From Pseudomonas sp. B6002 (lineage in GTDB: Bacteria > Pseudomonadota > Gammaproteobacteria > Pseudomonadales > Pseudomonadaceae): 64,000 nucleotides of DNA. The notes beneath the pieces are model-generated. The model was given only the letters and a program-made list of their open reading frames with translations, was not told the origin of the DNA and did not search any database. Location of the stretch: positions 166,188 through 230,187 of the forward strand of contig NZ_JACAOY010000027.1 in the NCBI RefSeq assembly GCF_013385985.1. Direction: 5' to 3'. The translations under genes and the position numbers were made by a program. Below are positions 1 through 64,000 of the stretch, piece after piece. The number at the start of each line of letters is the position of its first letter. Positions within the stretch are counted from its first letter, which is position 1.

Positions 1-106
1 CCTGCGTTCGGCCAGCGTGGTTAACGGGGCGCCTAAGATCAAGATCAAAAGCAAGAGCACGGCGGCCTGGTAGCCGACCTGAGTGGTTAGGTCAAAAGCA
101 GGTACG
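1..106. other. Left-edge segment with no assignable gene
   Basis: No complete reading frame lies here. On the minus strand positions 90 to 1 read as a hydrophobic stretch (AAVLLLLILILGAPLTTLA), which could belong to a membrane or exported protein continuing past the left edge, but I find no start codon with a ribosome binding site for it. On the plus strand the three frames stop at about 24 and 73 or run into the REP element. I leave it unassigned. Confidence 0.25.
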
Positions 107-208
107 TGTAGGAGCTGGCTTGCCGGCGATGCAGGCAACTCGGTGAATCAGGCATACCCGGTTGAGGCCATCGCAGCGGTGCGGCGATCCGACAGGCCAG
201 CTCCCACA
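107..208. repeat. REPIN-like inverted pair, hybrid and with a 16-nt insert
   Basis: The left arm starts TGTAGGAGCTGGCTTGCCGG and the right arm ends CCAGCTCCCACA, so the pair mixes the two repeat classes of this window. The right arm carries a 16-nt insertion (177-192) between the ATCGCAG and CAGGCCAGC parts. The same insertion, slightly diverged, occurs at 60979-60994. It lies upstream of the OprD promoter. Confidence 0.8.
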
Positions 209-262
209 TGAACCGTGCCCGCATTTTGATCCGTACGGCCCAAGTCATCGTATAACTTCTGC

Positions 263-290
263 TTGACACCCCTTGAAAACCCCGTAAATA
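263..290 (+). promoter_or_regulatory. Predicted sigma-70 promoter of the OprD gene
   Basis: TTGACA at 263-268 and TAAATA at 285-290 are separated by 16 bp, about 70 bp before the GTG start at 357. The -35 is a perfect match to consensus. The GntR-type operator candidate at 302-322 would overlap or follow the transcription start, which fits repression. Confidence 0.5.
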
Positions 291-301
291 TCCGCGCAAT
301 G

Positions 302-322
302 TTGTACGACGACGTACGACAA
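302..322. promoter_or_regulatory. Candidate GntR/FadR-type operator upstream of oprD
   Basis: The 21-bp segment contains the direct repeat GTACGAC-GAC-GTACGAC. Its first half, TTGTACGACGA, fits the general FadR-subfamily pattern TNGTNNNACNA. The second half matches with one mismatch. A similar word, TCATACGACAA, sits at 1763-1773 before udh, so the two transcription units may share one regulator. No regulator gene lies next to these units in the window. Confidence 0.4.
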
Positions 323-356
323 ATAATAAAAACAACAAATAAAAGGGAGTTTCACT

Positions 357-1619
357 GTGAGTCCATTCGCCCGCAATTCCTCCTCGCGTATTGGCCTTCT
401 CGGTCTTGGCAGCCTGGTTTGCACCCTACCCCTGACCACCCACGCCGACGGCTTTATCGACGACGCCACGGCCACGCTCAACCTGCGCAACGCCTACTTC
501 AATCGCAACTTCACCAACCCTACCTACCCCCAGGCCAAGGCCCAGGAGTGGACGCAAAACTTCATTCTCGACGCCCGGTCCGGCTTCACACAGGGCACTG
601 TCGGCTTCGGGCTGGATGTGCTGGGCCTGTACTCGCAAAAATTGGATGGCGGCAAAGGCACCGGTGGCACCCAGTTATTGCCGATTCACGATGACGGGCG
701 CCCGGCCGACAACTTCGGGCGTCTGGGCGTGGCGCTGAAGACCCGGCTGTCGAAGACCGAATTGAAGGTCGGCGAATGGATGCCGGTGCTGCCAATCCTG
801 CGCTCCGATGACGGCCGCTCCCTGCCGCAGACCTTCCGGGGCGGCCAGGTCACTTCCAACGAAATCGCCGGCCTGACCCTCTACGGCGGGCAGTTTCGCG
901 GCAACAGCCCGCGCAACGACGCGAGCATGGAAGACCTGTTCATGAACGGCAAAGCTGCGTTCACGTCCGACCGCTTCAACTTTGGCGGCGGCGAATACAG
1001 CTTCAATAACAAGCGCACCCAGGTGGGCGTGTGGTACGCCGAGCTTGCCGACATCTACCAGCAACGCTATTTCAACCTGACCCACAGCCAGCCAGTGGGC
1101 GACTGGACCCTGGGCGCCAACCTCGGTTATTTCACCGGCAAGGAAGACGGACGCGCTTTGGCGGGTGATCTCGACAACAAGACCTTCTCTGCGCTGCTCT
1201 CGGCCAAGTACAAGGGCAACGCCTTTTATGTGGGCCTGCAGAAACTCACCGGCGACAGCGTGTGGATGAAGGTCAACGGCACCAGCGGCGGCACGCTGGC
1301 CAACGACAGCTATAACGCCAGCTACGACAACGCCAAGGAAAAATCCTGGCAGGTGCGCCATGATTTCAACTTCGTGGTGCTGGGCATTCCCGGGCTGACC
1401 ATGATGAACCGCTACATCAGCGGCAGTAACGTACACACCGGGGCGATCACCGATGGCAAGGAATGGGGCCGCGAGTCGGAACTGGCCTATACCATCCAAA
1501 GCGGTACGCTGAAGGACCTGAACGTACGCTGGAGGAATTCGTCGCTGCGCCGGGACTTCAGCAACAATGAATTTGATGAGAACCGGCTGTTTATCAGCTA
1601 CCCCCTCTCTCTACTCTGA
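357..1619 (+). CDS. OprD-family outer membrane porin
   Basis: The 420-residue product has the length and layout of OprD-family specific porins: a signal peptide ending near residue 30 (LTTHA before DG), then alternating amphipathic strands rich in aromatic and glycine residues (for example YNASYDNAKEKSWQVRHDF). It would form a substrate-selective channel in the outer membrane. The start is a GTG at 357 with AAGGGAG about 8 bp upstream. Its position before uronate dehydrogenase and a lactonase, and its similar operator, suggest uptake of hexuronates or aldarates. That substrate is inferred from context. A REPIN separates it from udh, which has its own promoter. Confidence 0.9.
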   Translation: MSPFARNSSSRIGLLGLGSLVCTLPLTTHADGFIDDATATLNLRNAYFNRNFTNPTYPQAKAQEWTQNFILDARSGFTQGTVGFGLDVLGLYSQKLDGGKGTGGTQLLPIHDDGRPADNFGRLGVALKTRLSKTELKVGEWMPVLPILRSDDGRSLPQTFRGGQVTSNEIAGLTLYGGQFRGNSPRNDASMEDLFMNGKAAFTSDRFNFGGGEYSFNNKRTQVGVWYAELADIYQQRYFNLTHSQPVGDWTLGANLGYFTGKEDGRALAGDLDNKTFSALLSAKYKGNAFYVGLQKLTGDSVWMKVNGTSGGTLANDSYNASYDNAKEKSWQVRHDFNFVVLGIPGLTMMNRYISGSNVHTGAITDGKEWGRESELAYTIQSGTLKDLNVRWRNSSLRRDFSNNEFDENRLFISYPLSLL

Positions 1620-1627
1620 CACACACC

Positions 1628-1711
1628 TGTAGGAGCCGGCTTGCCGGCGATGGCGTCCTTGAAGCCATCGCAAGACCTAAGACCGCCATCGCTGGCAAGC
1701 CAGCTCCTACA
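1628..1711. repeat. REPIN between oprD and udh
   Basis: Inverted pair TGTAGGAGCCGGCTTGCCGG ... GGCAAGCCAGCTCCTACA. It begins 9 bp after the OprD stop codon and may act as an mRNA 3-prime end stabiliser or terminator. The udh -35 element follows 13 bp later. Confidence 0.85.
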
Positions 1712-1723
1712 GGGAGGTGTGTG

Positions 1724-1773
1724 TTGACAAGCCGAGGGGTCCGTAAGGATACTTTGGCAAAGTCATACGACAA
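1724..1773 (+). promoter_or_regulatory. Predicted udh promoter with operator-like site
   Basis: TTGACA (1724-1729) is followed after 18 bp by GATACT (1748-1753). TCATACGACAA at 1763-1773 matches the FadR-type pattern TNGTNNNACNA except at one base and resembles the site before oprD. The arrangement (promoter, then operator just downstream) is the same in both units. Confidence 0.4.
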
Positions 1774-1796
1774 CCTACAACAACAATGGAACCCCC

Positions 1797-2621
1797 ATGA
1801 CCACCACGACTACTGCACCCGTTCCATTCAACCGCCTGCTGCTCACCGGCGCTGCCGGTGGCCTGGGTAAAGTCCTGCGCGAACGCCTGCGCCCTTATGC
1901 CCAGGTGCTGCGCCTGTCGGACATCGCCGCCATGGCCCCCGCAGCCGGCGCCCAAGAAGAAGTGCAAACCTGCGACCTCTCCGACAAACAGGCCGTGCAC
2001 CACCTGGTGGAAGGCGTCGACGCGATCCTGCACTTTGGCGGCGTATCGGTAGAGCGCCCGTTCGAGGAGATCCTCGGCGCCAACATCAGCGGCATTTTCC
2101 ACATCTATGAAGCCGCCCGTCGCCATGGCGTCAAGCGCGTGATCTTCGCCAGTTCCAACCATGTGATCGGCTTTCACAAGCAAGGCGAAATCCTCGACGC
2201 CCACTCGCCACGCCGCCCAGACAGCTACTACGGCCTCTCCAAGTCCTACGGCGAAGACATGGCCAGCTTCTATTTCGACCGCTACGGCATCCAGACCGTG
2301 AGCATCCGCATCGGCTCCTCGTTCCCGGAACCGCAGAACCGCCGCATGATGCACACCTGGCTGAGTTTCGATGACCTTACCCAACTGCTCGAACGTGCGC
2401 TGTACACGCCAGACGTCGGCCACACCGTGGTCTATGGCATGTCGGATAACCTCGACACCTGGTGGGACAACCGCTACGCCGCCCACCTGGGCTATGCCCC
2501 CAAGGACAACTCCGAAGTGTTCCGCGCACAGGTTGAAACCCAGCCACCGTTGGCCGCCGATGACCCGGCCAAGGTCTACCAGGGCGGCGCATTCTGCGCG
2601 GCCGGCCCGTTCGGCGATTGA
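1797..2621 (+). CDS. udh: Uronate dehydrogenase
   Basis: A 274-residue NAD-dependent short-chain dehydrogenase/epimerase-type protein. The Rossmann glycine motif GAAGGLGK is near residue 18, and the catalytic Tyr-x3-Lys is in YYGLSKSYGED around residue 145. Overall it closely resembles Pseudomonas uronate dehydrogenase, which oxidises D-galacturonate or D-glucuronate at C1 to the aldarolactone with NAD+. It acts in the cytosol. The following gene, 3 bp after the stop, is a lactonase-type enzyme that could open the product. The start ATG follows a GGA ribosome site at 1788-1790. The family assignment is strong; preference between galacturonate and glucuronate cannot be read. Confidence 0.9.
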   Translation: MTTTTTAPVPFNRLLLTGAAGGLGKVLRERLRPYAQVLRLSDIAAMAPAAGAQEEVQTCDLSDKQAVHHLVEGVDAILHFGGVSVERPFEEILGANISGIFHIYEAARRHGVKRVIFASSNHVIGFHKQGEILDAHSPRRPDSYYGLSKSYGEDMASFYFDRYGIQTVSIRIGSSFPEPQNRRMMHTWLSFDDLTQLLERALYTPDVGHTVVYGMSDNLDTWWDNRYAAHLGYAPKDNSEVFRAQVETQPPLAADDPAKVYQGGAFCAAGPFGD

Positions 2622-2624
2622 GCC

Positions 2625-3500
2625 ATGAGTGCAGAACTGATCGTCGATGCGCGCAACGCGGTGGGCGAATGCCCGGTGTGGGTGCCTGAAGAAAACGCGC
2701 TGTACTGGGTGGACATCCCCAACGGCGGCCTGCAACGCTGGAACGCCGCCACCGGGCATGTCGCCGCCTGGAAAGCCCCGCAGATGCTCGCCTGCATTGC
2801 CCGTACGCAAACGGGCAACTGGGTGGCCGGGATGGAGAGCGGCTTTTTCCAACTCACGCCGCACAACGATGGCAGCCTCGACACCACCCTGCTGGCCAAC
2901 GTGCAGCACCCGCGCGCCGACATGCGCCTGAACGATGGCCGCTGTGATCGTCAGGGCCGGTTCTGGGCCGGCAGCATGGTGTTGAAAATGGGTCTGAACG
3001 CAGCCGAAGGCACCCTGTATCGCTACGCCAGCGGCACCGTGCCCCATGCACAACTGGGTGGGTTCATCACCCTTAACGGCCTGGCGTTCAGCCCGGATGG
3101 GCGCACGCTGTATGCGTCAGACTCGCACCCGCTGGTGCAACAGATCTGGGCGTTCGACTACGACACCGACACTGGCACGCCGTCCAACCGCCGCGTGTTC
3201 GTGGACATGCAGGCCTACCCTGGGCGCCCCGACGGTGCGGCGGTCGACGCCGAGGGTTGCTACTGGATCTGTGCCAATGACGCCGGGCTGATTCACCGCT
3301 TCACCCCTGACGGTCGCCTGGACCGCTCCCTGGCAGTACCGGTAAAGAAACCCACCATGTGCGCCTTTGGTGGCAGCCGGCTGGACACCCTGTTCGTCAC
3401 CTCGATCCGCGATGATCAGAGCGAACAGTCCGTGTCCGGCGGCGTATTCGCCCTCAACCCGGGCGTGCAAGGCCTGCCAGAACCGACCTTCGCGCTTTAG
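2625..3500 (+). CDS. SMP-30/gluconolactonase family lactonase (UxuL-like)
   Basis: A 291-residue six-bladed beta-propeller of the SMP-30/LRE family. Visible family features are the metal-binding Glu in GECPVW (residues 13-18), the RLNDGRCDRQGRFWAGSM segment and the late D-G-AAVDAEGCYW blade. These enzymes hydrolyse sugar lactones with a divalent metal. Sitting directly between uronate dehydrogenase and an aldose epimerase, it most likely opens galactaro- or glucarolactone made by Udh, the role proposed for UxuL-type lactonases. Translation is probably coupled, with only 3 bp between udh and this start. Confidence 0.82.
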   Translation: MSAELIVDARNAVGECPVWVPEENALYWVDIPNGGLQRWNAATGHVAAWKAPQMLACIARTQTGNWVAGMESGFFQLTPHNDGSLDTTLLANVQHPRADMRLNDGRCDRQGRFWAGSMVLKMGLNAAEGTLYRYASGTVPHAQLGGFITLNGLAFSPDGRTLYASDSHPLVQQIWAFDYDTDTGTPSNRRVFVDMQAYPGRPDGAAVDAEGCYWICANDAGLIHRFTPDGRLDRSLAVPVKKPTMCAFGGSRLDTLFVTSIRDDQSEQSVSGGVFALNPGVQGLPEPTFAL

Positions 3501-3504
3501 GTGA

Positions 3505-4371
3505 ATGCCGATGCTGATCGAACTCGAAGACGCCCTCACCCACCTCACCCTGGCCCCGGCCGTGGGCGGCAGCATCGTCAACTGGCGGGTGCGCGCCACC
3601 GGACAGCCGTTGCTGCGCCACAGTGACCAACAGGCGCTGGACACCGGTTTGCCGGGCAAGCTGGGGTGCTACCCGTTGGCGCCTTGGTCCAACCGGATTG
3701 CCGAAGGCGGTTTTGATAACCCGGGGGGTTGGCTGGCGTTGACGCCCAATAGCGCCCTCGACCCGTTGCCGATTCATGGCTCCGCCTGGCAACAGGCTTG
3801 GCAGGTGGTCAGCCAATCTGCCGACGAAGTGGTGCTATCGGTGGAGTGCGACACGCCGTTCGCCTATCGCGCCGAACAACGGTTTCGATTGGAGGGTGGC
3901 GAGCTGAGCATCGCATTACGCGTGACCCATCTGGCGGCACAGCCTGCGTGGCATGGTTTGGGATTGCATCCTTACTTGCCGCGCAAACCGCGGACACGGC
4001 TGCAGGCAGAGGCGTCGCAAGTGTGGTTGAGTGATGCGTCAAAGCTGCCGACGGGGCTGGCGCCGGTGCCGTCAGAGTGGGATTTCCAGGCGCTCAAAGG
4101 ATTGCCCGAAGGGCTAGTGGACAATGGTTTTTGCCAGTGGGACGGCCACTGCGTGATTGAACAGCCTGAGTTGGGCTACACCCTGGAATGCCACGCCGAA
4201 GGTAGCGACTACTTTTTACTGTACTGCCCACCGGGGCTGGAGTTCTTCTGCATCGAACCGGTAAGCCATCCCGTCAATGCCCACCACCTGCCCGGCAGAC
4301 CCGGCTTGAAACTGCTGGAACAAGGCCAGTCCACCCACCTCAACTTCGCCCTGAAATATCACCCCTTGTAG
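3505..4371 (+). CDS. Aldose 1-epimerase family protein
   Basis: A 288-residue galactose-mutarotase-like protein. Family features seen are NRIAEGGF near residue 70, the histidine in HGLGLHPYLPR near residue 155 and the late glutamate in FCIEPVSHP. It probably interconverts anomers of a hexuronate or hexose before oxidation by Udh, a role inferred from the operon. Two in-frame ATGs lie at 3505 and 3511; I keep the first. The TAG stop codon (4369-4371) is part of the REP arm that begins at 4367, so the repeat supplies the end of the gene. Confidence 0.82.
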   Translation: MPMLIELEDALTHLTLAPAVGGSIVNWRVRATGQPLLRHSDQQALDTGLPGKLGCYPLAPWSNRIAEGGFDNPGGWLALTPNSALDPLPIHGSAWQQAWQVVSQSADEVVLSVECDTPFAYRAEQRFRLEGGELSIALRVTHLAAQPAWHGLGLHPYLPRKPRTRLQAEASQVWLSDASKLPTGLAPVPSEWDFQALKGLPEGLVDNGFCQWDGHCVIEQPELGYTLECHAEGSDYFLLYCPPGLEFFCIEPVSHPVNAHHLPGRPGLKLLEQGQSTHLNFALKYHPL

Positions 4372-4451
4372 GAGCCCGGCTTGCCGGCGATGGGGCCATC
4401 AAAATCACCGCAAGGCGTTCGGGCCCAATCGCCGGCAAGCCGGCTCCTACA
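4367..4451. repeat. REPIN between convergent genes, containing a stop codon
   Basis: Inverted pair TGTAGGAGCCCGGCTTGCCG ... CCGGCAAGCCGGCTCCTACA. It fills the whole gap between the convergent epimerase and EmrA-like genes. Its first TAG is the epimerase stop. It could form a strong hairpin on either strand and serve both genes as a terminator. Confidence 0.88.
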
Positions 4452-4455
4452 GGGA

Positions 4456-5601
4456 TCAGGGTGGGCTGTTCTTCAGACGCCCCGCCGTGTCGATACTCAC
4501 CACCACCGACAACCCCGGCCGCAGGCGCTCGCTCTCGGCCTGGTCCGGGTCCACCGTGATCCTCACCGGCACCCGCTGGGCAATCTTCACGAAGTTGCCG
4601 GTGGCATTGTCCGCCTGCAACAGGCTGAACTCAGAACCCGTGGCCGGGGAAATGTGCTGCACCGTGCCGTGGAATTTACGGTGGTTCAGCGCATCCACCG
4701 TGAAGGTCACCGGCTGGCCGACCTGCACGTTGTCCATCTGGGTTTCCTTCATGTTGGCGATCACCCACAGCTGCGGCGGCACCAGCGCCATCAACTGCGC
4801 GCCGGAGTTGACGTAGGCGCCCAGGCGCACGCCGATCTGTCCCAACTGGCCGTCACGCGGCGCTGTGATGCGCGTGTTCGACAGGTCGATCCGCGCCAGC
4901 TCCACCGCCGCATCGGCACTGGCGACGGCCGCTTCCAGGGAGCCGCGATTGACGATCACTGTTTGCAGGTCCTGCCGTGCGATTTCCAGGTTCGCCTGGG
5001 CCTGGGCCACAGCGGCGATGGTCTGCGCGTTGGCGGCGCGGGTCACGTCCAGCTCGCGCTTGGACACCGAGCCGTCACTGATCAACTCTTGATTGCGGCG
5101 CAAGTCGGCAGTGCTTTTGCGCGACTGCGCCTCGCTGTCGGCCAGGGCCGCCTGGCGCAATTTGATCGTGGCTTCGGCGCTGTTGCGCTGCTGCACCACA
5201 TTGGCCAACGCGGCCTTTTGCACCGCCAGTTGGGCCAGCGCCTGGTCGAGGCGCTGCTTGTAGATGCGGTCATCCAGGCGCACCAACAGGTCGCCGGCCT
5301 TCACGTACTGGAAGTCCTGCACCGGCACTTCGAACACATAGCCGCTGAGTTGCGGCCCGATGATCGTGACCTGCCCACGCACCAGGGCGTTCTCCGTGGT
5401 TTCCACCGCGCTGCTGAACGGCGGCAGCTGCCAGGCGTACAGCACGATCAGCACGCCGACGACGGCGATCGCGGCAAAGCCCAGGGACGAAAGAATGCGT
5501 ACGCGCAACGGCCGCAGCTCGGTGGGCACGGCGCCGGGGGGCGTGCTGCCTTCCGGCGTGGCGGCAATGGCGGTGGTGGTCGTGGTGGAAGGTTCGGTCA
5601 T
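4456..5601 (-). CDS. EmrA/HlyD-type membrane fusion protein of an efflux pump
   Basis: A 381-residue periplasmic adaptor. One N-terminal membrane helix (IAVVGVLIVLYAWQLPPF) follows a short cytoplasmic tail. Next come a lipoyl-like half motif (GQVTIIGPQLSGYVFEVPV), a long alpha-helical hairpin rich in Ala/Gln/Arg, the second half (ITAPRDGQLGQIGVRLGAYV) and a beta-barrel region. It would link the inner membrane transporter at 5598-7241 to an outer membrane channel, which is not encoded here. I chose the ATG at 5601 because it overlaps the transporter stop as ATGA. A longer frame upstream would run deep into that gene. Substrate unknown. Confidence 0.88.
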   Translation of the reverse strand: MTEPSTTTTTAIAATPEGSTPPGAVPTELRPLRVRILSSLGFAAIAVVGVLIVLYAWQLPPFSSAVETTENALVRGQVTIIGPQLSGYVFEVPVQDFQYVKAGDLLVRLDDRIYKQRLDQALAQLAVQKAALANVVQQRNSAEATIKLRQAALADSEAQSRKSTADLRRNQELISDGSVSKRELDVTRAANAQTIAAVAQAQANLEIARQDLQTVIVNRGSLEAAVASADAAVELARIDLSNTRITAPRDGQLGQIGVRLGAYVNSGAQLMALVPPQLWVIANMKETQMDNVQVGQPVTFTVDALNHRKFHGTVQHISPATGSEFSLLQADNATGNFVKIAQRVPVRITVDPDQAESERLRPGLSVVVSIDTAGRLKNSPP

Positions 5602-7241
5602 GAAGATGCGCCGCTGGGTTGAACGGGAGTGGCTGCTCGGGTGGTGCTCATCAGCCACAGACTGCGGATAAAGATCCAGATCATGGTGAGTATCGCGATG
5701 ATCGCGATCAACATGAAGACATCGTTGTAGGCCATCACGTTCGCTTCACGGGTGGCCGCCGTGGCCAGGCTGCGAATGCCCATGAGGTTGCGCAGCTCGG
5801 GGTCGGCGATGATGCCGCCATAGGCCGAGCCGCCACTGTTGACCCGTGCGGCCACACGCGGGTCGAGCAGGGTCAGGTGCTCGACGATCATGCTGGAGTG
5901 GAATTTCTCCCGCACGATCTGGAAGGTGCCCAGCAGCGCCGCGCCGATCAGCCCGCCGAGGTTCTGGCAAATGCCGAACATCACCGAAAAACTCACCAGA
6001 TTGCGCGGGTTGGTCAGCACGTTTTTGGTGCCCAACACCATGGTCGGCCCGAGGAAGAAGGTCCCGCCGAAGCCTAGCAGAAACTGGCTGACATACAGGT
6101 TTTCCGGGCGGGTCAGGTTGCTGGAAAAGCTGTCCATCACCGACCCCACCGCCATCAGCGCCAGGGAGATCACCAACGGCATCAACAGGTGCGCCGGGTT
6201 GATGGTCAACGCGCTCACCGCCAGCCCGGCAATCGCACCGGCCAGCATCACCACGTACAACGTGTGCATCTGTTGGTAGCTCATGTTCAGCATCTGCATG
6301 AAACCCACCGCGCCGGTGGACTGCTCGGACAGCACCATGCGAATCAGGATCACCGCCAGCGCCAGGCGGATCATCACCCCGCTGCCAAGCCAGCGGGTCA
6401 TCAGCATCGGGTTGCTGCGGTTATGCTCGATGGCCAGGCCGGCCATGATCAGCACCAGGGAACAGGCCGACGCCACGCCGATCCATGGGGCTTCGAGCCA
6501 CCAGTCGATACGCCCCAGGGACAACACGGCGCACAGCAATGCCACGCCGGTAGCGAGCAAGGCGAAGGTGAGGAAGTCGAGTTTTTCGAAGGTCTTGAAG
6601 CGGTCGCCCGGCGGCAACTTGAGCAGGAACACGCAGCCCAGGCAGATCAGTGCCATGCCCAGTTCGAACAGGTACAAGCCGCGCCATTCGGCGATTTGCA
6701 GCAGGTCTTCAGAGAACAACCGGGCCAACGGCAACGCCAGCTGCGCCGTGCCCAGGCCCAGCACCAGCGCCTTCAAGCGCCACTTGGCCGGGAACGCCTG
6801 GATCATGTAGTACAAGCCCAGGGAACTGAGCGCCGCGCCCACCATGCCGTGGGCCGCACGCACCGCGATGGCCGAACTGAGGTCGTTGACGAACAAGTGG
6901 CCGAAGGTCACCAGCGCATACAGCACCAGGAACACCTCGGTGAACGCGCGCAGGCCAAACTGCTGGCGAAACTTCACCAGCAGCAGGTTCATGCACACGT
7001 TGGTCATCACATAGGCGGCGGGCAGCCAGGCCATTTCGGCGGTGGTCGCACCCAGGGCACCTTGCAGGTATTGCAGGTTGGCAATCACCAGCGCGTTGCC
7101 CAAGCCCCCGGTGATTGCCACCAGCACGCCCACCATCGCGAACAGCCAGCGCTTGTGCGTGGGGTGCAACGGCGTCGACGGCGAACCGGGCAGGCTCGGG
7201 CGCTCGTGGGGTTCCCAGGCGTGGGGGGTGTATTTGTCCAT
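5598..7241 (-). CDS. EmrB/QacA-type (DHA2) major facilitator efflux transporter
   Basis: A 547-residue polytopic membrane protein with about 14 hydrophobic segments, as expected for the DHA2 drug:H+ antiporter family. The first is MVGVLVAITGGLGNALVIAN near residue 35. A hydrophilic loop late in the sequence (FHSSMIVEHLTLLDPRVAAR) is typical of EmrB proteins. It precedes and overlaps by 4 bp the EmrA-like adaptor, so the operon order is B then A. Likely substrates are hydrophobic toxic compounds; nothing in the sequence fixes which. Confidence 0.88.
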   Translation of the reverse strand: MDKYTPHAWEPHERPSLPGSPSTPLHPTHKRWLFAMVGVLVAITGGLGNALVIANLQYLQGALGATTAEMAWLPAAYVMTNVCMNLLLVKFRQQFGLRAFTEVFLVLYALVTFGHLFVNDLSSAIAVRAAHGMVGAALSSLGLYYMIQAFPAKWRLKALVLGLGTAQLALPLARLFSEDLLQIAEWRGLYLFELGMALICLGCVFLLKLPPGDRFKTFEKLDFLTFALLATGVALLCAVLSLGRIDWWLEAPWIGVASACSLVLIMAGLAIEHNRSNPMLMTRWLGSGVMIRLALAVILIRMVLSEQSTGAVGFMQMLNMSYQQMHTLYVVMLAGAIAGLAVSALTINPAHLLMPLVISLALMAVGSVMDSFSSNLTRPENLYVSQFLLGFGGTFFLGPTMVLGTKNVLTNPRNLVSFSVMFGICQNLGGLIGAALLGTFQIVREKFHSSMIVEHLTLLDPRVAARVNSGGSAYGGIIADPELRNLMGIRSLATAATREANVMAYNDVFMLIAIIAILTMIWIFIRSLWLMSTTRAATPVQPSGASS

Positions 7242-7281
7242 TTACAGACCTAGAAGTGCAAGGCTGGGTAACAGTGTACAG

Positions 7282-7364
7282 GTAGGAGCCGGCTTGCCGG
7301 CGATGACAGTTTTGAGAACGAGCGTGTTCTTCAGGGCCTCATCGCCGGCAAGCCGGCTCCTACA
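7282..7364. repeat. REPIN between the emrB-like start and the tauE-like end
   Basis: Inverted pair GTAGGAGCCGGCTTGCCGGC ... GCCGGCAAGCCGGCTCCTAC. It lies in the 162-bp gap upstream of the efflux operon and downstream of the TauE-like gene, both on the minus strand, and may terminate the sulfide operon. Confidence 0.85.
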
Positions 7365-7403
7365 GGTCGGTGAGCGTTTTCCGCCGCGGGCAAGCCGGTG
7401 GAA

Positions 7404-8210
7404 TCAGAGAGCGGCCTTGATCAACATCCCCGCCGCCACCAGCACACACAGGCCGGCAAAGCCGACTTGCAGGGTGCGCGTGGGGATCAACGCACACAGG
7501 CGCCGACCGGCAAGCATGCCGACGATGCTGGCGCCAATGAACATCCAGCCCACCGGCTCGATGCGCACACCGGCATGGAACGCGCCCGCCACACCAATCA
7601 ACGAGATCAGGCTGATCACCATCAACGAGGTGGCGACAATGCCGCGCATCTGCACGTCGGTGAGCTGCTTGAACGCCGGGACGATCAGAAAGCCCCCGCC
7701 CACACCGAGCAGGCCCGACACGGCACCGGTCACGGCGCCGAGTGCAGCCAGGGTGGCTGTGCATTTGGCGGTCCAGGCCAGGCGCCCGGTCTGCTGGTTG
7801 AGCATGCAATTCTTCTGGCCCCAGGACGCGGCACCATGGTCACTCGGCCCAGCGTCGGTCTTTTCGCGCTGCAACATGCGCCAGGCCACCAGCACCATCA
7901 GTGCGCTGAACAAGCCCATCAGCAGGTATTCCGGCAATTGGTGGGCGAAGAACACCCCCACCGGTGAAAACAACCCGCCGAGCACGGCGATCAGCAACGC
8001 CGCGCGATAGCGCACCAGGCCATGGCGCAAGCCGTCGATGGCCCCCACCGCTGCCGCCGCCCCCACGGCGAGCAGCGACACCGGTGCGGCCTGGGTCATG
8101 CTCAGGCCCAACCCCAGCACCAGCGCCGGCACGCCGAGGATGCCGCCACCGGCACCGGTCAGGCCCATGACCAGGCCCATCAAGATGCCCAACACACTGG
8201 CCAGCAGCAT
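7404..8210 (-). CDS. TauE/SafE-family sulfite/sulfonate exporter-like permease
   Basis: A 268-residue membrane protein with about eight hydrophobic helices and the duplicated glycine-rich GLTGAGGGILGVPAL and GLLGVGGGFLIVPAF segments characteristic of the TauE/SafE (DUF81) family. It starts directly at the stop of the sulfide:quinone oxidoreductase gene (stop 8211-8213, start 8210), so the two are translationally coupled. In this context it probably exports sulfite or thiosulfate formed during sulfide oxidation. The direction and the substrate are inferred. Confidence 0.82.
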   Translation of the reverse strand: MLLASVLGILMGLVMGLTGAGGGILGVPALVLGLGLSMTQAAPVSLLAVGAAAAVGAIDGLRHGLVRYRAALLIAVLGGLFSPVGVFFAHQLPEYLLMGLFSALMVLVAWRMLQREKTDAGPSDHGAASWGQKNCMLNQQTGRLAWTAKCTATLAALGAVTGAVSGLLGVGGGFLIVPAFKQLTDVQMRGIVATSLMVISLISLIGVAGAFHAGVRIEPVGWMFIGASIVGMLAGRRLCALIPTRTLQVGFAGLCVLVAAGMLIKAAL

Positions 8211-9455
8211 TCAGTCCACCTTGCTCAGGCGGGTCAGCCACTCGCGGCCCTTGAGCATGCCGTTCCAGTAGAACCACGGCAGCAGCGTCGCCTTGAGGAA
8301 CCACATTGAACGGCGCGCCTGGGTCGGGTCCAGGGGAAAGGTCGGCAGTAGCTTGCCGCCATAACCGAACTCGGCCAGCACCACCTTGCCCTTCTCCACC
8401 GTCAGCGGGCAGGAACCATAGCCGTCGTACTTGAGGGGCAGCGGCGCCTGTTTGCGCAGGGCCAGCAGGTTTTCCGCGACCACTACGATCTGTTTGCGCA
8501 CGGCGGCGGCCGTCTTGGCATTGGTGGTGCCGCACACATCGCCCAAGCCGAAGATGTGCGGGTAACGCAGGTGCTGCAGGCTGTGGGGGTTGACCTCGCA
8601 CCAGCCGGCCGCGTCGGCCAGCGCACTGTGGCGGATGAAGTCCGGGGAAACCTGCGGCGGGACCACGTGCAGCAGGTCAAAGCTTTTCTCTTGAACAGTG
8701 ACGTTGCCCCCGGCGTCCTTCACCTCGAACCAGGCCCTGCGCGCCGGGCCGTCAACCTTGACCAGGTTGGCATTGAACGCCAGGCGGGCGTTGTACTTCT
8801 CGATGTATTTCATCAACGGCGGCACAAAGGTCGGCACGCCGAACAGCGCGGCACCGGCCAGGTTGAATTCGACATCGATGTTGTTCAGGACGCCCTGTTT
8901 GAGCCAGTGATCACAGGACAGGTACATCGCCTTTTGCGGCGCGCCCGCGCATTTGATCGGCATGGCCGGCTGGGTAAAGATCGCCTTGCCACCCTTGAGC
9001 TGCTGCACCAGTTGCCAGGTGTAGGCGGCGTGTTCATAGCTGTAGTTGGAGGTGACGCCGTTGCGCCCGAGGGTGTCCTGCAGGCCCTCGATTTTCTCCC
9101 AGGCCAGGCGCAGGCCGGGGCACACCACCAGGTTTTTCCAGCTGACGCGCTGGCCGCTGTCGAGTACCAGAATCTGCTCATCGGCCAGTACTTCGGTGAC
9201 GGCAGCCTGTATCCAGGTCACGCCATTGGGCAACACATCGGCCAGTGGGCGACGGGTCTTTTTCACGTCGTAGGCACCGCCGCCGACCAGGGTCCAGGCC
9301 GGCTGGTAGCAGTGGTGGTCGCTGGGTTCGATGAGGGTGATGTTCAGGTGGGGGTCGCGCTTGAGCAGGCTGGCCAGCAGGCCGATGCCTGCCGAGCCGC
9401 CGCCGATGACTACGATGTCGCCACTGATGGTTGGGCCCCAGTGTTGGTCGGTCAT
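8211..9455 (-). CDS. sqr: Sulfide:quinone oxidoreductase (type II-like)
   Basis: A 414-residue FAD flavoprotein. The dinucleotide-binding glycines are in VVIGGGSAGIG (residues 15-25). Cysteines fit the mitochondrial-type SQR pattern: Cys169 in KCAGAPQKAMYL and Cys308 in GDVCGTTNAKT, the pair that carries the sulfane bridge in that family. It oxidises H2S and reduces the membrane quinone pool; a C-terminal amphipathic region (WFLKATLLPWFYWNGMLKG) suits membrane attachment. It lies downstream of a BigR-like sensor and upstream of TauE, with a persulfide-dioxygenase-like gene divergent, giving a coherent sulfide-detoxification set. Confidence 0.85.
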   Translation of the reverse strand: MTDQHWGPTISGDIVVIGGGSAGIGLLASLLKRDPHLNITLIEPSDHHCYQPAWTLVGGGAYDVKKTRRPLADVLPNGVTWIQAAVTEVLADEQILVLDSGQRVSWKNLVVCPGLRLAWEKIEGLQDTLGRNGVTSNYSYEHAAYTWQLVQQLKGGKAIFTQPAMPIKCAGAPQKAMYLSCDHWLKQGVLNNIDVEFNLAGAALFGVPTFVPPLMKYIEKYNARLAFNANLVKVDGPARRAWFEVKDAGGNVTVQEKSFDLLHVVPPQVSPDFIRHSALADAAGWCEVNPHSLQHLRYPHIFGLGDVCGTTNAKTAAAVRKQIVVVAENLLALRKQAPLPLKYDGYGSCPLTVEKGKVVLAEFGYGGKLLPTFPLDPTQARRSMWFLKATLLPWFYWNGMLKGREWLTRLSKVD

Positions 9456-9506
9456 GGTCTATCGCCTTTTTTATTCAATGCACACAAGGGTCGCTGCCGG
9501 ATGGCG

Positions 9507-9842
9507 TCACGCCCAGCTTTTAATCACCGCGCCGCAGTACAGGCCGGACAGGGTCTTCATTACTTGAATCACTTCATGGCTGGCCAGCCCGTAGAAGATG
9601 TATTTGCCTTCCCGACGGGTGGCGACCAACCCTTCGTCACGCAGGATGCCCAACTGTTGGGACAGCGTGGGCTGGCGCACGCCGGTCATGGTTTCCAGCT
9701 CGCCGACGTTGCGCTCGCCCTGGGTCAACTGGCAGAGGATCAACAAACGGTCCTCATTGGCCAGCGCCTTGAGCAAGGAGCAGGCCTTGGACGCCGACGC
9801 GCGCAGCTGGGCGACTTCGCCTTCACTCAGAGTAGATTCCAT
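9507..9842 (-). CDS. bigR: ArsR-family persulfide-sensing repressor (BigR/SqrR-like)
   Basis: A 111-residue winged-helix protein. The recognition helix is RQPTLSQQLGILRDEGL and the wing is REGKYIFYGL. Two cysteines, Cys37 (in LLILCQL) and Cys103 (in GLYCGA), occupy the places of the redox-active pair in SqrR/BigR repressors, which form a tetrasulfide link on exposure to persulfide. I chose the ATG at 9842 behind CGAGG; the longer frame continues into the divergent promoter. It heads the minus-strand operon bigR-sqr-tauE and probably controls both this operon and the divergent MBL gene from the shared spacer. Confidence 0.82.
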   Translation of the reverse strand: MESTLSEGEVAQLRASASKACSLLKALANEDRLLILCQLTQGERNVGELETMTGVRQPTLSQQLGILRDEGLVATRREGKYIFYGLASHEVIQVMKTLSGLYCGAVIKSWA

Positions 9843-9937
9843 TTGCCTCGGGTCCTTTTTGTCACTTAAGCTCAAAACATTATGTGTAAACGTAAACTGA
9901 TTGTAACGACTTTTTTCTTCAATTGGGGACAGCCGCC
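9843..9937. promoter_or_regulatory. Shared divergent promoter/operator region of bigR and the MBL gene
   Basis: The 95-bp spacer is AT-rich in its middle, unlike the flanking genes, and contains GTAAAC twice in tandem (9886-9897) within an imperfectly symmetric stretch. BigR-type repressors bind AT-rich palindromes in exactly this position between sensor and blh/pdo genes. I cannot define the exact operator from one sequence. Confidence 0.45.
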
Positions 9938-10801
9938 ATGCCCGCGTTGATTCAACCTTTTTTGGACGAGGCATCGTCGACCTACACCTACATCATCTAT
10001 GAAGCCGACGGCGGCCCCTGTGCCGTCGTCGACTCCGTGCTCAACTACGACCCGGCTTCCGGGCGCACCGACACGGCCCAGGCCGACAAGGTCATCGACT
10101 TTGTCCGCGAACACCACCTGCAGGTGCAATGGCTGCTGGAAACCCACGCCCACGCCGACCACCTGTCTGCCGCGCCGTATTTGCGGCGCACCCTGGGCGG
10201 CAAAATTGCCATCGGGCAGTCCATCAGCACCGTGCAGGGCGTGTTCAAGAACCTGTTCAACCTGGAGCCGGAATTTCGCGTGGATGGCTCGCAGTTCGAT
10301 CACCTGTTTGCGCCGGATGAGGTGTTTCATATCGGCAACCTGAAGGCCCAGGCGCTGCATGTACCCGGGCATACGCCGGCGGACATGGCCTACCTGATCG
10401 ACGGCCGGTTGATCCTGGTGGGTGACACGCTGTTCATGCCCGATGTGGGCACGGCGCGCTGCGATTTCCCGGGCGGCGATGCGCGGCAGCTGTATGCGTC
10501 GATGCGCAAGTTGCTGGCGTTTCCGCTGGAAACGGAGCTGTACGTCTGCCATGACTACCCACCCGAGGGGCGCGCAGCGAAATGCCTGACCACCGTGGCC
10601 GAACAGCGCGCGGGGAATATCCACGTACATGACGGGGTGGATGAAGCGGCATTTGTCGAAATGCGTACCAAACGGGACGCCGGGCTGGGCATGCCGACGC
10701 TGTTGCTGCCGGCGATCCAGGTGAATGTGCGGGCGGGGAATGTGCCGCCGGCGGAAGACAATGGCGTTGTCTACCTGAAGATTCCCCTCAACCAACTCTG
10801 A
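9938..10801 (+). CDS. MBL-fold persulfide dioxygenase-like enzyme (Blh/ETHE1 type)
   Basis: A 287-residue metallo-beta-lactamase-fold protein. The metal motif is H-x-H-x-D-H in ETHAHADHLSA (His70, His72, Asp74, His75), followed by HVPGHTPADMAYLI, GDTLFMPDVGTARCDFPGG and the late histidine in VCHDYPP. These match ETHE1/Blh mononuclear iron persulfide dioxygenases, which oxidise glutathione persulfide to sulfite. The neighbouring bigR, sqr and tauE supply the sensor, persulfide generation and sulfite export. I use the ATG at 9938 behind GGGGAC rather than a TTG 15 bp earlier. Confidence 0.85.
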   Translation: MPALIQPFLDEASSTYTYIIYEADGGPCAVVDSVLNYDPASGRTDTAQADKVIDFVREHHLQVQWLLETHAHADHLSAAPYLRRTLGGKIAIGQSISTVQGVFKNLFNLEPEFRVDGSQFDHLFAPDEVFHIGNLKAQALHVPGHTPADMAYLIDGRLILVGDTLFMPDVGTARCDFPGGDARQLYASMRKLLAFPLETELYVCHDYPPEGRAAKCLTTVAEQRAGNIHVHDGVDEAAFVEMRTKRDAGLGMPTLLLPAIQVNVRAGNVPPAEDNGVVYLKIPLNQL

Positions 10802-10814
10802 AATACACTCTAAA

Positions 10815-10903
10815 TGTGGGAGCTGGCTTGCCTGCGATAGCGGTGGGTCAGCTGGCACATTTGCTACTGATAGACCGCTATCGCAGGCAAGCCAGCTCCC
10901 ACA
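10815..10903. repeat. REPIN between convergent MBL and bkdR genes
   Basis: Inverted pair TGTGGGAGCTGGCTTGCCTG ... CAGGCAAGCCAGCTCCCACA of the second repeat class, placed between two convergent genes. Confidence 0.88.
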
Positions 10904-10937
10904 GGCGCCAGTATTTCACCGCTGGAGAGGAGTTGGG

Positions 10938-11426
10938 TCAGGTGCCCAGGTTGATGCCATTGGCCGGCAACGGCAGCGCCGTTTTATAGCGCACCTGCTT
11001 GAGCGCAAAACTCGACCGAATATTCGCCACCCCCGGCACCTTGGTCAGAAAGTCCATCATGAACCGCTCCAGCGACTGGATCGTCGGCACCAGCACCCGG
11101 ATCAGATAGTCCGGGTCGCCCGCCATGAGGTAGCACTCCATCACTTCCGGCCGGTCGGCAATTGCGCCCTCGAACTGCTGCAGCGCCAGCTCGTTCTGTT
11201 TCTCCAGGCTGACGTGGATGAATACGTTGACGTGCAGCCCGAGCAGGTCGGCGTCGAGCAAGGTGACCTGGTCACGGATCAGCCCCAATTCCTCCATCGC
11301 CTTGACCCGGTTGAAGCACGGCGTGGGCGACAGGTTCACCGAACGCGCCAGGTCGGCGTTGGTGATGCGGGCGTTCTCCTGCAAGGCGTTGAGAATGCCG
11401 ATATCGGTACGGTCCAGTTTGCGCAT
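10938..11426 (-). CDS. bkdR: Lrp/AsnC-family activator of the bkd operon
   Basis: A 162-residue Lrp/AsnC protein. The N-terminal helix-turn-helix is [20 protein letters not shown]... and the C-terminal RAM ligand domain includes the conserved [16 protein letters not shown]. It lies divergently next to bkdA1, exactly as P. putida BkdR, which activates branched-chain keto acid dehydrogenase genes with L-branched-chain amino acids as effectors. Length and sequence agree with BkdR (about 161 residues). The start ATG at 11426 is the first in frame. Confidence 0.93.
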
Positions 11427-12857
<1,431 letters not shown>

Positions 12858-12858
12858 C

Positions 12859-13917
12859 ATGAACGATCACAACAACAGCATTGAAGTGGAAACCGCCATG
12901 ACCACCACCACCATGACCATGATCCAGGCCCTGCGCTCGGCCATGGATGTGATGCTCGAACGTGACGACAACGTGGTGGTGTTCGGCCAGGACGTGGGTT
13001 ACTTCGGCGGCGTGTTCCGTTGCACCGAAGGCTTGCAGAACAAGTACGGCAGCTCGCGGGTATTCGACGCCCCGATCTCCGAAAGCGGCATCGTTGGCGT
13101 CGCCGTGGGCATGGGCGCCTACGGCCTGCGCCCGGTGGCCGAGATCCAGTTTGCCGACTACGTCTACCCCGCCACCGACCAGATCATCTCCGAAGCGGCG
13201 CGCCTGCGTTATCGCTCGGCCGGCCAGTTCACCGCGCCGCTGACCATGCGCATGCCCTGCGGCGGCGGCATCTACGGCGGCCAGACCCACAGCCAGAGCA
13301 TCGAGGCAGTGTTCACCCAAGTCTGCGGCCTGCGCACGGTCATGCCGTCCAACCCCTATGACGCGAAAGGCCTGCTGATCGCCTCCATCGAAAACGATGA
13401 CCCGGTGATCTTCTTGGAGCCCAAGCGCCTGTACAACGGCCCGTTCGATGGCCATCACGACCGCCCGGTAACCCCGTGGTCGAAACACCCCCAAGCCCAA
13501 GTGCCGGACGGCTACTACACCGTGCCGCTGGACGTGGCCGCCATCGTGCGCCCGGGCTCTGCCGTGACCGTGCTGACCTACGGCACCACCGTGTATGTGT
13601 CGCAAGTGGCGGCCGAAGAAACCGGTATCGACGCCGAGGTCATCGACCTGCGCAGCCTGTGGCCGCTTGACCTGGACACCATCGTCAAGTCGGTGAAAAA
13701 GACCGGCCGTTGCGTGGTGGTGCATGAAGCCACGCGCACCTGCGGTTTTGGTGCCGAGTTGGTGTCGCTGGTGCAAGAGCATTGCTTCCACCACCTGGAA
13801 GCGCCGATCGAACGCGTCACCGGCTGGGACACCCCCTACCCGCACGCGCAGGAGTGGGCGTATTTCCCAGGGCCGTCCCGCGTGGGCGCGGCGTTGAAAC
13901 GGGTCATGGAGGTCTGA
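12859..13917 (+). CDS. bkdA2: Branched-chain 2-oxoacid dehydrogenase E1 beta subunit
   Basis: A 352-residue transketolase-type beta subunit. The conserved segments VVVFGQDVGYFGGVFR, DAPISESGIVG and FADYVYPATDQI are present and the C-terminal transketolase domain follows. The N-terminus MNDHNNSIEVETAM matches the start style of P. putida BkdA2, so I keep the first ATG rather than internal ones at about 12898 or 12913. Its TGA abuts the bkdB ATG directly. Confidence 0.96.
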   Translation: MNDHNNSIEVETAMTTTTMTMIQALRSAMDVMLERDDNVVVFGQDVGYFGGVFRCTEGLQNKYGSSRVFDAPISESGIVGVAVGMGAYGLRPVAEIQFADYVYPATDQIISEAARLRYRSAGQFTAPLTMRMPCGGGIYGGQTHSQSIEAVFTQVCGLRTVMPSNPYDAKGLLIASIENDDPVIFLEPKRLYNGPFDGHHDRPVTPWSKHPQAQVPDGYYTVPLDVAAIVRPGSAVTVLTYGTTVYVSQVAAEETGIDAEVIDLRSLWPLDLDTIVKSVKKTGRCVVVHEATRTCGFGAELVSLVQEHCFHHLEAPIERVTGWDTPYPHAQEWAYFPGPSRVGAALKRVMEV

Positions 13918-15177
13918 ATGGGCACGCACGTTATCAAGATGCCGGACATTGGCGAAGGCATCGCGGAAGTTGAACTGTCGGTGTGGCATGTAAAGGTCGG
14001 CGACCTGGTGGTTGAAGACCAGGTACTGGCGGATGTCATGACCGACAAGGCGATGGTGGACATTCCCTCGCCGGTGCACGGCAAGGTGATTTCCCTCGGC
14101 GGCGAGCCGGGTGAAGTCATGGCCGTGGGCAGTATTTTGATCAGCATCGAAGTGGAAGGCGCGGGCAACGCCAAGGAAGCGCCCGCCGCGAAAGAAGCGC
14201 CGAAAGCTGCACCGGTGGTTGAGGCCAAGCCTGCGCCGGCGGCGATTGAAAGCAAACCTGCGCCGGTTATCGCAGCCCAGGCACCCGTGGCGCGTGCAGC
14301 CGACGAGCGTCCGCTGGCCTCCCCGGCCGTGCGCAAACACGCATTGGACGCCGGCATTCAGTTGCGCCTGGTGCAGGGTTCCGGCCCGGCCGGGCGAATC
14401 CTGCACGAAGACCTCGACGCCTACCTGCAACAAGGCACGGCGAAGGCATCCACGGCTGCCAACCCCTACGCCGAACGCAACACCGAAGAACAGATCCCGG
14501 TGATCGGCATGCGCCGCAAGATCGCCCAGCGCATGCAGGACGCCACGCGGCGCGCCGCGCATTTCAGCTACGTGGAAGAGATCGACGTCACCGCCCTCGA
14601 CGAGCTGCGCGTGCACCTCAACGAGAAACACGGCGCCACACGCGGCAAGCTGACCCTGCTGCCGTTCATCGTGCGCGCCATGGTCGTGGCGTTGCGGGAT
14701 TTCCCGCAGATCAACGCGCGTTACGACGACGAAGCCCAGGTCATCACCCGCCTTGGCGCGGTGCATGTGGGCGTCGCCACCCAGAGCGACGTCGGCTTGA
14801 TGGTGCCCGTGGTGCGCCACGCCGAAGCCCGCAGCCTGTGGGGCAATGCCGAGGAAATCGCACGTTTGGCCACCGCCGCGCGCAATGGCAAGGCCAGCCG
14901 CGACGAACTGTCGGGCTCGACCATCACCCTCACCAGCCTCGGCGCCTTGGGCGGCATCGTCAGCACGCCGGTGCTGAACCTGCCGGAAGTGGCCATTGTT
15001 GGCGTCAACCGTATCGTTGAGCGGCCGATGGTGATCAAAGGCCAGATCGTGGTGCGCAAGATGATGAACCTCTCCAGCTCGTTCGATCACCGCGTGGTCG
15101 ACGGCATGGACGCGGCGCAATTCATCCAGGCCATTCGCGGCCTGCTCGAACAACCCGCCAGCCTGTTCCTGGAGTAA
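13918..15177 (+). CDS. bkdB: Branched-chain 2-oxoacid dehydrogenase E2, lipoyl acyltransferase
   Basis: A 419-residue E2 component with the usual domain order: one lipoyl domain (Lys44 in MTDKAMVD is the lipoylation site), an Ala/Pro-rich linker near residues 80-125, a peripheral-subunit-binding domain (SPAVRKHALDAGIQLRLVQG) and the catalytic acyltransferase domain ending with the His/Asp motif SFDHRVVDG. It forms the cubic or icosahedral core of the complex in the cytosol. It is translationally linked to bkdA2 (no gap) and lpdV (3-bp gap). Confidence 0.96.
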   Translation: MGTHVIKMPDIGEGIAEVELSVWHVKVGDLVVEDQVLADVMTDKAMVDIPSPVHGKVISLGGEPGEVMAVGSILISIEVEGAGNAKEAPAAKEAPKAAPVVEAKPAPAAIESKPAPVIAAQAPVARAADERPLASPAVRKHALDAGIQLRLVQGSGPAGRILHEDLDAYLQQGTAKASTAANPYAERNTEEQIPVIGMRRKIAQRMQDATRRAAHFSYVEEIDVTALDELRVHLNEKHGATRGKLTLLPFIVRAMVVALRDFPQINARYDDEAQVITRLGAVHVGVATQSDVGLMVPVVRHAEARSLWGNAEEIARLATAARNGKASRDELSGSTITLTSLGALGGIVSTPVLNLPEVAIVGVNRIVERPMVIKGQIVVRKMMNLSSSFDHRVVDGMDAAQFIQAIRGLLEQPASLFLE

Positions 15178-15180
15178 GGC

Positions 15181-16560
15181 ATGACGCAGACTTTGAACAC
15201 CACGCTGCTGATCATCGGCGGCGGCCCTGGCGGTTATGTGGCGGCGATCCGCGCCGGCCAACTGGGTATCCCGACCATCCTGGTGGAAGGCCAGGCACTG
15301 GGCGGCACCTGCCTGAATATCGGCTGCATTCCGTCCAAGGCCCTGATCCATGTGGCCGAGCAGTTCCAGCAAACCGTGCACCACAGCCAAGGCTCCAAAC
15401 TGGGCATCGAAGTGGATGTGCCGACCCTGGACATCCGCAAGAGCGTGGAATGGAAAGACGGCATCGTCGACCGCCTGACCACCGGCGTTTCGGCGTTGCT
15501 CAAGAAGCACAAGGTGCAGGTGATCCATGGCTGGGGCAAGGTGGTGGACGGCAAGACCGTCGACGTCGGCGACCAGCGCATCACCTGCGAACACCTGCTG
15601 CTGGCCACCGGCTCGAAAAGCGTCAACCTGCCGATGCTGCCGATTGGCGGGCCGATCATCTCGTCCACCGAAGCCCTGGCGCCGACGAGCGTGCCCAAGC
15701 GCCTGGTGGTGGTGGGCGGCGGCTATATCGGCCTGGAACTGGGCATTGCCTACCGCAAGCTGGGCGCCGAGGTCAGTGTGGTCGAGGCGCAGGAGCGTAT
15801 CTTGCCGGCCTACGATGCTGAGCTGACCGCGCCGGTGGCCGAATCCCTCAAGCAACTGGGGGTGAAGCTGTACCTCAAGCACAGCGTGACGGGCTTTGCC
15901 GACAAGCAATTGCAAGTGCGCGATCCGAATGGCGACACGCTGTCGCTGGAAACCGACCAAGTGCTGGTGGCCGTGGGCCGCAAACCCAATACCCAGGGCT
16001 GGAACCTTGAAGCGCTGAACCTTGAGATGAACGGTGCGGCGATCAAGATCGACAGCCGTTGCCAGACCAGCATGCGCAATGTGTATGCCATCGGCGACCT
16101 GAGCGGCGAGCCGATGCTGGCACACCGCGCCATGGCCCAGGGTGAAATGGTCGCCGAGCTGATCAGCGGTCAATCCCGCGAATTCAACCCGGCCGCGATC
16201 CCGGCCGTGTGTTTTACCGACCCGGAAGTGGTGGTGGTCGGCAAGACCCCGGACGAGGCCAAGGCCGCCGGGCTGGACTGCGTCGTGGCCAGTTTCCCGT
16301 TTGCGGCCAATGGCCGGGCGATGACGCTGGAGTCGAAAACCGGCTTCGTGCGGGTGGTGGCGCGCCGTGACAACCACCTGATCGTCGGCTGGCAAGCCGT
16401 GGGCGTGGGCGTCTCGGAACTGTCTACCGCGTTTGGCCTGAGCCTGGAAATGGGCTCGCGCCTGGAAGACGTGGCGGGCACCATCCACGCTCACCCGACC
16501 CTGGGTGAGGCGGTGCTGGAAGCGGCGTTGCGAGCGTTGGGCCACGCGTTGCACCTGTAA
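15181..16560 (+). CDS. lpdV: Lipoamide dehydrogenase E3 of the branched-chain complex
   Basis: A 459-residue FAD disulfide oxidoreductase. The FAD glycines are in [12 protein letters not shown], the redox cysteine pair in [13 protein letters not shown], the NAD-binding motif in [13 protein letters not shown], and the C-terminal dimer interface has the His-x4-Glu pair in [13 protein letters not shown]. It reoxidises dihydrolipoyl-BkdB with NAD+. As the last gene of the bkd operon it is the dedicated Lpd-Val form. A REPIN 10 bp after the stop may define the 3-prime end. Confidence 0.96.
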
Positions 16561-16570
16561 ACACAGCCCC

Positions 16571-16648
16571 TGTAGGAGCCGGCTTGCCGGCGATGGCGGT
16601 CGTCGGGTAAACCGAATTGCCTGGATCGCCGGCAAGCCGGCTCCTACA
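16571..16648. repeat. REPIN after the bkd operon
   Basis: Inverted pair TGTAGGAGCCGGCTTGCCGG ... CCGGCAAGCCGGCTCCTACA, in the gap between lpdV and ilvE on the same strand. Confidence 0.88.
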
Positions 16649-16742
16649 AACCCGCTGCAGAATGAAGTATTGTTGCGCCCATCCAGAAAAAAACCGACAA
16701 GCCTGCCTTCGACCAGGCGGTTGACCAGAGATAGAGGGTGTC

Positions 16743-17762
16743 ATGGGTAACGAAAGCATCAATTGGGACAAGCTGGGTTTTGACTACATCAAGACCGACA
16801 AGCGGTTTCTCCAGGTCTGGAAAAACGGCGAATGGCAAGAAGGCACCCTGACCGACGACAACGTGCTGCACATCAGCGAGGGCTCCACCGCCCTGCACTA
16901 TGGCCAGCAGTGCTTCGAAGGCCTCAAGGCCTACCGCTGCAAGGACGGTTCGATCAACCTGTTCCGCCCGGACCAGAACGCCGCCCGCATGCAACGCAGC
17001 TGCGCCCGCCTGCTGATGCCGCACGTGTCGACCGAAGACTTCATCGAAGCCTGCAAAAAAGTGGTCGCGGCCAACGAGCGTTTCATCCCGCCGTACGGCA
17101 GTGGCGGCGCGCTGTACCTGCGCCCGTTCGTGATCGGCACCGGTGACAACATCGGCGTGCGCACCGCACCGGAATTCATCTTCTCGGTGTTCGCGATCCC
17201 GGTTGGCGCCTACTTCAAGGGCGGCCTGGTGCCGCACAACTTCCAGATCTCCAGCTTCGACCGCGCCGCGCCACAAGGCACCGGTGCCGCCAAGGTCGGT
17301 GGCAACTACGCCGCCAGCCTGATGCCAGGTTCCGAAGCGAAGAAATCCGGCTTCGCCGACGCGATCTACCTGGACCCGATGACCCACTCGAAAATCGAAG
17401 AAGTCGGTTCGGCCAACTTCTTCGGGATCACCCACGACAATAAGTTCATCACGCCGAAGTCGCCTTCGGTGCTGCCGGGCATCACCCGTCTGTCGCTGAT
17501 CGAACTGGCCCAGACCCGCCTGGGCCTGGAAGTGGTCGAGGGCGAAGTGTTCATCGACAAGCTGGACCAGTTCAAGGAAGCCGGCGCCTGCGGTACCGCT
17601 GCGGTGATCTCGCCAATCGGCGGCATCCAGTACAACGGCAAGCTGCACGTGTTCCACAGCGAGACCGAAGTGGGCCCGATCACCCAGAAGCTCTACAAAG
17701 AGCTGACCGGCGTGCAGACCGGCGACGTTGAAGCGCCAGCGGGTTGGATCGTCAAGGTCTAA
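16743..17762 (+). CDS. ilvE: Branched-chain amino acid aminotransferase
   Basis: A 339-residue fold-type IV PLP transaminase of the longer, eukaryote-like subgroup. The PLP lysine is Lys184 in GAAKVGGNYAAS. Other family segments are ALHYGQQCFEGLKAYR, SGGALYLRPFVIGTG and the cofactor-binding SPSVLPGITRLSL. It interconverts branched-chain amino acids and their keto acids, so it feeds the preceding bkd complex in catabolism and completes biosynthesis in the other direction. The ATG at 16743 has GAGGGT just upstream. A REPIN separates it from bkd, so separate transcription is likely. Confidence 0.94.
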   Translation: MGNESINWDKLGFDYIKTDKRFLQVWKNGEWQEGTLTDDNVLHISEGSTALHYGQQCFEGLKAYRCKDGSINLFRPDQNAARMQRSCARLLMPHVSTEDFIEACKKVVAANERFIPPYGSGGALYLRPFVIGTGDNIGVRTAPEFIFSVFAIPVGAYFKGGLVPHNFQISSFDRAAPQGTGAAKVGGNYAASLMPGSEAKKSGFADAIYLDPMTHSKIEEVGSANFFGITHDNKFITPKSPSVLPGITRLSLIELAQTRLGLEVVEGEVFIDKLDQFKEAGACGTAAVISPIGGIQYNGKLHVFHSETEVGPITQKLYKELTGVQTGDVEAPAGWIVKV

Positions 17763-17797
17763 GCCCAGCGTTCCAAGTGGCAACACCACAAAACCCT

Positions 17798-17886
17798 GTG
17801 GGAGCTGGCTTGCCTGCGATGGCGGTGTATCAGTCAACATTTACAGTGACTGACACACCGCCATCGCAGGCAAGCCAGCTCCCACA
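17798..17886. repeat. REPIN between convergent ilvE and GNAT genes
   Basis: Inverted pair TGTGGGAGCTGGCTTGCCTG ... CAGGCAAGCCAGCTCCCACA occupying most of the 140-bp gap between the convergent genes. Confidence 0.88.
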
Positions 17887-17902
17887 TTTGTTTTCAGTGT
17901 TC

Positions 17903-18796
17903 TCAAGGTTGGGCCGGAATGTTCTGGGCAATCTTCTTGCCCATGCTGATCCTCGGCTCCACCCCATACCCCAACGCCCCGTAGAACCCCACCACCGCCT
18001 CATTGCCACTGGTGATCTGCAGGTTGATCTTCATGCAGCCCAGCGCAATCAGTGCCTGCTCCGCATGCCGCACCAGTGAGGCGCCCAGCCCCTGGCGCCG
18101 ATAATCGGCGTGCACCGCCACCGAATACAACCAGCCACGATGACCGTCGTACCCGGCGAGTATCGTGCCGATCACGGCCTTTTTATCCGTTGCCACAAAG
18201 AACAGCCCATCGTTGACCGCCAGCTTCTTGTCTATCGCCAGGCTCGGCAGGTTGTGGGCGGTGTCATAGCCAAACGCCTCCTGCCACAACGCCACCACCT
18301 GCGCGCGATGCTGTCGGTCGCGATACGGGCCGATGGGATGCCGGGACGACAGCGCCTTTTCCATCACCAGCGTGCGCTCATTGCCGTGGTACACGTCGCG
18401 CACGGTGTGGAACCCCAGCTTGGTGTAGAACGGCTCGGCCGTCAGCGATGACGGCACACTCAGCACCGTCACCCCGGCCTCGCGGGCACGCAGCTCGATC
18501 TCGATCATCAACAGGCGGCCAATGCCCTGCCCTTGCAGGTCGGGGTTGACGAACACCGAACGCACCACGTTGCTGTCCAGGGCGGCCGTGGCCACGATCA
18601 CCTGGCCCTGCACCGCCACCAGCACCAGCCGCCGCGTGAGCAACGCCAATACCGCATCAGGCGTGAAGTTGCTTGCGACGCGGGCGATCACCTCGGCCGG
18701 GTAATCCCGTGCATTGCTGCTGTGCAGGGCGGCCAGGATGACCTGGCTGATGCCTTCAGCGTCGGTGGGTTGGGCGAGACGAACGGCAGTCGACAT
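17903..18796 (-). CDS. Tandem-GNAT N-acetyltransferase
   Basis: A 297-residue fusion of two GNAT folds. Domain one (residues 1-150) has the acetyl-CoA loop in VFVNPDLQGQGIGRLL. Domain two (about 155-297) has it in VAVHADYRRQGLGASL followed by KINLQITSGNEAVVGFYGALGY, resembling the YpeA-type acetyltransferase. Both domains keep the Q/R-x-x-G-x-G/A signature, so both may bind acetyl-CoA. The acceptor is unknown. It stands alone between two REPINs, with its start at 18796 behind an AAGGAGC ribosome site. Confidence 0.85.
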   Translation of the reverse strand: MSTAVRLAQPTDAEGISQVILAALHSSNARDYPAEVIARVASNFTPDAVLALLTRRLVLVAVQGQVIVATAALDSNVVRSVFVNPDLQGQGIGRLLMIEIELRAREAGVTVLSVPSSLTAEPFYTKLGFHTVRDVYHGNERTLVMEKALSSRHPIGPYRDRQHRAQVVALWQEAFGYDTAHNLPSLAIDKKLAVNDGLFFVATDKKAVIGTILAGYDGHRGWLYSVAVHADYRRQGLGASLVRHAEQALIALGCMKINLQITSGNEAVVGFYGALGYGVEPRISMGKKIAQNIPAQP

Positions 18797-18842
18797 GCAG
18801 GGCTCCTTGCAGAATCAGATACCAAAACCATCCCCATACTAA

Positions 18843-18931
18843 TGTGGGAGCTGGCTTGCCTGCGATAGCGGTCTGTCAGTCGAAGCATCTGTTGCTGATA
18901 CACCGCTATCGCAGGCAAGCCAGCTCCCACA
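18843..18931. repeat. REPIN upstream of the GNAT gene
   Basis: Inverted pair TGTGGGAGCTGGCTTGCCTG ... CAGGCAAGCCAGCTCCCACA between the divergent GNAT and ctlX genes. Confidence 0.88.
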
Positions 18932-18952
18932 TTTGAAAGCATTTCAGATCGA

Positions 18953-18967
18953 CAGCCGATTCGGCTG
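18953..18967. promoter_or_regulatory. 15-bp perfect palindrome upstream of ctlX, candidate Lrp-type operator
   Basis: CAGCCGATTCGGCTG is a perfect palindrome around a central T. The same word with one change (CAGCCGATTCCGCTG) occurs at 21148-21162 before the transporter gene, and a partial copy occurs at 21127-21141. The Lrp-type gene at 24460-24957 closes the same gene set and is the obvious candidate to bind here. Confidence 0.55.
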
Positions 18968-18988
18968 TGCCACTGCCCTTTTCAGCTT

Positions 18989-19022
18989 TCCCGGCTGAAC
19001 CGCCCCGCTGTTTCAGCCGGGA
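18989..19022. promoter_or_regulatory. 11-bp perfect inverted repeat in the ctlX leader
   Basis: TCCCGGCTGAA at 18989-18999 pairs perfectly with TTCAGCCGGGA at 19012-19022 around a 12-nt loop, 60 bp before the ctlX start. It has no following T-run, so it is not a standard terminator. The arms contain GGCTG/CAGCC like the 15-bp palindromes, so it may be a further operator or an RNA hairpin in the leader. Confidence 0.5.
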
Positions 19023-19081
19023 TTCATCCCGCACAAGCCACAAAATAAGCGCACAGCTCAACCTCATGGATTCGTGCACCC

Positions 19082-20008
19082 ATGCAAACCACCAACACCG
19101 TCTTGATGATTCGCCCGGCGCGCTTTGCCTTCAACCCGGACACCGCGATCAACAACCGTTTCCAGCGCCCGCCCCAGGACCCGCTCAGTGCACAGCAGAA
19201 AGCGCTGGAAGAGTTCGACGGCTACGTCGACACCCTGCGCAGCCACGGCGTGGAAGTGCTGGTGGTGCAAGACACGCCGGCCCCCCACACCCCCGACTCG
19301 ATCTTCCCCAACAACTGGTGGAGCAGCCATGCCGACGGCAGCCTGGTGCTGTACCCGATGGAAGGCCAGAACCGACGACTGGAACGCAACAAAGGCGTGC
19401 TGCAGGTGCTGGAGCAACGCTTTGCGATCAACAGCACCATTGATCTGAGCCACCTGGAACAACAAAACATCTTTCTTGAAGGCACCGGCAGCATGGTGCT
19501 CGACCGCCAGCACCGCATCAGCTACGCCTGCCACTCCGGGCGCACCCACCACGACGCCCTGCGCCAATTCGCCGAACGCCTCGATTACCAGCTCTGCGTG
19601 TTCCACGCCGTCGACCGCCATCACGCGCCGATCTACCACAGCAACGTGATGATGAGCGTTGGCCGCGACCTCTCGGTGGTGTGCCTGCAAGCCCTGCCCG
19701 ACACCGACGAGCGCCGCACCCTGGAACGCTCTCTGCGCGACACCGGCAAAGACATCCTGGCCCTCGACTTCGATCAGTTGGAAGCCTTCGCCGGCAACAT
19801 GCTTGAAGTCCACGACCGCGACGGCCAGCCACTGCTGGTGATGTCCGCCAGTGCCTGGGGTGCCCTGCAGCCCGCGCAGCGCCAGCACGTGGAGCGCCAC
19901 ACGCGCCCGGTGGTGGTGAACATCGACAACATCGAACGCATCGGCGGCGGCAGTGCCCGCTGCATGCTGGCGGAAGTGCACCTGCCCGCCCGCGCTACCT
20001 ACCAATAA
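19082..20008 (+). CDS. ctlX: Amidinotransferase/deiminase-fold hydrolase, CtlX-like
   Basis: A 308-residue protein of the guanidino-group-modifying (pentein) fold, matching the citrulline utilization hydrolase CtlX type: MIRPARFAFNPDTAINNRFQ at the start, FPNNWWSSHADGSLVLYPM, EGTGSMVLDRQHRISYACHS and HSNVMMSVG, with a late active-site-like GGGSARCMLAEVHLP that holds the cysteine. It probably hydrolyses citrulline or a related ureido/guanidino amino acid towards ornithine. The next gene, 16 bp downstream, converts ornithine to proline, so the two would form one route. Start ATG at 19082 is the first plausible one. Confidence 0.82.
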   Translation: MQTTNTVLMIRPARFAFNPDTAINNRFQRPPQDPLSAQQKALEEFDGYVDTLRSHGVEVLVVQDTPAPHTPDSIFPNNWWSSHADGSLVLYPMEGQNRRLERNKGVLQVLEQRFAINSTIDLSHLEQQNIFLEGTGSMVLDRQHRISYACHSGRTHHDALRQFAERLDYQLCVFHAVDRHHAPIYHSNVMMSVGRDLSVVCLQALPDTDERRTLERSLRDTGKDILALDFDQLEAFAGNMLEVHDRDGQPLLVMSASAWGALQPAQRQHVERHTRPVVVNIDNIERIGGGSARCMLAEVHLPARATYQ

Positions 20009-20024
20009 CTCAAGGAGTCTTGCC

Positions 20025-21071
20025 ATGACCCGCTATATCGACGTCAACGACCTCAGCTACCTGGTCTCGCAAAAAGGCCTGCAGACCTGCATCACCGAAA
20101 TGGCCGAGTACATCCGCGCCGACTACCTGCGCTGGCAGGATTTCGAGAAATGCGCACGCCTGGCCAACCATTCGCCGGATGGCGTGATTGAGTTGATGCC
20201 GGTGTCGGACGCCTCGCTGTATGCCTTCAAGTACGTCAACGGCCACCCGAAAAACACCTTGGCCGGCATGCTCACCGTGATGGCCTTCGGCGCCCTGGGC
20301 GATGTGGACACCGGCGAGCCGGTGCTGCTGGCAGAAATGACCCTGACCACCGCGATCCGCACCGCCGCCACCTCGGCCCTGGTCGCCCGTTACCTGGCGC
20401 GTGAAAACAGCCGCAGCATGGCGTTGATCGGCAACGGCTCACAAAGTGAATTCCAGGCGCTGGCCTTCCACGCCATGCTCGGTATCAATGAGATCCGCCT
20501 GTTCGATATCGACGCCAAGGCCACCGCCAAGCTGGCCGCTAACCTCAAGGCCTTCCCGGCCATCAAGGTGATCCTGGCCGGCAGCGTGGCCGAAGCGGTC
20601 AAGGGCGCCGATATCGTCACCACCGTCACGGCCGACAAGGCCTACGCCACCATCCTTACCGACGAGATGATCGAGCCGGGCATGCACCTCAACGCCGTGG
20701 GCGGCGACTGCCCGGGCAAGACCGAGCTGGACCGACGCATCGTCGAACGCGCCCGGGTGATCGTCGAGTACGAACCGCAAAGCCGCATCGAGGGGGAGAT
20801 CCAGCACATGCCGGAAGACTCGCCGGTGACCGAATTGTGGCAAGTCATCAACGGCCAGAAACCCGGCCGCGAGAACGCGCGCCAGGTCACCCTGTTCGAC
20901 TCGGTGGGGTTTGCCATCGAAGACTACTCGGCCCTGCGCTATGTGCTGGACGTGGCCAAGGCGCTGGACGTGGGCAGCACCCTGGAGCTGGTGCCAGCGC
21001 TGGCCGATCCGAAAGATTTGTTCGCGCGCCTGGCCCAACAGCCCTGCGCACAGCAGAAAAAGCGCGCCTGA
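20025..21071 (+). CDS. Ornithine cyclodeaminase
   Basis: A 348-residue member of the ornithine cyclodeaminase/mu-crystallin family. The Rossmann segment is MALIGNGSQSEFQ. The substrate Lys is in HPKNTLAGMLTVMAFGAL, and the catalytic Asp region is GMHLNAVGGDCPGKTELD, the typical OCD signature. It converts L-ornithine to L-proline and ammonia with bound NAD+. The ATG at 20025 has AAGGAG 8 bp upstream. The longer in-frame start overlaps ctlX and is discarded. It is cotranscribed with ctlX. Confidence 0.92.
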   Translation: MTRYIDVNDLSYLVSQKGLQTCITEMAEYIRADYLRWQDFEKCARLANHSPDGVIELMPVSDASLYAFKYVNGHPKNTLAGMLTVMAFGALGDVDTGEPVLLAEMTLTTAIRTAATSALVARYLARENSRSMALIGNGSQSEFQALAFHAMLGINEIRLFDIDAKATAKLAANLKAFPAIKVILAGSVAEAVKGADIVTTVTADKAYATILTDEMIEPGMHLNAVGGDCPGKTELDRRIVERARVIVEYEPQSRIEGEIQHMPEDSPVTELWQVINGQKPGRENARQVTLFDSVGFAIEDYSALRYVLDVAKALDVGSTLELVPALADPKDLFARLAQQPCAQQKKRA

Positions 21072-21126
21072 GACCGCTCTGGCCTGCCCCTTTGCGACCA
21101 GGGCCGGCCAGAATTCAACCGATAAA

Positions 21127-21162
21127 AAGCCGATTCAGCGCGTGCGGCAGCCGATTCCGCTG
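21127..21162. promoter_or_regulatory. Two helically phased copies of the ctlX palindrome before the transporter
   Basis: CAGCCGATTCCGCTG at 21148-21162 is 14/15 identical to the ctlX site. A weaker copy with the core AGCCGATTC (21127-21141) starts 21 bp earlier, two helical turns away. This spacing suits a multimeric Lrp-family regulator. The start codon of the binding protein is 135 bp downstream. Confidence 0.55.
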
Positions 21163-21296
21163 CATTACGCTTTTTAACAGCGCAATTCGCGCTTTATGCA
21201 CGGGGTAAACGACACAAAAAACGCACCATCATGAAGCATTCTCTGTGCCCAACGATTCAATGCCCTGACATCAATTACAACATATAGGGACAACCC

Positions 21297-22076
21297 ATGA
21301 CTCCACTGCGATCACTCTTCGCCGCGTTGCTGTTGCCACTCTGCGCCAGCGCCGCTCACGCCCAGGACTGGAAAGAAATCCGCTTCGGCGTATTCCCCGA
21401 ATACCCACCCTTCGAATCCGTGGCCGCCGACGGCAGCCTGCAAGGGTTTGATATCGAGCTGGGCAACGCGATCTGCGCCAAGCTCGAGGTCAAGTGCACC
21501 TGGGTGCACAACGAATTCGACGGCATGATCCCCGCCCTGCGCGCACGCAAGTTCGACGCGATCATGTCGTCCATGGCCGTGACCCCGGCGCGGGAAAAGG
21601 TCATCGACTTCAGCGACCGCCTGTTCCTCAGCCCGACCTCAGTGATCACTCGCAAAAGCGCCGACTTCGGCGATACGCCGGAATCGTTGAAAGGCAAGCA
21701 AGTGGGCGTGCTGCAAGGCTCGCTGCAGGAAGCCTATGCCCGTGCCCACCTGGCCAAGCTGGGGGCGCAGATCAAGGCGTACCAGTCCCAGGAGCAAAAC
21801 TACGCCGACCTGCAGAATGGTCGCCTCGACGCCACCCTGACCGACAAGCTCGAAGCCCAGCTCAACTTCCTGTCCAAGCCTGAAGGCGCCGACTACAAGA
21901 CCGGCCCGGCCTTCAAGGACCCGACCCTGCCCCTGGACATCGCCATGGGCCTGCGCAAGAACGACCAGGAATTGCGCGCGCTGATCAACAAGGGCATCGC
22001 CGCCGTGCAGGCCGATGGCACCTACGCGCAGATCCAGAAGAAGTACTTCGGCGATCAAGACATCTACAACGAGTGA
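21297..22076 (+). CDS. Polar amino acid ABC transporter, periplasmic binding protein
   Basis: A 259-residue family 3 solute-binding protein. The signal peptide ends at about residue 22 (ASAAHA before QDW), then follow GVFPEYPPFESVAADGSLQGFDIELG and the typical FDAIMSSMAVTPAREKVIDFS. It resembles the lysine/arginine/ornithine binding proteins (ArgT, AotJ). Together with the permeases and ATPase that follow, it would import arginine, citrulline or ornithine for CtlX and ornithine cyclodeaminase. A REPIN lies between it and the first permease, which may raise its level relative to the membrane parts. Confidence 0.9.
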   Translation: MTPLRSLFAALLLPLCASAAHAQDWKEIRFGVFPEYPPFESVAADGSLQGFDIELGNAICAKLEVKCTWVHNEFDGMIPALRARKFDAIMSSMAVTPAREKVIDFSDRLFLSPTSVITRKSADFGDTPESLKGKQVGVLQGSLQEAYARAHLAKLGAQIKAYQSQEQNYADLQNGRLDATLTDKLEAQLNFLSKPEGADYKTGPAFKDPTLPLDIAMGLRKNDQELRALINKGIAAVQADGTYAQIQKKYFGDQDIYNE

Positions 22077-22093
22077 TCCCAACGCCTCCCCCC

Positions 22094-22177
22094 TGTAGGA
22101 GCCGGCTTGCCGGCGATGGCGGCCTGAAGCGTTGCGCTGAATTCAAGGGCCTCATCGCCGGCAAGCCGGCTCCTACA
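22094..22177. repeat. REPIN inside the transporter operon
   Basis: Inverted pair TGTAGGAGCCGGCTTGCCGG ... CCGGCAAGCCGGCTCCTACA. It sits between the binding protein gene and the first permease gene of a single ABC transporter, 17 bp after the upstream stop and 32 bp before the next start. Confidence 0.88.
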
Positions 22178-22209
22178 AGGGGCGTCTGTGTCCTTGAGAG
22201 ATACCCACC

Positions 22210-22911
22210 ATGAACGAATTCCTCAACTTGCAGGGCTACGGCCCGATGCTCGCCCACGGCGCCTGGATGACGCTCAAGCTGGCGTTCCTCGCGCTGGCCT
22301 TGAGCCTTGCGCTGGGCCTGATCGCCGCGGGAGCCAAGCTGTCCAGCGTGAAATGGCTGCGGGTGCCCGCCACCCTGTACACCACGCTGATCCGCAGCGT
22401 GCCCGACCTGGTGCTGATCCTGCTGATTTTCTACAGCCTGCAACTGTGGCTGAACGACCTGAGCGAAACGTTCGGCTGGGACTACTTTGAAATCGACCCT
22501 TTCACCGCGGGCGTCGTGACCCTGGGCTTTATCTACGGCGCGTATTTCACCGAAAACTTCCGTGGGGCGATCCTCAGTGTGCCCGCCGGCCAGCTGGAAG
22601 CCGCCACCGCCTACGGCCTGAGCCGCTGGCAGCGTTTTCACCTGGTGCTGTTCCCGCAGTTGATGCGCTTCGCCCTGCCGGGCCTGGGCAACAACTGGCT
22701 GGTGCTGCTCAAGTCCACGGCGCTGGTGTCGATCATCGGCCTGTCGGACCTGGTCAAGGCCGCGCAGAACGCCGGCAAGAGCACCAATGAACCGCTGTAT
22801 TTCCTGATTCTTGCGGGCCTGGTGTACCTGGTGATCACCACCCTCTCCAACCGCATCTTCAAGCGCCTGGAACGGCGCTACAACCTGGGCATCAAGGGGA
22901 TGGCGCGATGA
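22210..22911 (+). CDS. Polar amino acid ABC transporter permease (HisQ/AotQ type)
   Basis: A 233-residue inner membrane protein with about five hydrophobic helices and the EAA loop GQLEAATAYGLSRWQRFHLVLFPQ that contacts the ATPase. This is the usual form of one of the two permeases of basic amino acid uptake systems. It overlaps the second permease by 4 bp (ATGA at 22908). Confidence 0.9.
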   Translation: MNEFLNLQGYGPMLAHGAWMTLKLAFLALALSLALGLIAAGAKLSSVKWLRVPATLYTTLIRSVPDLVLILLIFYSLQLWLNDLSETFGWDYFEIDPFTAGVVTLGFIYGAYFTENFRGAILSVPAGQLEAATAYGLSRWQRFHLVLFPQLMRFALPGLGNNWLVLLKSTALVSIIGLSDLVKAAQNAGKSTNEPLYFLILAGLVYLVITTLSNRIFKRLERRYNLGIKGMAR

Positions 22912-23621
22912 TCGAACTGTTCCAGCAATACGGCCTGGCCTACCTGTTCAGCGATGGGGCAGGGTTGTCCGGCGTCGCCATGACCTTGTGGCTGTTCATT
23001 GTCTCGGTGGTCCTGGGATTCTGCCTGTCGATCCCCTTGGCCTTGGCCCGCGTCTCGCCGCACTTCTGGCTGCGCTGGCCGGTGGAGGTCTACACCTACC
23101 TGTTTCGCGGCACGCCGCTGTATATCCAATTGCTGATCTGCTACACCGGGCTGTACAGCCTGGAACTGGTGCAGGACAACGCCCTGCTCAACCAGCTTTT
23201 CCGCAATGCGCTGAACTGCACGCTGCTGGCCTTTGTCCTCAACACCTGCGCCTACACCGTGGAGATCTTCGCCGGGGCGATCCGCAATATCCCCCACGGC
23301 GAAATCGAAGCCGCCCGCGCCTATGGCCTGCACGGCTGGCGCCTGAACCTGTTTGTGGTGGTACCCGCTGCCCTGCGCCGAGCGTTGCCGGCCTACAGCA
23401 ACGAAATGATCCTGATGCTGCACGCCACTTCACTGGCGTTTACCGCCACCGTTGCCGACATCCTCAAGGTGGCCCGCGATGCAAATGCCGAGACGTTCCT
23501 GACGTTCCAGGCCTTCGGCATCGCCGCCCTGTTGTACATGCTGCTGTCCTTTGCACTGGTGGGCCTGTTTCGACTGGCCGAACGTCGCTGGATGCGCTTT
23601 CTTGTTCCTACCCGAGGCTAA
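22908..23621 (+). CDS. Polar amino acid ABC transporter permease (HisM/AotM type)
   Basis: A 237-residue inner membrane protein, five predicted helices, with the EAA loop HGEIEAARAYGLHGWRLNL. It pairs with the preceding permease and closely precedes the ATPase gene (3-bp gap), so all three are translated from one message. Confidence 0.9.
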   Translation: MIELFQQYGLAYLFSDGAGLSGVAMTLWLFIVSVVLGFCLSIPLALARVSPHFWLRWPVEVYTYLFRGTPLYIQLLICYTGLYSLELVQDNALLNQLFRNALNCTLLAFVLNTCAYTVEIFAGAIRNIPHGEIEAARAYGLHGWRLNLFVVVPAALRRALPAYSNEMILMLHATSLAFTATVADILKVARDANAETFLTFQAFGIAALLYMLLSFALVGLFRLAERRWMRFLVPTRG

Positions 23622-23624
23622 CCC

Positions 23625-24455
23625 ATGAATCAGTCCGCGCAGGCCCTGGCCGCTTATCCCGTCGACCTCCCCTTTGCCAAACCCGTCACCGCCGCCGTCA
23701 AGCTGCAAGTCGAGGGCATCCACAAACGCTACGGCGAGCACGAAGTGCTCAAGGGCGTGTCGCTGAATGCACGCCAGGGCGATGTGATCAGCCTGATCGG
23801 CGCCAGCGGCTCCGGCAAAAGCACGATGCTGCGCTGCATCAACTTTCTTGAACAACCCGATGCCGGGGTGATCACCCTGGACGGCATCAGCATCAAAATG
23901 CAGCAAGGCCGCGCCGGCACCCGCGCGCCGCACCAGGCCCAACTGCAGAACCTGCGCACGCGCCTGGCCATGGTGTTCCAGCACTTCAACCTCTGGAGCC
24001 ACATGACCGTGCTCGAAAACATCACCATGGCCCCGCGCCGAGTGTTGGGCGTGAGCGCCGCCGAGGCGGAACAACGCGCACGCCTGTACCTCGACAAGGT
24101 TGGCCTGCCAAGCCGCGTGGCGGACCAATACCCGGCGTTCCTGTCGGGCGGCCAGCAGCAGCGGGTGGCGATCGCCCGGGCCCTGGCGATGGAGCCGGAG
24201 ATCATCCTGTTCGACGAACCAACGTCAGCGCTGGACCCAGAACTTGTAGGAGAAGTTCTCAAAGTCATACAGACGTTGGCCGAGGAAGGTCGTACCATGC
24301 TGATGGTCACCCACGAGATGGGCTTTGCCCGCCAGGTGTCCAGCCAAGTGCTGTTCCTGCATCAGGGCCGGGTCGAGGAACAAGGCGGCGCCGAGATCCT
24401 CGACCACCCCGGCAGCGAGCGCTTGCAGCAATTTCTTTCCAACCGTTTGAAGTGA
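23625..24455 (+). CDS. Polar amino acid ABC transporter ATP-binding protein
   Basis: A 276-residue ABC ATPase of the HisP/AotP type: Walker [10 protein letters not shown] near residue 65, signature [15 protein letters not shown], Walker B IILFDEPTSALD, and the switch His in LMVTHEMGFA. A roughly 25-residue N-terminal extension before VEGIHKRYG is longer than usual. It energises uptake through the two permeases just upstream. The regulator gene follows after 4 bp. Confidence 0.92.
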   Translation: MNQSAQALAAYPVDLPFAKPVTAAVKLQVEGIHKRYGEHEVLKGVSLNARQGDVISLIGASGSGKSTMLRCINFLEQPDAGVITLDGISIKMQQGRAGTRAPHQAQLQNLRTRLAMVFQHFNLWSHMTVLENITMAPRRVLGVSAAEAEQRARLYLDKVGLPSRVADQYPAFLSGGQQQRVAIARALAMEPEIILFDEPTSALDPELVGEVLKVIQTLAEEGRTMLMVTHEMGFARQVSSQVLFLHQGRVEEQGGAEILDHPGSERLQQFLSNRLK

Positions 24456-24459
24456 ACTC

Positions 24460-24957
24460 ATGGATACCAAGGCCAACGGACCCCACTCCTCCCCTGCGCT
24501 GGATCGCATCGATGAGGCGATCATCGACGTGCTGCGCCACCAGGGGCGTATCACCTACGAAAAGCTTTCGTCGCTGGTGCACCTGACGCCCAGGCCGTGC
24601 CTGGAACGGGTGCGCAAGCTGGAGCGGCGCGGGGTGATTCGCGGGTATGGCGCGATCATCGACGTGCAGATGGTCTCGCCCGGGTTGTCACTGTTGGTGT
24701 TGGTGGCCCTGTCCAACCAGAGCGGGCGCTCGGCGCAAAAAGCCTTCGAGGCCTGCGTCAAAGCCTGCCCGCAGGTGTTCGAGTGCCAGTTGATCAGCGG
24801 GCCGTTCGACTACAGCCTGCGCATGCGCTGCCGTGACATGGAGCACTACCGGGTGTTGACGGAAACCTGGTTGAACAATGACGAGCTGCACATTGACAAG
24901 CTGGTGGCGCATCCGGAGTTGGCGGTGGTCAAGAACACCGCCACCGAGCTGACCTGA
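24460..24957 (+). CDS. Lrp/AsnC-family regulator of the citrulline/ornithine module
   Basis: A 165-residue Lrp/AsnC protein. The helix-turn-helix is ITYEKLSSLVHLTPRPCLERV and the RAM domain contains CQLISGPFDYSLRMRC. It is the last gene of the transporter operon. In Pseudomonas such linked Lrp-type proteins commonly control the neighbouring amino acid genes. The matching palindromes at 18953 and 21127-21162 are the candidate targets. The effector is probably an amino acid of the pathway, by inference. Confidence 0.88.
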   Translation: MDTKANGPHSSPALDRIDEAIIDVLRHQGRITYEKLSSLVHLTPRPCLERVRKLERRGVIRGYGAIIDVQMVSPGLSLLVLVALSNQSGRSAQKAFEACVKACPQVFECQLISGPFDYSLRMRCRDMEHYRVLTETWLNNDELHIDKLVAHPELAVVKNTATELT

Positions 24958-24970
24958 AACCCAATCCCCC

Positions 24971-25054
24971 TGTAGGAGCCGGCTTGCCGGCGATGGCGGC
25001 CTTGAATCGTGCAGCGGTTTGAAGGGCCTCATCGCCGGCAAGCCGGCTCCTACA
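24971..25054. repeat. REPIN after the Lrp-type gene
   Basis: Inverted pair TGTAGGAGCCGGCTTGCCGG ... CCGGCAAGCCGGCTCCTACA between the convergent Lrp-type gene and the DNA-metabolism gene at 25075. Confidence 0.88.
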
Positions 25055-25074
25055 ATGGGTTGCGCGAGGGTCAG

Positions 25075-25956
25075 TCAGCCTTGGGTTGACTGGCCCACCG
25101 CTATCGCTGGCAAGCCAGCTCCTACAGTGGCCGGGTTTGCGATTTGTTTGCCGGGTTTGGCGCCTATCCGCTTGGCCTGGCCATCCTTCTGCTTGCCCAT
25201 CCGCGCCTCGGTGATCAACCCCGGGATCAACTTGCCCTCCGGCAAATTCTTCCAGAACCGGCTGGGCAAATGCCCTTCCATGACCTTGGGATTCAAGCGT
25301 GCCGGGTTGAAGATGTGGCTGTAGTAGGTCAGCCACATGTCACTGTGGGGGTCCTCGACGTTCTGCGCCAATTGCTGCCAGGCCTCGGGGCACTTGCGTT
25401 GGTGAATCATCTGTTCGCCGTCGTAATACACCCCGTCCAGCGGCGTGGCGATCATCCAGCGATGGCGCCCCATGCGCCCGACAAAATGCTGGCTGGCAGA
25501 TTTCAATATGTCATGGGCCGGCTCATGCCATGCCACATATTCCGGCAACTCAGGGCCCGCCTCGGCCGGCAGCGCGACAAACCGGACAAACGCATGCAAG
25601 TGGTGCGCTTCGCGACTCACATGCTTGATACGCCGCTGCAACTCACTGCCCAGCTTGTCACCGGCCAGCATCGCGGTGCGGTCGCCATGGCTGACGCGCC
25701 ACAGCACTTCATACAACAGGCTCCAGCGCTGGTCGCCGTGGTAGCAGGCGGCGGACTCCAGCAGCTCCAGCAGTGCTTTCGGCACCCTGGTCTGGAACGG
25801 CCCAAGACCTTCGGGAATGGGTTCATCAGTGGCAAACAGGTCAGCCGCCTGCACCTCGCCCCAACTCACCTGGCTGGGGTCCACCTGATGGCTAAGGAGC
25901 CAACGTGCCTGGTCGCGCCAGGTGCTGAACAGGTTGTCGCATTCCAGGCTGATCAT
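25075..25956 (-). CDS. Putative DNA metabolism protein, partner of the radical SAM gene (TIGR03915/DUF4130 type)
   Basis: A 293-residue protein that I recognise as the usual neighbour of the putative DNA modification/repair radical SAM protein. Recognisable parts are VSREAHHLHAFVRF near residue 130, YVAWHEPAHDILKSASQHFVGRM and MWLTYYSHIFNPARLNPKVM. Its biochemical activity is not known to me. The ATG at 25956 overlaps the radical SAM stop as ATGA; a GTG 6 bp earlier is the alternative. The last residues, including TVGAGLPAIAV, come from a REP arm at 25097-25126, so the native C-terminus has been replaced or extended by the repeat. Confidence 0.8.
   Translation of the reverse strand: MISLECDNLFSTWRDQARWLLSHQVDPSQVSWGEVQAADLFATDEPIPEGLGPFQTRVPKALLELLESAACYHGDQRWSLLYEVLWRVSHGDRTAMLAGDKLGSELQRRIKHVSREAHHLHAFVRFVALPAEAGPELPEYVAWHEPAHDILKSASQHFVGRMGRHRWMIATPLDGVYYDGEQMIHQRKCPEAWQQLAQNVEDPHSDMWLTYYSHIFNPARLNPKVMEGHLPSRFWKNLPEGKLIPGLITEARMGKQKDGQAKRIGAKPGKQIANPATVGAGLPAIAVGQSTQG
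25097..25126. repeat. Single REP arm inside a coding region
   Basis: One arm (CTATCGCTGGCAAGCCAGCT to CCTACA) without a partner. It lies within the 3-prime end of the gene at 25075-25956 and encodes part of the C-terminal tail. Confidence 0.75.
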
Positions 25957-27173
25957 CCCCACAACCCCATTTGTTGCGGCTGCGGGCGGTCGCGCAGTTG
26001 CTCGCGCAGCAACACGCTGGTGCTGTCAGCCTGTTGCGGGTGGTAGTCACTGGTGATGAAAAACGGCTTGGCCTTGGCCAGCACACAGCGCATGCGGGCC
26101 AGGTCTTCGAAGCGGATCTTGCGTTCGCGGCGCAGGTCGACCAGACGCTGGGTGGTGCGCAGGCCAATGCCGGGAATACGTGCGATCAAGGTGGGCTCGG
26201 CGCGGTTCAGGTCCAGCGGGAACACCTCACGGTGCTCCAGCGCCCAGGCCAGCTTGGGGTCGATGTCCAGGGCCAGGTGGCCGGGGCCTTCGAACAGTTC
26301 ATTGGCACTGAACCCGTAGCTGCGCAGCAGGAAATCGGCCTGGTACAAGCGGTGCTCGCGCATCAGAGGCGGCGCGGCCAGGGGCACGCTTTTCGGGCTG
26401 TTGGGGATGGGGCTGAACGCCGAGTAATACACGCGGCGCAGCTTGAAATTGCCGTACAGCGCCTCGGCACCGTGGAGGATGGTGCTGTCGTCGGTGTCGT
26501 CGGCGCCGACAATCAGTTGGGTGCTCTGCCCGGCCGGGGCAAAACGCGGCGCGCGCGGTTCGTTGCGCACCGTTTGCTCGCCGGTGTAGATGGTCTGCAT
26601 GGCCTGCTTGATCGACACGATCTTTTTTTCCGGCGCCAGGGTCTGCAGGCTGGCCTCGGTGGGCAGTTCGATGTTCACGCTCAGGCGGTCGGCATAGCGC
26701 CCTGCTTCGGCAATCAACGCAGGGTCGGCGTCGGGAATGGTCTTGAGGTGAATGTAGCCGCGAAAGTCATGCTCTTCGCGCAGCAGTTTCGCGACGCGCA
26801 CCAGCTGTTCCATGGTGTAGTCGGACGAACGGATGATGCCGGAACTGAGAAACAGCCCGCTGACGCAATTGCGCCGGTAGAAATCCAGGGTCAGGGTGAC
26901 CACCTCCTCCGGGCTGAAGCGTGCACGGGGCACGTCGCTGGAGCGTCGGTTGACGCAGTATTGGCAGTCGTAGAGGCAGAAGTTGGTGAGCAACACCTTG
27001 AGCAGCGAGACGCAACGCCCGTCGGGCGTGTAGCTGTGGCAGATGCCCATGCCATCGGTGGAACCCAGCCCCGCCTTGCCCTCGGAACTGCGCTTGGGTG
27101 CGCCACTGCTGGCGCACGAGGCGTCGTACTTGGCGGCGTCGGCGAGGATGCTGAGTTTTTCGATCAACTGCAT
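25953..27173 (-). CDS. Putative DNA modification/repair radical SAM protein (TIGR03916 type)
   Basis: A 406-residue radical SAM protein. The cluster-binding motif C-x3-C-x2-C lies in LTNFCLYDCQYCVNR near residue 75. The C-terminus carries a helix-hairpin-helix-like DNA-binding segment (ARIPGIGLRTTQRLVDLR). Family members are linked with the gene overlapping downstream (25075-25956), and a DNA repair or base modification role has been proposed from such associations. A CTG-N10-CAG box 16 bp before the start suggests LexA control. The reaction is unknown. Confidence 0.85.
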   Translation of the reverse strand: MQLIEKLSILADAAKYDASCASSGAPKRSSEGKAGLGSTDGMGICHSYTPDGRCVSLLKVLLTNFCLYDCQYCVNRRSSDVPRARFSPEEVVTLTLDFYRRNCVSGLFLSSGIIRSSDYTMEQLVRVAKLLREEHDFRGYIHLKTIPDADPALIAEAGRYADRLSVNIELPTEASLQTLAPEKKIVSIKQAMQTIYTGEQTVRNEPRAPRFAPAGQSTQLIVGADDTDDSTILHGAEALYGNFKLRRVYYSAFSPIPNSPKSVPLAAPPLMREHRLYQADFLLRSYGFSANELFEGPGHLALDIDPKLAWALEHREVFPLDLNRAEPTLIARIPGIGLRTTQRLVDLRRERKIRFEDLARMRCVLAKAKPFFITSDYHPQQADSTSVLLREQLRDRPQPQQMGLWG

Positions 27174-27188
27174 GGAGGGCTACCGATA

Positions 27189-27204
27189 CTGGTTTTTTGT
27201 ACAG
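27189..27204. promoter_or_regulatory. LexA-like SOS box before the radical SAM operon
   Basis: CTGGTTTTTTGTACAG has the CTG-N10-CAG form of gamma-proteobacterial LexA sites with a perfect TACAG half. The symmetry extends outward (GATACTG ... CAGTATC). It lies 16 bp upstream of the start codon of the minus-strand gene, a position that would block transcription or its start. Confidence 0.6.
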
Positions 27205-27245
27205 TATCAGCGAGCACCCGCAAATGCCAGCGTGCAATGACGAAC

Positions 27246-27313
27246 TGTAGGAGCCCGGCTTGCCGGCGATGGGGATCTCAGGGACGCCATCGCCGGCAAG
27301 CCGGGCTCCTACA
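27246..27313. repeat. REPIN between the pvdA end and the radical SAM operon
   Basis: Short inverted pair TGTAGGAGCCCGGCTTGCCG ... CGGCAAGCCGGGCTCCTACA with a reduced spacer, downstream of pvdA and upstream of the SOS box. Confidence 0.88.
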
Positions 27314-27339
27314 GGGGGGCGCGCGATCAGCGCAAGGGA

Positions 27340-28677
27340 TCAGCTGGCCGTGGCGAGCAACAGGTCCTGCACCGAGCGCGCCTTGCCACGGCTGCGGTCG
27401 TGCTCGAACAACGAGGCGGCAATCTCATCCGCGCGGATCGGCAGCACCGACAGCAAGGTGTCGCTCAGGCCGTGGCTGGCCTGGCTGAAGCCCTGGATGT
27501 AGATGCCCGCCTTGCAGCGCTCGTCGGTAACGATGCGGTAGTCGCGCGCCACTTCGAAGTCGCCCATGTAGGCTTCCAGCGGCGCCAGCAGCTCACGGTG
27601 CATCTGGCGCTCGTAACCGGTGGCCAGCACCACGGCGTCGTAATGGCTCACGCTGGTTTCGCCGGTGGCGTTGTTGCGCAAGGCCAGTTCGATACCCAGC
27701 GGGCTGGCGCTGGCTTTTTCGACCACAGTCATGGTGCGGAAGGCCTGGCGTGCAATGCCGGAGACTTTCTGACGATAGAAAATCCCGTAGATGCGTTCGA
27801 TCAGGTCCAGGTCCACCACCGAATAGTTGGTGTTCTGGTATTCGGCGACCAGGCGCTCACGCTCGGCACCCACCTGCTGGAACACCAGGTCGGTAAAGGC
27901 CGGCGAGAACACTTCGTTGACGAACGGGCTGTCATCGGCGGGCTTGAGCGCCGAACCGCGCAGGATCATGTCGACCTGCACCGACGGGAAGCTGTCATTC
28001 AGATCGATAAAGGCCTCGGCCGCGCTCTGGCCACCCCCGATGATCGCGATGCGCATCGCCTTGCCCTCGACACACGGCTGCGTGGCCATGCGTGCCAGGT
28101 ATTGGGAGTGATGGAACACGCGGCCGTCGTCCTTGAGGGCCTTGAAGGCTTCAGGAATGCGCGGCGTGCCCCCGGCGCTGACCACCACCGAGCGGGTGGT
28201 GCGCACATGCTGCTCACCCACGGCATCGCGGGAAATCACACGCAAGGCTTCAACCTGTTGCTGGTGCAGGATCGGCTCGATGGCCAGCACTTCCTCGCCG
28301 TAGCGGGCCTGGGCCTGGAACTGCCCGGCAACCCAGCGCAGGTAGTCGTTGTACTCCATGCGGCACGGGTAGAAGGTGCCCAGGTTGATGAAGTCCACCA
28401 GGCGGTCGTGGGCCTTGAGGTAGTTGACGAAGGAGTAAGGGCTAGTGGGGTTGCGCAGGGTGACCAGGTCCTTGAGGAACGAGATCTGCAATTCGCTCTG
28501 GGTCACCAGGGTATTGCCGTGCCAGCGGTAGTCGGCCTGCTTGTCGAGAAACAGCACGTCCAGTTTGCCCTGGGCCTTTTCACGCTCCTGCAGGGCGATG
28601 GCCAGCGCCAGGTTCGAAGGGCCGAAACCGATACCGATCAGGTCGTGAACCGCGGGCGAAGCAATTGCCTGTGTCAT
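27340..28677 (-). CDS. pvdA: L-ornithine N5-monooxygenase for pyoverdine
   Basis: A 445-residue flavin N-hydroxylating monooxygenase. The FAD motif is GIGFGPSNLALA (residues 15-26), the NADPH motif IGGGQSAAEAF near residue 215 and the terminal ATGYE segment are present, as is the substrate region FLKDLVTLRNPTSPYSFVNYL. It makes N5-hydroxyornithine, the precursor of the hydroxamate groups of pyoverdine, at the cytosolic face of the membrane. A PvdS-type promoter lies about 90 bp upstream (28762-28785). The upstream fpvI-like gene and the nearby export genes complete the familiar pyoverdine order. Confidence 0.95.
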   Translation of the reverse strand: MTQAIASPAVHDLIGIGFGPSNLALAIALQEREKAQGKLDVLFLDKQADYRWHGNTLVTQSELQISFLKDLVTLRNPTSPYSFVNYLKAHDRLVDFINLGTFYPCRMEYNDYLRWVAGQFQAQARYGEEVLAIEPILHQQQVEALRVISRDAVGEQHVRTTRSVVVSAGGTPRIPEAFKALKDDGRVFHHSQYLARMATQPCVEGKAMRIAIIGGGQSAAEAFIDLNDSFPSVQVDMILRGSALKPADDSPFVNEVFSPAFTDLVFQQVGAERERLVAEYQNTNYSVVDLDLIERIYGIFYRQKVSGIARQAFRTMTVVEKASASPLGIELALRNNATGETSVSHYDAVVLATGYERQMHRELLAPLEAYMGDFEVARDYRIVTDERCKAGIYIQGFSQASHGLSDTLLSVLPIRADEIAASLFEHDRSRGKARSVQDLLLATAS

Positions 28678-28761
28678 TCCAGTGTCCTCTGGATAAGCCC
28701 CTTGGCGATTGGGGCGGGAATACCTTCAAGGCCTGAACAACAGGCCGTGTGTTGATAGGAA

Positions 28762-28785
28762 ACGAGGACAGTGAAATAAAATTTA
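28762..28785 (-). promoter_or_regulatory. PvdS iron-starvation promoter of pvdA
   Basis: On the minus strand TAAAT (28785-28781) is followed after exactly 16 nt by CGT (28764-28762), the TAAAT-N16-CGT core of the iron-starvation box recognised by the sigma factor PvdS. Confidence 0.75.
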
Positions 28786-28797
28786 ACTGATCGCTGA

Positions 28798-29280
28798 TCA
28801 GTGTGCTTCCCACTCGCGCATGCGCACCCGGCAGTGCTTCATGGCATTGACGATGTGCTTTTCCACGAGGCTGCGGGAAATGCACAGGCGTTCAGCGATC
28901 TGCGGGTGGGACAAGCCGTCGAGCTTGCGCAACAGGAAGCTGTCGCGGCAGACCGCGGGCAGCTCGGCCAGGGCGCGCTCGAGCATCTCCAGGCGCTGGC
29001 CCTGGTCGTGGGTGGCGTGGGGGGAACTGGCGGCAAAGCGTTCTTCGCTGTCGAGCACGTCCAGGGGTTCGGCCTGGCGCAGGGCGTTGCGCCGATGGCC
29101 GTCGATCACCAGATTGAGCGCGGTGCGGTACAGAAACGCCCGGGGCTGCTCGATCGGCGTGTCGCTGGAGCGCTCCAGCACCCGGACATAAGCGTCATGC
29201 ACCACATCCTCGGCCACCTGACGGTTGCCCAGCTTGGCGTTGAGGAAACACACCAGCTCGCGATAGTAGTTTTCCAACAT
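28798..29280 (-). CDS. fpvI: ECF sigma factor of the FpvI/FecI type
   Basis: A 160-residue extracytoplasmic-function sigma factor. Region 2 covers YYRELVCFLNAKLGNRQVAEDVVHDAYVRV and region 4 ends in ISRSLVEKHIVNAMKHCRVR. Length (FpvI about 159), sequence style and location between pvdA and pvdR match P. aeruginosa FpvI, which drives expression of the ferripyoverdine receptor fpvA. Its anti-sigma partner FpvR would be expected next but is absent from the 258-bp gap to pvdR. A Fur-like site lies upstream (29370-29388). Confidence 0.85.
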   Translation of the reverse strand: MLENYYRELVCFLNAKLGNRQVAEDVVHDAYVRVLERSSDTPIEQPRAFLYRTALNLVIDGHRRNALRQAEPLDVLDSEERFAASSPHATHDQGQRLEMLERALAELPAVCRDSFLLRKLDGLSHPQIAERLCISRSLVEKHIVNAMKHCRVRMREWEAH

Positions 29281-29369
29281 GACTCCCGGCCGTCCGGAGG
29301 GGCGGCATCAGATCCTTGAGTGCTAAAGAAGACAGCCCATCGATGATGGCAGTTTGAGTGCGTGCAATT

Positions 29370-29388
29370 TATAGTAATTCTCATCTAC
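29370..29388. promoter_or_regulatory. Fur-box-like site upstream of fpvI
   Basis: The 19-bp stretch TATAGTAATTCTCATCTAC, read on the minus strand as GTAGATGAGAATTACTATA, agrees with 12 of 19 positions of the Fur consensus and with the ATGAGAAT core seen before FecI-type sigma genes. It lies about 90 bp upstream of the fpvI start. Confidence 0.45.
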
Positions 29389-29459
29389 TTTTAAAGAAGT
29401 CTCACACCCACACGCAAATTTTTTTACCGACCAGACCTGTAACCGCTTGTGTAACAGCC

Positions 29460-29483
29460 TAAATCCCCACGCATTTCCAACGT
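29460..29483 (+). promoter_or_regulatory. PvdS iron-starvation promoter of pvdRT-opmQ
   Basis: CCTAAATCCCC followed by CGT gives TAAAT (29460-29464), 16 nt, CGT (29481-29483). The preceding CC and following CCC also match the extended iron-starvation box. The pvdR start lies 56 bp downstream. Confidence 0.8.
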
Positions 29484-29538
29484 TTAACTGTCAGCTCAGC
29501 GCAACTGCGCTCCGAACTTTCCCGGCTGGAACCTAAGC

Positions 29539-30711
29539 ATGAAACGCCCTCGACCTGCCCGACGCGCCCTGCTTGTTGTGGCGTGCCTGATCCCCATCAT
29601 CGCGGTTGCCGCCTGGCAGGTGCTGCCGTCGGGCCGCGACAACCTGGCCACGGTCACCGTCACCCGCGGCAATATTGAAAACAGCGTGACCGCCCTGGGC
29701 ACCCTGCAACCGCGTCGCTATGTCGACGTGGGCGCCCAGGCTTCGGGGCAGATCCAGAAGATCCACGTGGAGGCCGGCGACCAGGTCAAGGAAGGCCAGT
29801 TGCTGGTGGAGATCGACCCGTCCACGCAAAAGGCCAAGCTCGACGCCAGCCGCTATGCCATCGAGAACCTCAAAGCTCAACTGCAAGAGCAAAAAGCCCA
29901 GCACGAACTGGCGCGTCAGAAGTACCAGCGCCAGCAACGTCTGGCCGCCGGCAACGCCACCCGCGAAGAAGATGTGCAAACCGCCAAGGCCGAGCTGAGC
30001 GCCACCCAGGCGCGGGTCGACATGTTCCAGGCGCAGATCCGCCAGGCCCAGGCCAGCCTGCGCAGTGACGAAGCCGAACTGGGCTACACGCGGATTTTCG
30101 CGCCCATGGCGGGTACCGTGGTCGCGGTGGACGCGCGGGTCGGCCAGACCCTCAATGCCCAGCAGCAGACACCGTTGATCCTGCGTATTGCCAAGCTGTC
30201 GCCGATGACCGTGTGGGCCGAGGTCTCCGAAGCCGACATCGGTCACGTCAAACCCGGCATGACCGCCTATTTCACCACCCTGGCCGGTGGCAACCGGCGC
30301 TGGACCAGCACGGTGCGCCAGATCCTGCCGATCCCGCCCAAGCCGCTCAATGAAACCAGCCAGGGCAGCGGTAGCCCCAGCAGTTCAAGCAAGAGCGGCA
30401 GCGGCCGCGTGGTGCTGTACACCGTGCTATTGGACGTGGACAACGCCGACAATGCACTGATGGCCGAAATGACCACCCAGGTATTTTTTGTCGCCAGCCA
30501 GGTCAAGGACGCCCTCACGGTGCCGGTCGCCGCCCTGCTGGGCAGCCACGGCACCGACAAGCAGATCGCCCGCGTAGTGGCAAAAAACGGGTCCATCGAG
30601 GAACGCGAAGTGCGCCTGGGCATCAGTGATCGCCTGCGGGTCGAAGTGCTGGGCGGCCTCAGCGAAGGCGATCACCTGCTGATCGGCCCGGCCGACGGCA
30701 GCGGGGGTTGA
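29539..30711 (+). CDS. pvdR: Pyoverdine export membrane fusion protein
   Basis: A 390-residue MacA-type periplasmic adaptor: one N-terminal membrane anchor ([20 protein letters not shown]), lipoyl half motifs [20 protein letters not shown] and [20 protein letters not shown], and a coiled-coil hairpin between them. It works with PvdT and OpmQ to secrete new pyoverdine from the periplasm and recycle it. It is the first gene of the operon behind a PvdS box. Confidence 0.93.
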
Positions 30712-30712
30712 G

Positions 30713-32686
30713 TTGAGCACGCCTCTGATCGAACTCAAGCACATCCGCAAGTCCTACGGCGGCGGCGACAGCCCGCAGGTCGACGTATTGCGCGGGATCG
30801 ACCTATCGATCCACGCCGGCGAGTTCGTCGCCATCGTCGGCGCTTCCGGCTCGGGCAAATCCACGCTGATGAATATCCTCGGTTGCCTCGACCGCCCCAC
30901 CGAGGGCGACTACCTGTTCGCCGGGGAAAACGTCGCGCACCTGGGCAGCGACGAACTGGCCTGGCTGCGCCGCGAAGCCTTCGGTTTTGTGTTCCAGGGC
31001 TATCACCTGATCCCGTCGGGTTCGGCCCAGGAAAACGTCGAGATGCCGGCGATCTATGCCGGCATCAGCGCCACCGAACGCCATGCTCGCGCCAAGGCCC
31101 TGCTCACTCGCCTGGGCCTGGCCGACCGCACCGCCAACCGCCCGCACCAGCTTTCCGGTGGCCAGCAGCAGCGGGTATCGATTGCCCGGGCATTGATGAA
31201 CGGCGGGCATATCATCCTCGCCGACGAACCCACCGGAGCCCTCGACAGCCACAGCGGCGCCGAAGTGATGACCTTGCTCGACGAGCTTGCCAGCCAGGGC
31301 CACGTGGTCATCCTGATCACCCATGACCGCGAAGTGGCGGCGCGGGCCAACCGCATCATCGAGATCCGCGATGGCCTGATCATCAGCGATTCTGCCGACA
31401 GCGAGACCTATGTGCCGGCCACGGCCAACAGCGATGCGCTGCAAGCCGTGGACCTGCGCCAGCGCCTGGCCGACGGCGCCGAGCACAACGGTGCGTGGAA
31501 GGCCGAACTGGTCGACGCGGTGCAGGCGGCCTGGCGGGTGATGTGGATCAACCGGTTCCGCACCGCGTTGACGTTGCTGGGGATCATCATTGGCGTGGCG
31601 TCGGTGGTGGTCATGCTGGCCGTCGGCGAAGGCAGCAAGCGCCAGGTCATGGCACAGATGGGCGCGTTCGGCTCCAACATTATTTACCTCAGCGGCTCCT
31701 CGCCCAACCCGCGCACGCCGCTGGGGATCGTCACCCTCAATGATGTCGCGGCGCTGTCGGCACTGCCCCAGGTCAAGCGCATCATGCCGGTCAACGGCAG
31801 TGACGCCGGCGTGCGCTTCGGCAATGTGGATTACCTGGCGTACGTGGGCGGCAACGATGTCAACTTCCCGGAAATCTTCAACTGGCCGGTGGTCGAGGGC
31901 AGCTACTTCACCGAGGCCGATGAGCGCGCCGGGGCGACCGTGGCGGTAATCGGCCACCGCATCCGCGAAAAGCTGTTCAAGGGCGTGGCCAGCCCGATCG
32001 GCCAGTACATCCTGATCGAGAACGTGCCTTTCCAAGTGATCGGCGTGCTGGCGGAAAAAGGCTCCAGCTCCGGCAACAAAGACAGCGACGACCGCGTCGC
32101 CATCCCCTACACCGCTGCCAGCGTGCGCCTGTTCGGCACCTACAACCCCGAGTACGTGGCCATTGCCACCACCGACGCACGCAAGGTGCACGAGGCCGAA
32201 GTGGCCATCGACCAGCTCATGCTCAAGCTGCACAACGGCAAGCGCGACTACCAGTTGACCAACAACGCCGCAATGATCCAGGCCGAGGCGCGCACCCAGA
32301 ACACCCTGTCGTTGATGCTCGGCTCGATTGCCGCCATCTCCCTGCTGGTGGGCGGGATCGGCGTGATGAACATCATGCTGATGACCGTGCGCGAACGTAC
32401 CCGCGAAATCGGTATCCGCATGGCCACCGGTGCGCGCCAGCGCGACATCCTGCGCCAGTTCCTCACCGAGGCGGTGATGCTCTCGGTGGTCGGCGGCCTG
32501 TTCGGCATCGCCCTGGCGTTGCTGGTGGGGGGTGTGCTGGTACTGGCCGAAGTGGCGGTGCAGTTTTCCCTGGTGGCGGTGCTGGGCGCGTTCGGCTGTG
32601 CGCTGGTCACCGGTGTCGTATTCGGCTTTATGCCGGCCCGTAAAGCTGCCCGGCTCGATCCGGTTAAGGCGTTGACCAGTGAATAA
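30713..32686 (+). CDS. pvdT: Pyoverdine export ABC transporter, MacB type
   Basis: A 657-residue fused ATPase-permease. The N-terminal ABC domain has Walker [14 protein letters not shown], signature [15 protein letters not shown] and Walker [13 protein letters not shown]. The permease half begins with a helix around residue 290 ([20 protein letters not shown]), followed by a large periplasmic domain and three C-terminal helices including [16 protein letters not shown]. The only in-frame start near pvdR is a TTG at 30713, 1 nt after the pvdR stop. It overlaps opmQ by 8 bp. Confidence 0.93.
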
Positions 32687-34091
32687 ACGATCCATCGCAC
32701 CGCCCCTGTCCGTGCTCAGCCTGTGCCTGTTGCTCAATGCCTGCACTGGCAACCCGCCGACCGTCGACAGCGGTATCGCACCACCCGCCGCCTGGCAGTA
32801 CGCCGAACGGAATGCCGCCCAGGCGATCAACAGCCGCTGGTGGACGCAGTTTGGCAGCGCGCCACTCAACCGCCTGATCGACCAGGCCCGCCGCGACAGT
32901 TACGACGTGGCTGCCGCCATGGCCCGCGTGCGCCAGGCCCAGGCCAGCGCCGTGATCGCCGGTGCGCCGTTGTTGCCCGAGGTAAAGTTCAACCTCACCG
33001 CCAGCCGTGAAAAGCTGCTGCGCGGCAGCGGCAGTTCGGCGCTGGACGCCACCGAAAGCAATAACACCGTCGACAGCTTCGGCGCCAACCTCACCGCCAG
33101 TTATGAGGTGGACTTCTGGGGGGGCCGCGCCGCAGCACGGCATAGCGCCTTGCAGACGCTACGCGCCAGCGAGTTCGACCAGGCCACCGTGGAGCTGACC
33201 CTGCTCAGCAACGTCGCCGACCGCTACGCGCAAACCCTGGCCGCACGCCAGCGCCAACAGATCGCCGAGCTGAACCTGACGAATGCGCGCAACGTGCTGG
33301 ACCTGGTGCAAACTCGCTACACCGCCGGCTCCGCCACCGCCCTGGAACTGGCCCAGCAAAAAAGCCTGGTCGCCAGCCAACAACGGCAATTGCCGTTGAT
33401 CCAGCAAGTGGCGGAAGAATCCCGGATCACCCTCGCCGCCCTCCTCGGCCAGCCCGTGCAGGCCCTGGACCTGGGCAGCGAAGGGTTCCAGGCCCTCAGT
33501 TGGCCCGCTATCGGCCCGGGTGTGCCCAGCCAACTGCTGAGCCGTCGCCCCGACCTGGCCCAGGCCGAAGCGCAATTGGCGGCCGCCCGTGCTGACGTCA
33601 CTGTGGCCCGTGCGGCCATGTTGCCCACGGTCACCCTGGGCGCCACCGTGGGTTCGGGGTCGTACAAGGCCGAGGACATCCTGCGCAGCCCGTTCTACAA
33701 CCTGACTTCGGGGCTGGTGGCACCGATCTTCAACCATGGCCGTTTAAGTGCGGAACGCGACAAGGCCAGTGCCCGCCAGGATGAGCTGCTGCAAACCTAT
33801 CGCGGCGCAATCATCAATGGTTTTGCCGACGTGGAGAAAGCCCTGAGCAGCATCACGCGCCTGGACCAGCAACGTCAGTGGCAGGCAGAAGAACTGGAGC
33901 AGGCCCAGACCGCCTTCCAGATCGCCGAAAGCCGCTACCAGGCGGGTGCCGAGGACCTGCTGACGGTACTGGAAACCCAGCGCACCCTGTATGCCGCGCA
34001 AGATTTGAACGTGCAACTGCGGCTGTCACGGCTGCAGGCGAGCATTGCCTTGTACAAGGCGTTGGGCGGCGGTTGGAAAACCGAAATCTGA
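32679..34091 (+). CDS. opmQ: Outer membrane efflux lipoprotein of the pyoverdine exporter
   Basis: A 470-residue TolC/OprM-type channel protein. The lipobox LLLNAC places the lipidated cysteine at residue 22. Two repeats of the outer-membrane-factor fold follow, each with long helices rich in Ala, Gln and Arg and ending near [20 protein letters not shown] in the middle. It starts with GTG at 32679 inside the end of pvdT, so the three genes are coupled. The hairpin at 34151-34197 may end the transcript. Confidence 0.92.
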
Positions 34092-34150
34092 TAAACGAAA
34101 GTCTGGTTTCCTACTGAAGTCTTTTTATCACCCTACATTTTTCAACCCGG

Positions 34151-34197
34151 GGTCCTTGGTAAAAAAGCCGCTCTCACACGGCTGCCCAGGACCTTTT
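34151..34197 (+). terminator. Hairpin with T-tract just before the hydrolase-like gene
   Basis: An outer stem GGTCCTTGG (34151-34159) with CCCAGGACC (34185-34193) has one mismatch. An inner stem AGCCG (34166-34170) pairs with CGGCT (34179-34183). TTTT follows directly. It looks like a terminator for the pvdRT-opmQ message, but its 3-prime arm also contains AGGA, the only ribosome binding site for the ATG at 34199, so it could instead regulate that gene. Confidence 0.6.
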
Positions 34198-34198
34198 G

Positions 34199-34960
34199 AT
34201 GAAACCCAGCGTTCGCCTGACTCGCCTGGCCTGGTCTTTGATCGGGCTCATCGCTGCCCCCTCCCTGGCCGAACCGCTGATCCCACCCACCGCCATTGAC
34301 TGGCTGCTGGACTGTCCACTGCCCACCGTCGCCCGGCTGGACCCGGAAGTGTTGGGCCGCACGCAATGCGGCGTGGTGAGCGTGCCCCGCGACCATGCGG
34401 CTCCTTCCCGTGGCCGCGTGCGCCTGGTGCTGACCCGTGTCGGCGCCCGCCAGCCGTTGAACCGCGAGGGCGTGGTGTTCGCTCAATCCGGCGAACCGCA
34501 CCACGGCAAACACACCCCTTTCGCTCTCCACCTCGCCAGCCGCTGGGAGTCCTACGCCACACCGGCCTACCGCGCACTGACCAACCATTACGACGTGATC
34601 GAACTCACCCCACGAGATTTGCGCCAGGCCCAAGGCGTCGAGCAAGCCGCGTTGGACATGGAGTTCGTACGCGCCCAACTGGGCGAGGCACGCCTCAACT
34701 TTGTCGGCAACGCTGACGCCACGCGGCTCGGCAGCCGCTATGGCGCGCTGTTTCCGCAGCGTGTCGCGCGCATGGTGCTGGTCAATGCCAGCCACGGCGA
34801 ACCCATCACATCGGGTATCGAGCACCTGTTGCTCAAGGCGCCACCCGCCCCGAGCAACCTCGCCAACGGCTGCGTCGAGCGATGGTTGGGCGACTTCCTG
34901 ATTTATGGAAAACAACCGCCGCCTTCAGCACGTTGTCTCGACAATGGCCAATGGGACTAA
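34199..34960 (+). CDS. Exported alpha/beta-hydrolase-like protein lacking the nucleophile serine
   Basis: A 254-residue protein with a signal peptide (cleavage near residue 26, PSLA before EPL). It resembles the N-terminal half of tripeptidyl-aminopeptidase-like alpha/beta hydrolases: CGVVSVPRDHAAPSRGRVRL, then VIELTPRDLRQAQG, then LNFVGNADATRLGSRYGALF. In relatives the last segment reads G-G-S-Y-G-T; here the elbow is G-N-A-D-A-T, so the serine is replaced by alanine. The C-terminal Asp and His part of about 200 residues is missing. Either it is a non-catalytic binding or chaperone-type protein, or a decaying gene. It directly follows the pyoverdine export operon. Confidence 0.65.
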   Translation: MKPSVRLTRLAWSLIGLIAAPSLAEPLIPPTAIDWLLDCPLPTVARLDPEVLGRTQCGVVSVPRDHAAPSRGRVRLVLTRVGARQPLNREGVVFAQSGEPHHGKHTPFALHLASRWESYATPAYRALTNHYDVIELTPRDLRQAQGVEQAALDMEFVRAQLGEARLNFVGNADATRLGSRYGALFPQRVARMVLVNASHGEPITSGIEHLLLKAPPAPSNLANGCVERWLGDFLIYGKQPPPSARCLDNGQWD

Positions 34961-35076
34961 CACCCGCACTCACGCATTTGCGACCCCTTGCCACCGAAAA
35001 CGACACCCTGCGTTGACCTGAGGGCTCAAGCGTTATTAAGTACTATTTATCCGCATTAATACGATAAATCGAAGCC

Positions 35077-35847
35077 ATGCTAAGCCGCCCGCTGAAACGC
35101 AAACGTCAGAAGCTGTCCGATGTGATTGTCGAGTCGGTCAAGCGCTCCATCGTCACCGACGCCTTGAAGCCCGGTGACCGTTTGCCCACCGAACGTGAGC
35201 TGATGGAAAGCTTCCAGTGCTCCAAAGGCTCGGCACGCGAAGCGCTCAAGGCCCTGGAGGTCGAAGGCCTGGTGAACACCCGCACCGGCCCCAGCGGCGG
35301 CGCGTACCTGAACCAGGCCGGCACCGAGCCGGCCAGCCGGGCGTTGCGCAATTACCTGCACTTCCAGCACCTGGACGGCGAGCAGGTGTACCAACTGCGC
35401 AAAGTCATCGAGGTGGAACTGGCGGTGTCGGTACTCGGGCGCCTCAGCGAGGACGACTACCAGGCCCTGCAGGACAACGTGGCGTTCTGCAGCGCACCGG
35501 AAGACAGCGAAGCCGGCCAGCGCGAACAACGCCTGGCGGAACTGGAGTTCCACAACCTGCTGGCCAAGGCCTGCCCCAACCCGCTGCTGAGCTTCATGGC
35601 GCAGTTTCTCAACGACCTGCTGCGCGATCTGGTGGTGCTGAAAAAAGCCTACAAACCCAAGCGCAAACAGTTCGATGCGGCCAACCTCGACTATCACAAG
35701 CAGTTGCTGATCGCCTTTCGTGCCGGGGACGAAAGCGCCGTGCGCAGCCTGATGCATGAACACATGTGCGATGCCGAACACCACATGACCGCCCTTGAAG
35801 GCGAGGTCAGCCCGCATTTTCTGTTGGAGTTTGATCACCACCACTGA
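35077..35847 (+). CDS. GntR/FadR-family transcriptional regulator
   Basis: A 256-residue regulator. The winged helix lies near residues 10-75 (DALKPGDRLPTERELMESFQ, SKGSAREALKALEVEGL) and the C-terminal all-helical FCD ligand domain contains ELEFHNLLAKACPNPLL and the late histidine-rich MHEHMCDAEHHM, typical of metal-assisted acid binding. It is next to and codirectional with the Liv-type transporter and amide-degrading enzymes, which it probably represses. The ligand would be a carboxylate from that pathway, by inference. Confidence 0.88.
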   Translation: MLSRPLKRKRQKLSDVIVESVKRSIVTDALKPGDRLPTERELMESFQCSKGSAREALKALEVEGLVNTRTGPSGGAYLNQAGTEPASRALRNYLHFQHLDGEQVYQLRKVIEVELAVSVLGRLSEDDYQALQDNVAFCSAPEDSEAGQREQRLAELEFHNLLAKACPNPLLSFMAQFLNDLLRDLVVLKKAYKPKRKQFDAANLDYHKQLLIAFRAGDESAVRSLMHEHMCDAEHHMTALEGEVSPHFLLEFDHHH

Positions 35848-35850
35848 CCC

Positions 35851-35936
35851 TGTAGGAGCCGGCTTGCCGGCGATGGCATCACCTGGGTGCATTTGACACA
35901 CCGAGGTGCCTGCATCGCAGGCAAGCCAGCTCCCAC
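35851..35936. repeat. Hybrid REPIN with one arm of each class
   Basis: The left arm is TGTAGGAGCCGGCTTGCCGG and the right arm is CGCAGGCAAGCCAGCTCCCA followed by CA. The arms belong to the two different classes found as pure pairs elsewhere in the window. It lies between the GntR gene and the ABC transporter. Confidence 0.85.
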
Positions 35937-36054
35937 ATTTTGACCGCATTCCAACCAACTTCCGCGCCATCCAATAACAGGCCTGCCCACAGGCCCTTGC
36001 TCCACCGTATCGCCCTTGCCGCTCCTGCCAATAACTAAACCAGGGAGTCACCCC

Positions 36055-37257
36055 ATGCAGCGTCGTACGTTATTGAAAGCCAGTCTTACCGCAGCCGCCG
36101 CCCTCAGCCTCCCGCTGAGCGTGCGGTCGGCATTCGCCGCCGAGCCCTTTACCTTTTACGGCCTCAAGTCCATGTCTGGCGCCTTTGCCAGCTATGGCAA
36201 GTTTGCCGACATGGGTTCACGCCTGGCGGTGGGCCAACACCCCGAAGTACTCGGCCGCCCGTTGAACTACAAGGTCATCGACACCGAAGGCAACGCCGGC
36301 AAGGCGGTGCGCAAGGTGCAGGAAGCCATCCAGCAGGACGGCGCACGGTTCTTCCAGGGCTGCACCCTGTCGTCGTCGGCGCTGGCGGTGGCCAAGGAAG
36401 TGGACAAGGTCGGCGGCGTGTTCATGACCCCGGTGGGCGCCGATGAAGTCACCGGCAAAGACTGCAACCACGCGACCTTCCGCTGGTCGGTGCCCACCTA
36501 CGGCGCGATCCGCGAAACCATGGTGCCGCTGATCAAGCTGCTGCCGGACGCCAAGCGCTGGTACACCATCACCCCGCAATACGTGTTCGGCGAAGCGCTG
36601 CTCGAAGGCGCCAAGAATGTGCTCAAGGAACACGGCCTGGAGCACATCGGCAACAGCTACCACTCGTTGCAGGAGCAGGAATTCTCCGGCTACCTGACCA
36701 ACGCCATCGCGGCCAAGCCCGATGTGCTGGTGCTGCTCAACTTCGGCAGCCAGTCCTCCAACACCCTGCGCCAGGCGGTGAACTTCGGCATCAAGGAACG
36801 CATGAAAGTGCTGCTGGTATGGTCCGCCGGCCTCGATCAATTCCAGGAGCTGGGCAGCGATGTGCTCGAAGGCGTGTACCTCGGCGCGCAGTATTGGCAC
36901 CAGGTCGACACCCCGCTCAATCGCGAGCTGGTCAAGTTCACCCAGGCTAAATACGGCATCAACCCCACCTACCCGCTGGCCGCCGACTACATCAGCACCA
37001 AGGTTATGCTCGACACCATCATCTCGACGGGCAGCTTCGACGGCCCCACCGTGGCCAAGGCCATGCAAGGCTTGAGCTTCGAAGGCCCGACCGGCAAGGA
37101 ATCGATCCGCGCCGGCGACCACCAGGTGATCAAGGACTACTACCTGCTCGTCGGCAAGGCCGCTGGCGACATGGTCGACAAGGACGACCTGGCCAAGGTA
37201 CTCAGCGCCGGCCAGTCGTTCCCGCCCGTGGAAGCCACCGGCTGCACGCTCGCCTGA
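36055..37257 (+). CDS. Branched-chain-amino-acid-type ABC transporter substrate-binding protein
   Basis: A 400-residue type I periplasmic binding protein (Peripla_BP_6). The signal begins MQRRTLLKASLTAAAALSLP, with a twin-arginine-like RRTLLK, and cleaves near AFA-AEP. I chose the ATG at 36055 behind CAGGGAG because the longer frame adds residues before the signal. The binding protein feeds the Liv-type permeases that follow. The downstream hydrolases suggest a carbamoylated amino acid, amide or related nitrogen compound rather than leucine itself. Confidence 0.88.
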   Translation: MQRRTLLKASLTAAAALSLPLSVRSAFAAEPFTFYGLKSMSGAFASYGKFADMGSRLAVGQHPEVLGRPLNYKVIDTEGNAGKAVRKVQEAIQQDGARFFQGCTLSSSALAVAKEVDKVGGVFMTPVGADEVTGKDCNHATFRWSVPTYGAIRETMVPLIKLLPDAKRWYTITPQYVFGEALLEGAKNVLKEHGLEHIGNSYHSLQEQEFSGYLTNAIAAKPDVLVLLNFGSQSSNTLRQAVNFGIKERMKVLLVWSAGLDQFQELGSDVLEGVYLGAQYWHQVDTPLNRELVKFTQAKYGINPTYPLAADYISTKVMLDTIISTGSFDGPTVAKAMQGLSFEGPTGKESIRAGDHQVIKDYYLLVGKAAGDMVDKDDLAKVLSAGQSFPPVEATGCTLA

Positions 37258-37314
37258 TCCCCTGAACATTGCACAGCAGGGCTGCGCGAGCAGCTTCCTG
37301 CCGAGGGTGCCTGC

Positions 37315-38175
37315 ATGCTTAATCTTTACCTGTTCCAGATACTCAACGGCCTGGGGTTGGGAATGATCTATTTCCTGATCGCCGTCGGGCTGACCATCAT
37401 TTTCGGCCTGCTCAACTTCGTCAACTTCGCCCACGGCGCGTTCTTTCTGCTGGGTGCCTACATCTGCTACACCGCCGTCAGCCTAACCGGCAATTTCTGG
37501 CTGGCGCTGCTGATCGCGCCATTGGTGGTGGCAGCATTGGCCTGGGTGATCGAGCGATTGTTGATCCAGCGCATCTATCACTTGCCGCACATGTTCCAGA
37601 TCCTGGTGACCCTGGGGATCGCACTGATCATCCAGGAAGCCAGCGTGATGATCTGGGGCCCGGTGGGAAAAAGCGTTGCGGTGCCGCAATTGCTGCGCGG
37701 CGTGCTGGTGGTGGGCGACTTCGTGTACCCACACTACCGCCTGTTCCTGATCGGTTTCTCCGGCCTGGTCGGCCTGGGCTTGTGGCTGCTGCTGGAACGC
37801 ACGCGCTTCGGTGCCCTGGTGCGCGCCGGCAGTGAAAGCACTGAAACCGTGTCGTTGCTGGGCACCAATATCTTCCGCCTGTTCTCCATGACCTTCGCCC
37901 TCGGCGTGGCCCTGGCCGGCGTTGCGGGCGTACTGTTCGCCCCGTTGCGCGGCGCCCAGCCCTTTGTCGGCCCGGAGATCCTCGGCGTCGCCTTCGTGGT
38001 GGTGGTGATCGGCGGCATGGGCTCGTTCAGCGGTGCGCTGGTCGGCGGGTTGCTGGTGGGCGTGGTGCAAAGCCTGATGACCACACTCTGGCCCCAGGGC
38101 GCGAGCCTGATGATCTACGGCGCGATGGCCGTGGTGATCCTGGTGCGTCCTTACGGCCTGTTCGGGAGAGCCTGA
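37315..38175 (+). CDS. Branched-chain-amino-acid-type ABC permease (LivH type)
   Basis: A 286-residue inner membrane permease with about eight helices and the LivH landmarks GLTIIFGLLNFVNFAHGAFF and VIGGMGSFSGALVGGLLVG. It forms the channel with the LivM-type protein that starts 1 bp later. Confidence 0.9.
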   Translation: MLNLYLFQILNGLGLGMIYFLIAVGLTIIFGLLNFVNFAHGAFFLLGAYICYTAVSLTGNFWLALLIAPLVVAALAWVIERLLIQRIYHLPHMFQILVTLGIALIIQEASVMIWGPVGKSVAVPQLLRGVLVVGDFVYPHYRLFLIGFSGLVGLGLWLLLERTRFGALVRAGSESTETVSLLGTNIFRLFSMTFALGVALAGVAGVLFAPLRGAQPFVGPEILGVAFVVVVIGGMGSFSGALVGGLLVGVVQSLMTTLWPQGASLMIYGAMAVVILVRPYGLFGRA

Positions 38176-38176
38176 C

Positions 38177-39187
38177 ATGAGCGAGAAAAATCCCCTGCCG
38201 TTTGCCAAGACGCAATCGCGCGCGATGTTGCTGTGGGTGTTGGCGGTGCTGATTGGCCTGCCGTTGATCCTGCCGTCGGCGACCCTGGCAACCGAGATCC
38301 TGATCTTTGCCATGGCGGCCCTGGCCTGCAACCTGCTGCTGGGTTACACCGGGCTGCTGTCGTTTGGCCAAGGCATCTTCTTCGGCGCCGGCGCCTACTG
38401 CGCCGCGTTGCTGATGCTGCACCTGCAACTGGGGTTGTTCGCCGCCCTGCTCGGCGCCGCCGTGGCCGGTGGCTTCCTGGCCTTGCTGGTGGGCGCCCTG
38501 GCGATCCGCCGCACCGGCATCTACTTCGTGATGCTGACCCTCGCGTTCAGCCAGATGGCCTACTTCGTCGCCTACACCCTCAGCGACTGGACCGGTGGCG
38601 ACAACGGCCTGCTCAGCGTGCCGCGTCCGGAGATCCGTATCGGTGAAACGGTGCTGCTGTCGCTCAGCGATGCCCGCGCCTTCTATGCCTTTGTCGCGGT
38701 GCTGTTCCTGCTGATTTTCATCGGCGCGCGCCGGGTGATCGCCTCACCGTTCGGCAGCACGCTGATGGCGATCCGCGAAAACGAAACCCGCGCCTCGGCC
38801 ATCGGCTACGACACCCGCCACTTCAAGATCCTGGTGTTTGTGCTGTCCGGCGCCGTCACCGGGATTGCCGGCGCGCTGTACGCGATGCTGCTGCACTTCG
38901 TGCCGCTGTCGAACATCGACCTGGCGATGTCCGAGAACATCCTGATCATGACCATCGTCGGCGGCACCGGCTCGTTGTTTGGCTCGCTGCTGGGCGCCGG
39001 CTCCATCGTGCTGCTCGGGGATTTCCTCTCCGACCTGTGGCCGCGCTGGCTGATGCTGCTGGGGGTGATCCTGATCCTGGTGGTGATCTTCATGCGGGGC
39101 GGTTTGTGGGGCGGCCTGGCGTCGCTGTTCGAAAAGGTACGCGGCAGCCGCAAGGCCGCCGTTGTCGCCAAGGAGGAAGGGCTATGA
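38177..39187 (+). CDS. Branched-chain-amino-acid-type ABC permease (LivM type)
   Basis: A 336-residue inner membrane permease with LivM features LLLGYTGLLSFGQGIFFGAG, GALAIRRTGIYFVMLTLAF and the C-terminal IVGGTGSLFGSLLGAG. It overlaps the LivG-type ATPase gene by 4 bp (ATGA at 39184). Confidence 0.9.
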   Translation: MSEKNPLPFAKTQSRAMLLWVLAVLIGLPLILPSATLATEILIFAMAALACNLLLGYTGLLSFGQGIFFGAGAYCAALLMLHLQLGLFAALLGAAVAGGFLALLVGALAIRRTGIYFVMLTLAFSQMAYFVAYTLSDWTGGDNGLLSVPRPEIRIGETVLLSLSDARAFYAFVAVLFLLIFIGARRVIASPFGSTLMAIRENETRASAIGYDTRHFKILVFVLSGAVTGIAGALYAMLLHFVPLSNIDLAMSENILIMTIVGGTGSLFGSLLGAGSIVLLGDFLSDLWPRWLMLLGVILILVVIFMRGGLWGGLASLFEKVRGSRKAAVVAKEEGL

Positions 39188-39933
39188 GCATCCTGCTGGA
39201 AACCAAAGACCTGGAACTGGCCTATGGCGCCTTCCATGCGGTCAACGGTGTGAACCTCAAGGTCGAGGCTGGCACCATCCACACCATCATCGGGCCCAAC
39301 GGCGCGGGCAAAACCAGCCTGTTCCACTGCCTCACCGGCGAGCGCCAGGCCACGGCCGGGGCGATTCATTTCGACGGCAGGAACCTGATGCGCAAACCCG
39401 CCCATGGCCGCGTCGGCCTGGGCATGGCGCGCTCGTTCCAGCTCACGAGCCTGTTCCAGAACCTCAGCGTGCGCGAAAACCTGCGCCTGGCGGCCCAGGG
39501 CCGTGACGGTGCCCGTGCGCTGAACTTCTGGCGCCGCGTCGACAGCAAACGCGAACACCTGGACATGGCCGACCAGGTGCTGGAGCGCCTGCAACTCACC
39601 ACCCGCGCCGACACCCTGGCCGGCGAGTTGTCCCACGGCCAGCAGCGGGTGCTGGAGGTGGGCATGTCGATCTGTTCCAAGCCCAAACTGTTGATGCTGG
39701 ATGAGCCCACCTCGGGCATGGGCATCGACGACATCCCGATCATGACCCAGCTGATCAGCGACCTCGGCCGCGACCACACGGTGCTGCTGATCGAACACAA
39801 CATGAGCATCGTCATGTCCATCAGCCAACGCATCACGGTGATGAGCCACGGCCAGATCCTGGTGGAAGGCACGCCGGAATTCGTACGCGCCGATGAGCGT
39901 GTGCGCACTGCATACCTTGGGGAGGCTGCCTGA
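39184..39933 (+). CDS. Branched-chain-amino-acid-type ABC ATPase (LivG type)
   Basis: A 249-residue ABC ATPase: Walker A GPNGAGKTS, LivG-type RSFQLTSLFQNLSVRENLRL, signature LSHGQQRVLEVGMSI (S-H-G instead of S-G-G, common in LivG-type proteins), Walker B LLMLDEPTSGM. The ATG at 39184 overlapping the LivM stop is preferred to a longer frame from 39037 that reads through LivM. Confidence 0.9.
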   Translation: MSILLETKDLELAYGAFHAVNGVNLKVEAGTIHTIIGPNGAGKTSLFHCLTGERQATAGAIHFDGRNLMRKPAHGRVGLGMARSFQLTSLFQNLSVRENLRLAAQGRDGARALNFWRRVDSKREHLDMADQVLERLQLTTRADTLAGELSHGQQRVLEVGMSICSKPKLLMLDEPTSGMGIDDIPIMTQLISDLGRDHTVLLIEHNMSIVMSISQRITVMSHGQILVEGTPEFVRADERVRTAYLGEAA

Positions 39934-40628
39934 TGCTGATCGTCGAGAACATTCATTCCTACTACGACAAGAGCCACGTGCTCGAAGGCGTCTCGCTGAC
40001 CGTCAACCCTGGCGAACTGGTGACCCTGCTGGGGCGTAACGGCGCCGGCAAGACCACCACCCTGCGCAGCATCCTCGGGATCATCTGCCCGCGCCAGGGC
40101 CAGATCCACTTCAACGGCCAGGCGTTGGTGGGGCAGAAGATCTTTGAAATCGCCCGTCAGGGCCTGGCGCTGGTGCCGGAAAATCGCGGGATCTTCCGCC
40201 TGCTTAGCGTCGAAGAGAACCTGCGCATCGCCGCGCGCAAGACCAGCCGCTGGCAGCTCGAAGACGTGTACGCCATGTTCCCGCGCCTCAAGGAGCGCCG
40301 CAAAAACGCCGGCCACGCGCTGTCGGGTGGTGAGCAGCAGATGCTCGCCATCGCCCGCGCCCTGCTCAATGATCCCAAGCTGCTGATCCTTGACGAGCCC
40401 ACCGAAGGCCTGGCCCCGGTGATCGTCGACGAGCTGGTGAAGATCCTGCGCAAGGTCAAGGACGATGGCCTGCCCGTGCTGCTGGTGGAACAGAACCTGA
40501 TGGTCTGCGACAAGCTCGCCGACCGCCATTACGTGCTCGAACAGGGCCGCGTGGTGTACGAGGGCAGCGCCGCTGACTTCCGCGCCGACCCGAGTATCAA
40601 GAATCGCTATTTGGCCCTGAGTGCCTGA
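39933..40628 (+). CDS. Branched-chain-amino-acid-type ABC ATPase (LivF type)
   Basis: A 231-residue ABC ATPase with Walker A GRNGAGKTT, the LivF signature LVPENRGIFRLLSVEENL, LSGGEQQMLAIARAL and Walker B LLILDEPTEGLAP. Its ATG shares a base with the preceding stop (TGATG). It completes a five-part transporter. The hydrolase gene starts 13 bp later. Confidence 0.9.
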   Translation: MLIVENIHSYYDKSHVLEGVSLTVNPGELVTLLGRNGAGKTTTLRSILGIICPRQGQIHFNGQALVGQKIFEIARQGLALVPENRGIFRLLSVEENLRIAARKTSRWQLEDVYAMFPRLKERRKNAGHALSGGEQQMLAIARALLNDPKLLILDEPTEGLAPVIVDELVKILRKVKDDGLPVLLVEQNLMVCDKLADRHYVLEQGRVVYEGSAADFRADPSIKNRYLALSA

Positions 40629-40641
40629 CCGGAGATTGCAG

Positions 40642-41910
40642 ATGAATAGTTTTGCGCAACCGCTCCAGAGCAATGCCCCGCTGATCAACCGCGACCGTTT
40701 GTGGCAATCGCTGATGGACCTGGCCCAGCTCGGTGCCACCGTCAAGGGCGGCGTGTGTCGCCTGGCCCTGACCGACCTGGACCGCCAGGCCCGTGACCTG
40801 TTCGTGCAGTGGTGCGAGGCGGCCGGGTGCAGCGTCACGGTCGACGCCATCGGCAATATCTTTGCGCGTCGTGCCGGGCGCAATCCCGCCCTGCCCCCGG
40901 TGATGACCGGCAGCCATATCGACACCCAGCCCACCGGCGGCAAGTTCGACGGCTGCTACGGGGTGATGGCCGGGCTGGAGGTGATCCGTACTCTCAACGA
41001 TTTGAACATCGAGACCGAAGCGCCGATTGAAGTGGTGGTGTGGACCAACGAAGAAGGCTCGCGCTTTCCGCCGTGCATGATGGGCTCCGGGGTATTTGCC
41101 GGTAAATTCGACTTGCAGGAAACCCTCGACAAACTCGACGACCAGGGCCTGTCAGTGGGTGCCGAATTGCAGCGCATCGGCTACGCTGGCACCCGCGCCG
41201 TGCCTGGCCATCCGGTGGGTGCGTATTTCGAAGCACACATCGAACAAGGCCCGGTGCTGGAAGACCAGGCCACTACCATCGGCGTGGTCATGGGCTGCCT
41301 GGGCCAGAAGTGGTTCGACCTGACCTTCACCGGCGTCGAAGCCCACGCCGGGCCGACACCGATGCACCTGCGCAAGGACGCTCTGGTGGGCGCCGCCGAG
41401 GTGGTCAGCGCGGTCAACCGCATCGCCCATCAACAGCAACCCCATGCCTGTGGCACGGTCGGTTGCCTGAGCCTGCACCCGGGTTCGCGTAACGTGATTC
41501 CCGGCCAGGTGCACATGACGATCGACCTGCGCCACCTGCACGCCGACAAGCTGCAAGCCATGGTCGATGAGGTGCGCGGCGTGATCGAAGCCACCGCCAA
41601 ACACCACGGCTTGAGCTTTGAGCTGACGCCGACGGCCGACTTTCCACCGCTGGACTTTGCCCCGGCGTGCGTCAACGCCGTGCGCGAAGGCGCCCAGGCC
41701 CTGGGCTTGAGCCACATGGACATCGTCAGTGGCGCCGGGCACGACGCGATTTTCGTTGCCGAACTGGGCCCGGCCGGGATGATCTTTGTGCCGTGCGAAG
41801 GCGGCATCAGCCATAACGAAATCGAAAACGCCGCGCCGGATGATCTGGCGGCGGGCTGCGCGGTGCTGCTGCGCGCCATGGTCAACGCAGCCCAGGGGGA
41901 TGTGGCATGA
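40642..41910 (+). CDS. M20-family amidohydrolase (N-carbamoyl-L-amino acid hydrolase/allantoate amidohydrolase type)
   Basis: A 422-residue metal-dependent amidohydrolase. The zinc ligands are in GSHIDTQPTGGKFDG, VVVWTNEEGSRFPP and the late SGAGHDAIFVA. The dimer-bridging His and the substrate Arg region (GSRNVIPGQVHMTIDLRH) are also present. Members hydrolyse N-carbamoyl amino acids, ureidopropionate or allantoate. No other hydantoinase or allantoinase gene lies in this window. The ATG at 40642 follows GGAG; the longer frame starts inside livF. It overlaps the amidase by 4 bp. Confidence 0.88.
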   Translation: MNSFAQPLQSNAPLINRDRLWQSLMDLAQLGATVKGGVCRLALTDLDRQARDLFVQWCEAAGCSVTVDAIGNIFARRAGRNPALPPVMTGSHIDTQPTGGKFDGCYGVMAGLEVIRTLNDLNIETEAPIEVVVWTNEEGSRFPPCMMGSGVFAGKFDLQETLDKLDDQGLSVGAELQRIGYAGTRAVPGHPVGAYFEAHIEQGPVLEDQATTIGVVMGCLGQKWFDLTFTGVEAHAGPTPMHLRKDALVGAAEVVSAVNRIAHQQQPHACGTVGCLSLHPGSRNVIPGQVHMTIDLRHLHADKLQAMVDEVRGVIEATAKHHGLSFELTPTADFPPLDFAPACVNAVREGAQALGLSHMDIVSGAGHDAIFVAELGPAGMIFVPCEGGISHNEIENAAPDDLAAGCAVLLRAMVNAAQGDVA

Positions 41911-43307
41911 GTGAGATCGGCCAACTGACGGCGGTGCAACTGCTGGCGCATTTTCGTGACAAGAGCCTGTCGCCGGTGGACGTCACCGAGGACGCGTTGC
42001 TGCGTATCGAACGCTACAACCCGGTGGTGAATGCCTACTGCCATGTCGACCCGGAGGGCGCACTGAACGCCGCACGCGCCTCGGAACAACGCTGGCTCAA
42101 GGGCCAGCCGTGCGGCGCGCTTGACGGTGTGCCCGCGTCGATCAAGGACCTGACCCTGACGGTCGGCATGCCCACCCGCAAAGGCTCACGCACCTCGTCC
42201 GCCGAAGGGCCGTGGGACGTGGACGCACCCTTCTCGGCCTTCATGCGCAAGGCCGGCGCGGTGCTGCTGGGCAAGACCACCACCCCGGAGTTTGGCTGGA
42301 AGGGCGTCACCGACAACCCGCTGTATGGCATCACCCGCAACCCGTGGGACACCCGCACCACCGCCGGCGGCTCCTCGGGCGGCGCAGGCGCGGCGGCGGC
42401 CTTGAACCTCGGCGTGCTGCACCAGGGCAGCGATGCGGGCGGTTCGATCCGGATTCCCTGCGCGTTTACCGGCACGTTCGGCATCAAGCCAACCTTCGGC
42501 TACGTGCCGCAATGGCCCGCCAGCTCCATGACGATCCTGTCGCACCTGGGGCCGATGACCCGTACCGTGGAGGACACGGTACTGATGCTGCAGACCGTCG
42601 CGCAACCCGACGCGCGGGATGGCCTGATCGGCGCGCCCAGAACCACGCCCTGGCTCACCCCGGGCACGGACCTCAAAGGCTTGCGCGTGGCCTACAGCCC
42701 CACGTTCGGTTATGTAGACGTCGACCCGCAGGTGGCCAGCGTCGTCGCCCGGGCCGTGCAGGGCCTGGTGCAACTGGGCGCCCACGTGGAAGAAATCGAC
42801 CCGGGTTTCAGCGACCCGCTGGAGGTGTTCAGCACCCTGTGGGCGGCCGGTGCCGCACGCCTCACCGGGCCCATGAACGAGGCGCAGAAACAGCTGCTCG
42901 ACCCCGGGTTGCTGAGCATCGCGCAACAGGGCGAACGCTTGAGCCTGGATCACTTCAACGCAGCCCTTGAAGCCCGCGCCGCGTTGGTGGCGCGCATGGC
43001 CGCGTTCCATGAGCACTACGACGTGCTGGTCTCGCCGATGATGCCGATCACCGCGTTCGAGGCCGGTCACAATGTACCGCCCGGTTCGGGCATGCAGGCC
43101 TGGATGGAGTGGACGCCGTTTACCTATCCCTTCAACCTGACCCAACAACCGGCCGCCTCGGTGCCGTGCGGTTTGGCAGCGAATGGCCTGCCGGTGGGCT
43201 TGCATGTGGTTGGCGCACGGTTTGCCGATGAGCAAGTGTTAAGGGTGTGCCAGGTGTATGCACAGGCATTCCCGACTGAGCACCTGGAAGCACCGCGAGC
43301 GCTCTAA
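41907..43307 (+). CDS. Amidase signature family amidase
   Basis: A 466-residue amidase. The Ser-cisSer-Lys triad is readable: Lys in VPASIKDLTLTVG, the glycine/serine stretch TTAGGSSGGAGAAAALNLG and the nucleophile Ser in GSDAGGSIRIPCAFTG. It hydrolyses a linear amide to acid and ammonia in the cytosol. Overlapping the carbamoyl-hydrolase gene, it likely acts on the same imported compound or its product. The substrate cannot be read. A perfect 9-bp hairpin follows at 43321. Confidence 0.9.
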   Translation: MSEIGQLTAVQLLAHFRDKSLSPVDVTEDALLRIERYNPVVNAYCHVDPEGALNAARASEQRWLKGQPCGALDGVPASIKDLTLTVGMPTRKGSRTSSAEGPWDVDAPFSAFMRKAGAVLLGKTTTPEFGWKGVTDNPLYGITRNPWDTRTTAGGSSGGAGAAAALNLGVLHQGSDAGGSIRIPCAFTGTFGIKPTFGYVPQWPASSMTILSHLGPMTRTVEDTVLMLQTVAQPDARDGLIGAPRTTPWLTPGTDLKGLRVAYSPTFGYVDVDPQVASVVARAVQGLVQLGAHVEEIDPGFSDPLEVFSTLWAAGAARLTGPMNEAQKQLLDPGLLSIAQQGERLSLDHFNAALEARAALVARMAAFHEHYDVLVSPMMPITAFEAGHNVPPGSGMQAWMEWTPFTYPFNLTQQPAASVPCGLAANGLPVGLHVVGARFADEQVLRVCQVYAQAFPTEHLEAPRAL

Positions 43308-43320
43308 CTCAAGCCTTACG

Positions 43321-43348
43321 CCCCGGGATCGACCTGTGCATCCCGGGG
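43321..43348 (+). terminator. Hairpin after the amidase gene
   Basis: CCCCGGGAT (43321-43329) pairs perfectly with ATCCCGGGG (43340-43348) around a 10-nt loop, 14 bp after the amidase stop. There is no T-run after it, so termination is not certain; it may stop exonucleases or work with Rho. Confidence 0.5.
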
Positions 43349-43399
43349 TGCTAATGGCCTATAATCCGCGCTTCTTTTCTGTTGCCCGGATTGTTTCAC

Positions 43400-43675
43400 A
43401 TGCTATTCACAAGGACCGTCCTGGTGAGCGCAATGCTCGCCCTCCTGCCGCCCCTGGCCCACGCTGCCAGCCTGGACCTCAGCTACGAAGCACCGCCGGT
43501 GGAGGCTGCGCCGGCCGAGCGCCCCGCCCAGAACAAAACCCTGTTCCCCGTGAAAACCCTGGCACCGCTGACCGTCGACTACAGCTGCAAGGGCCCGCAA
43601 TGCCAATACGAGACGGATATCGACCAGCTCCATGAAGACCAGACCACCCAACATTGGTCGATTGGTATTCAGTGA
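43400..43675 (+). CDS. Small exported protein of unknown function
   Basis: A 91-residue protein with a clear signal peptide (MLFTRTVLVSAMLALLPPLA, cleavage near AHA-AS). The mature part of about 65 residues is Pro/Ala-rich at first, then has a two-cysteine segment (DYSCKGPQC) and an acidic end. I do not recognise a domain. It ends 11 bp before the membrane nuclease-like gene and may be cotranscribed, so a periplasmic partner of that protein's loop is conceivable. The ATG at 43400 is chosen over a longer frame because it begins the signal sequence. Confidence 0.7.
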   Translation: MLFTRTVLVSAMLALLPPLAHAASLDLSYEAPPVEAAPAERPAQNKTLFPVKTLAPLTVDYSCKGPQCQYETDIDQLHEDQTTQHWSIGIQ

Positions 43676-43686
43676 GAACGACGTTT

Positions 43687-44733
43687 ATGACCCGCTGGTT
43701 CAAATCCCTTTGGCGCAGTGAACCCTCGCCGACCCTGGCGCAGGTGATCCTGAACACCCGGCGTTACAAGCGTTGGAATCGCCTGTCACTGGTGCTGCTC
43801 TTGGTGAGCACCGCCGTCACCTACCTGCTGACGATCAATGAGGTGTTCCAGCCTGCCGACCAAAGCAACCCTGCGGTCTACACTCTCATGACCTCCGATG
43901 AGTTCCACCAATACACCGACCCGCTGTTCGAGCGGCTAAAAGCCTACAACCGCGAGCCGAGCGACGAGCGACTGAATGCGCTGCCGAGCTTTTTCGTGCC
44001 CGACCGCGGACACTTGTGGGTGTACGTCAGCCTGAAGTTCCAATTGCTCCCGAAAGCTGAAAAAACCGACGGCACACTGCCGCACTATCGTTACGAGCCA
44101 GAAATAACGGTGCGCCCGGCATTGCCGGGGCTGCTCCTGTTTATTCTGGCCGAAACCATCTGGTTGCTGATGCTGGTCTACCTGAGTTTGAAAGACCCGG
44201 TGGCCATGCGCGATTTTGAAGACCGTGAGCTGGCGCGTTTTTTTGGCGACGAGCCGGATCAACCTGTGGCCTCGCCGGCCCCACTCGACACGGTCAGGCA
44301 CTTGATGCGGCACTTCCATCGTTTCTGCATTGCCCTGAACCATCGACATGATGGCCAGGCGGGGCTGTCGGTGAAGAACGAATATGATGTGCAGGATCTG
44401 CTGCGTGCGCTCCTGACAGTGCATATCCCCGACCTGCGGCCCGAGGAACCCGTACCCAGTTGTGCGGGCGCCTCGTCGCGTATGGATTTCCTGCTGCACG
44501 AGTCGCAGGTCGGCATCGAAGTGAAAATGACCCGTGCGGGGTTGAAGGACAAGCACCTGGGCGAGCAGCTGATCGTGGATATCGCCCGCTACGCGGAGCA
44601 CCCACGTTGCCGGCAATTGATCTGCTTCGTCTATGATCCGGGTTATCTGATTCGCAATCGTCAAGGCCTGCAGGAATACGTGGTGCGCCAGGGACACACC
44701 ATCGACGTCGAACTGATCTTTTCGCCTGCCTGA
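43687..44733 (+). CDS. Membrane-anchored PD-(D/E)XK nuclease-like protein
   Basis: A 348-residue protein. A basic N-terminus (RRYKRWNR) precedes helix 1 (about residues 33-50). A predicted periplasmic region of about 95 residues follows, then helix 2 (about 147-168) and a cytoplasmic C-terminal domain. That domain reads like a PD-(D/E)XK nuclease core: Glu232 in NEYDVQDLL, Asp267 in SSRMDFLL, then Glu278-Val-Lys280 in GIEVKMTRAG, then Gln294 in GEQLIVDIARY, and the strand LICFVYDPGYLIRN. All expected acidic and lysine residues are present. The role is unknown: DNA or RNA cleavage at the membrane, defence or nucleic acid turnover. The ATG at 43687 is preferred over a TTG inside the preceding gene. 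Confidence 0.72.
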   Translation: MTRWFKSLWRSEPSPTLAQVILNTRRYKRWNRLSLVLLLVSTAVTYLLTINEVFQPADQSNPAVYTLMTSDEFHQYTDPLFERLKAYNREPSDERLNALPSFFVPDRGHLWVYVSLKFQLLPKAEKTDGTLPHYRYEPEITVRPALPGLLLFILAETIWLLMLVYLSLKDPVAMRDFEDRELARFFGDEPDQPVASPAPLDTVRHLMRHFHRFCIALNHRHDGQAGLSVKNEYDVQDLLRALLTVHIPDLRPEEPVPSCAGASSRMDFLLHESQVGIEVKMTRAGLKDKHLGEQLIVDIARYAEHPRCRQLICFVYDPGYLIRNRQGLQEYVVRQGHTIDVELIFSPA

Positions 44734-44774
44734 AGGCTTACACTGCCTGGCTTGAGCCATCCTGCGAGACGCTT

Positions 44775-45638
44775 ATGGACATCGAACTGGCACGCACTTT
44801 CCTCGAAATCACTCGCTGCGGCAGCCTGGCCGCGGCGGCCGAGAAGCTGCACGTCACCCAGACTGCGATCACCGCCAGGGTCAAGAACCTCGAAAGCCAG
44901 TTGGGCAGCACCTTGTTCGTGCGCAACCGCGCCGGGGCGCGCCTGACGCCGGATGGCGAGGCCTTTGTGGTGTACGCCAACCAGTTGTTGCAAACCTGGG
45001 AAGCGGCCAAACGCGACCTGCCGTTGCCGGATGGCTATCGCAACGTGCTCCATATCGGTGGCGAAGTCAGCCTGTGCAACCCGTTGATGCTGGGCTGGGC
45101 CCAGGCCCTGCGCGAACACATCCCCGGCCATGCCCTGCGCACCGAGGTGCGTGAAGGCGAATACCTGTTGCGCCAACTGGAACTGGGGGTACTCGACGCG
45201 GCGCTGGTGTTCCAGCCGCAATACTGGCCCGGTTTGCAGGTGGAGCAGGTGCTGGAAGAAAAACTGATCCTGGTGCAGTTGGTCAGCAAACCCGATCCCT
45301 ACGTGTATATCGACTGGGGCCCGGGGTTTCGCCAGCAACACGACACCGCTCTGCCCGACAAAGCCCGCGCCGCCCTGAGCTTCAACCTGGGGCCGCTGGC
45401 GTTGCAGTACATCCTGGAGAACGGCGGCGCCGGCTACTTCCGCACCCGTGTCGTGCAAAGCTACCTCGACAGCGGCGTGATGCAGCGGGTGCCCAAGGCG
45501 CCGGAGTTCAGTTTCCCCACGTACCTGGTGTATTCGCGGGCGCGGGATTCGGCGGTACTGCAACAGGCGCTGGAATTGCTGCGGGGAGTGGTCAAGGCGG
45601 AATCCGACTGGTCGCAGCGTTGGGATCCGTTGATTTGA
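44775..45638 (+). CDS. LysR-family transcriptional regulator
   Basis: A 287-residue regulator. The N-terminal winged helix (ELARTFLEITRCGSLAAAAE, LHVTQTAITARVKNLESQLG) is followed by an effector-binding domain from about residue 90. It resembles LysR proteins of the HexA/LrhA type in the segment VRNRAGARLTPDGEAF. Neighbouring genes are codirectional on both sides, so its target is not evident from divergence. Start ATG at 44775. Confidence 0.9.
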   Translation: MDIELARTFLEITRCGSLAAAAEKLHVTQTAITARVKNLESQLGSTLFVRNRAGARLTPDGEAFVVYANQLLQTWEAAKRDLPLPDGYRNVLHIGGEVSLCNPLMLGWAQALREHIPGHALRTEVREGEYLLRQLELGVLDAALVFQPQYWPGLQVEQVLEEKLILVQLVSKPDPYVYIDWGPGFRQQHDTALPDKARAALSFNLGPLALQYILENGGAGYFRTRVVQSYLDSGVMQRVPKAPEFSFPTYLVYSRARDSAVLQQALELLRGVVKAESDWSQRWDPLI

Positions 45639-45714
45639 GAACGGCGCCCGACTAGCACAATCACGAAGGGAGACTAAGCTCAGTCACCACAAAAAACACT
45701 ATGAGCCCGCCACT

Positions 45715-46392
45715 ATGCCTGACGCTACCGAGGCTTTTCGCGCCCGCTACCGCGCCGCCGTGTCCCGGCACTACAACCCCTGGCTTCACGCCGTCTTCGT
45801 GCTTCTCTACGGCGCAATCTGCATCACCCTGGCCTGGTCCTCCACCCAGTCCATCACTCCACTCCAGTGGCTGACCGTCCCCCTGACCCTGGTGTTCTTC
45901 AACCTGTGCATCTACCTCGTGCACCGCCACCTCGGCCACCACAAGCACAGCTTCGCCCGGCTGTTCTACGCCCGTCATACCGGCGACCACCACAGTTTTT
46001 TCACCCCTGGCCACATGACCTACGACAGCCCCCGAGACTGGCGTGTCATCCTCTTCCCCGCCTGGTTGATCGTGCTGCACAGCCTGGCGATCACCCTGCC
46101 CGCCTGGTGGTTGCTCAAGCAACTGAGCCCCAACGTCGCCGGGCTTTTCGCCGGATGCATGCTGCTGGGCTACCTGCTCTACGAAGTGTTTCACGCCTGT
46201 GAACACCTGCCCGTCGAACACCCGGTGGCGCGCCTGCCGTGGATCCGCCAGATGCACCGTTTGCACGCCCTGCACCACCGCCGCGAGCTGATGCAGGGGC
46301 GTAATTTCAATATTGTGTTTCCCCTAATGGACTACCTGTTCGGCACCCTGCACTGGGAGCCGAACGCCCACGACAACCAGGAACCGTCATGA
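45715..46392 (+). CDS. Fatty acid hydroxylase/sterol desaturase superfamily membrane protein
   Basis: A 225-residue integral membrane di-iron protein. Histidine clusters characteristic of the superfamily are HRHLGHHKH near residue 67, HTGDHHSFF about 15 residues later, HACEHLP and the late HALHHRREL. Three or four hydrophobic helices surround them. It would hydroxylate or desaturate a lipid with oxygen. It overlaps the next gene by 4 bp, so the two proteins probably act together. The substrate is unknown. Confidence 0.85.
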   Translation: MPDATEAFRARYRAAVSRHYNPWLHAVFVLLYGAICITLAWSSTQSITPLQWLTVPLTLVFFNLCIYLVHRHLGHHKHSFARLFYARHTGDHHSFFTPGHMTYDSPRDWRVILFPAWLIVLHSLAITLPAWWLLKQLSPNVAGLFAGCMLLGYLLYEVFHACEHLPVEHPVARLPWIRQMHRLHALHHRRELMQGRNFNIVFPLMDYLFGTLHWEPNAHDNQEPS

Positions 46393-47489
46393 GTACCCGC
46401 CCCAAGAAACTGCGTCATCTGCTGTTCGTATTGCTGCTGGCCGTGCTCGCCTTTTTGCTGTTGATGCCTACCAAGGTGCAGCCGGTGAACTGGTCCCCGC
46501 CCAAGGCGCCCTCGATGAAAGAGGGGCCCTTTGCCGAGAACTTACGCCTCAAGGATGTGCAACGGATCGGCGCCCAGGACATCGCCGGGCCCGAGGCCCT
46601 GCTGCTGGATGCCCAGGGTTTTCTGATCAGCGGGCTGCATGACGGACGCATCATCCGCACCTCACCCGACAGCCACACCCTGGAAGTGCTGGCGAACACC
46701 GGTGGGCGGCCCCTCGGCATGGCACTGCACCCGGATGGGCGCCTGATCATTGCCGACGGGATCAAGGGCTTGCTCGCACTGGATGCGAACCGTCAGCTCG
46801 CGCCCCTGAGCAGCAGTGCCAATGGCGTGCCCTTCGGCTTTACCGATGACGTGGCCGTGGACGCCAGCGGGCGCTATGCCTACTTCAGCGATGCGTCGAG
46901 CCGCTGGGGTTACGGGCAGGACGGTGAAGCCGTGATCGAACACGGCGGTGACGGCCGACTGTTGCGCTATGACTTCAGCAACGGCACCACCGAGGTACTG
47001 CTCGATCACCTGCAATTTGCCAACGGCGTCGCCCTGGGCCCGGATGAAAGCTACGTGCTGGTCAATGAAACCGGCGCCTATCGCATCAGCCGCTACTGGC
47101 TCAAGGGCGAGCGAGCGGGCAGCCACGACCTGTTTATCGACAACCTGCCTGGCTTGCCGGACAACCTCAGTTTCAACGGCCACGACCGCTTCTGGGTGGC
47201 GCTGTACTCACCCCGTAATCCGCTGCTGGATGGTTTCGCCGGCTACCCATTGCTGCGCAAAGTGATGGTGCGGGCACTGATGGTGGTGCCCAAGCCGATC
47301 GAGCGCAAAGCCTTCGTACTGGGGCTGGATACCGAAGGCAAGGTCATCGCCAACCTGCAGGACGGCAGCGCAGGCAATTACTCGCCCATCACCACCGCCC
47401 GGGAATATGGCGACTGGCTGTACCTTGGCTCACTGAAAAGCACGAGCATGGCGCGCCTGCCGCTGAAGCTGGCCCTGGCCCGGGAATGA
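46389..47489 (+). CDS. Strictosidine-synthase-like/SMP-30-type beta-propeller, membrane anchored
   Basis: A 366-residue protein with one N-terminal hydrophobic anchor (LLFVLLLAVLAFLLLMPT) and a six-bladed propeller similar to strictosidine synthase and adipocyte plasma membrane-associated (paraoxonase-like) proteins: GPEALLLDAQGFLISGLHDG, LGMALHPDGRLIIADGIKGL, FTDDVAVDASGRYAYFSDAS, FANGVALGPDESYVLVNETG and LPDNLSFNGHDRFWVAL. Lactonase or esterase activity in the periplasm is plausible. ATGA overlap links it to the hydroxylase gene. Confidence 0.82.
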   Translation: MSTRPKKLRHLLFVLLLAVLAFLLLMPTKVQPVNWSPPKAPSMKEGPFAENLRLKDVQRIGAQDIAGPEALLLDAQGFLISGLHDGRIIRTSPDSHTLEVLANTGGRPLGMALHPDGRLIIADGIKGLLALDANRQLAPLSSSANGVPFGFTDDVAVDASGRYAYFSDASSRWGYGQDGEAVIEHGGDGRLLRYDFSNGTTEVLLDHLQFANGVALGPDESYVLVNETGAYRISRYWLKGERAGSHDLFIDNLPGLPDNLSFNGHDRFWVALYSPRNPLLDGFAGYPLLRKVMVRALMVVPKPIERKAFVLGLDTEGKVIANLQDGSAGNYSPITTAREYGDWLYLGSLKSTSMARLPLKLALARE

Positions 47490-47496
47490 AAAAAAG

Positions 47497-47520
47497 GGGC
47501 AGCCCTCGCAGGCTGCCCCT
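47497..47520 (-). terminator. Rho-independent terminator shared by convergent genes
   Basis: GGGGCAGCC (47497-47505) pairs perfectly with GGCTGCCCC (47512-47520) around a 6-nt loop. The A-run on its left (47490-47496) gives a U-tract for transcripts from the minus-strand PPC gene, so it is a canonical terminator for that gene. It may also stop the plus-strand gene that ends at 47489. Confidence 0.85.
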
Positions 47521-47538
47521 CCTCGTTCACTCAGTGCA

Positions 47539-48999
47539 TCAATGGATGATGTCCTGGGTGCAGATGTGCCCGAAGGTCACGTAAGGCACGTTGTCGCCGC
47601 CCACGCCCACACCCGGGAACTCGTCCAGCTCGATCCGCCAGCCGCCGAAGTTGAAGGTGGTGGCCCAGTTGTACTTCACGCCGGTGCTGCTGTCCGGGTA
47701 CTCCACGCGGTACTCGCCGAAGCAACTGCCCAGTGCCGCACCCGAGAGGGACGCACCCGTGCTGTCGGTGGTGGCCTTGAAGTCGGTCCAGTTGAACTCG
47801 GTGCCGGTGAAGTGCTTGTCAACCCGCAGCACCGGTGTAACGCCCAACAACGGCGCGCCCGTGGAGTCGGACCAGTTGGTGGTCCAGGTCAGGTTCCGTG
47901 CCGCCTGGGTGGCCATCCAGAAGATCGTGCTCGGCACGCGCACCACGTTGTCGCCCTTCACGTCGAAGCTGTTCAGGCGCGGCGCCGATCCCAGGGTGAG
48001 CTTGTATTGGGCGGTAGGGTCCTGGACCACGGCCGGGTTGGCCCGCACGCGAACCTGGGCCACATAGCCTGGCGTGACACCTGAGAGGGTCATGCTGTTA
48101 CCGGCCGGCACCACCACCCAGTTGTTGCCCTCCAGACGCTCGAAGATCCACTGGTTACGCACGCCCTTCTGGTCATCGCTCAGGGCCATCGCCACGTTCT
48201 GGCCACGGGTGGCCTGGAAGGCGAAGTAGTCGATATCGTTGGGGTTGTCGATATTGCCCGTCACGCGGTTCAGGGCGTCGGGCAGTACGAACGAGGTCTG
48301 CGGGGTGTCGTTGGGTTCATAGGCATCGATGTTGAAGTCCACACCTACACCAAAACTGAACTGGGCGTTGTTGGCCTCATTGGCCACCATGTACCAGTAG
48401 TAGTCACCTGCCGGCAGCACGGCGCTGATGTATTCATCGGCGTTGCCCGGGTTGTCGGACGTACCGAGAAGCTCCAGGTTGCCCTGGCCATCGTCGCGGA
48501 ACAGGCTCAGCGACATGTTGGCACCCGCACTCTGGTCAACCAGTTGCACCAGCGCACGACCGTTCTGTGGCAGGTGGAAGTGGTAGGGGAAGTCCTGGCC
48601 GGTCTGCACCTCGGTCAAGGTGTAGAGGGTGTTGATGTCCAGTGTCTGAAACAGCGGAACGAATTCGGCGGCAGCGACCTTGAGTTTGTCCTGGTCGGGC
48701 TTCTTCAGTTCGCTGTCGACGGTGGCGACGGCGGAGAGTTTCGCCGCCTTGCTCGCCACGGCCTTGGCCGGCGCTTTCGCGGTCATGGCCGCCTTGAGCT
48801 TCTGCTGAAGCTGGGAGGCAACCGCCTTGGACTCGAGCTTGCCACCGGACTTGAGGGCTTTGTGCACCGCCTCCTTGACGGCCTGGGCGCTCACCTTGGG
48901 CAGCGGTTGCGAAGGGTACTGTTCGGCCAGGGCAAAGGCCGAGACAAAGCAGGAGGCCGCCATGGCCGCGCCCAACATAAAGGCTTTTTTCGATTTCAT
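47539..48999 (-). CDS. Secreted protein with pre-peptidase C-terminal (PPC)-like domains
   Basis: A 486-residue exported protein. The signal peptide runs to about residue 25 (SAFALA before EQY). An Ala/Lys-rich helical stretch (about 30-110) precedes two beta-sandwich regions: one around residues 130-220 (FHLPQNGRALVQLVDQSAG, LPAGDYYWYMVANE) and one from EPNDTPQTSFVLPDALNRVTG, the typical PPC opening, to about 330. The C-terminal part (DSTGAPLLGVTPVLRVD onward) is unassigned. There is no protease domain. It may bind surfaces or substrates. A LexA-like box and a hairpin lie upstream. Confidence 0.72.
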   Translation of the reverse strand: MKSKKAFMLGAAMAASCFVSAFALAEQYPSQPLPKVSAQAVKEAVHKALKSGGKLESKAVASQLQQKLKAAMTAKAPAKAVASKAAKLSAVATVDSELKKPDQDKLKVAAAEFVPLFQTLDINTLYTLTEVQTGQDFPYHFHLPQNGRALVQLVDQSAGANMSLSLFRDDGQGNLELLGTSDNPGNADEYISAVLPAGDYYWYMVANEANNAQFSFGVGVDFNIDAYEPNDTPQTSFVLPDALNRVTGNIDNPNDIDYFAFQATRGQNVAMALSDDQKGVRNQWIFERLEGNNWVVVPAGNSMTLSGVTPGYVAQVRVRANPAVVQDPTAQYKLTLGSAPRLNSFDVKGDNVVRVPSTIFWMATQAARNLTWTTNWSDSTGAPLLGVTPVLRVDKHFTGTEFNWTDFKATTDSTGASLSGAALGSCFGEYRVEYPDSSTGVKYNWATTFNFGGWRIELDEFPGVGVGGDNVPYVTFGHICTQDIIH

Positions 49000-49031
49000 T
49001 TTTTATCCATCCATAGTTAAAAATTGAAGCT

Positions 49032-49052
49032 CAGGTGACATCCGGTCACCTG
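49032..49052 (-). terminator. Hairpin between the lipocalin gene and the PPC gene
   Basis: CAGGTGAC (49032-49039) pairs perfectly with GTCACCTG (49045-49052) around 5 nt. On the minus strand the stem is followed after 10 nt by a T-run (TTTTT). It may end leftward transcription from the ABC/lipocalin operon or act in the leader of the PPC gene. Confidence 0.45.
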
Positions 49053-49072
49053 GGATGGAATCTAGCCAGATA

Positions 49073-49088
49073 CTGTATGCATGTCCAG
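49073..49088. promoter_or_regulatory. LexA-like SOS box before the PPC gene
   Basis: CTGTATGCATGTCCAG has the CTG-N10-CAG form, matches 12 of 16 positions of CTGTATATATATACAG, and is flanked symmetrically (TACTG ... CAGTA). It lies 74 bp upstream of the PPC start and 24 bp after the lipocalin stop. Confidence 0.5.
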
Positions 49089-49111
49089 TATTTTTATGAA
49101 ATTTTCTTCAC

Positions 49112-50176
49112 CTAATAGCCAGTCATTTCCAGATAGCCCACCCCACCGTCGAATTGCACCGGCCCTTCCCAGTAAGGAATGCTCAGGTTCATCCAGGCCT
49201 TCGGGTTGACCGCCTGTGCGGTGATATCCAGCTGTTTGCCGGGGATTTTCAGCGACCAGCGCGTGGGAATTCGGCGCCCGTCGATGTCGGTGGGGGCGAG
49301 TGGCGTGAGCTGGATGTCGGCGTTGTGCAGGGTCTGGGTGCGGCCCTGCGCATCGATCCAGGTGCCCGTCAGGTAACCCTCGCCGTCGGTTTGCCGCACG
49401 CGAAACAGCATCAACTGCTCGCCACGGTCCAGGTGCAGGGAGAACCAGTCCCAGCCGGTCTGGCTGGCGGCCAGGGGTTGGCTGCTCCACTCGCGGTCGA
49501 GCCAGGCGCTGCCACTGACCTGATACGCCTTGCCGTCGATCGTCACGTTGCCGCTGGCGGTGAAAAAAGGCTGGCTGTAGTAATACGACGCCTGGCCCTG
49601 ATCGGATTTGCGGCTGTAGCCGTTATCGCCTTGCAGCACCAACGGGCGGCTGGAGGTCAGGTGCAAGTCATAGGCGAACTGCGGGCCATGGGCCTTGAGT
49701 TGCATGTCGGCCAGGGAGCTGGTGGCGCCGGGGCGAGTGGCGAAATTCCAGTCGTCGATCCACGCATTGAACGGCGCCGCCTGGGCGCCGGCCTGGCCAA
49801 CACCGCCGCGCGCATAACGCTCGGCGGCGTAATGCCGGGTGGCCGAAGTGACGGCCGCGTGCCCCAGCCAGATCGTCGGGTCCTGCCACCCCGCCTGCGC
49901 CGGCCCGGCCTTGAGGGCGTTGCGAAACAAGGTCCACTGCACGCCGAACACATTGCCCTCGGCATCCTTGAGGTTGGCGGTAACGTACCACCATTCGATG
50001 CGGAAACCGGCGTGGGGCCCGTGGTCCTCGGGAAAGCTGAACACCTTGCCCGGCACCACCTGGTCAAAGTCCGCAGCCTCACTGCCCAAGCCGGCGAAAC
50101 TTTCCTGGGGTGCAGGCGCCTTATCGCAGCCGCTCAGCAGCAACAAGACCGCTCCCAGCAACGCCTTAATCTTCAT
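49112..50176 (-). CDS. Lipocalin-like (AttH/CrtC family) lipoprotein
   Basis: A 354-residue lipoprotein; the lipobox LLSGC puts the acylated cysteine at residue 17. The AttH/CrtC fold is recognised by FRIEWWYVTANLKD near residue 65, IWLGHAAVTSATRHYAAERY and the second half with GSAWLDREWSSQPLAASQTGWDWF. Such proteins form a paired lipocalin barrel and accompany AttEFG-type ABC genes, as here. The ATG at 50176 lies inside the end of the permease gene (11-bp overlap). A TTG 6 bp earlier is an alternative. The ligand is unknown, probably a lipid-like molecule. Confidence 0.82.
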   Translation of the reverse strand: MKIKALLGAVLLLLSGCDKAPAPQESFAGLGSEAADFDQVVPGKVFSFPEDHGPHAGFRIEWWYVTANLKDAEGNVFGVQWTLFRNALKAGPAQAGWQDPTIWLGHAAVTSATRHYAAERYARGGVGQAGAQAAPFNAWIDDWNFATRPGATSSLADMQLKAHGPQFAYDLHLTSSRPLVLQGDNGYSRKSDQGQASYYYSQPFFTASGNVTIDGKAYQVSGSAWLDREWSSQPLAASQTGWDWFSLHLDRGEQLMLFRVRQTDGEGYLTGTWIDAQGRTQTLHNADIQLTPLAPTDIDGRRIPTRWSLKIPGKQLDITAQAVNPKAWMNLSIPYWEGPVQFDGGVGYLEMTGY

Positions 50177-52628
50177 GGGCAAAGGTCCTCAGCAAGTCCG
50201 CCGGGCGACTGCGGTACAACTGCCATAGCGGCCAGGCCGACGCCAGAGAGGTGGCCAACATCGCCAGCCCCAGCAGTTGCGCCAGTTGCCACGGGAACAC
50301 CTGCAACGGCAGGCGCCAACCAAACGCCTGCACATTGATCACCGCGTCCAGGCACCAGGCCAGCAACAGGCCCAGGGGCAACGCCAACACCAGGGTCAAC
50401 AGCGCGAGCAACCAGGTCTGCGCCAAATTGAGCAGCATCAGTTGGCGGCGCGTCACCCCCAGCGCCCACAGCGGCGCGAGCTGGCCGAGGCGACTCTGGC
50501 TCTGGGTCAGCAGGCTGATGAACAGCGCCACGCCGGCCACCCCGAGGGTGAGGCTGTTCAGCGCGGCGGTGGCGGCAAAGGTGCGTTCGAACACCTGGCT
50601 CGAATAGCCCTTGAGTTGCTGCTGATCGACAATGCGGCTGTCCTCCAGCGCAAATGCGCGCTGCACGTCCTGCACCAGCGGCGCGACGTCCTCGGGGGCC
50701 ATGCGCAGGTTAAAGCGGGCCGGTGACAGCGTCGGCCAATGCGCCAACAAGTGGGTGGAATTGACCAGCACGTGGCCCTTGGGGTTGCCATAGTCGGCGT
50801 AGATGCCCACCACCGTGGGTGACCAGGGCCCCTGAGGCGTTGGGATACTCACCTCATCGCCCAGCCGCACGTTCAAGCGCCGCGCCAGTTGCTCGCTGAG
50901 CATCAGCGTGTCGCCCTGCTGCAATCGGTCCCACGGTTGATTGGCGGCCTCCAGCAGCGGCCAGTGCTGGCGATAAGTGGGGTCGTCGATCACCCCGAAC
51001 AGGTCAGCCGGCCAACCTTGCAACTGCGTCGACACTTGCCAGGTCGGCAGTACGGTGTTCACCGTGGGTTGCTGCGCCAACCAGTGGCTCAACTGTTCGG
51101 CCTGCGCCGGGTTCTGCGGATTGAGATACAGCTCGGCGGTGAGGCGTTGCTCCAGCCAATTATTGAAGGTCTGGCGAAAGCCCGAGGTCATGGAGCCCGC
51201 GCCGATGTTCGCCGCCATCGCCAACAGCAGCGCCATCAACGCCAGGCTCAACGCCGGCAGTTGCTGGCGGCAGTCGGCGAGAAACCATTGCCCCAGCACC
51301 GAGTGGCTGCGCCCGAGCACCGCCTTCAATACCGCATTGAGGATCACCGGCAAACCCAGGGCAGCCCCCAGTAGCAAGGCGGCCATCAGCACAAAACCGG
51401 CAGCCAGGCTGTTACCCAATCCCAACGCCAGCAGTGCGACCAGCAACGCCGCAGCCGCGACCCAACCCTGGCGTCGCAACCAGCGCCCATGGGCCTCGTG
51501 CCAGGCCTGGGCATTGGCCAGTGCCAGCAACGGCAGGCGCGCCGCCCGCCACAGGCTGCTCGCGCCCGCCAACAGTGCGCCGAGCAGGCTCAAGCCCAAC
51601 CCCGTCAACCACCAGCCAGGGCTCAAGCTTAACTGGCCGGGCACCTCGGCGCCGTACAAGCCACGCAAGCTGGCCGCCACATCCGGCAGCAACAGGCTGG
51701 CCACCAGGTAACCGCTGGCCACGCCGAGCACGCCACCGAGCAGCGACAACACACCCAGCTCCACCCCCAGGCTGAGGATCAGCATCCGCGCACTGACCCC
51801 GCAAGCGCGCAAGGTGCGCAGCAGCCCGCGCCGTTGTTCCAGCGCCAGGCCGATAGCGGCATGCACGATAAACAGTCCCACCACAAACGACAGCAAGCCG
51901 AGGGCGTCGAGGTTCAGGTGAAAGCTTTCGGTCAGCCGTGAGAGGTTGTTGTCCTCGGCCAGGTGCAGTTGCAATTCGGCGGGCGGGGTGGGATGGGTGG
52001 CGGCAAAGGCGTTGTCCAGCAGCAGCCGCGACAGACGCCCGGGCATCTCCAGCAAGGGTTGGGCAAAGCCGATGTCGGTGAGCAACAACCCGGGGGCCAT
52101 GTCTGCCTGGGCCTGCAACGGCGGCAAGGTTTGCCCGTTTGCCGTCTGCGGCTGTTCGCCATCGTGCAGGCCCAGGGCTTGCAAGGTTTGCGGAGCAATC
52201 CAGGTGCGTCCAGGCGGCGCGAAGAATGCAGCCATCTGCGCCTGGCTCAGGCGTTGCCCGGCCACTGCGGCATTCCCCGGCAATGACACCGGATCGATGC
52301 CCATCAGTTGCAGGCGCACCTCCTCATGCCCCTTGAGTACCACCCGCCCCTGCACCACCGGTGACACCGGCCACCCCGCACGGCGCAACTGGGCAAACAG
52401 GGCCTGGGGGAAGCTCGATGCACCGGTCGCACTGAGGCTGGCTTGAGGCTCACCGCCGATCAATTGGCTGGCGCGTGCGTAGCTGTCCCGCGCCTGGCTG
52501 TTGAGCGCCTGCACACCGGTCAACAACGCCGTGGCCAGCCACAGGCCGGTCAACACGCTGAAGAACTGCACGGGATGGCGCCGCCAGTGGCTCAGCAGCG
52601 CACGCAACGCCCAATAAAAAACGGCCAC
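50166..52628 (-). CDS. FtsX-type ABC transporter permease (AttF/G-like)
   Basis: An 820-residue permease with two FtsX domains. An N-terminal helix (VQFFSVLTGLWLATALLTGV) is followed by a large periplasmic region, a middle set of helices (about residues 240-460), a second periplasmic region and three C-terminal helices (for example VAGVALFISLLTQSQSRL). I place the start at a GTG at 52628, 1 nt after the ATPase stop, behind its own TGAG; the longer frame would read through the ATPase end. It works with the LolD-like ATPase and the lipocalin. Confidence 0.82.
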   Translation of the reverse strand: MAVFYWALRALLSHWRRHPVQFFSVLTGLWLATALLTGVQALNSQARDSYARASQLIGGEPQASLSATGASSFPQALFAQLRRAGWPVSPVVQGRVVLKGHEEVRLQLMGIDPVSLPGNAAVAGQRLSQAQMAAFFAPPGRTWIAPQTLQALGLHDGEQPQTANGQTLPPLQAQADMAPGLLLTDIGFAQPLLEMPGRLSRLLLDNAFAATHPTPPAELQLHLAEDNNLSRLTESFHLNLDALGLLSFVVGLFIVHAAIGLALEQRRGLLRTLRACGVSARMLILSLGVELGVLSLLGGVLGVASGYLVASLLLPDVAASLRGLYGAEVPGQLSLSPGWWLTGLGLSLLGALLAGASSLWRAARLPLLALANAQAWHEAHGRWLRRQGWVAAAALLVALLALGLGNSLAAGFVLMAALLLGAALGLPVILNAVLKAVLGRSHSVLGQWFLADCRQQLPALSLALMALLLAMAANIGAGSMTSGFRQTFNNWLEQRLTAELYLNPQNPAQAEQLSHWLAQQPTVNTVLPTWQVSTQLQGWPADLFGVIDDPTYRQHWPLLEAANQPWDRLQQGDTLMLSEQLARRLNVRLGDEVSIPTPQGPWSPTVVGIYADYGNPKGHVLVNSTHLLAHWPTLSPARFNLRMAPEDVAPLVQDVQRAFALEDSRIVDQQQLKGYSSQVFERTFAATAALNSLTLGVAGVALFISLLTQSQSRLGQLAPLWALGVTRRQLMLLNLAQTWLLALLTLVLALPLGLLLAWCLDAVINVQAFGWRLPLQVFPWQLAQLLGLAMLATSLASAWPLWQLYRSRPADLLRTFAHED

Positions 52629-52629
52629 C

Positions 52630-53298
<669 letters not shown>

Positions 53299-53573
53299 AA
53301 ATACGCTCGTTCGGGGGTCTGCAAACGAGGATAACGGCTGACTTTGCGCCCCGTGCGAATTTTTCACATGGATTTCACCGCCCGCCCACCCACGCCTCTC
53401 TAAATTGCCCACCAAGCGTCGTAGAGCGGCAACTTGTTAGTTGCCAGCGACGACAACTTTTAACAGCTGGATGTTCAGCGAAAAGACAGCAGCCCTGTGA
53501 CAGTCTCCTACTCCACTACGGGCATCCGTCAATGCGCTGCGCCTGTTTGATAACAACACTGCCAACAGTGCCC

Positions 53574-54248
53574 ATGGTGAATAGTGTGGTTGACCTTACC
53601 CTGACCAAACCGCGTGTGCGCCGAAGCCTTTTCAGACGCCTGAAAAGACTCTGGCTGGGCATTGCCATCGTCAGTCTGCTGGTGTCCGGTTTCGTGTTCT
53701 GGCCCAGGTCGCCGACGAACCTGGGCGTGCGCAACCACCTGATCAACTCCGGGCTCCTGGCCAGTTGGCGCAACGGTGACGTGGTGGTGCTGGTACGCCA
53801 TGAAGAACGCTGCGACCGCTCGACCAACCCCTGCTTCGGCCCCGCCGATGGCCTCACGATCAACGGCACGCAGCATGCCACCGAATTGGGCAAAGCCTTC
53901 CACGCCTTGGGCATGCAGGCCACTGACGTGCTCAGCAGCCCCACCACCCGCACCGCCCAGACGTCGCTGTTCGTGTTCGGCAAGACCGAGCTATCCGCTG
54001 GCCCGCTGGCCATCTGTGGAGACGCCATGGGTGAAGAGATCCTCAGCAACAAACGTCCCGATCACAACCTGGTGCTGATCACACACAGTGCCTGCATCAA
54101 CGACTTCGAACAGGCCTTGGGTTTCCCCCACGCCATCACCGCCGAATACGGCAGCGCCCTGTTCGTCAAGGTACTGCCCAATGGCAAGTTCAAGACCCTG
54201 GGCATCATGAACAGCCAGGATTGGCCCGCCGCGCTCAAACAACTTTAA
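53574..54248 (+). CDS. Membrane-anchored histidine phosphatase (Ais/PmrG-like)
   Basis: About 224 residues (238 if the ATG at 53532 is used). A basic N-terminus and one membrane helix (LWLGIAIVSLLVSGFVFW) precede a histidine-phosphatase domain with the catalytic motif VLVRHEERCD and the second histidine in VLITHSACIND. The central PADGLTINGTQHATELGKAF fits the phosphoglycerate mutase-like fold. Position directly before ArnT suggests the Ais/PmrG group, which removes phosphate from lipopolysaccharide core heptose in the periplasm. Neither candidate start has a good ribosome binding site. Confidence 0.75.
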   Translation: MVNSVVDLTLTKPRVRRSLFRRLKRLWLGIAIVSLLVSGFVFWPRSPTNLGVRNHLINSGLLASWRNGDVVVLVRHEERCDRSTNPCFGPADGLTINGTQHATELGKAFHALGMQATDVLSSPTTRTAQTSLFVFGKTELSAGPLAICGDAMGEEILSNKRPDHNLVLITHSACINDFEQALGFPHAITAEYGSALFVKVLPNGKFKTLGIMNSQDWPAALKQL

Positions 54249-54271
54249 ACACACTTTTTTACATATCCAGC

Positions 54272-54299
54272 GGCTGTCGTGTTCAGCAAAACGACAGCC
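54272..54299 (+). terminator. Hairpin after the histidine phosphatase gene
   Basis: GGCTGTCGT (54272-54280) pairs perfectly with ACGACAGCC (54291-54299) around a 10-nt loop, 24 bp after the stop. The following CGTTTCT is only weakly T-rich. The loop-side sequence GTTCAGCAAAACGACAGC resembles GTTCAGCGAAAAGACAGC at 53473-53490 upstream of the same gene. Confidence 0.55.
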
Positions 54300-54439
54300 C
54301 GTTTCTGGCATGTTTAGTTGTGCCTGTTAGTTAGGGACGCCATGATTATTTTCAGTGACTTAGTGAACATTTTGATGTTTTGCACTACTACTTTCCTGCA
54401 CCCTTTTTCTGCCACTGAACGTCAAGGAGCGACGTTTTT

Positions 54440-56095
54440 ATGACCCGTTTGAAACCCCTGCCCGTGTTGCTGCTGGCCTTCGCCGTGTTCTACCTGTTGC
54501 CCATGGGCCTGCACGGCCTGTGGATCCCGGATGAAACACGCTACGCCCAGATCAGCCAGGAAATGCTCCTGAGCGGCAACTGGGTCTCACCCCACTTCAT
54601 GGGCGTGCGCTACTTCGAAAAGCCCTCTGCCGGCTACTGGTTGATCGCCCTCGGCCAGGCGGTGTTTGGTGAAAACCTGTTCGGCGTGCGCATTGCCTCG
54701 GCCATCACCACCGGCCTGAGCGTGTTGTTGGCGTATCTCATCGCACGTCGCCTGTGGAACGACCCGCGCAAGAGCTTCGCCTGCGCCCTGCTGTATATGA
54801 GCTTTGGCCTGGTGGCCGGGCAAGCCGGGTATTCGAACCTCGATCCGCAGTTCACCCTCTGGGTCAACCTAAGCTTCGTCGCGCTGTGGTTTGCCCTCGA
54901 CAGCCAAACCACGCGCGGTCGGCTCGGTGCCTGGGTGCTGCTGGGCGTAGCCTGTGCCATGGGATTCATGACCAAGGGCTTCCTGGCCTGGCTGTTACCC
55001 GTGCTGATCGCTGTGCCTTACATGCTTTGGCAACGCCGCCTGGGCGAATTGGTGCGCTATGGCTCGCTGGCCATTCTGGTGGCGGTGGTGGTGTGCCTGC
55101 CGTGGGTGTGGGCAATTCATCTGCAGGAGCCGGACTACTGGCGCTTCTTCTTCTGGCACGAGCACATCCGCCGTTTCTCTGCCGACAATGCCCAGCACGC
55201 CCGCCCGTGGTGGTTCTTCCTGCCGATCATGGTGGTGTCGTGCCTACCGTGGTCAGCGCTGTTGCCCACCACTGCACTCAAAACCTGGAAAGAAAAAGCC
55301 CAGCCGAAGATGGTGTTCCTGGCCCTCTGGCTGCTGCTGCCCCTGGGCTTTTTCAGCCTGAGCAACGGTAAGCTGCCGACCTACATCATGCCGTGCCTGC
55401 TGCCCCTGGCCTTGCTGATGGGCCACGCCCTGATCGACCAGCTCAACCAGGGCAAGACCCGCGCCTTGCGCTTCAACGGCCTGCTCAACTTCGCCATTGG
55501 CCTCGTGGCGATGGGCGCGCTGATCTACCTGCAGATCGATGACCCGCTCTACAGCAACAGCCACGCCGAGATGTTCAGCCTGTCCCTGGCCTTTATCGTG
55601 CTGCTGGGCTGGATCCTCGCCAACCTGCTGCAGGCGTTCCGCCCGCTGACCCTGTGGGCCATGCCGGCGTTGGGCATCGGCCTGCTGGTGGCGTTGCTGC
55701 CGGCCGGCATGCCCGAAGAGATCACCGATAACGAAATGCCCGACCAGTTCGTGCTGGAGCATCTGGATGAATTGCAACAAACCCATGCTTTGCTGAGCAA
55801 CGAACTGGGTTCGGCGTCTGCCTTGTCCTGGCGCCTGCGCCGGCCGGAAGTGGCGTTCTACGACACCGAAGGTGAACTGCGCTATGGCCTCAAGTACGCG
55901 GGTTCAGTGCACCGCAAAGTCAGTCTCGACAGTGTCCAGCCGTGGTTGGCCGAGGCTCGCCAACAGGGTTCGGTCGGCGTGCTGATGCGGGTCAAGAGCA
56001 CCAGCGAACACCGCGAGGAAGGCCAGTTGCCGGCGGGCGGCAAGCGTTATCGCAAGGGCGCCCTGCTACTGATCATTTACCCAAAACTTCCTTAA
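54440..56095 (+). CDS. arnT: ArnT-family lipid A 4-amino-4-deoxy-L-arabinose transferase
   Basis: A 551-residue polytopic GT83 glycosyltransferase with about twelve helices. The ArnT landmarks are [17 protein letters not shown] (acidic pair Asp-Glu near residue 32), [14 protein letters not shown] and [14 protein letters not shown]. It would transfer aminoarabinose from undecaprenyl phosphate to lipid A at the periplasmic face, reducing binding of cationic peptides. No other arn gene is in this window, so donor synthesis must be elsewhere. The ATG at 54440 follows AAGGAG. Confidence 0.85.
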
Positions 56096-56122
56096 CGCGA
56101 CGCCTGCCACGAGTACAGCCCC

Positions 56123-57640
56123 ATGAGTTTCTGGAAAACCGAACGCGGCGCCCTGCTGTTGCTGCTGGGCGTCTCGGCGCTGCTGCTGTTGGCGGGCTTG
56201 GGCAGCCGCGACGTGTGGGGGCCGGAAACCCGCTGGGCCAACATCGCCCTGCAGATGCTGCAAAGCGGCGATTACTTCGACCCGTTTCTCAAGGGCGCAC
56301 CCTACTACGACAAACCCCTGCCGTCGTACTGGCTGATCACCGGCTTTGCCAACATGATGGGCGGGCTCGGCCCGTGGTCGTTGCGCCTGTCGTCGGTGAT
56401 CGCGGCGTGGCTGAGCATCTGGCTGGTCTACCTGATCGGCGAGCGCCTGTTCCGCAAAGGCACCGGGCTGATTGCCGGCTGGATGCTCGCCACCACCTTC
56501 TACTTCCTGTTCTGGGCCCGCGTGGCCACTGCCGACATACTCACCGTGTGCGGCGTGCTGGCGGCCGTGTGGTGGTACTGGCGTGGGCCGGATGACACTC
56601 GGCTGGGGCGCTACTGCGTATTTTTCCTGCTGCTGGCGGCCACGTCGCTGTTCAAGGGCCTGATCGGTTTTGTGCTGCCCGGCCTGGTGCTGCTGCCACA
56701 CCTGCTCAGCGAGGGGCGTTACAAGCGCCACCTCAACCTGCGCCTGCTGCTGGCGCTGGTGATTGCGGCGGGGTTCTATGCGATTCCGTTCGTGCTGTCT
56801 CACCTCTACGGCGCACCGACCTACGGCGAAAGCGGCCTGGAGCTGGTGTTCAAGGAAAACGTGGTGCGCTTCTTCAACCCCTTCGACCACATGGGGCCGA
56901 TCTACACCTACCTGATCTACCTGCCCGCCTACACCCTGCCCTGGGCACCGTGCTGGGTGCTTGGCCTGTGGCTGGCAATGCGGCACTGGCAGCAAACCCC
57001 GCCCAACGTACGTTGGCTGGTATGGGGCCTAGGCCTGCTGTTTGTGTTCTTTACCGCCAGTGGCAGCCGCCGCAGCTACTACGTGCTGCCGCTGGTGCCG
57101 TTTGCACAACTGCTGGCCGCCTGGTGGCTAAGCGAACGCCTGCAGAAAAAACCGGCCAGCTGGCCGCGTTGGCAGAAAGGTTTTGGCATCGCCGCTGCAC
57201 TGATGCTGCTGGTGCTGGGCGTGGTCTACCCGTGGACCAACGGCAACGGCGGCGTCACGCGTTTCGTCGAAGACGTGCAAACCCAGGCCGTCAAGACCGC
57301 GCCGTGGAACCAGTGGCAGATGGTGCTGGTGGAAGTCGACAACAAGCTGCCGATGTACCTGCAAAACGGCGGCAAACCGTTCTACTACGTCGCCGAAACC
57401 CAGGACTTCCCACGCCAGGGCGACAGCGCCGCGATGCTGGCCTGGCTGAAAAAAACCAGCGGCCAGGCCTTCGACCCGCAACGCACGATCATCTTCGCGC
57501 AATACACCAGGGACGATCCCACGCCGCTGGCCTACTTGGGGGCTGATCATCAGGTGATCACCACCCAACCGGACAATGGCGAGCGGCTGTTTCAAAAGCG
57601 TGGCGGTGGCAGCGTGGCGTTTGTGCCATCGGCCCGATAG
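56123..57640 (+). CDS. Second ArnT/GT39-like membrane glycosyltransferase
   Basis: A 505-residue polytopic protein related to the preceding gene, 27 bp downstream. The first loop motif reads VWGPETRWANIALQML instead of P-D-E-T-R-Y, so one acidic residue of the ArnT Asp-Glu pair is missing; the next motif reads YYDKPLPSYW instead of F-E-K-P. It lacks ArnT's usual long C-terminal domain length by about 45 residues. It probably transfers a different sugar from a polyprenyl donor. Whether it is fully active is not certain. Confidence 0.75.
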   Translation: MSFWKTERGALLLLLGVSALLLLAGLGSRDVWGPETRWANIALQMLQSGDYFDPFLKGAPYYDKPLPSYWLITGFANMMGGLGPWSLRLSSVIAAWLSIWLVYLIGERLFRKGTGLIAGWMLATTFYFLFWARVATADILTVCGVLAAVWWYWRGPDDTRLGRYCVFFLLLAATSLFKGLIGFVLPGLVLLPHLLSEGRYKRHLNLRLLLALVIAAGFYAIPFVLSHLYGAPTYGESGLELVFKENVVRFFNPFDHMGPIYTYLIYLPAYTLPWAPCWVLGLWLAMRHWQQTPPNVRWLVWGLGLLFVFFTASGSRRSYYVLPLVPFAQLLAAWWLSERLQKKPASWPRWQKGFGIAAALMLLVLGVVYPWTNGNGGVTRFVEDVQTQAVKTAPWNQWQMVLVEVDNKLPMYLQNGGKPFYYVAETQDFPRQGDSAAMLAWLKKTSGQAFDPQRTIIFAQYTRDDPTPLAYLGADHQVITTQPDNGERLFQKRGGGSVAFVPSAR

Positions 57641-57649
57641 GCCAGCGGA

Positions 57650-58237
57650 CTACTCGTCGCAGGCCTTGCGGTTGATGATGATTTTCTCCCGGGTGCCTTC
57701 GTCAATCAGGCTGCGAAGCAACTGGAAGAGTGGGTCGGCGTCGGTGTAGCGCTTGCCGTAGGCCAGGTTGAACTCATAGTCGAAACCGGGTGGGTTCTTG
57801 CCCTGGTTGTGTTGCAGGAGGGTCTCCAGCTTGTCCAGCGCCTTGACGGCCAGGGCCTCCGGCGACTGCGCACGTTCGTAGTCATCCCAGAGTGCCAGCA
57901 CCTCGGCCTGCAGCCTGTCGTCCAAGGTGCGGGTCAGGCTCAGCAGATCGTTTCGCTCTTGCTCGCCTTTGTTGGGGAACAACGCCTGGCTGACGGCAGG
58001 AATGTCGCCATTGATCGCCTCGCCCAGATCATGAATGACGCACATCTTGAGCACCTTCAGCACATCGAGATGGGCCAGTTGGTCGGCGAAGACCATCACC
58101 ATCAGGCACAGGCGCCAGCTATGTTCTGCGGTACTTTCGGCGCGCCCCGATGAGGTGTGCGCGCTTCTGAGCACGTCCTTGAGTTTTTCCGCCTCGCGAA
58201 GAAATTCAAGCCGCCCTTTGATTGTTTCAATCTCCAT
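57650..58237 (-). CDS. HD-domain phosphohydrolase (YfbR-like)
   Basis: A 195-residue HD-superfamily protein: His39 in STAEHSWRL, the His69-Asp70 pair in VIHDLGEAINGD, and a late Asp in KALDKLETLLQHN. This layout matches COG1896 5-prime-deoxynucleotidases and related metal-dependent nucleotide phosphohydrolases. A nucleotide-salvage role is likely. The start at 58237 is followed upstream by an XRE-type gene on the same strand (90-bp gap). Confidence 0.8.
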   Translation of the reverse strand: MEIETIKGRLEFLREAEKLKDVLRSAHTSSGRAESTAEHSWRLCLMVMVFADQLAHLDVLKVLKMCVIHDLGEAINGDIPAVSQALFPNKGEQERNDLLSLTRTLDDRLQAEVLALWDDYERAQSPEALAVKALDKLETLLQHNQGKNPPGFDYEFNLAYGKRYTDADPLFQLLRSLIDEGTREKIIINRKACDE

Positions 58238-58327
58238 AACACCCTCTGCACACGCTATACGCCGTCATTGCCAGCCTAAGCGCGGCAAGGGTGGGCGTCC
58301 ACGCATAAAATATGCGTCACATGGGCT

Positions 58328-58885
58328 TCAGAGCGTCTCGACCAGGCGCGCGGCTGTTCCGTCCGAGAGTGGAATTCGCGTCCAGCGGCAACGACCGGGG
58401 CGAATGGGGACAAGCAGGGAGTCGTTGGCGCCCGTGGTGAACTCCAGCGCCGGCGGCGCCAACGCGTCCCGCCATCCGGAGGTCTTGAGGGCCAGTTCCT
58501 TGCTGACGATATCCGGCGTCGCGAAACGCCAGAGCGAAAGCCCCAACAATTCGCTGACAGGCCGGGTGAACTCGGCGGCACGACCGGGCGAGCACGCCAG
58601 CAGCCGATGGGTCAGGTCACAAATGAGGTGCATGGGCCGTGGGCTCTCGCTGACCAACCTGGCCAGCACTTGGTCGGCCGCACCGTCCAGGCGAGCCGCC
58701 AACAAGTGCTCCAACTGCTTGTGTGCTGCGCAGTCCATGGATTGCGTGCCGCTTTCCCAACGCGAAATGGTCGATTGAGTGACCCCGAACAACTGCGCGG
58801 CATGCAGCTGTTTTACGCGGTGCAGCAGGCGCCAGCGTCGCAGCGCAATGCCAGGCAGGGCCAGGGGAAGCAAGGTGTCAGGCAT
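58328..58885 (-). CDS. XRE-type helix-turn-helix regulator with a C-terminal sensor-like domain
   Basis: A 185-residue protein. The helix-turn-helix lies near residues 15-55 (KQLHAAQLFGVTQSTISRWE). The C-terminal part (HLICDLTHRLLACSPGRAAE, GLSLWRFATPDIVSKELALK) looks like a PAS-type sensor fold rather than a known enzyme. Small XRE-PAS proteins of this form in Pseudomonas are mostly uncharacterised. It may control the HD gene or the ABC genes that follow on the same strand. Confidence 0.7.
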   Translation of the reverse strand: MPDTLLPLALPGIALRRWRLLHRVKQLHAAQLFGVTQSTISRWESGTQSMDCAAHKQLEHLLAARLDGAADQVLARLVSESPRPMHLICDLTHRLLACSPGRAAEFTRPVSELLGLSLWRFATPDIVSKELALKTSGWRDALAPPALEFTTGANDSLLVPIRPGRCRWTRIPLSDGTAARLVETL

Positions 58886-58970
58886 TCTGGGCTACTGAAG
58901 GATTGCCGGGTGTGCCAGTCTGGGGGATCCACGCCCTGCCGGCAAATGCACGGGATAAACGGGCATCGGC

Positions 58971-59906
58971 TCAGCGCTCAGGGGTGTACTTGCGCGTGTG
59001 TGGCAAGCCCGCCACGCCAGGATCGACCGCTAACCCCGCCACCTGTTCCTGCACCGCCCGCCCCTCTGCCCGGTTGCGGATAAACCCGGCGCGGGTGAAG
59101 CGTTCCAGAAACGGTACCGGCAGCGTCTTGTCCGGTGTGACCAAGGGGTGCTCGGCCACATCGCCGAACAGGGTGTAGGCCGCGCTCGGCAAGTGCCGCG
59201 TATTGAGGTCACTGGTGAGGCGGCCTTCCTGCAGGACGATGGCGCGGTTGGTCACCCGTTGCAGGTCGGACAGACGTTGGGAGATGTAGAGGATGGCCAC
59301 GCCCCGGGCGCGCTGGCTGTCGATCAGGCCCAGCAAGCGCTCGGCATCGAGTTCCGATAGCGCAGCGGTGGGCTCGTCGAGGATCAGCAACTTGGGTTGC
59401 AGGGCAAAGGCCCGGGCCAGCACCAGCAGTTGCCGATCGGCCTGACCGAGGCGTTCCACCGGGTGTTGCAGCGGCAGGTCCAGGCCCAGCCCGTCGGCGA
59501 TGGCCTGGGCGCGCTGCAGCAGGTTCCTGCGGTTGAGCAGGAAGTCGGCGTCAGGCTGGCACAGCTCGTCGAGCAACAGGTTCTCGGCCACGCTCAGGCC
59601 GGGGGCGATACCGTCATCGGGGCGCTGGTGCACCGCAACGATGCCGACGCGACGGGCCGACAACGGTGAAATAAACCGCTGCTGCACCCCATCGACCCAC
59701 ACTTCCCCCGCATCCGGTGCCAACAGGCCGCCGAGGATTTTCACCAGGGTCGACTTGCCGGCCCCGCTGGCCCCCAGCAATGCCACGCCTTCACCCGGGT
59801 AAATGTCCAGGTTGACCTGATCCAGCGCCGACTGGGCGCCAAAGGCCTTGCTCAGGTGACGCACACGGACCAACGGCGCGGGTGCTGCGGCAACGGGGTT
59901 GCTCAT
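58971..59906 (-). CDS. Shortened RbsA-type sugar ABC ATPase
   Basis: A 311-residue protein. Residues 1-240 form one complete ABC domain: Walker A GASGAGKSTLVK, signature-equivalent RLGQADRQLLVLARA, Walker B LLILDEPTAAL, and VAILYISQRLSDL. The tail (LERFTRAGFIRNRAEGRAVQ, then EQVAGLAV) resembles the middle of the second domain of RbsA-type proteins, but the second Walker A, signature and Walker B are absent. The full family is about 500 residues. No sugar permease or binding protein lies nearby. It is probably a collapsed remnant that stayed in frame. Confidence 0.7.
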   Translation of the reverse strand: MSNPVAAAPAPLVRVRHLSKAFGAQSALDQVNLDIYPGEGVALLGASGAGKSTLVKILGGLLAPDAGEVWVDGVQQRFISPLSARRVGIVAVHQRPDDGIAPGLSVAENLLLDELCQPDADFLLNRRNLLQRAQAIADGLGLDLPLQHPVERLGQADRQLLVLARAFALQPKLLILDEPTAALSELDAERLLGLIDSQRARGVAILYISQRLSDLQRVTNRAIVLQEGRLTSDLNTRHLPSAAYTLFGDVAEHPLVTPDKTLPVPFLERFTRAGFIRNRAEGRAVQEQVAGLAVDPGVAGLPHTRKYTPER

Positions 59907-60051
59907 GGCTAATCTCTAAGGCGGAACGATGACTCATTACAACGCGCGAAGACGCTGATTTATTCCGTGCAACAATGAGTTAGGTCCCGAATTAAATGCA
60001 TTACCTTATGAACAATCCAATAGCTGAATCGCATAGCTCAGAGTTTTTTGG

Positions 60052-60888
60052 TTATAAGCGTTTTGCCAGCAAGGTGTTGAATGCATTCAGCACCTGCACG
60101 GGCTTTTCCAGCATCAGCTGATGACCGCACGCCTCCAGCACTTGGAACTGCGCATCAGGCAATTGCGCGGCCAGGGCCTGGCCGCCACTGGCGGGCGTCA
60201 AACCGTCGCTGTCACCGGCCAGAACACTCACCGGCAACGTCAGGGTGGGGATCCGTGAGGCGTCGGGCCAGCGCGCATGTTTCATCAGTGCCTTGAACAT
60301 GTACAGCGGGTTGCGCTCGGTGAGCTTCTCTTCATAGGCCACCAGCGCCGGGTCGGCCGTGGCGTGCCAGGCGCGCTCGCGAAAGCCTTTGGCCAACAGC
60401 GGCCGCAGCCATTCGAGCAGCCATGCGGGCAAGGACATCAACCCGCCACGGGTCACCGGCCGGTGCAACATCGTGCCCAGCAACAGCACCGCTTCGACGG
60501 TCACACCGCTGTCGGCCAAGAGTGTGCTCAGGCTCAGCCCGGTGCCAAAGGAATGGGCCACGATCAGGTTGTGGGCGCGTCCGTAGCGCTGCAGGATCGC
60601 CCCATAGTCCGCCACCAGTTCCGACCAGGCATAGGCGTGCTCATCGCGGGGCTTGGCGCTGTCGCCATGGCCCAGCAGGTCCCAGGCCACCAGGCTGTAG
60701 CCGTCGGCTTTTAGCGCCTGCCACTGCAGGCGCCATTGGTCCTTGTTGCCACCGGCGCCGTGGCAGAAAAACACCACCGTGTCGGGCTGGGTGGTGCCTA
60801 CATGGTGGGCAATGCTCAGGGAGCGGTTGGGGCGGATGTCCAAGCGCTGGCCGCGGACGATGGGCAGGTCTGTCAATGGGGCATTCAT
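60052..60888 (-). CDS. Alpha/beta hydrolase
   Basis: A 278-residue alpha/beta-hydrolase-fold protein with the oxyanion segment FFCHGAGGNKDQW, nucleophile Ser in IVAHSFGTGLS, the acid near VLAGDSDGLTPASGG, and the base His in EACGHQLMLEKP. The triad appears complete. It is probably an esterase or C-C hydrolase in the cytosol. It lies downstream of a dipeptide-type ABC transporter on the same strand, separated by a REPIN. The ATG at 60888 is preferred, behind GAGGAG; the longer frame adds nine residues. Confidence 0.82.
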   Translation of the reverse strand: MNAPLTDLPIVRGQRLDIRPNRSLSIAHHVGTTQPDTVVFFCHGAGGNKDQWRLQWQALKADGYSLVAWDLLGHGDSAKPRDEHAYAWSELVADYGAILQRYGRAHNLIVAHSFGTGLSLSTLLADSGVTVEAVLLLGTMLHRPVTRGGLMSLPAWLLEWLRPLLAKGFRERAWHATADPALVAYEEKLTERNPLYMFKALMKHARWPDASRIPTLTLPVSVLAGDSDGLTPASGGQALAAQLPDAQFQVLEACGHQLMLEKPVQVLNAFNTLLAKRL

Positions 60889-60923
60889 AAACGCCACGCT
60901 CCTCGATAAATACACTCGGTCGG

Positions 60924-61010
60924 TGTGGGAGCTGGCTTGCCTGCGATAGCGGTGTATCAGTCACGACCGCTATCGCAGCGGTGCGACGACTCGACAAGCC
61001 AGCTCCCACA
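60924..61010. repeat. REPIN with a 16-nt insert in one arm
   Basis: The left arm is TGTGGGAGCTGGCTTGCCTG. The right arm ends ACAAGCCAGCTCCCACA but has 16 extra nt (60979-60994) between CTATCGCAG and CAAGCC. It ends directly at the stop codon of the ABC ATPase gene (61011-61013). The same insertion occurs at 177-192. Confidence 0.85.
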
Positions 61011-62618
61011 TTAAATGGCGTCAGGCTCAAGTACCGGGGCTACAGTCGCACATTGCAACAGCGCGCGGGTGTAGGGGTGTTGGGCATCAGCGAACAGTCC
61101 AGCGGTGTCGCCCTGCTCCACCACCCGCCCGTTCTGCATCACCGCAATGCGATCACACAACCGCGCCGCCACGCGCAAGTCGTGGGTGATGAACACGATG
61201 CTCAATTTCAGCCGCCGCTGCAGGGACTCCAGCAGTTCCAGGATCTGCACCTGGATCAACGCATCAAGGGCCGACACGCACTCGTCGGCAATCAACACCT
61301 TCGGTTCCACCGCCAACGCACGGGCGATGCCAATGCGCTGGCGCTGCCCTCCGGAGAACTCATGGGGGTAGCGCTCGAACGCCGTGGCAGGCAAACCCAC
61401 CAGCTCCAGCAAGGCGCGCGCACGCGCTTCGGCACCGGCCTTCGAATGCCCTTGCACCAACGGCCCGGTCATGATGATGCGGCCCACCGTCTGGCGCGGA
61501 TTAAGCGAGGCGAACGGGTCCTGGAAGATCATCTGCACCTCACTGCGCAGCGGCCGCAATCGCCCTTCGGATAACCCCACCACATCTTGGCCGAGCCACT
61601 GGATGTGCCCGCTGTCGGCCCGTAACAGCCGCACCAGGCAACGCCCCAGGGTGGACTTGCCCGAGCCAGACTCACCGACGATGCCCAGGGTCTCGCCTTT
61701 GCGCAGCTGCAACTGCACTGCATCCAGCGCACGGGTGCTGCGCCGCCCCCACCAGCCCGCACGGGTGCTGAAGACTTTGTTCAACTGTTCGGCCTTGAGC
61801 ACCACGGCGCCACTCACCACACCACGGGGCTCCCGTGGTTGCGCCGATACCGCCGCCAGCAGTTGCCGGGTGTAAGGCGCCCGGGGTTCGTCCAGCACCT
61901 GGCGAGCGCTGCCCTGCTCCACCACACGGCCCTTTTCCAGCACCAGCACACGGTTGGCGATCGCCTCAACCACGGCAAAATCATGGGTGATCAACAGCAG
62001 CGCCATGCCCTTGTCCCGCTGGATCTTGCGCAACAGCTCAAGAATTTGCGACTGGGTGGTCACGTCCAGCGCCGAGGTCGGCTCATCGGCAATCAACAGC
62101 GCCGGATCGAATGCCAGGGCCATGGCGATCACCACCCGTTGGCGCTGGCCACCGGACAGCTCAAAGGGATACGCCAGGCGCAGGCGCTCAGGGTCCGGCA
62201 GACCGACGTAACCCAGCAGGTCTATCACCCGCCGGCGGCGCTCACCGGCCGATTTCACCCCATGGGCACGCAGGGTTTCATCGATCTGTTCACCCACCCG
62301 CAGCAATGGGTTGAGTGCGCTCATCGGCTCCTGGAACACCATGCTGATCTCGCGCCCACGCAGTTCGCGCATGGCGGCTTCGCCACGGTTGGCCAAGTCT
62401 TCATCACGAAACACCAAACGCCCGCTTTGCACCGTTAGCGGCGTCGGCAACTGGCGCAGCAGCGCCTTCGCCAACATGGATTTGCCCGAACCGGACTCGC
62501 CCACCACGCACAAGCATTCACCGCTGTGCAGTTGCAGCGACAGGTCGTACAGCGCATGGCTGCGGTCCGCCCCGTCGGGCAAGGCGATACGCAGGTGTTC
62601 AACCCTCAATAACGTCAT
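61011..62618 (-). CDS. Dual-domain dipeptide/oligopeptide-type ABC ATPase
   Basis: A 535-residue fusion of two ABC domains (DppD and DppF-like). The first has Walker A GESGSGKSMLAK, ELSGGQRQRVVIAMALAF and LLIADEPTSALD. The second has Walker [31 protein letters not shown] and VLIADECVSALD, where the usual Pro after Glu is replaced by Cys. It drives import through the two permeases upstream and overlaps the second by 4 bp (ATGA). The substrate (peptide, nickel, opine or other) cannot be read. Confidence 0.88.
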   Translation of the reverse strand: MTLLRVEHLRIALPDGADRSHALYDLSLQLHSGECLCVVGESGSGKSMLAKALLRQLPTPLTVQSGRLVFRDEDLANRGEAAMRELRGREISMVFQEPMSALNPLLRVGEQIDETLRAHGVKSAGERRRRVIDLLGYVGLPDPERLRLAYPFELSGGQRQRVVIAMALAFDPALLIADEPTSALDVTTQSQILELLRKIQRDKGMALLLITHDFAVVEAIANRVLVLEKGRVVEQGSARQVLDEPRAPYTRQLLAAVSAQPREPRGVVSGAVVLKAEQLNKVFSTRAGWWGRRSTRALDAVQLQLRKGETLGIVGESGSGKSTLGRCLVRLLRADSGHIQWLGQDVVGLSEGRLRPLRSEVQMIFQDPFASLNPRQTVGRIIMTGPLVQGHSKAGAEARARALLELVGLPATAFERYPHEFSGGQRQRIGIARALAVEPKVLIADECVSALDALIQVQILELLESLQRRLKLSIVFITHDLRVAARLCDRIAVMQNGRVVEQGDTAGLFADAQHPYTRALLQCATVAPVLEPDAI

Positions 62619-63442
62619 CGCGATCTCCCCGGCTCAAACGCCACGCGCAAGCCTTCGCCCACGCGGTTCACCGCCAGCACACACAGCACGATCGCCAGGC
62701 CCGGCAGAAAGCTCATCCACCAGGCGTCCCGCAACAGGCCACGGGAAGCGTTGATCATGTAGCCCCAGCTCATGGCTTCCGGGTCGCTCAAGCCAAGGAA
62801 CGCCAGGGCGGCTTCGGTGAGGATCGCGGTGGCCATGACAAAGGTCATCACCACCAGCAGCGGCCCCAGGGCATTGGGCAGGATCTGCTGGGTGATGATC
62901 CCCAGCGGCGACTGGCCCAGCACACGGGCCGCCTGCACGAATTCACGCTGGCGCAGCGTGAGGAATTCACTGCGCACCAACCGCGCCACGGCCGGCCAGG
63001 CCACCAGGGCAATCGCCAGCACAATGGTGCCCAGCGACGGCTCCAGCACCGCCACCAGGATCACCGCCAACACCAGTTGCGGGATGATCTGGAAAAACTC
63101 GGCGATGCGCATCAGCACGCCGTCGAGCCAGCCCCCGAAGTAACCGGCGATGGCCCCGATAATCAGCCCCACCACCAGGGTTGCCAAACTGGCCAGCGCC
63201 CCCACGGCCAGGGACACCCGCGCCCCGTAGAGCAAGCCGCTGCCGAGGTCGCGCCCCAGCAGGTCACTGCCCAGCCAGTGGGCGGCGTCGTGAAACGGCG
63301 GCAGCATCGGCTGGCTGTTCATTTCCCACGGCGAGCTGCTGGTGAGCCACGGCGCTGCCAGTGCCAGCGCCGCCAACACCAGCAAGAACAGCGCACCGCC
63401 CAGCGCCGAGGGTTGGCGGATAAAACGTCTGAACACCGCCAT
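62615..63442 (-). CDS. Dipeptide/oligopeptide-type ABC permease (DppC type)
   Basis: A 275-residue inner membrane permease. It has the cytoplasmic start MAVFRRFIRQPSALGGALFL, the segment HWLGSDLLGRDLGSGLLYGARVSL and the conserved loop EFVQAARVLGQSPLGIITQQ, all typical DppC. The ATG at 63442 shares one base with the preceding stop (TGATG). A much longer frame upstream reads out of frame through the next permease and is discarded. Confidence 0.88.
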   Translation of the reverse strand: MAVFRRFIRQPSALGGALFLLVLAALALAAPWLTSSSPWEMNSQPMLPPFHDAAHWLGSDLLGRDLGSGLLYGARVSLAVGALASLATLVVGLIIGAIAGYFGGWLDGVLMRIAEFFQIIPQLVLAVILVAVLEPSLGTIVLAIALVAWPAVARLVRSEFLTLRQREFVQAARVLGQSPLGIITQQILPNALGPLLVVMTFVMATAILTEAALAFLGLSDPEAMSWGYMINASRGLLRDAWWMSFLPGLAIVLCVLAVNRVGEGLRVAFEPGRSR

Positions 63443-64000
63443 CAGCCCTGCCCTCCGGCGCCAATGCGCGGGTCGAGGTAACGGCACACCACATCGGTCA
63501 ACACGTTGAAGCCCACCACCAACATCGAGATCACAAGGAACCCGCCCATCAGCACGCCGTAGTCGCGTTGGGCCAGGGAGTCGTACATCAAGCGGCCGAT
63601 GCCCGGCCACGCATACACCACCTCTACCAGCAAGGCGCCGCTGGCCAACTGGCCCAGTTGCAGGCCGGCGAAGGTCACCACCGGCAGCAGCGCATTGCGC
63701 AAGACGTGCACGTACAGAATCCGCCGTGGGTGCAAACCCTTGGCGTGAGCGGTACGCACATACTCCTGGCCGAGGGCGTCCAGCACGGCGGCGCGGGTCA
63801 GGTGGATGTACAGGGCGAGGAACAACACGCTCAACGACAGGCACGGCAACAGCAGATGCTGCAGGCGATCCAGCAATGAAAAGTCCCGGCCCACGGTTTC
63901 CATGCCAAAGGCCGGCAACCAGTCCAGACTCACCGAAAACAGCAAGATCAACAGCATCGCCAGCCAGAACGGCGGCATCGCATACAACAGCAACGCGCCA
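63442..64000 (-). CDS. Dipeptide/oligopeptide-type ABC permease (DppB type), partial
   Basis: C-terminal part of about 185 residues; the 5-prime end lies beyond the right edge. The DppB segments LGQEYVRTAHAKGLHPRRIL and VEVVYAWPGIGRLMYDSLAQ are present, with several membrane helices. It pairs with the DppC-type permease. A binding protein gene is presumably further upstream, outside the window. Confidence 0.86.
   Translation of the reverse strand, partial: GALLLYAMPPFWLAMLLILLFSVSLDWLPAFGMETVGRDFSLLDRLQHLLLPCLSLSVLFLALYIHLTRAAVLDALGQEYVRTAHAKGLHPRRILYVHVLRNALLPVVTFAGLQLGQLASGALLVEVVYAWPGIGRLMYDSLAQRDYGVLMGGFLVISMLVVGFNVLTDVVCRYLDPRIGAGGQG

Follow-up and report, generated by a model that had tools for sequence, protein, structure and literature searches.

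A predicted membrane-tethered PF18742 nuclease in Pseudomonas as a candidate anti-invader DNase

Described nucleases and the locus under study

A 2026 review counts Zorya, Kiwa and SNIPE as DNA-targeting systems with a membrane location (PMC12904381). SNIPE (PD-lambda-1), reported in 2026, is described as a nuclease bound to the membrane that cleaves phage DNA while it is being injected and tells it from host DNA by its position at the membrane. Its anchor averts self-damage, conservation is highest in its nuclease domain and its N-terminal part is variable, and 59% of its homologues are predicted to have one membrane helix and 7% to have two (PMC13190303). The screen behind its discovery lists a putative membrane-anchored DUF4041 protein (PMC9519451). 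Another described nuclease, EcbAgaN, is the DNase of the long-B Argonaute defence system BPAN, in which activation of the Argonaute leads to loss of genomic DNA and cell death. According to the same report, EcbAgaN cuts single- and double-stranded DNA in a Mn2+-dependent manner and spares RNA, breaks down both plasmid and genomic DNA, is suggested to act on methylated DNA, and is inactive as the D298A and E309A-K311A variants (PMC10620215). In addition, according to a survey of HEPN domains, DpnII and MboI have an alpha-helical N-terminal domain that is fused to defence domains (PMC3710099). In the open-licence literature, outside of which most subscription-journal papers lie, the terms "DpnII-MboI" and "PF18742" returned no papers, and no description of a membrane-tethered PF18742 architecture was found.

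We analysed a stretch of 64,000 nucleotides from Pseudomonas sp. B6002 (hereafter the window), in which the following features are discussed.

41907..43307, + strand: amidase (PF01425) gene, left edge of the variable site
43400..43675, + strand: gene for a 91-aa exported protein (signal-like hydrophobic segment at the N-terminus, Cys63 and Cys68), which is probably a neighbour resident at the site and not a functional partner
43687..44733, + strand: gene for the predicted membrane-tethered PF18742 (DpnII-MboI) nuclease, 348 aa (Pfam match, AlphaFold2, profile searches)
43783..43839, + strand: predicted membrane helix 1, residues 33-51 (hydropathy; eight K/R ahead of it, N-terminus inside; AlphaFold2 helix 17-49)
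43840..44121, + strand: predicted periplasmic loop, residues 52-145 (about 94 residues), helices followed by three strands (AlphaFold2, Pfam scans)
44122..44190, + strand: predicted membrane helix 2, residues 146-168 (hydropathy, AlphaFold2)
44281..44730, + strand: PD-(D/E)XK nuclease domain, residues 199-348 (Pfam, alignment of relatives, EcbAgaN match)
44380-44382, 44485-44487, 44518-44520 and 44524-44526, + strand: codons of E232, D267, E278 and K280 in the nuclease gene
44775..45638, + strand: gene for a LysR-type regulator, right edge of the variable site

Both small-site reading frames were as given in a preliminary description of this DNA, with 11 bp separating the exported-protein gene (43400-43675) from the nuclease gene (43687-44733). 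The nuclease start at 43687 agrees with that of three close orthologues, and the GC content of the gene is 58.9% versus 63-67% in its neighbours.

Nuclease domain and predicted membrane topology

PF18742 (DpnII-MboI) matched residues 202-347 with an E-value of 1.3e-44 and was the sole family above its cut-off in the Pfam scan of the 348-aa protein. The score of 151.8 bits, compared with a curated cut-off of 27, places the PD-(D/E)XK assignment far above chance. The PADLOC model Aga_Helical-REase also matched the C-terminal domain. The preliminary description had recognised no named family, which still holds for the architecture as a whole, covered by none, but not for the nuclease domain. E232, D267, E278 and K280 were unchanged in all 44 aligned relatives, and position 294 was Q in 26 of these rows and E in 18. 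The profile search for PD-(D/E)XK relatives that had been proposed earlier recovered EcbAgaN (PDB 23wq) at an E-value of about 1e-8, both when the profile was built from all 44 rows (1.7e-8) and when it was built from seven membrane members alone (1.1e-8). In this alignment D298, E309 and K311 of EcbAgaN correspond to profile positions 265, 276 and 278, which, as the profile numbering runs two below that of the protein, are D267, E278 and K280. The core motif residues had been correctly picked out in the preliminary description; D267, E278 and K280 are conserved in 44 of 44 relatives, and family, structure and EcbAgaN alignment agree. Judged by sequence, EcbAgaN is the closest characterised relative of the PF18742 membrane nuclease. 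Because of the activity of EcbAgaN and the shared catalytic residues, the 348-aa protein is expected by default to be a nonspecific DNase.

The Kyte-Doolittle hydropathy of the nuclease protein exceeded 1.6 in 19-residue windows starting at residues 32-36 and 144-151. Up to residue 32 there are eight K/R versus one D/E, and this charge ahead of helix 1 favours an N-in, loop-out, C-in orientation. An AlphaFold2 model fed with 44 aligned sequences had a mean pLDDT of 83.6 and a pTM of 0.50. It placed strands at 268-270 and 275-281, a helix at 288-303 and a strand at 310-316 in the nuclease domain, and predicted the periplasmic loop to be folded (block pLDDT 71-92). F54, N61, Y87, N88, P122 and Y134 of this loop are identical across ten members. 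The loop (residues 52-145) could be assigned to no known family or fold, and for the first 190 residues the best Pfam model reached no better than E 0.06. Hydropathy, charge and the AlphaFold2 prediction bear out the two membrane helices around a periplasmic domain and the cytoplasmic C-terminus that had been proposed before; by the same predictions, the protein has the N-terminal membrane anchor and cytoplasmic nuclease of the SNIPE type. Sequence and model support the view that the 348-aa protein is a predicted membrane-anchored PD-(D/E)XK nuclease.

Distribution, insertion sites and neighbouring genes

The architecture is rare, being present in 11 of 399 Pseudomonas genomes. With the full protein as a query, eight of 200 genus genomes were matched (seven with the full architecture and one with the nuclease domain only), together with one of 198 genomes in the family sample and three in the class sample of 369, of which two matched via the nuclease domain alone. 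Among the 80 PF18742-domain relatives fetched, 73 lack a membrane helix, and the N-terminal part is mostly shorter. We compared 13 distinct full-length members, namely the window protein, L009, L010 and L160 (type A), L011, L012, L020, L158 and L159 (type B), L013, L014 and L033, and L028. The identity of the window nuclease to L009 and L010 is 72-74% overall, with 66-67% in the membrane half and 82-84% in the nuclease half; three flanking proteins are 93-97% identical to their counterparts in these loci. The nuclease half was the better conserved one in 44 of 45 pairs formed by ten members. The dN/dS of the nuclease gene was 0.12-0.17, giving no indication of positive selection.

The insertion sites of the membrane-nuclease genes vary among members. 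The loci L012, L158 and L159 adjoin tRNA-Leu(caa) and queA, and in L160 the gene next upstream of the exported-protein gene is other than the amidase. We surveyed the site by taking the best 30 loci by LysR protein in a sample of 100 genomes. Neither the exported-protein gene nor the nuclease gene was found in any of the 29 loci other than the window's own (1.5 kb flanks, less at contig ends). In nine of these 29 the amidase directly adjoins the LysR gene, and thus the site is empty there. The amidase-LysR site also seems prone to rearrangement: in G119 (L139) the best LysR aligned piece comprises residues 1-102 only, and in G059 (L107) the amidase match is split in two inside the fetched flank.

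The 91-aa reading frame is, on sequence comparison, a real, conserved gene under purifying selection. The protein is 64-67% identical to its L009 and L010 orthologues, with a dN/dS of 0.21-0.23 against the window, and both orthologues retain Cys63 and Cys68, so that the exported protein with paired cysteines of the preliminary description has held up as a gene. It has no Pfam match. The gene lies just upstream of the nuclease in all four type A loci, at distances of 11 bp and 24 bp and with a 4-bp overlap in two, which makes co-transcription likely. The idea of a two-gene system, in which the exported protein would serve as a periplasmic sensor or ligand controlling the nuclease, draws on this arrangement and on the purifying selection, but we consider it very improbable. 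A profile of the 91-aa protein matched 11 of 200 genus genomes, ten of them at E <1e-10, and only three of these ten confident genomes have a nuclease match, whereas seven do not. Two of the seven, G176 and G119, carry the gene at the identical amidase-LysR site and gave no match to the nuclease up to an E-value of 1. Moreover, within the stretches fetched, the 91-aa gene is absent near all nine membrane nucleases outside type A, so that nine of the 13 distinct members are without it. Five of these nine, the type B nucleases, instead lie 4-29 bp downstream of an unrelated 109-aa gene (e.g., L020:7629-7958, also L162 and L165), itself common: it was found in 47 of 100 Pseudomonas genomes, has no Pfam family and, in two of the four loci inspected, stands beside queA and tRNA-Leu with the nuclease absent. 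The suggestion that a periplasmic sensor is coupled to the nuclease and that the two genes are kept together is therefore unsupported. On the simplest reading, the nuclease gene would sit behind small resident genes, perhaps on their transcripts.

Two further observations concern relatives of the exported protein. In three genomes (L140-L142) such a relative has an extremely Met/Cys-rich reading frame of 206-250 aa no more than about 3 kb away. In G061, a segment of 25 residues with 52% identity to the nuclease domain (L144:1366-1428; E 0.06) lies about 5.6 kb from the exported-protein gene and could be a remnant or a chance match.

The neighbourhoods of seven membrane-nuclease loci were scanned with PADLOC at a threshold of 1e-12, using 64 flanking reading frames of at least 150 aa. 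The matches covered 37 families, and LmuA, LmuB, FRG (PDC-S15), TIR (PDC-S35), an AriA/PtuA-type ATPase, mad3 and Old were among the 25 listed. Placement by locus came from single scans of 20 of the 64 reading frames, chosen by hand (one set of ten proteins was likewise hand-picked). These scans assigned LmuA, LmuB and FRG to L033, TIR and Old to L013, and the ATPase to L011; no match at 1e-12 was placed in the other four of the seven loci on the basis of these 20 single scans and the 25 of 37 families listed. A weaker PDC-S50 match (4.2e-10) was found in L020. As a control, 52 mechanically chosen window reading frames gave mad3 in three (best 1.9e-55), mad8 in one and ATPase-Toprim in one, which we took as generic, plus the nuclease itself; no clear defence gene besides the nuclease was found among the 52. 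Since the control set also gave matches, the defence-neighbourhood signal is suggestive and moderate, not strong. The earlier impression that a defence origin is not apparent fits the window itself, with its metabolic neighbours, but not several of the relatives, which have defence genes nearby.

Nuclease-domain relatives were also present in 210 plasmid records, none of which reached 80% query coverage, and one of them, on an IncX4 plasmid, adjoins a gene of the Abi family. Such plasmid relatives (IncX4 and others; e.g., L166:4653-5450) often carry the annotation "malate dehydrogenase", in conflict with their nuclease-domain match. On a Klebsiella plasmid, a relative (L167:4659-5453) lies inside a filamentous-phage-like block annotated with replication protein II/X, GspD and Zot-family proteins.

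Possible functions and comparison with known systems

The computation establishes the identity of the domain, its catalytic residues, the predicted topology and the rare, patchy occurrence; the nuclease's DNase activity, defence role, activation, target, cutting at entry and periplasmic contacts are what we infer from these findings. Our tentative reading, to which we give slightly less than an even chance, is a solitary DNase tethered to the inner membrane that acts against invaders by cutting incoming DNA there. The two N-terminal helices would anchor the nuclease in the inner membrane with the small periplasmic domain between them, and the PF18742 PD-(D/E)XK domain would face the cytoplasm just beneath. 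The tether would keep a nonspecific DNase off the chromosome in the nucleoid and put it at the point of entry of phage or other DNA; a cutter confined to this place would thus tell self from non-self by place, as SNIPE does. The nuclease gene would sit behind the resident 91-aa gene and may ride its transcript. Several points speak against this anti-invader reading: the window copy lies among metabolic genes, with no clear defence gene besides it in the 52 reading frames scanned, the neighbourhood signal of the relatives is moderate, dN/dS gives no hint of positive selection, and EcbAgaN acts by abortive infection. A more elaborate version, possible but rather doubtful, is a second membrane entry nuclease that evolved independently: a PF18742 DNase freed from Argonaute control would have gained a two-helix module and a new periplasmic domain that senses the passage of phage and licenses cutting, and would have been inserted behind small resident genes whose transcripts it uses.

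The main rival to entry cutting is abortive infection, in which the periplasmic domain would sense a disturbance of the envelope (phage attachment, injection or lysis) and the nuclease would then degrade the cell's own DNA. The predicted fold of the loop, with its six residues invariant in ten members, is consistent with this, as is the EcbAgaN system, in which Argonaute activation is followed by breakdown of genomic DNA and death of the cell (PMC10620215). However, no activation mechanism is visible and the membrane half is the less conserved one; we regard abortive infection as unlikely, although sequence alone fails to separate it from entry cutting. The metabolic neighbours in the window could also suit an envelope function outside defence, such as the processing of DNA acquired through conjugation or competence, or the scavenging of nucleotides. 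We regard such a function as distinctly improbable in view of the patchy presence (11 of 399 genomes), the variable insertion sites and the relatives on plasmids and near defence genes. Site-specific restriction by an orphan or split type II enzyme of the DpnII/MboI kind, with its methylase elsewhere in the genome, is less likely than abortive infection and, in our view, highly improbable. The Pfam family takes its name from DpnII/MboI, and the genome contains one match to a D12-class adenine methylase (83 bits). Yet this gene lies on a different contig, where its surroundings look phage-like on inspection by eye, and none of the neighbours tested (the 91-aa gene, the amidase and the LysR regulator) is a methylase; within the D12 class searched, this distant gene was the only candidate, and no cognate methylase was adjacent. 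To our knowledge, a membrane tether is also unusual for type II restriction enzymes. Furthermore, both plasmid and genomic DNA are substrates of EcbAgaN, and cleavage of methylated DNA by it has been suggested (PMC10620215). The D12-class gene itself (L145:1399-2412), the sole match in the genome, adjoins a reading frame that by eye resembles a phage portal protein.

If cutting at entry is true, a membrane-tethered nuclease of another fold with a periplasmic domain would mean that the position-based strategy arose more than once, and the protein would be a simple test case for place alone licensing a nonspecific DNase. If abortive infection applies instead, it would be a one-protein sensor-effector across the membrane.

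Can2-type CRISPR ancillary nucleases, Avs4 and Shedu have sensing parts that differ from those of the 348-aa protein, and none of them was matched in sequence in the PDB profile searches. With the PF18742 family and PADLOC Aga_Helical-REase it has the C-terminal domain in common, whereas most of these relatives are helix-free with a shorter N-terminal part. Like EcbAgaN, it has a homologous nuclease domain with the same catalytic D, E and K, but EcbAgaN has an Argonaute partner and was purified as a soluble dimer, whereas the 348-aa protein is predicted to be membrane-tethered. Piwi (PF02171) gave no matches in the window's genome, the control search being positive in one of 14 genomes. Moreover, EcbAgaN works by abortive infection after activation and not, as proposed for the nuclease here, at entry. 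With SNIPE, the nuclease shares the organisation as a single protein with an N-terminal anchor and a C-terminal cytoplasmic nuclease that is more conserved than the N-terminal part. It differs in having a PD-(D/E)XK domain, two helices and a periplasmic domain in place of GIY-YIG, DUF4041 and one helix. As Pfam scans found neither the GIY-YIG nuclease nor DUF4041 in the 348-aa protein, the plan is common to both but the family is not, and the resemblance to SNIPE is one of plan only.
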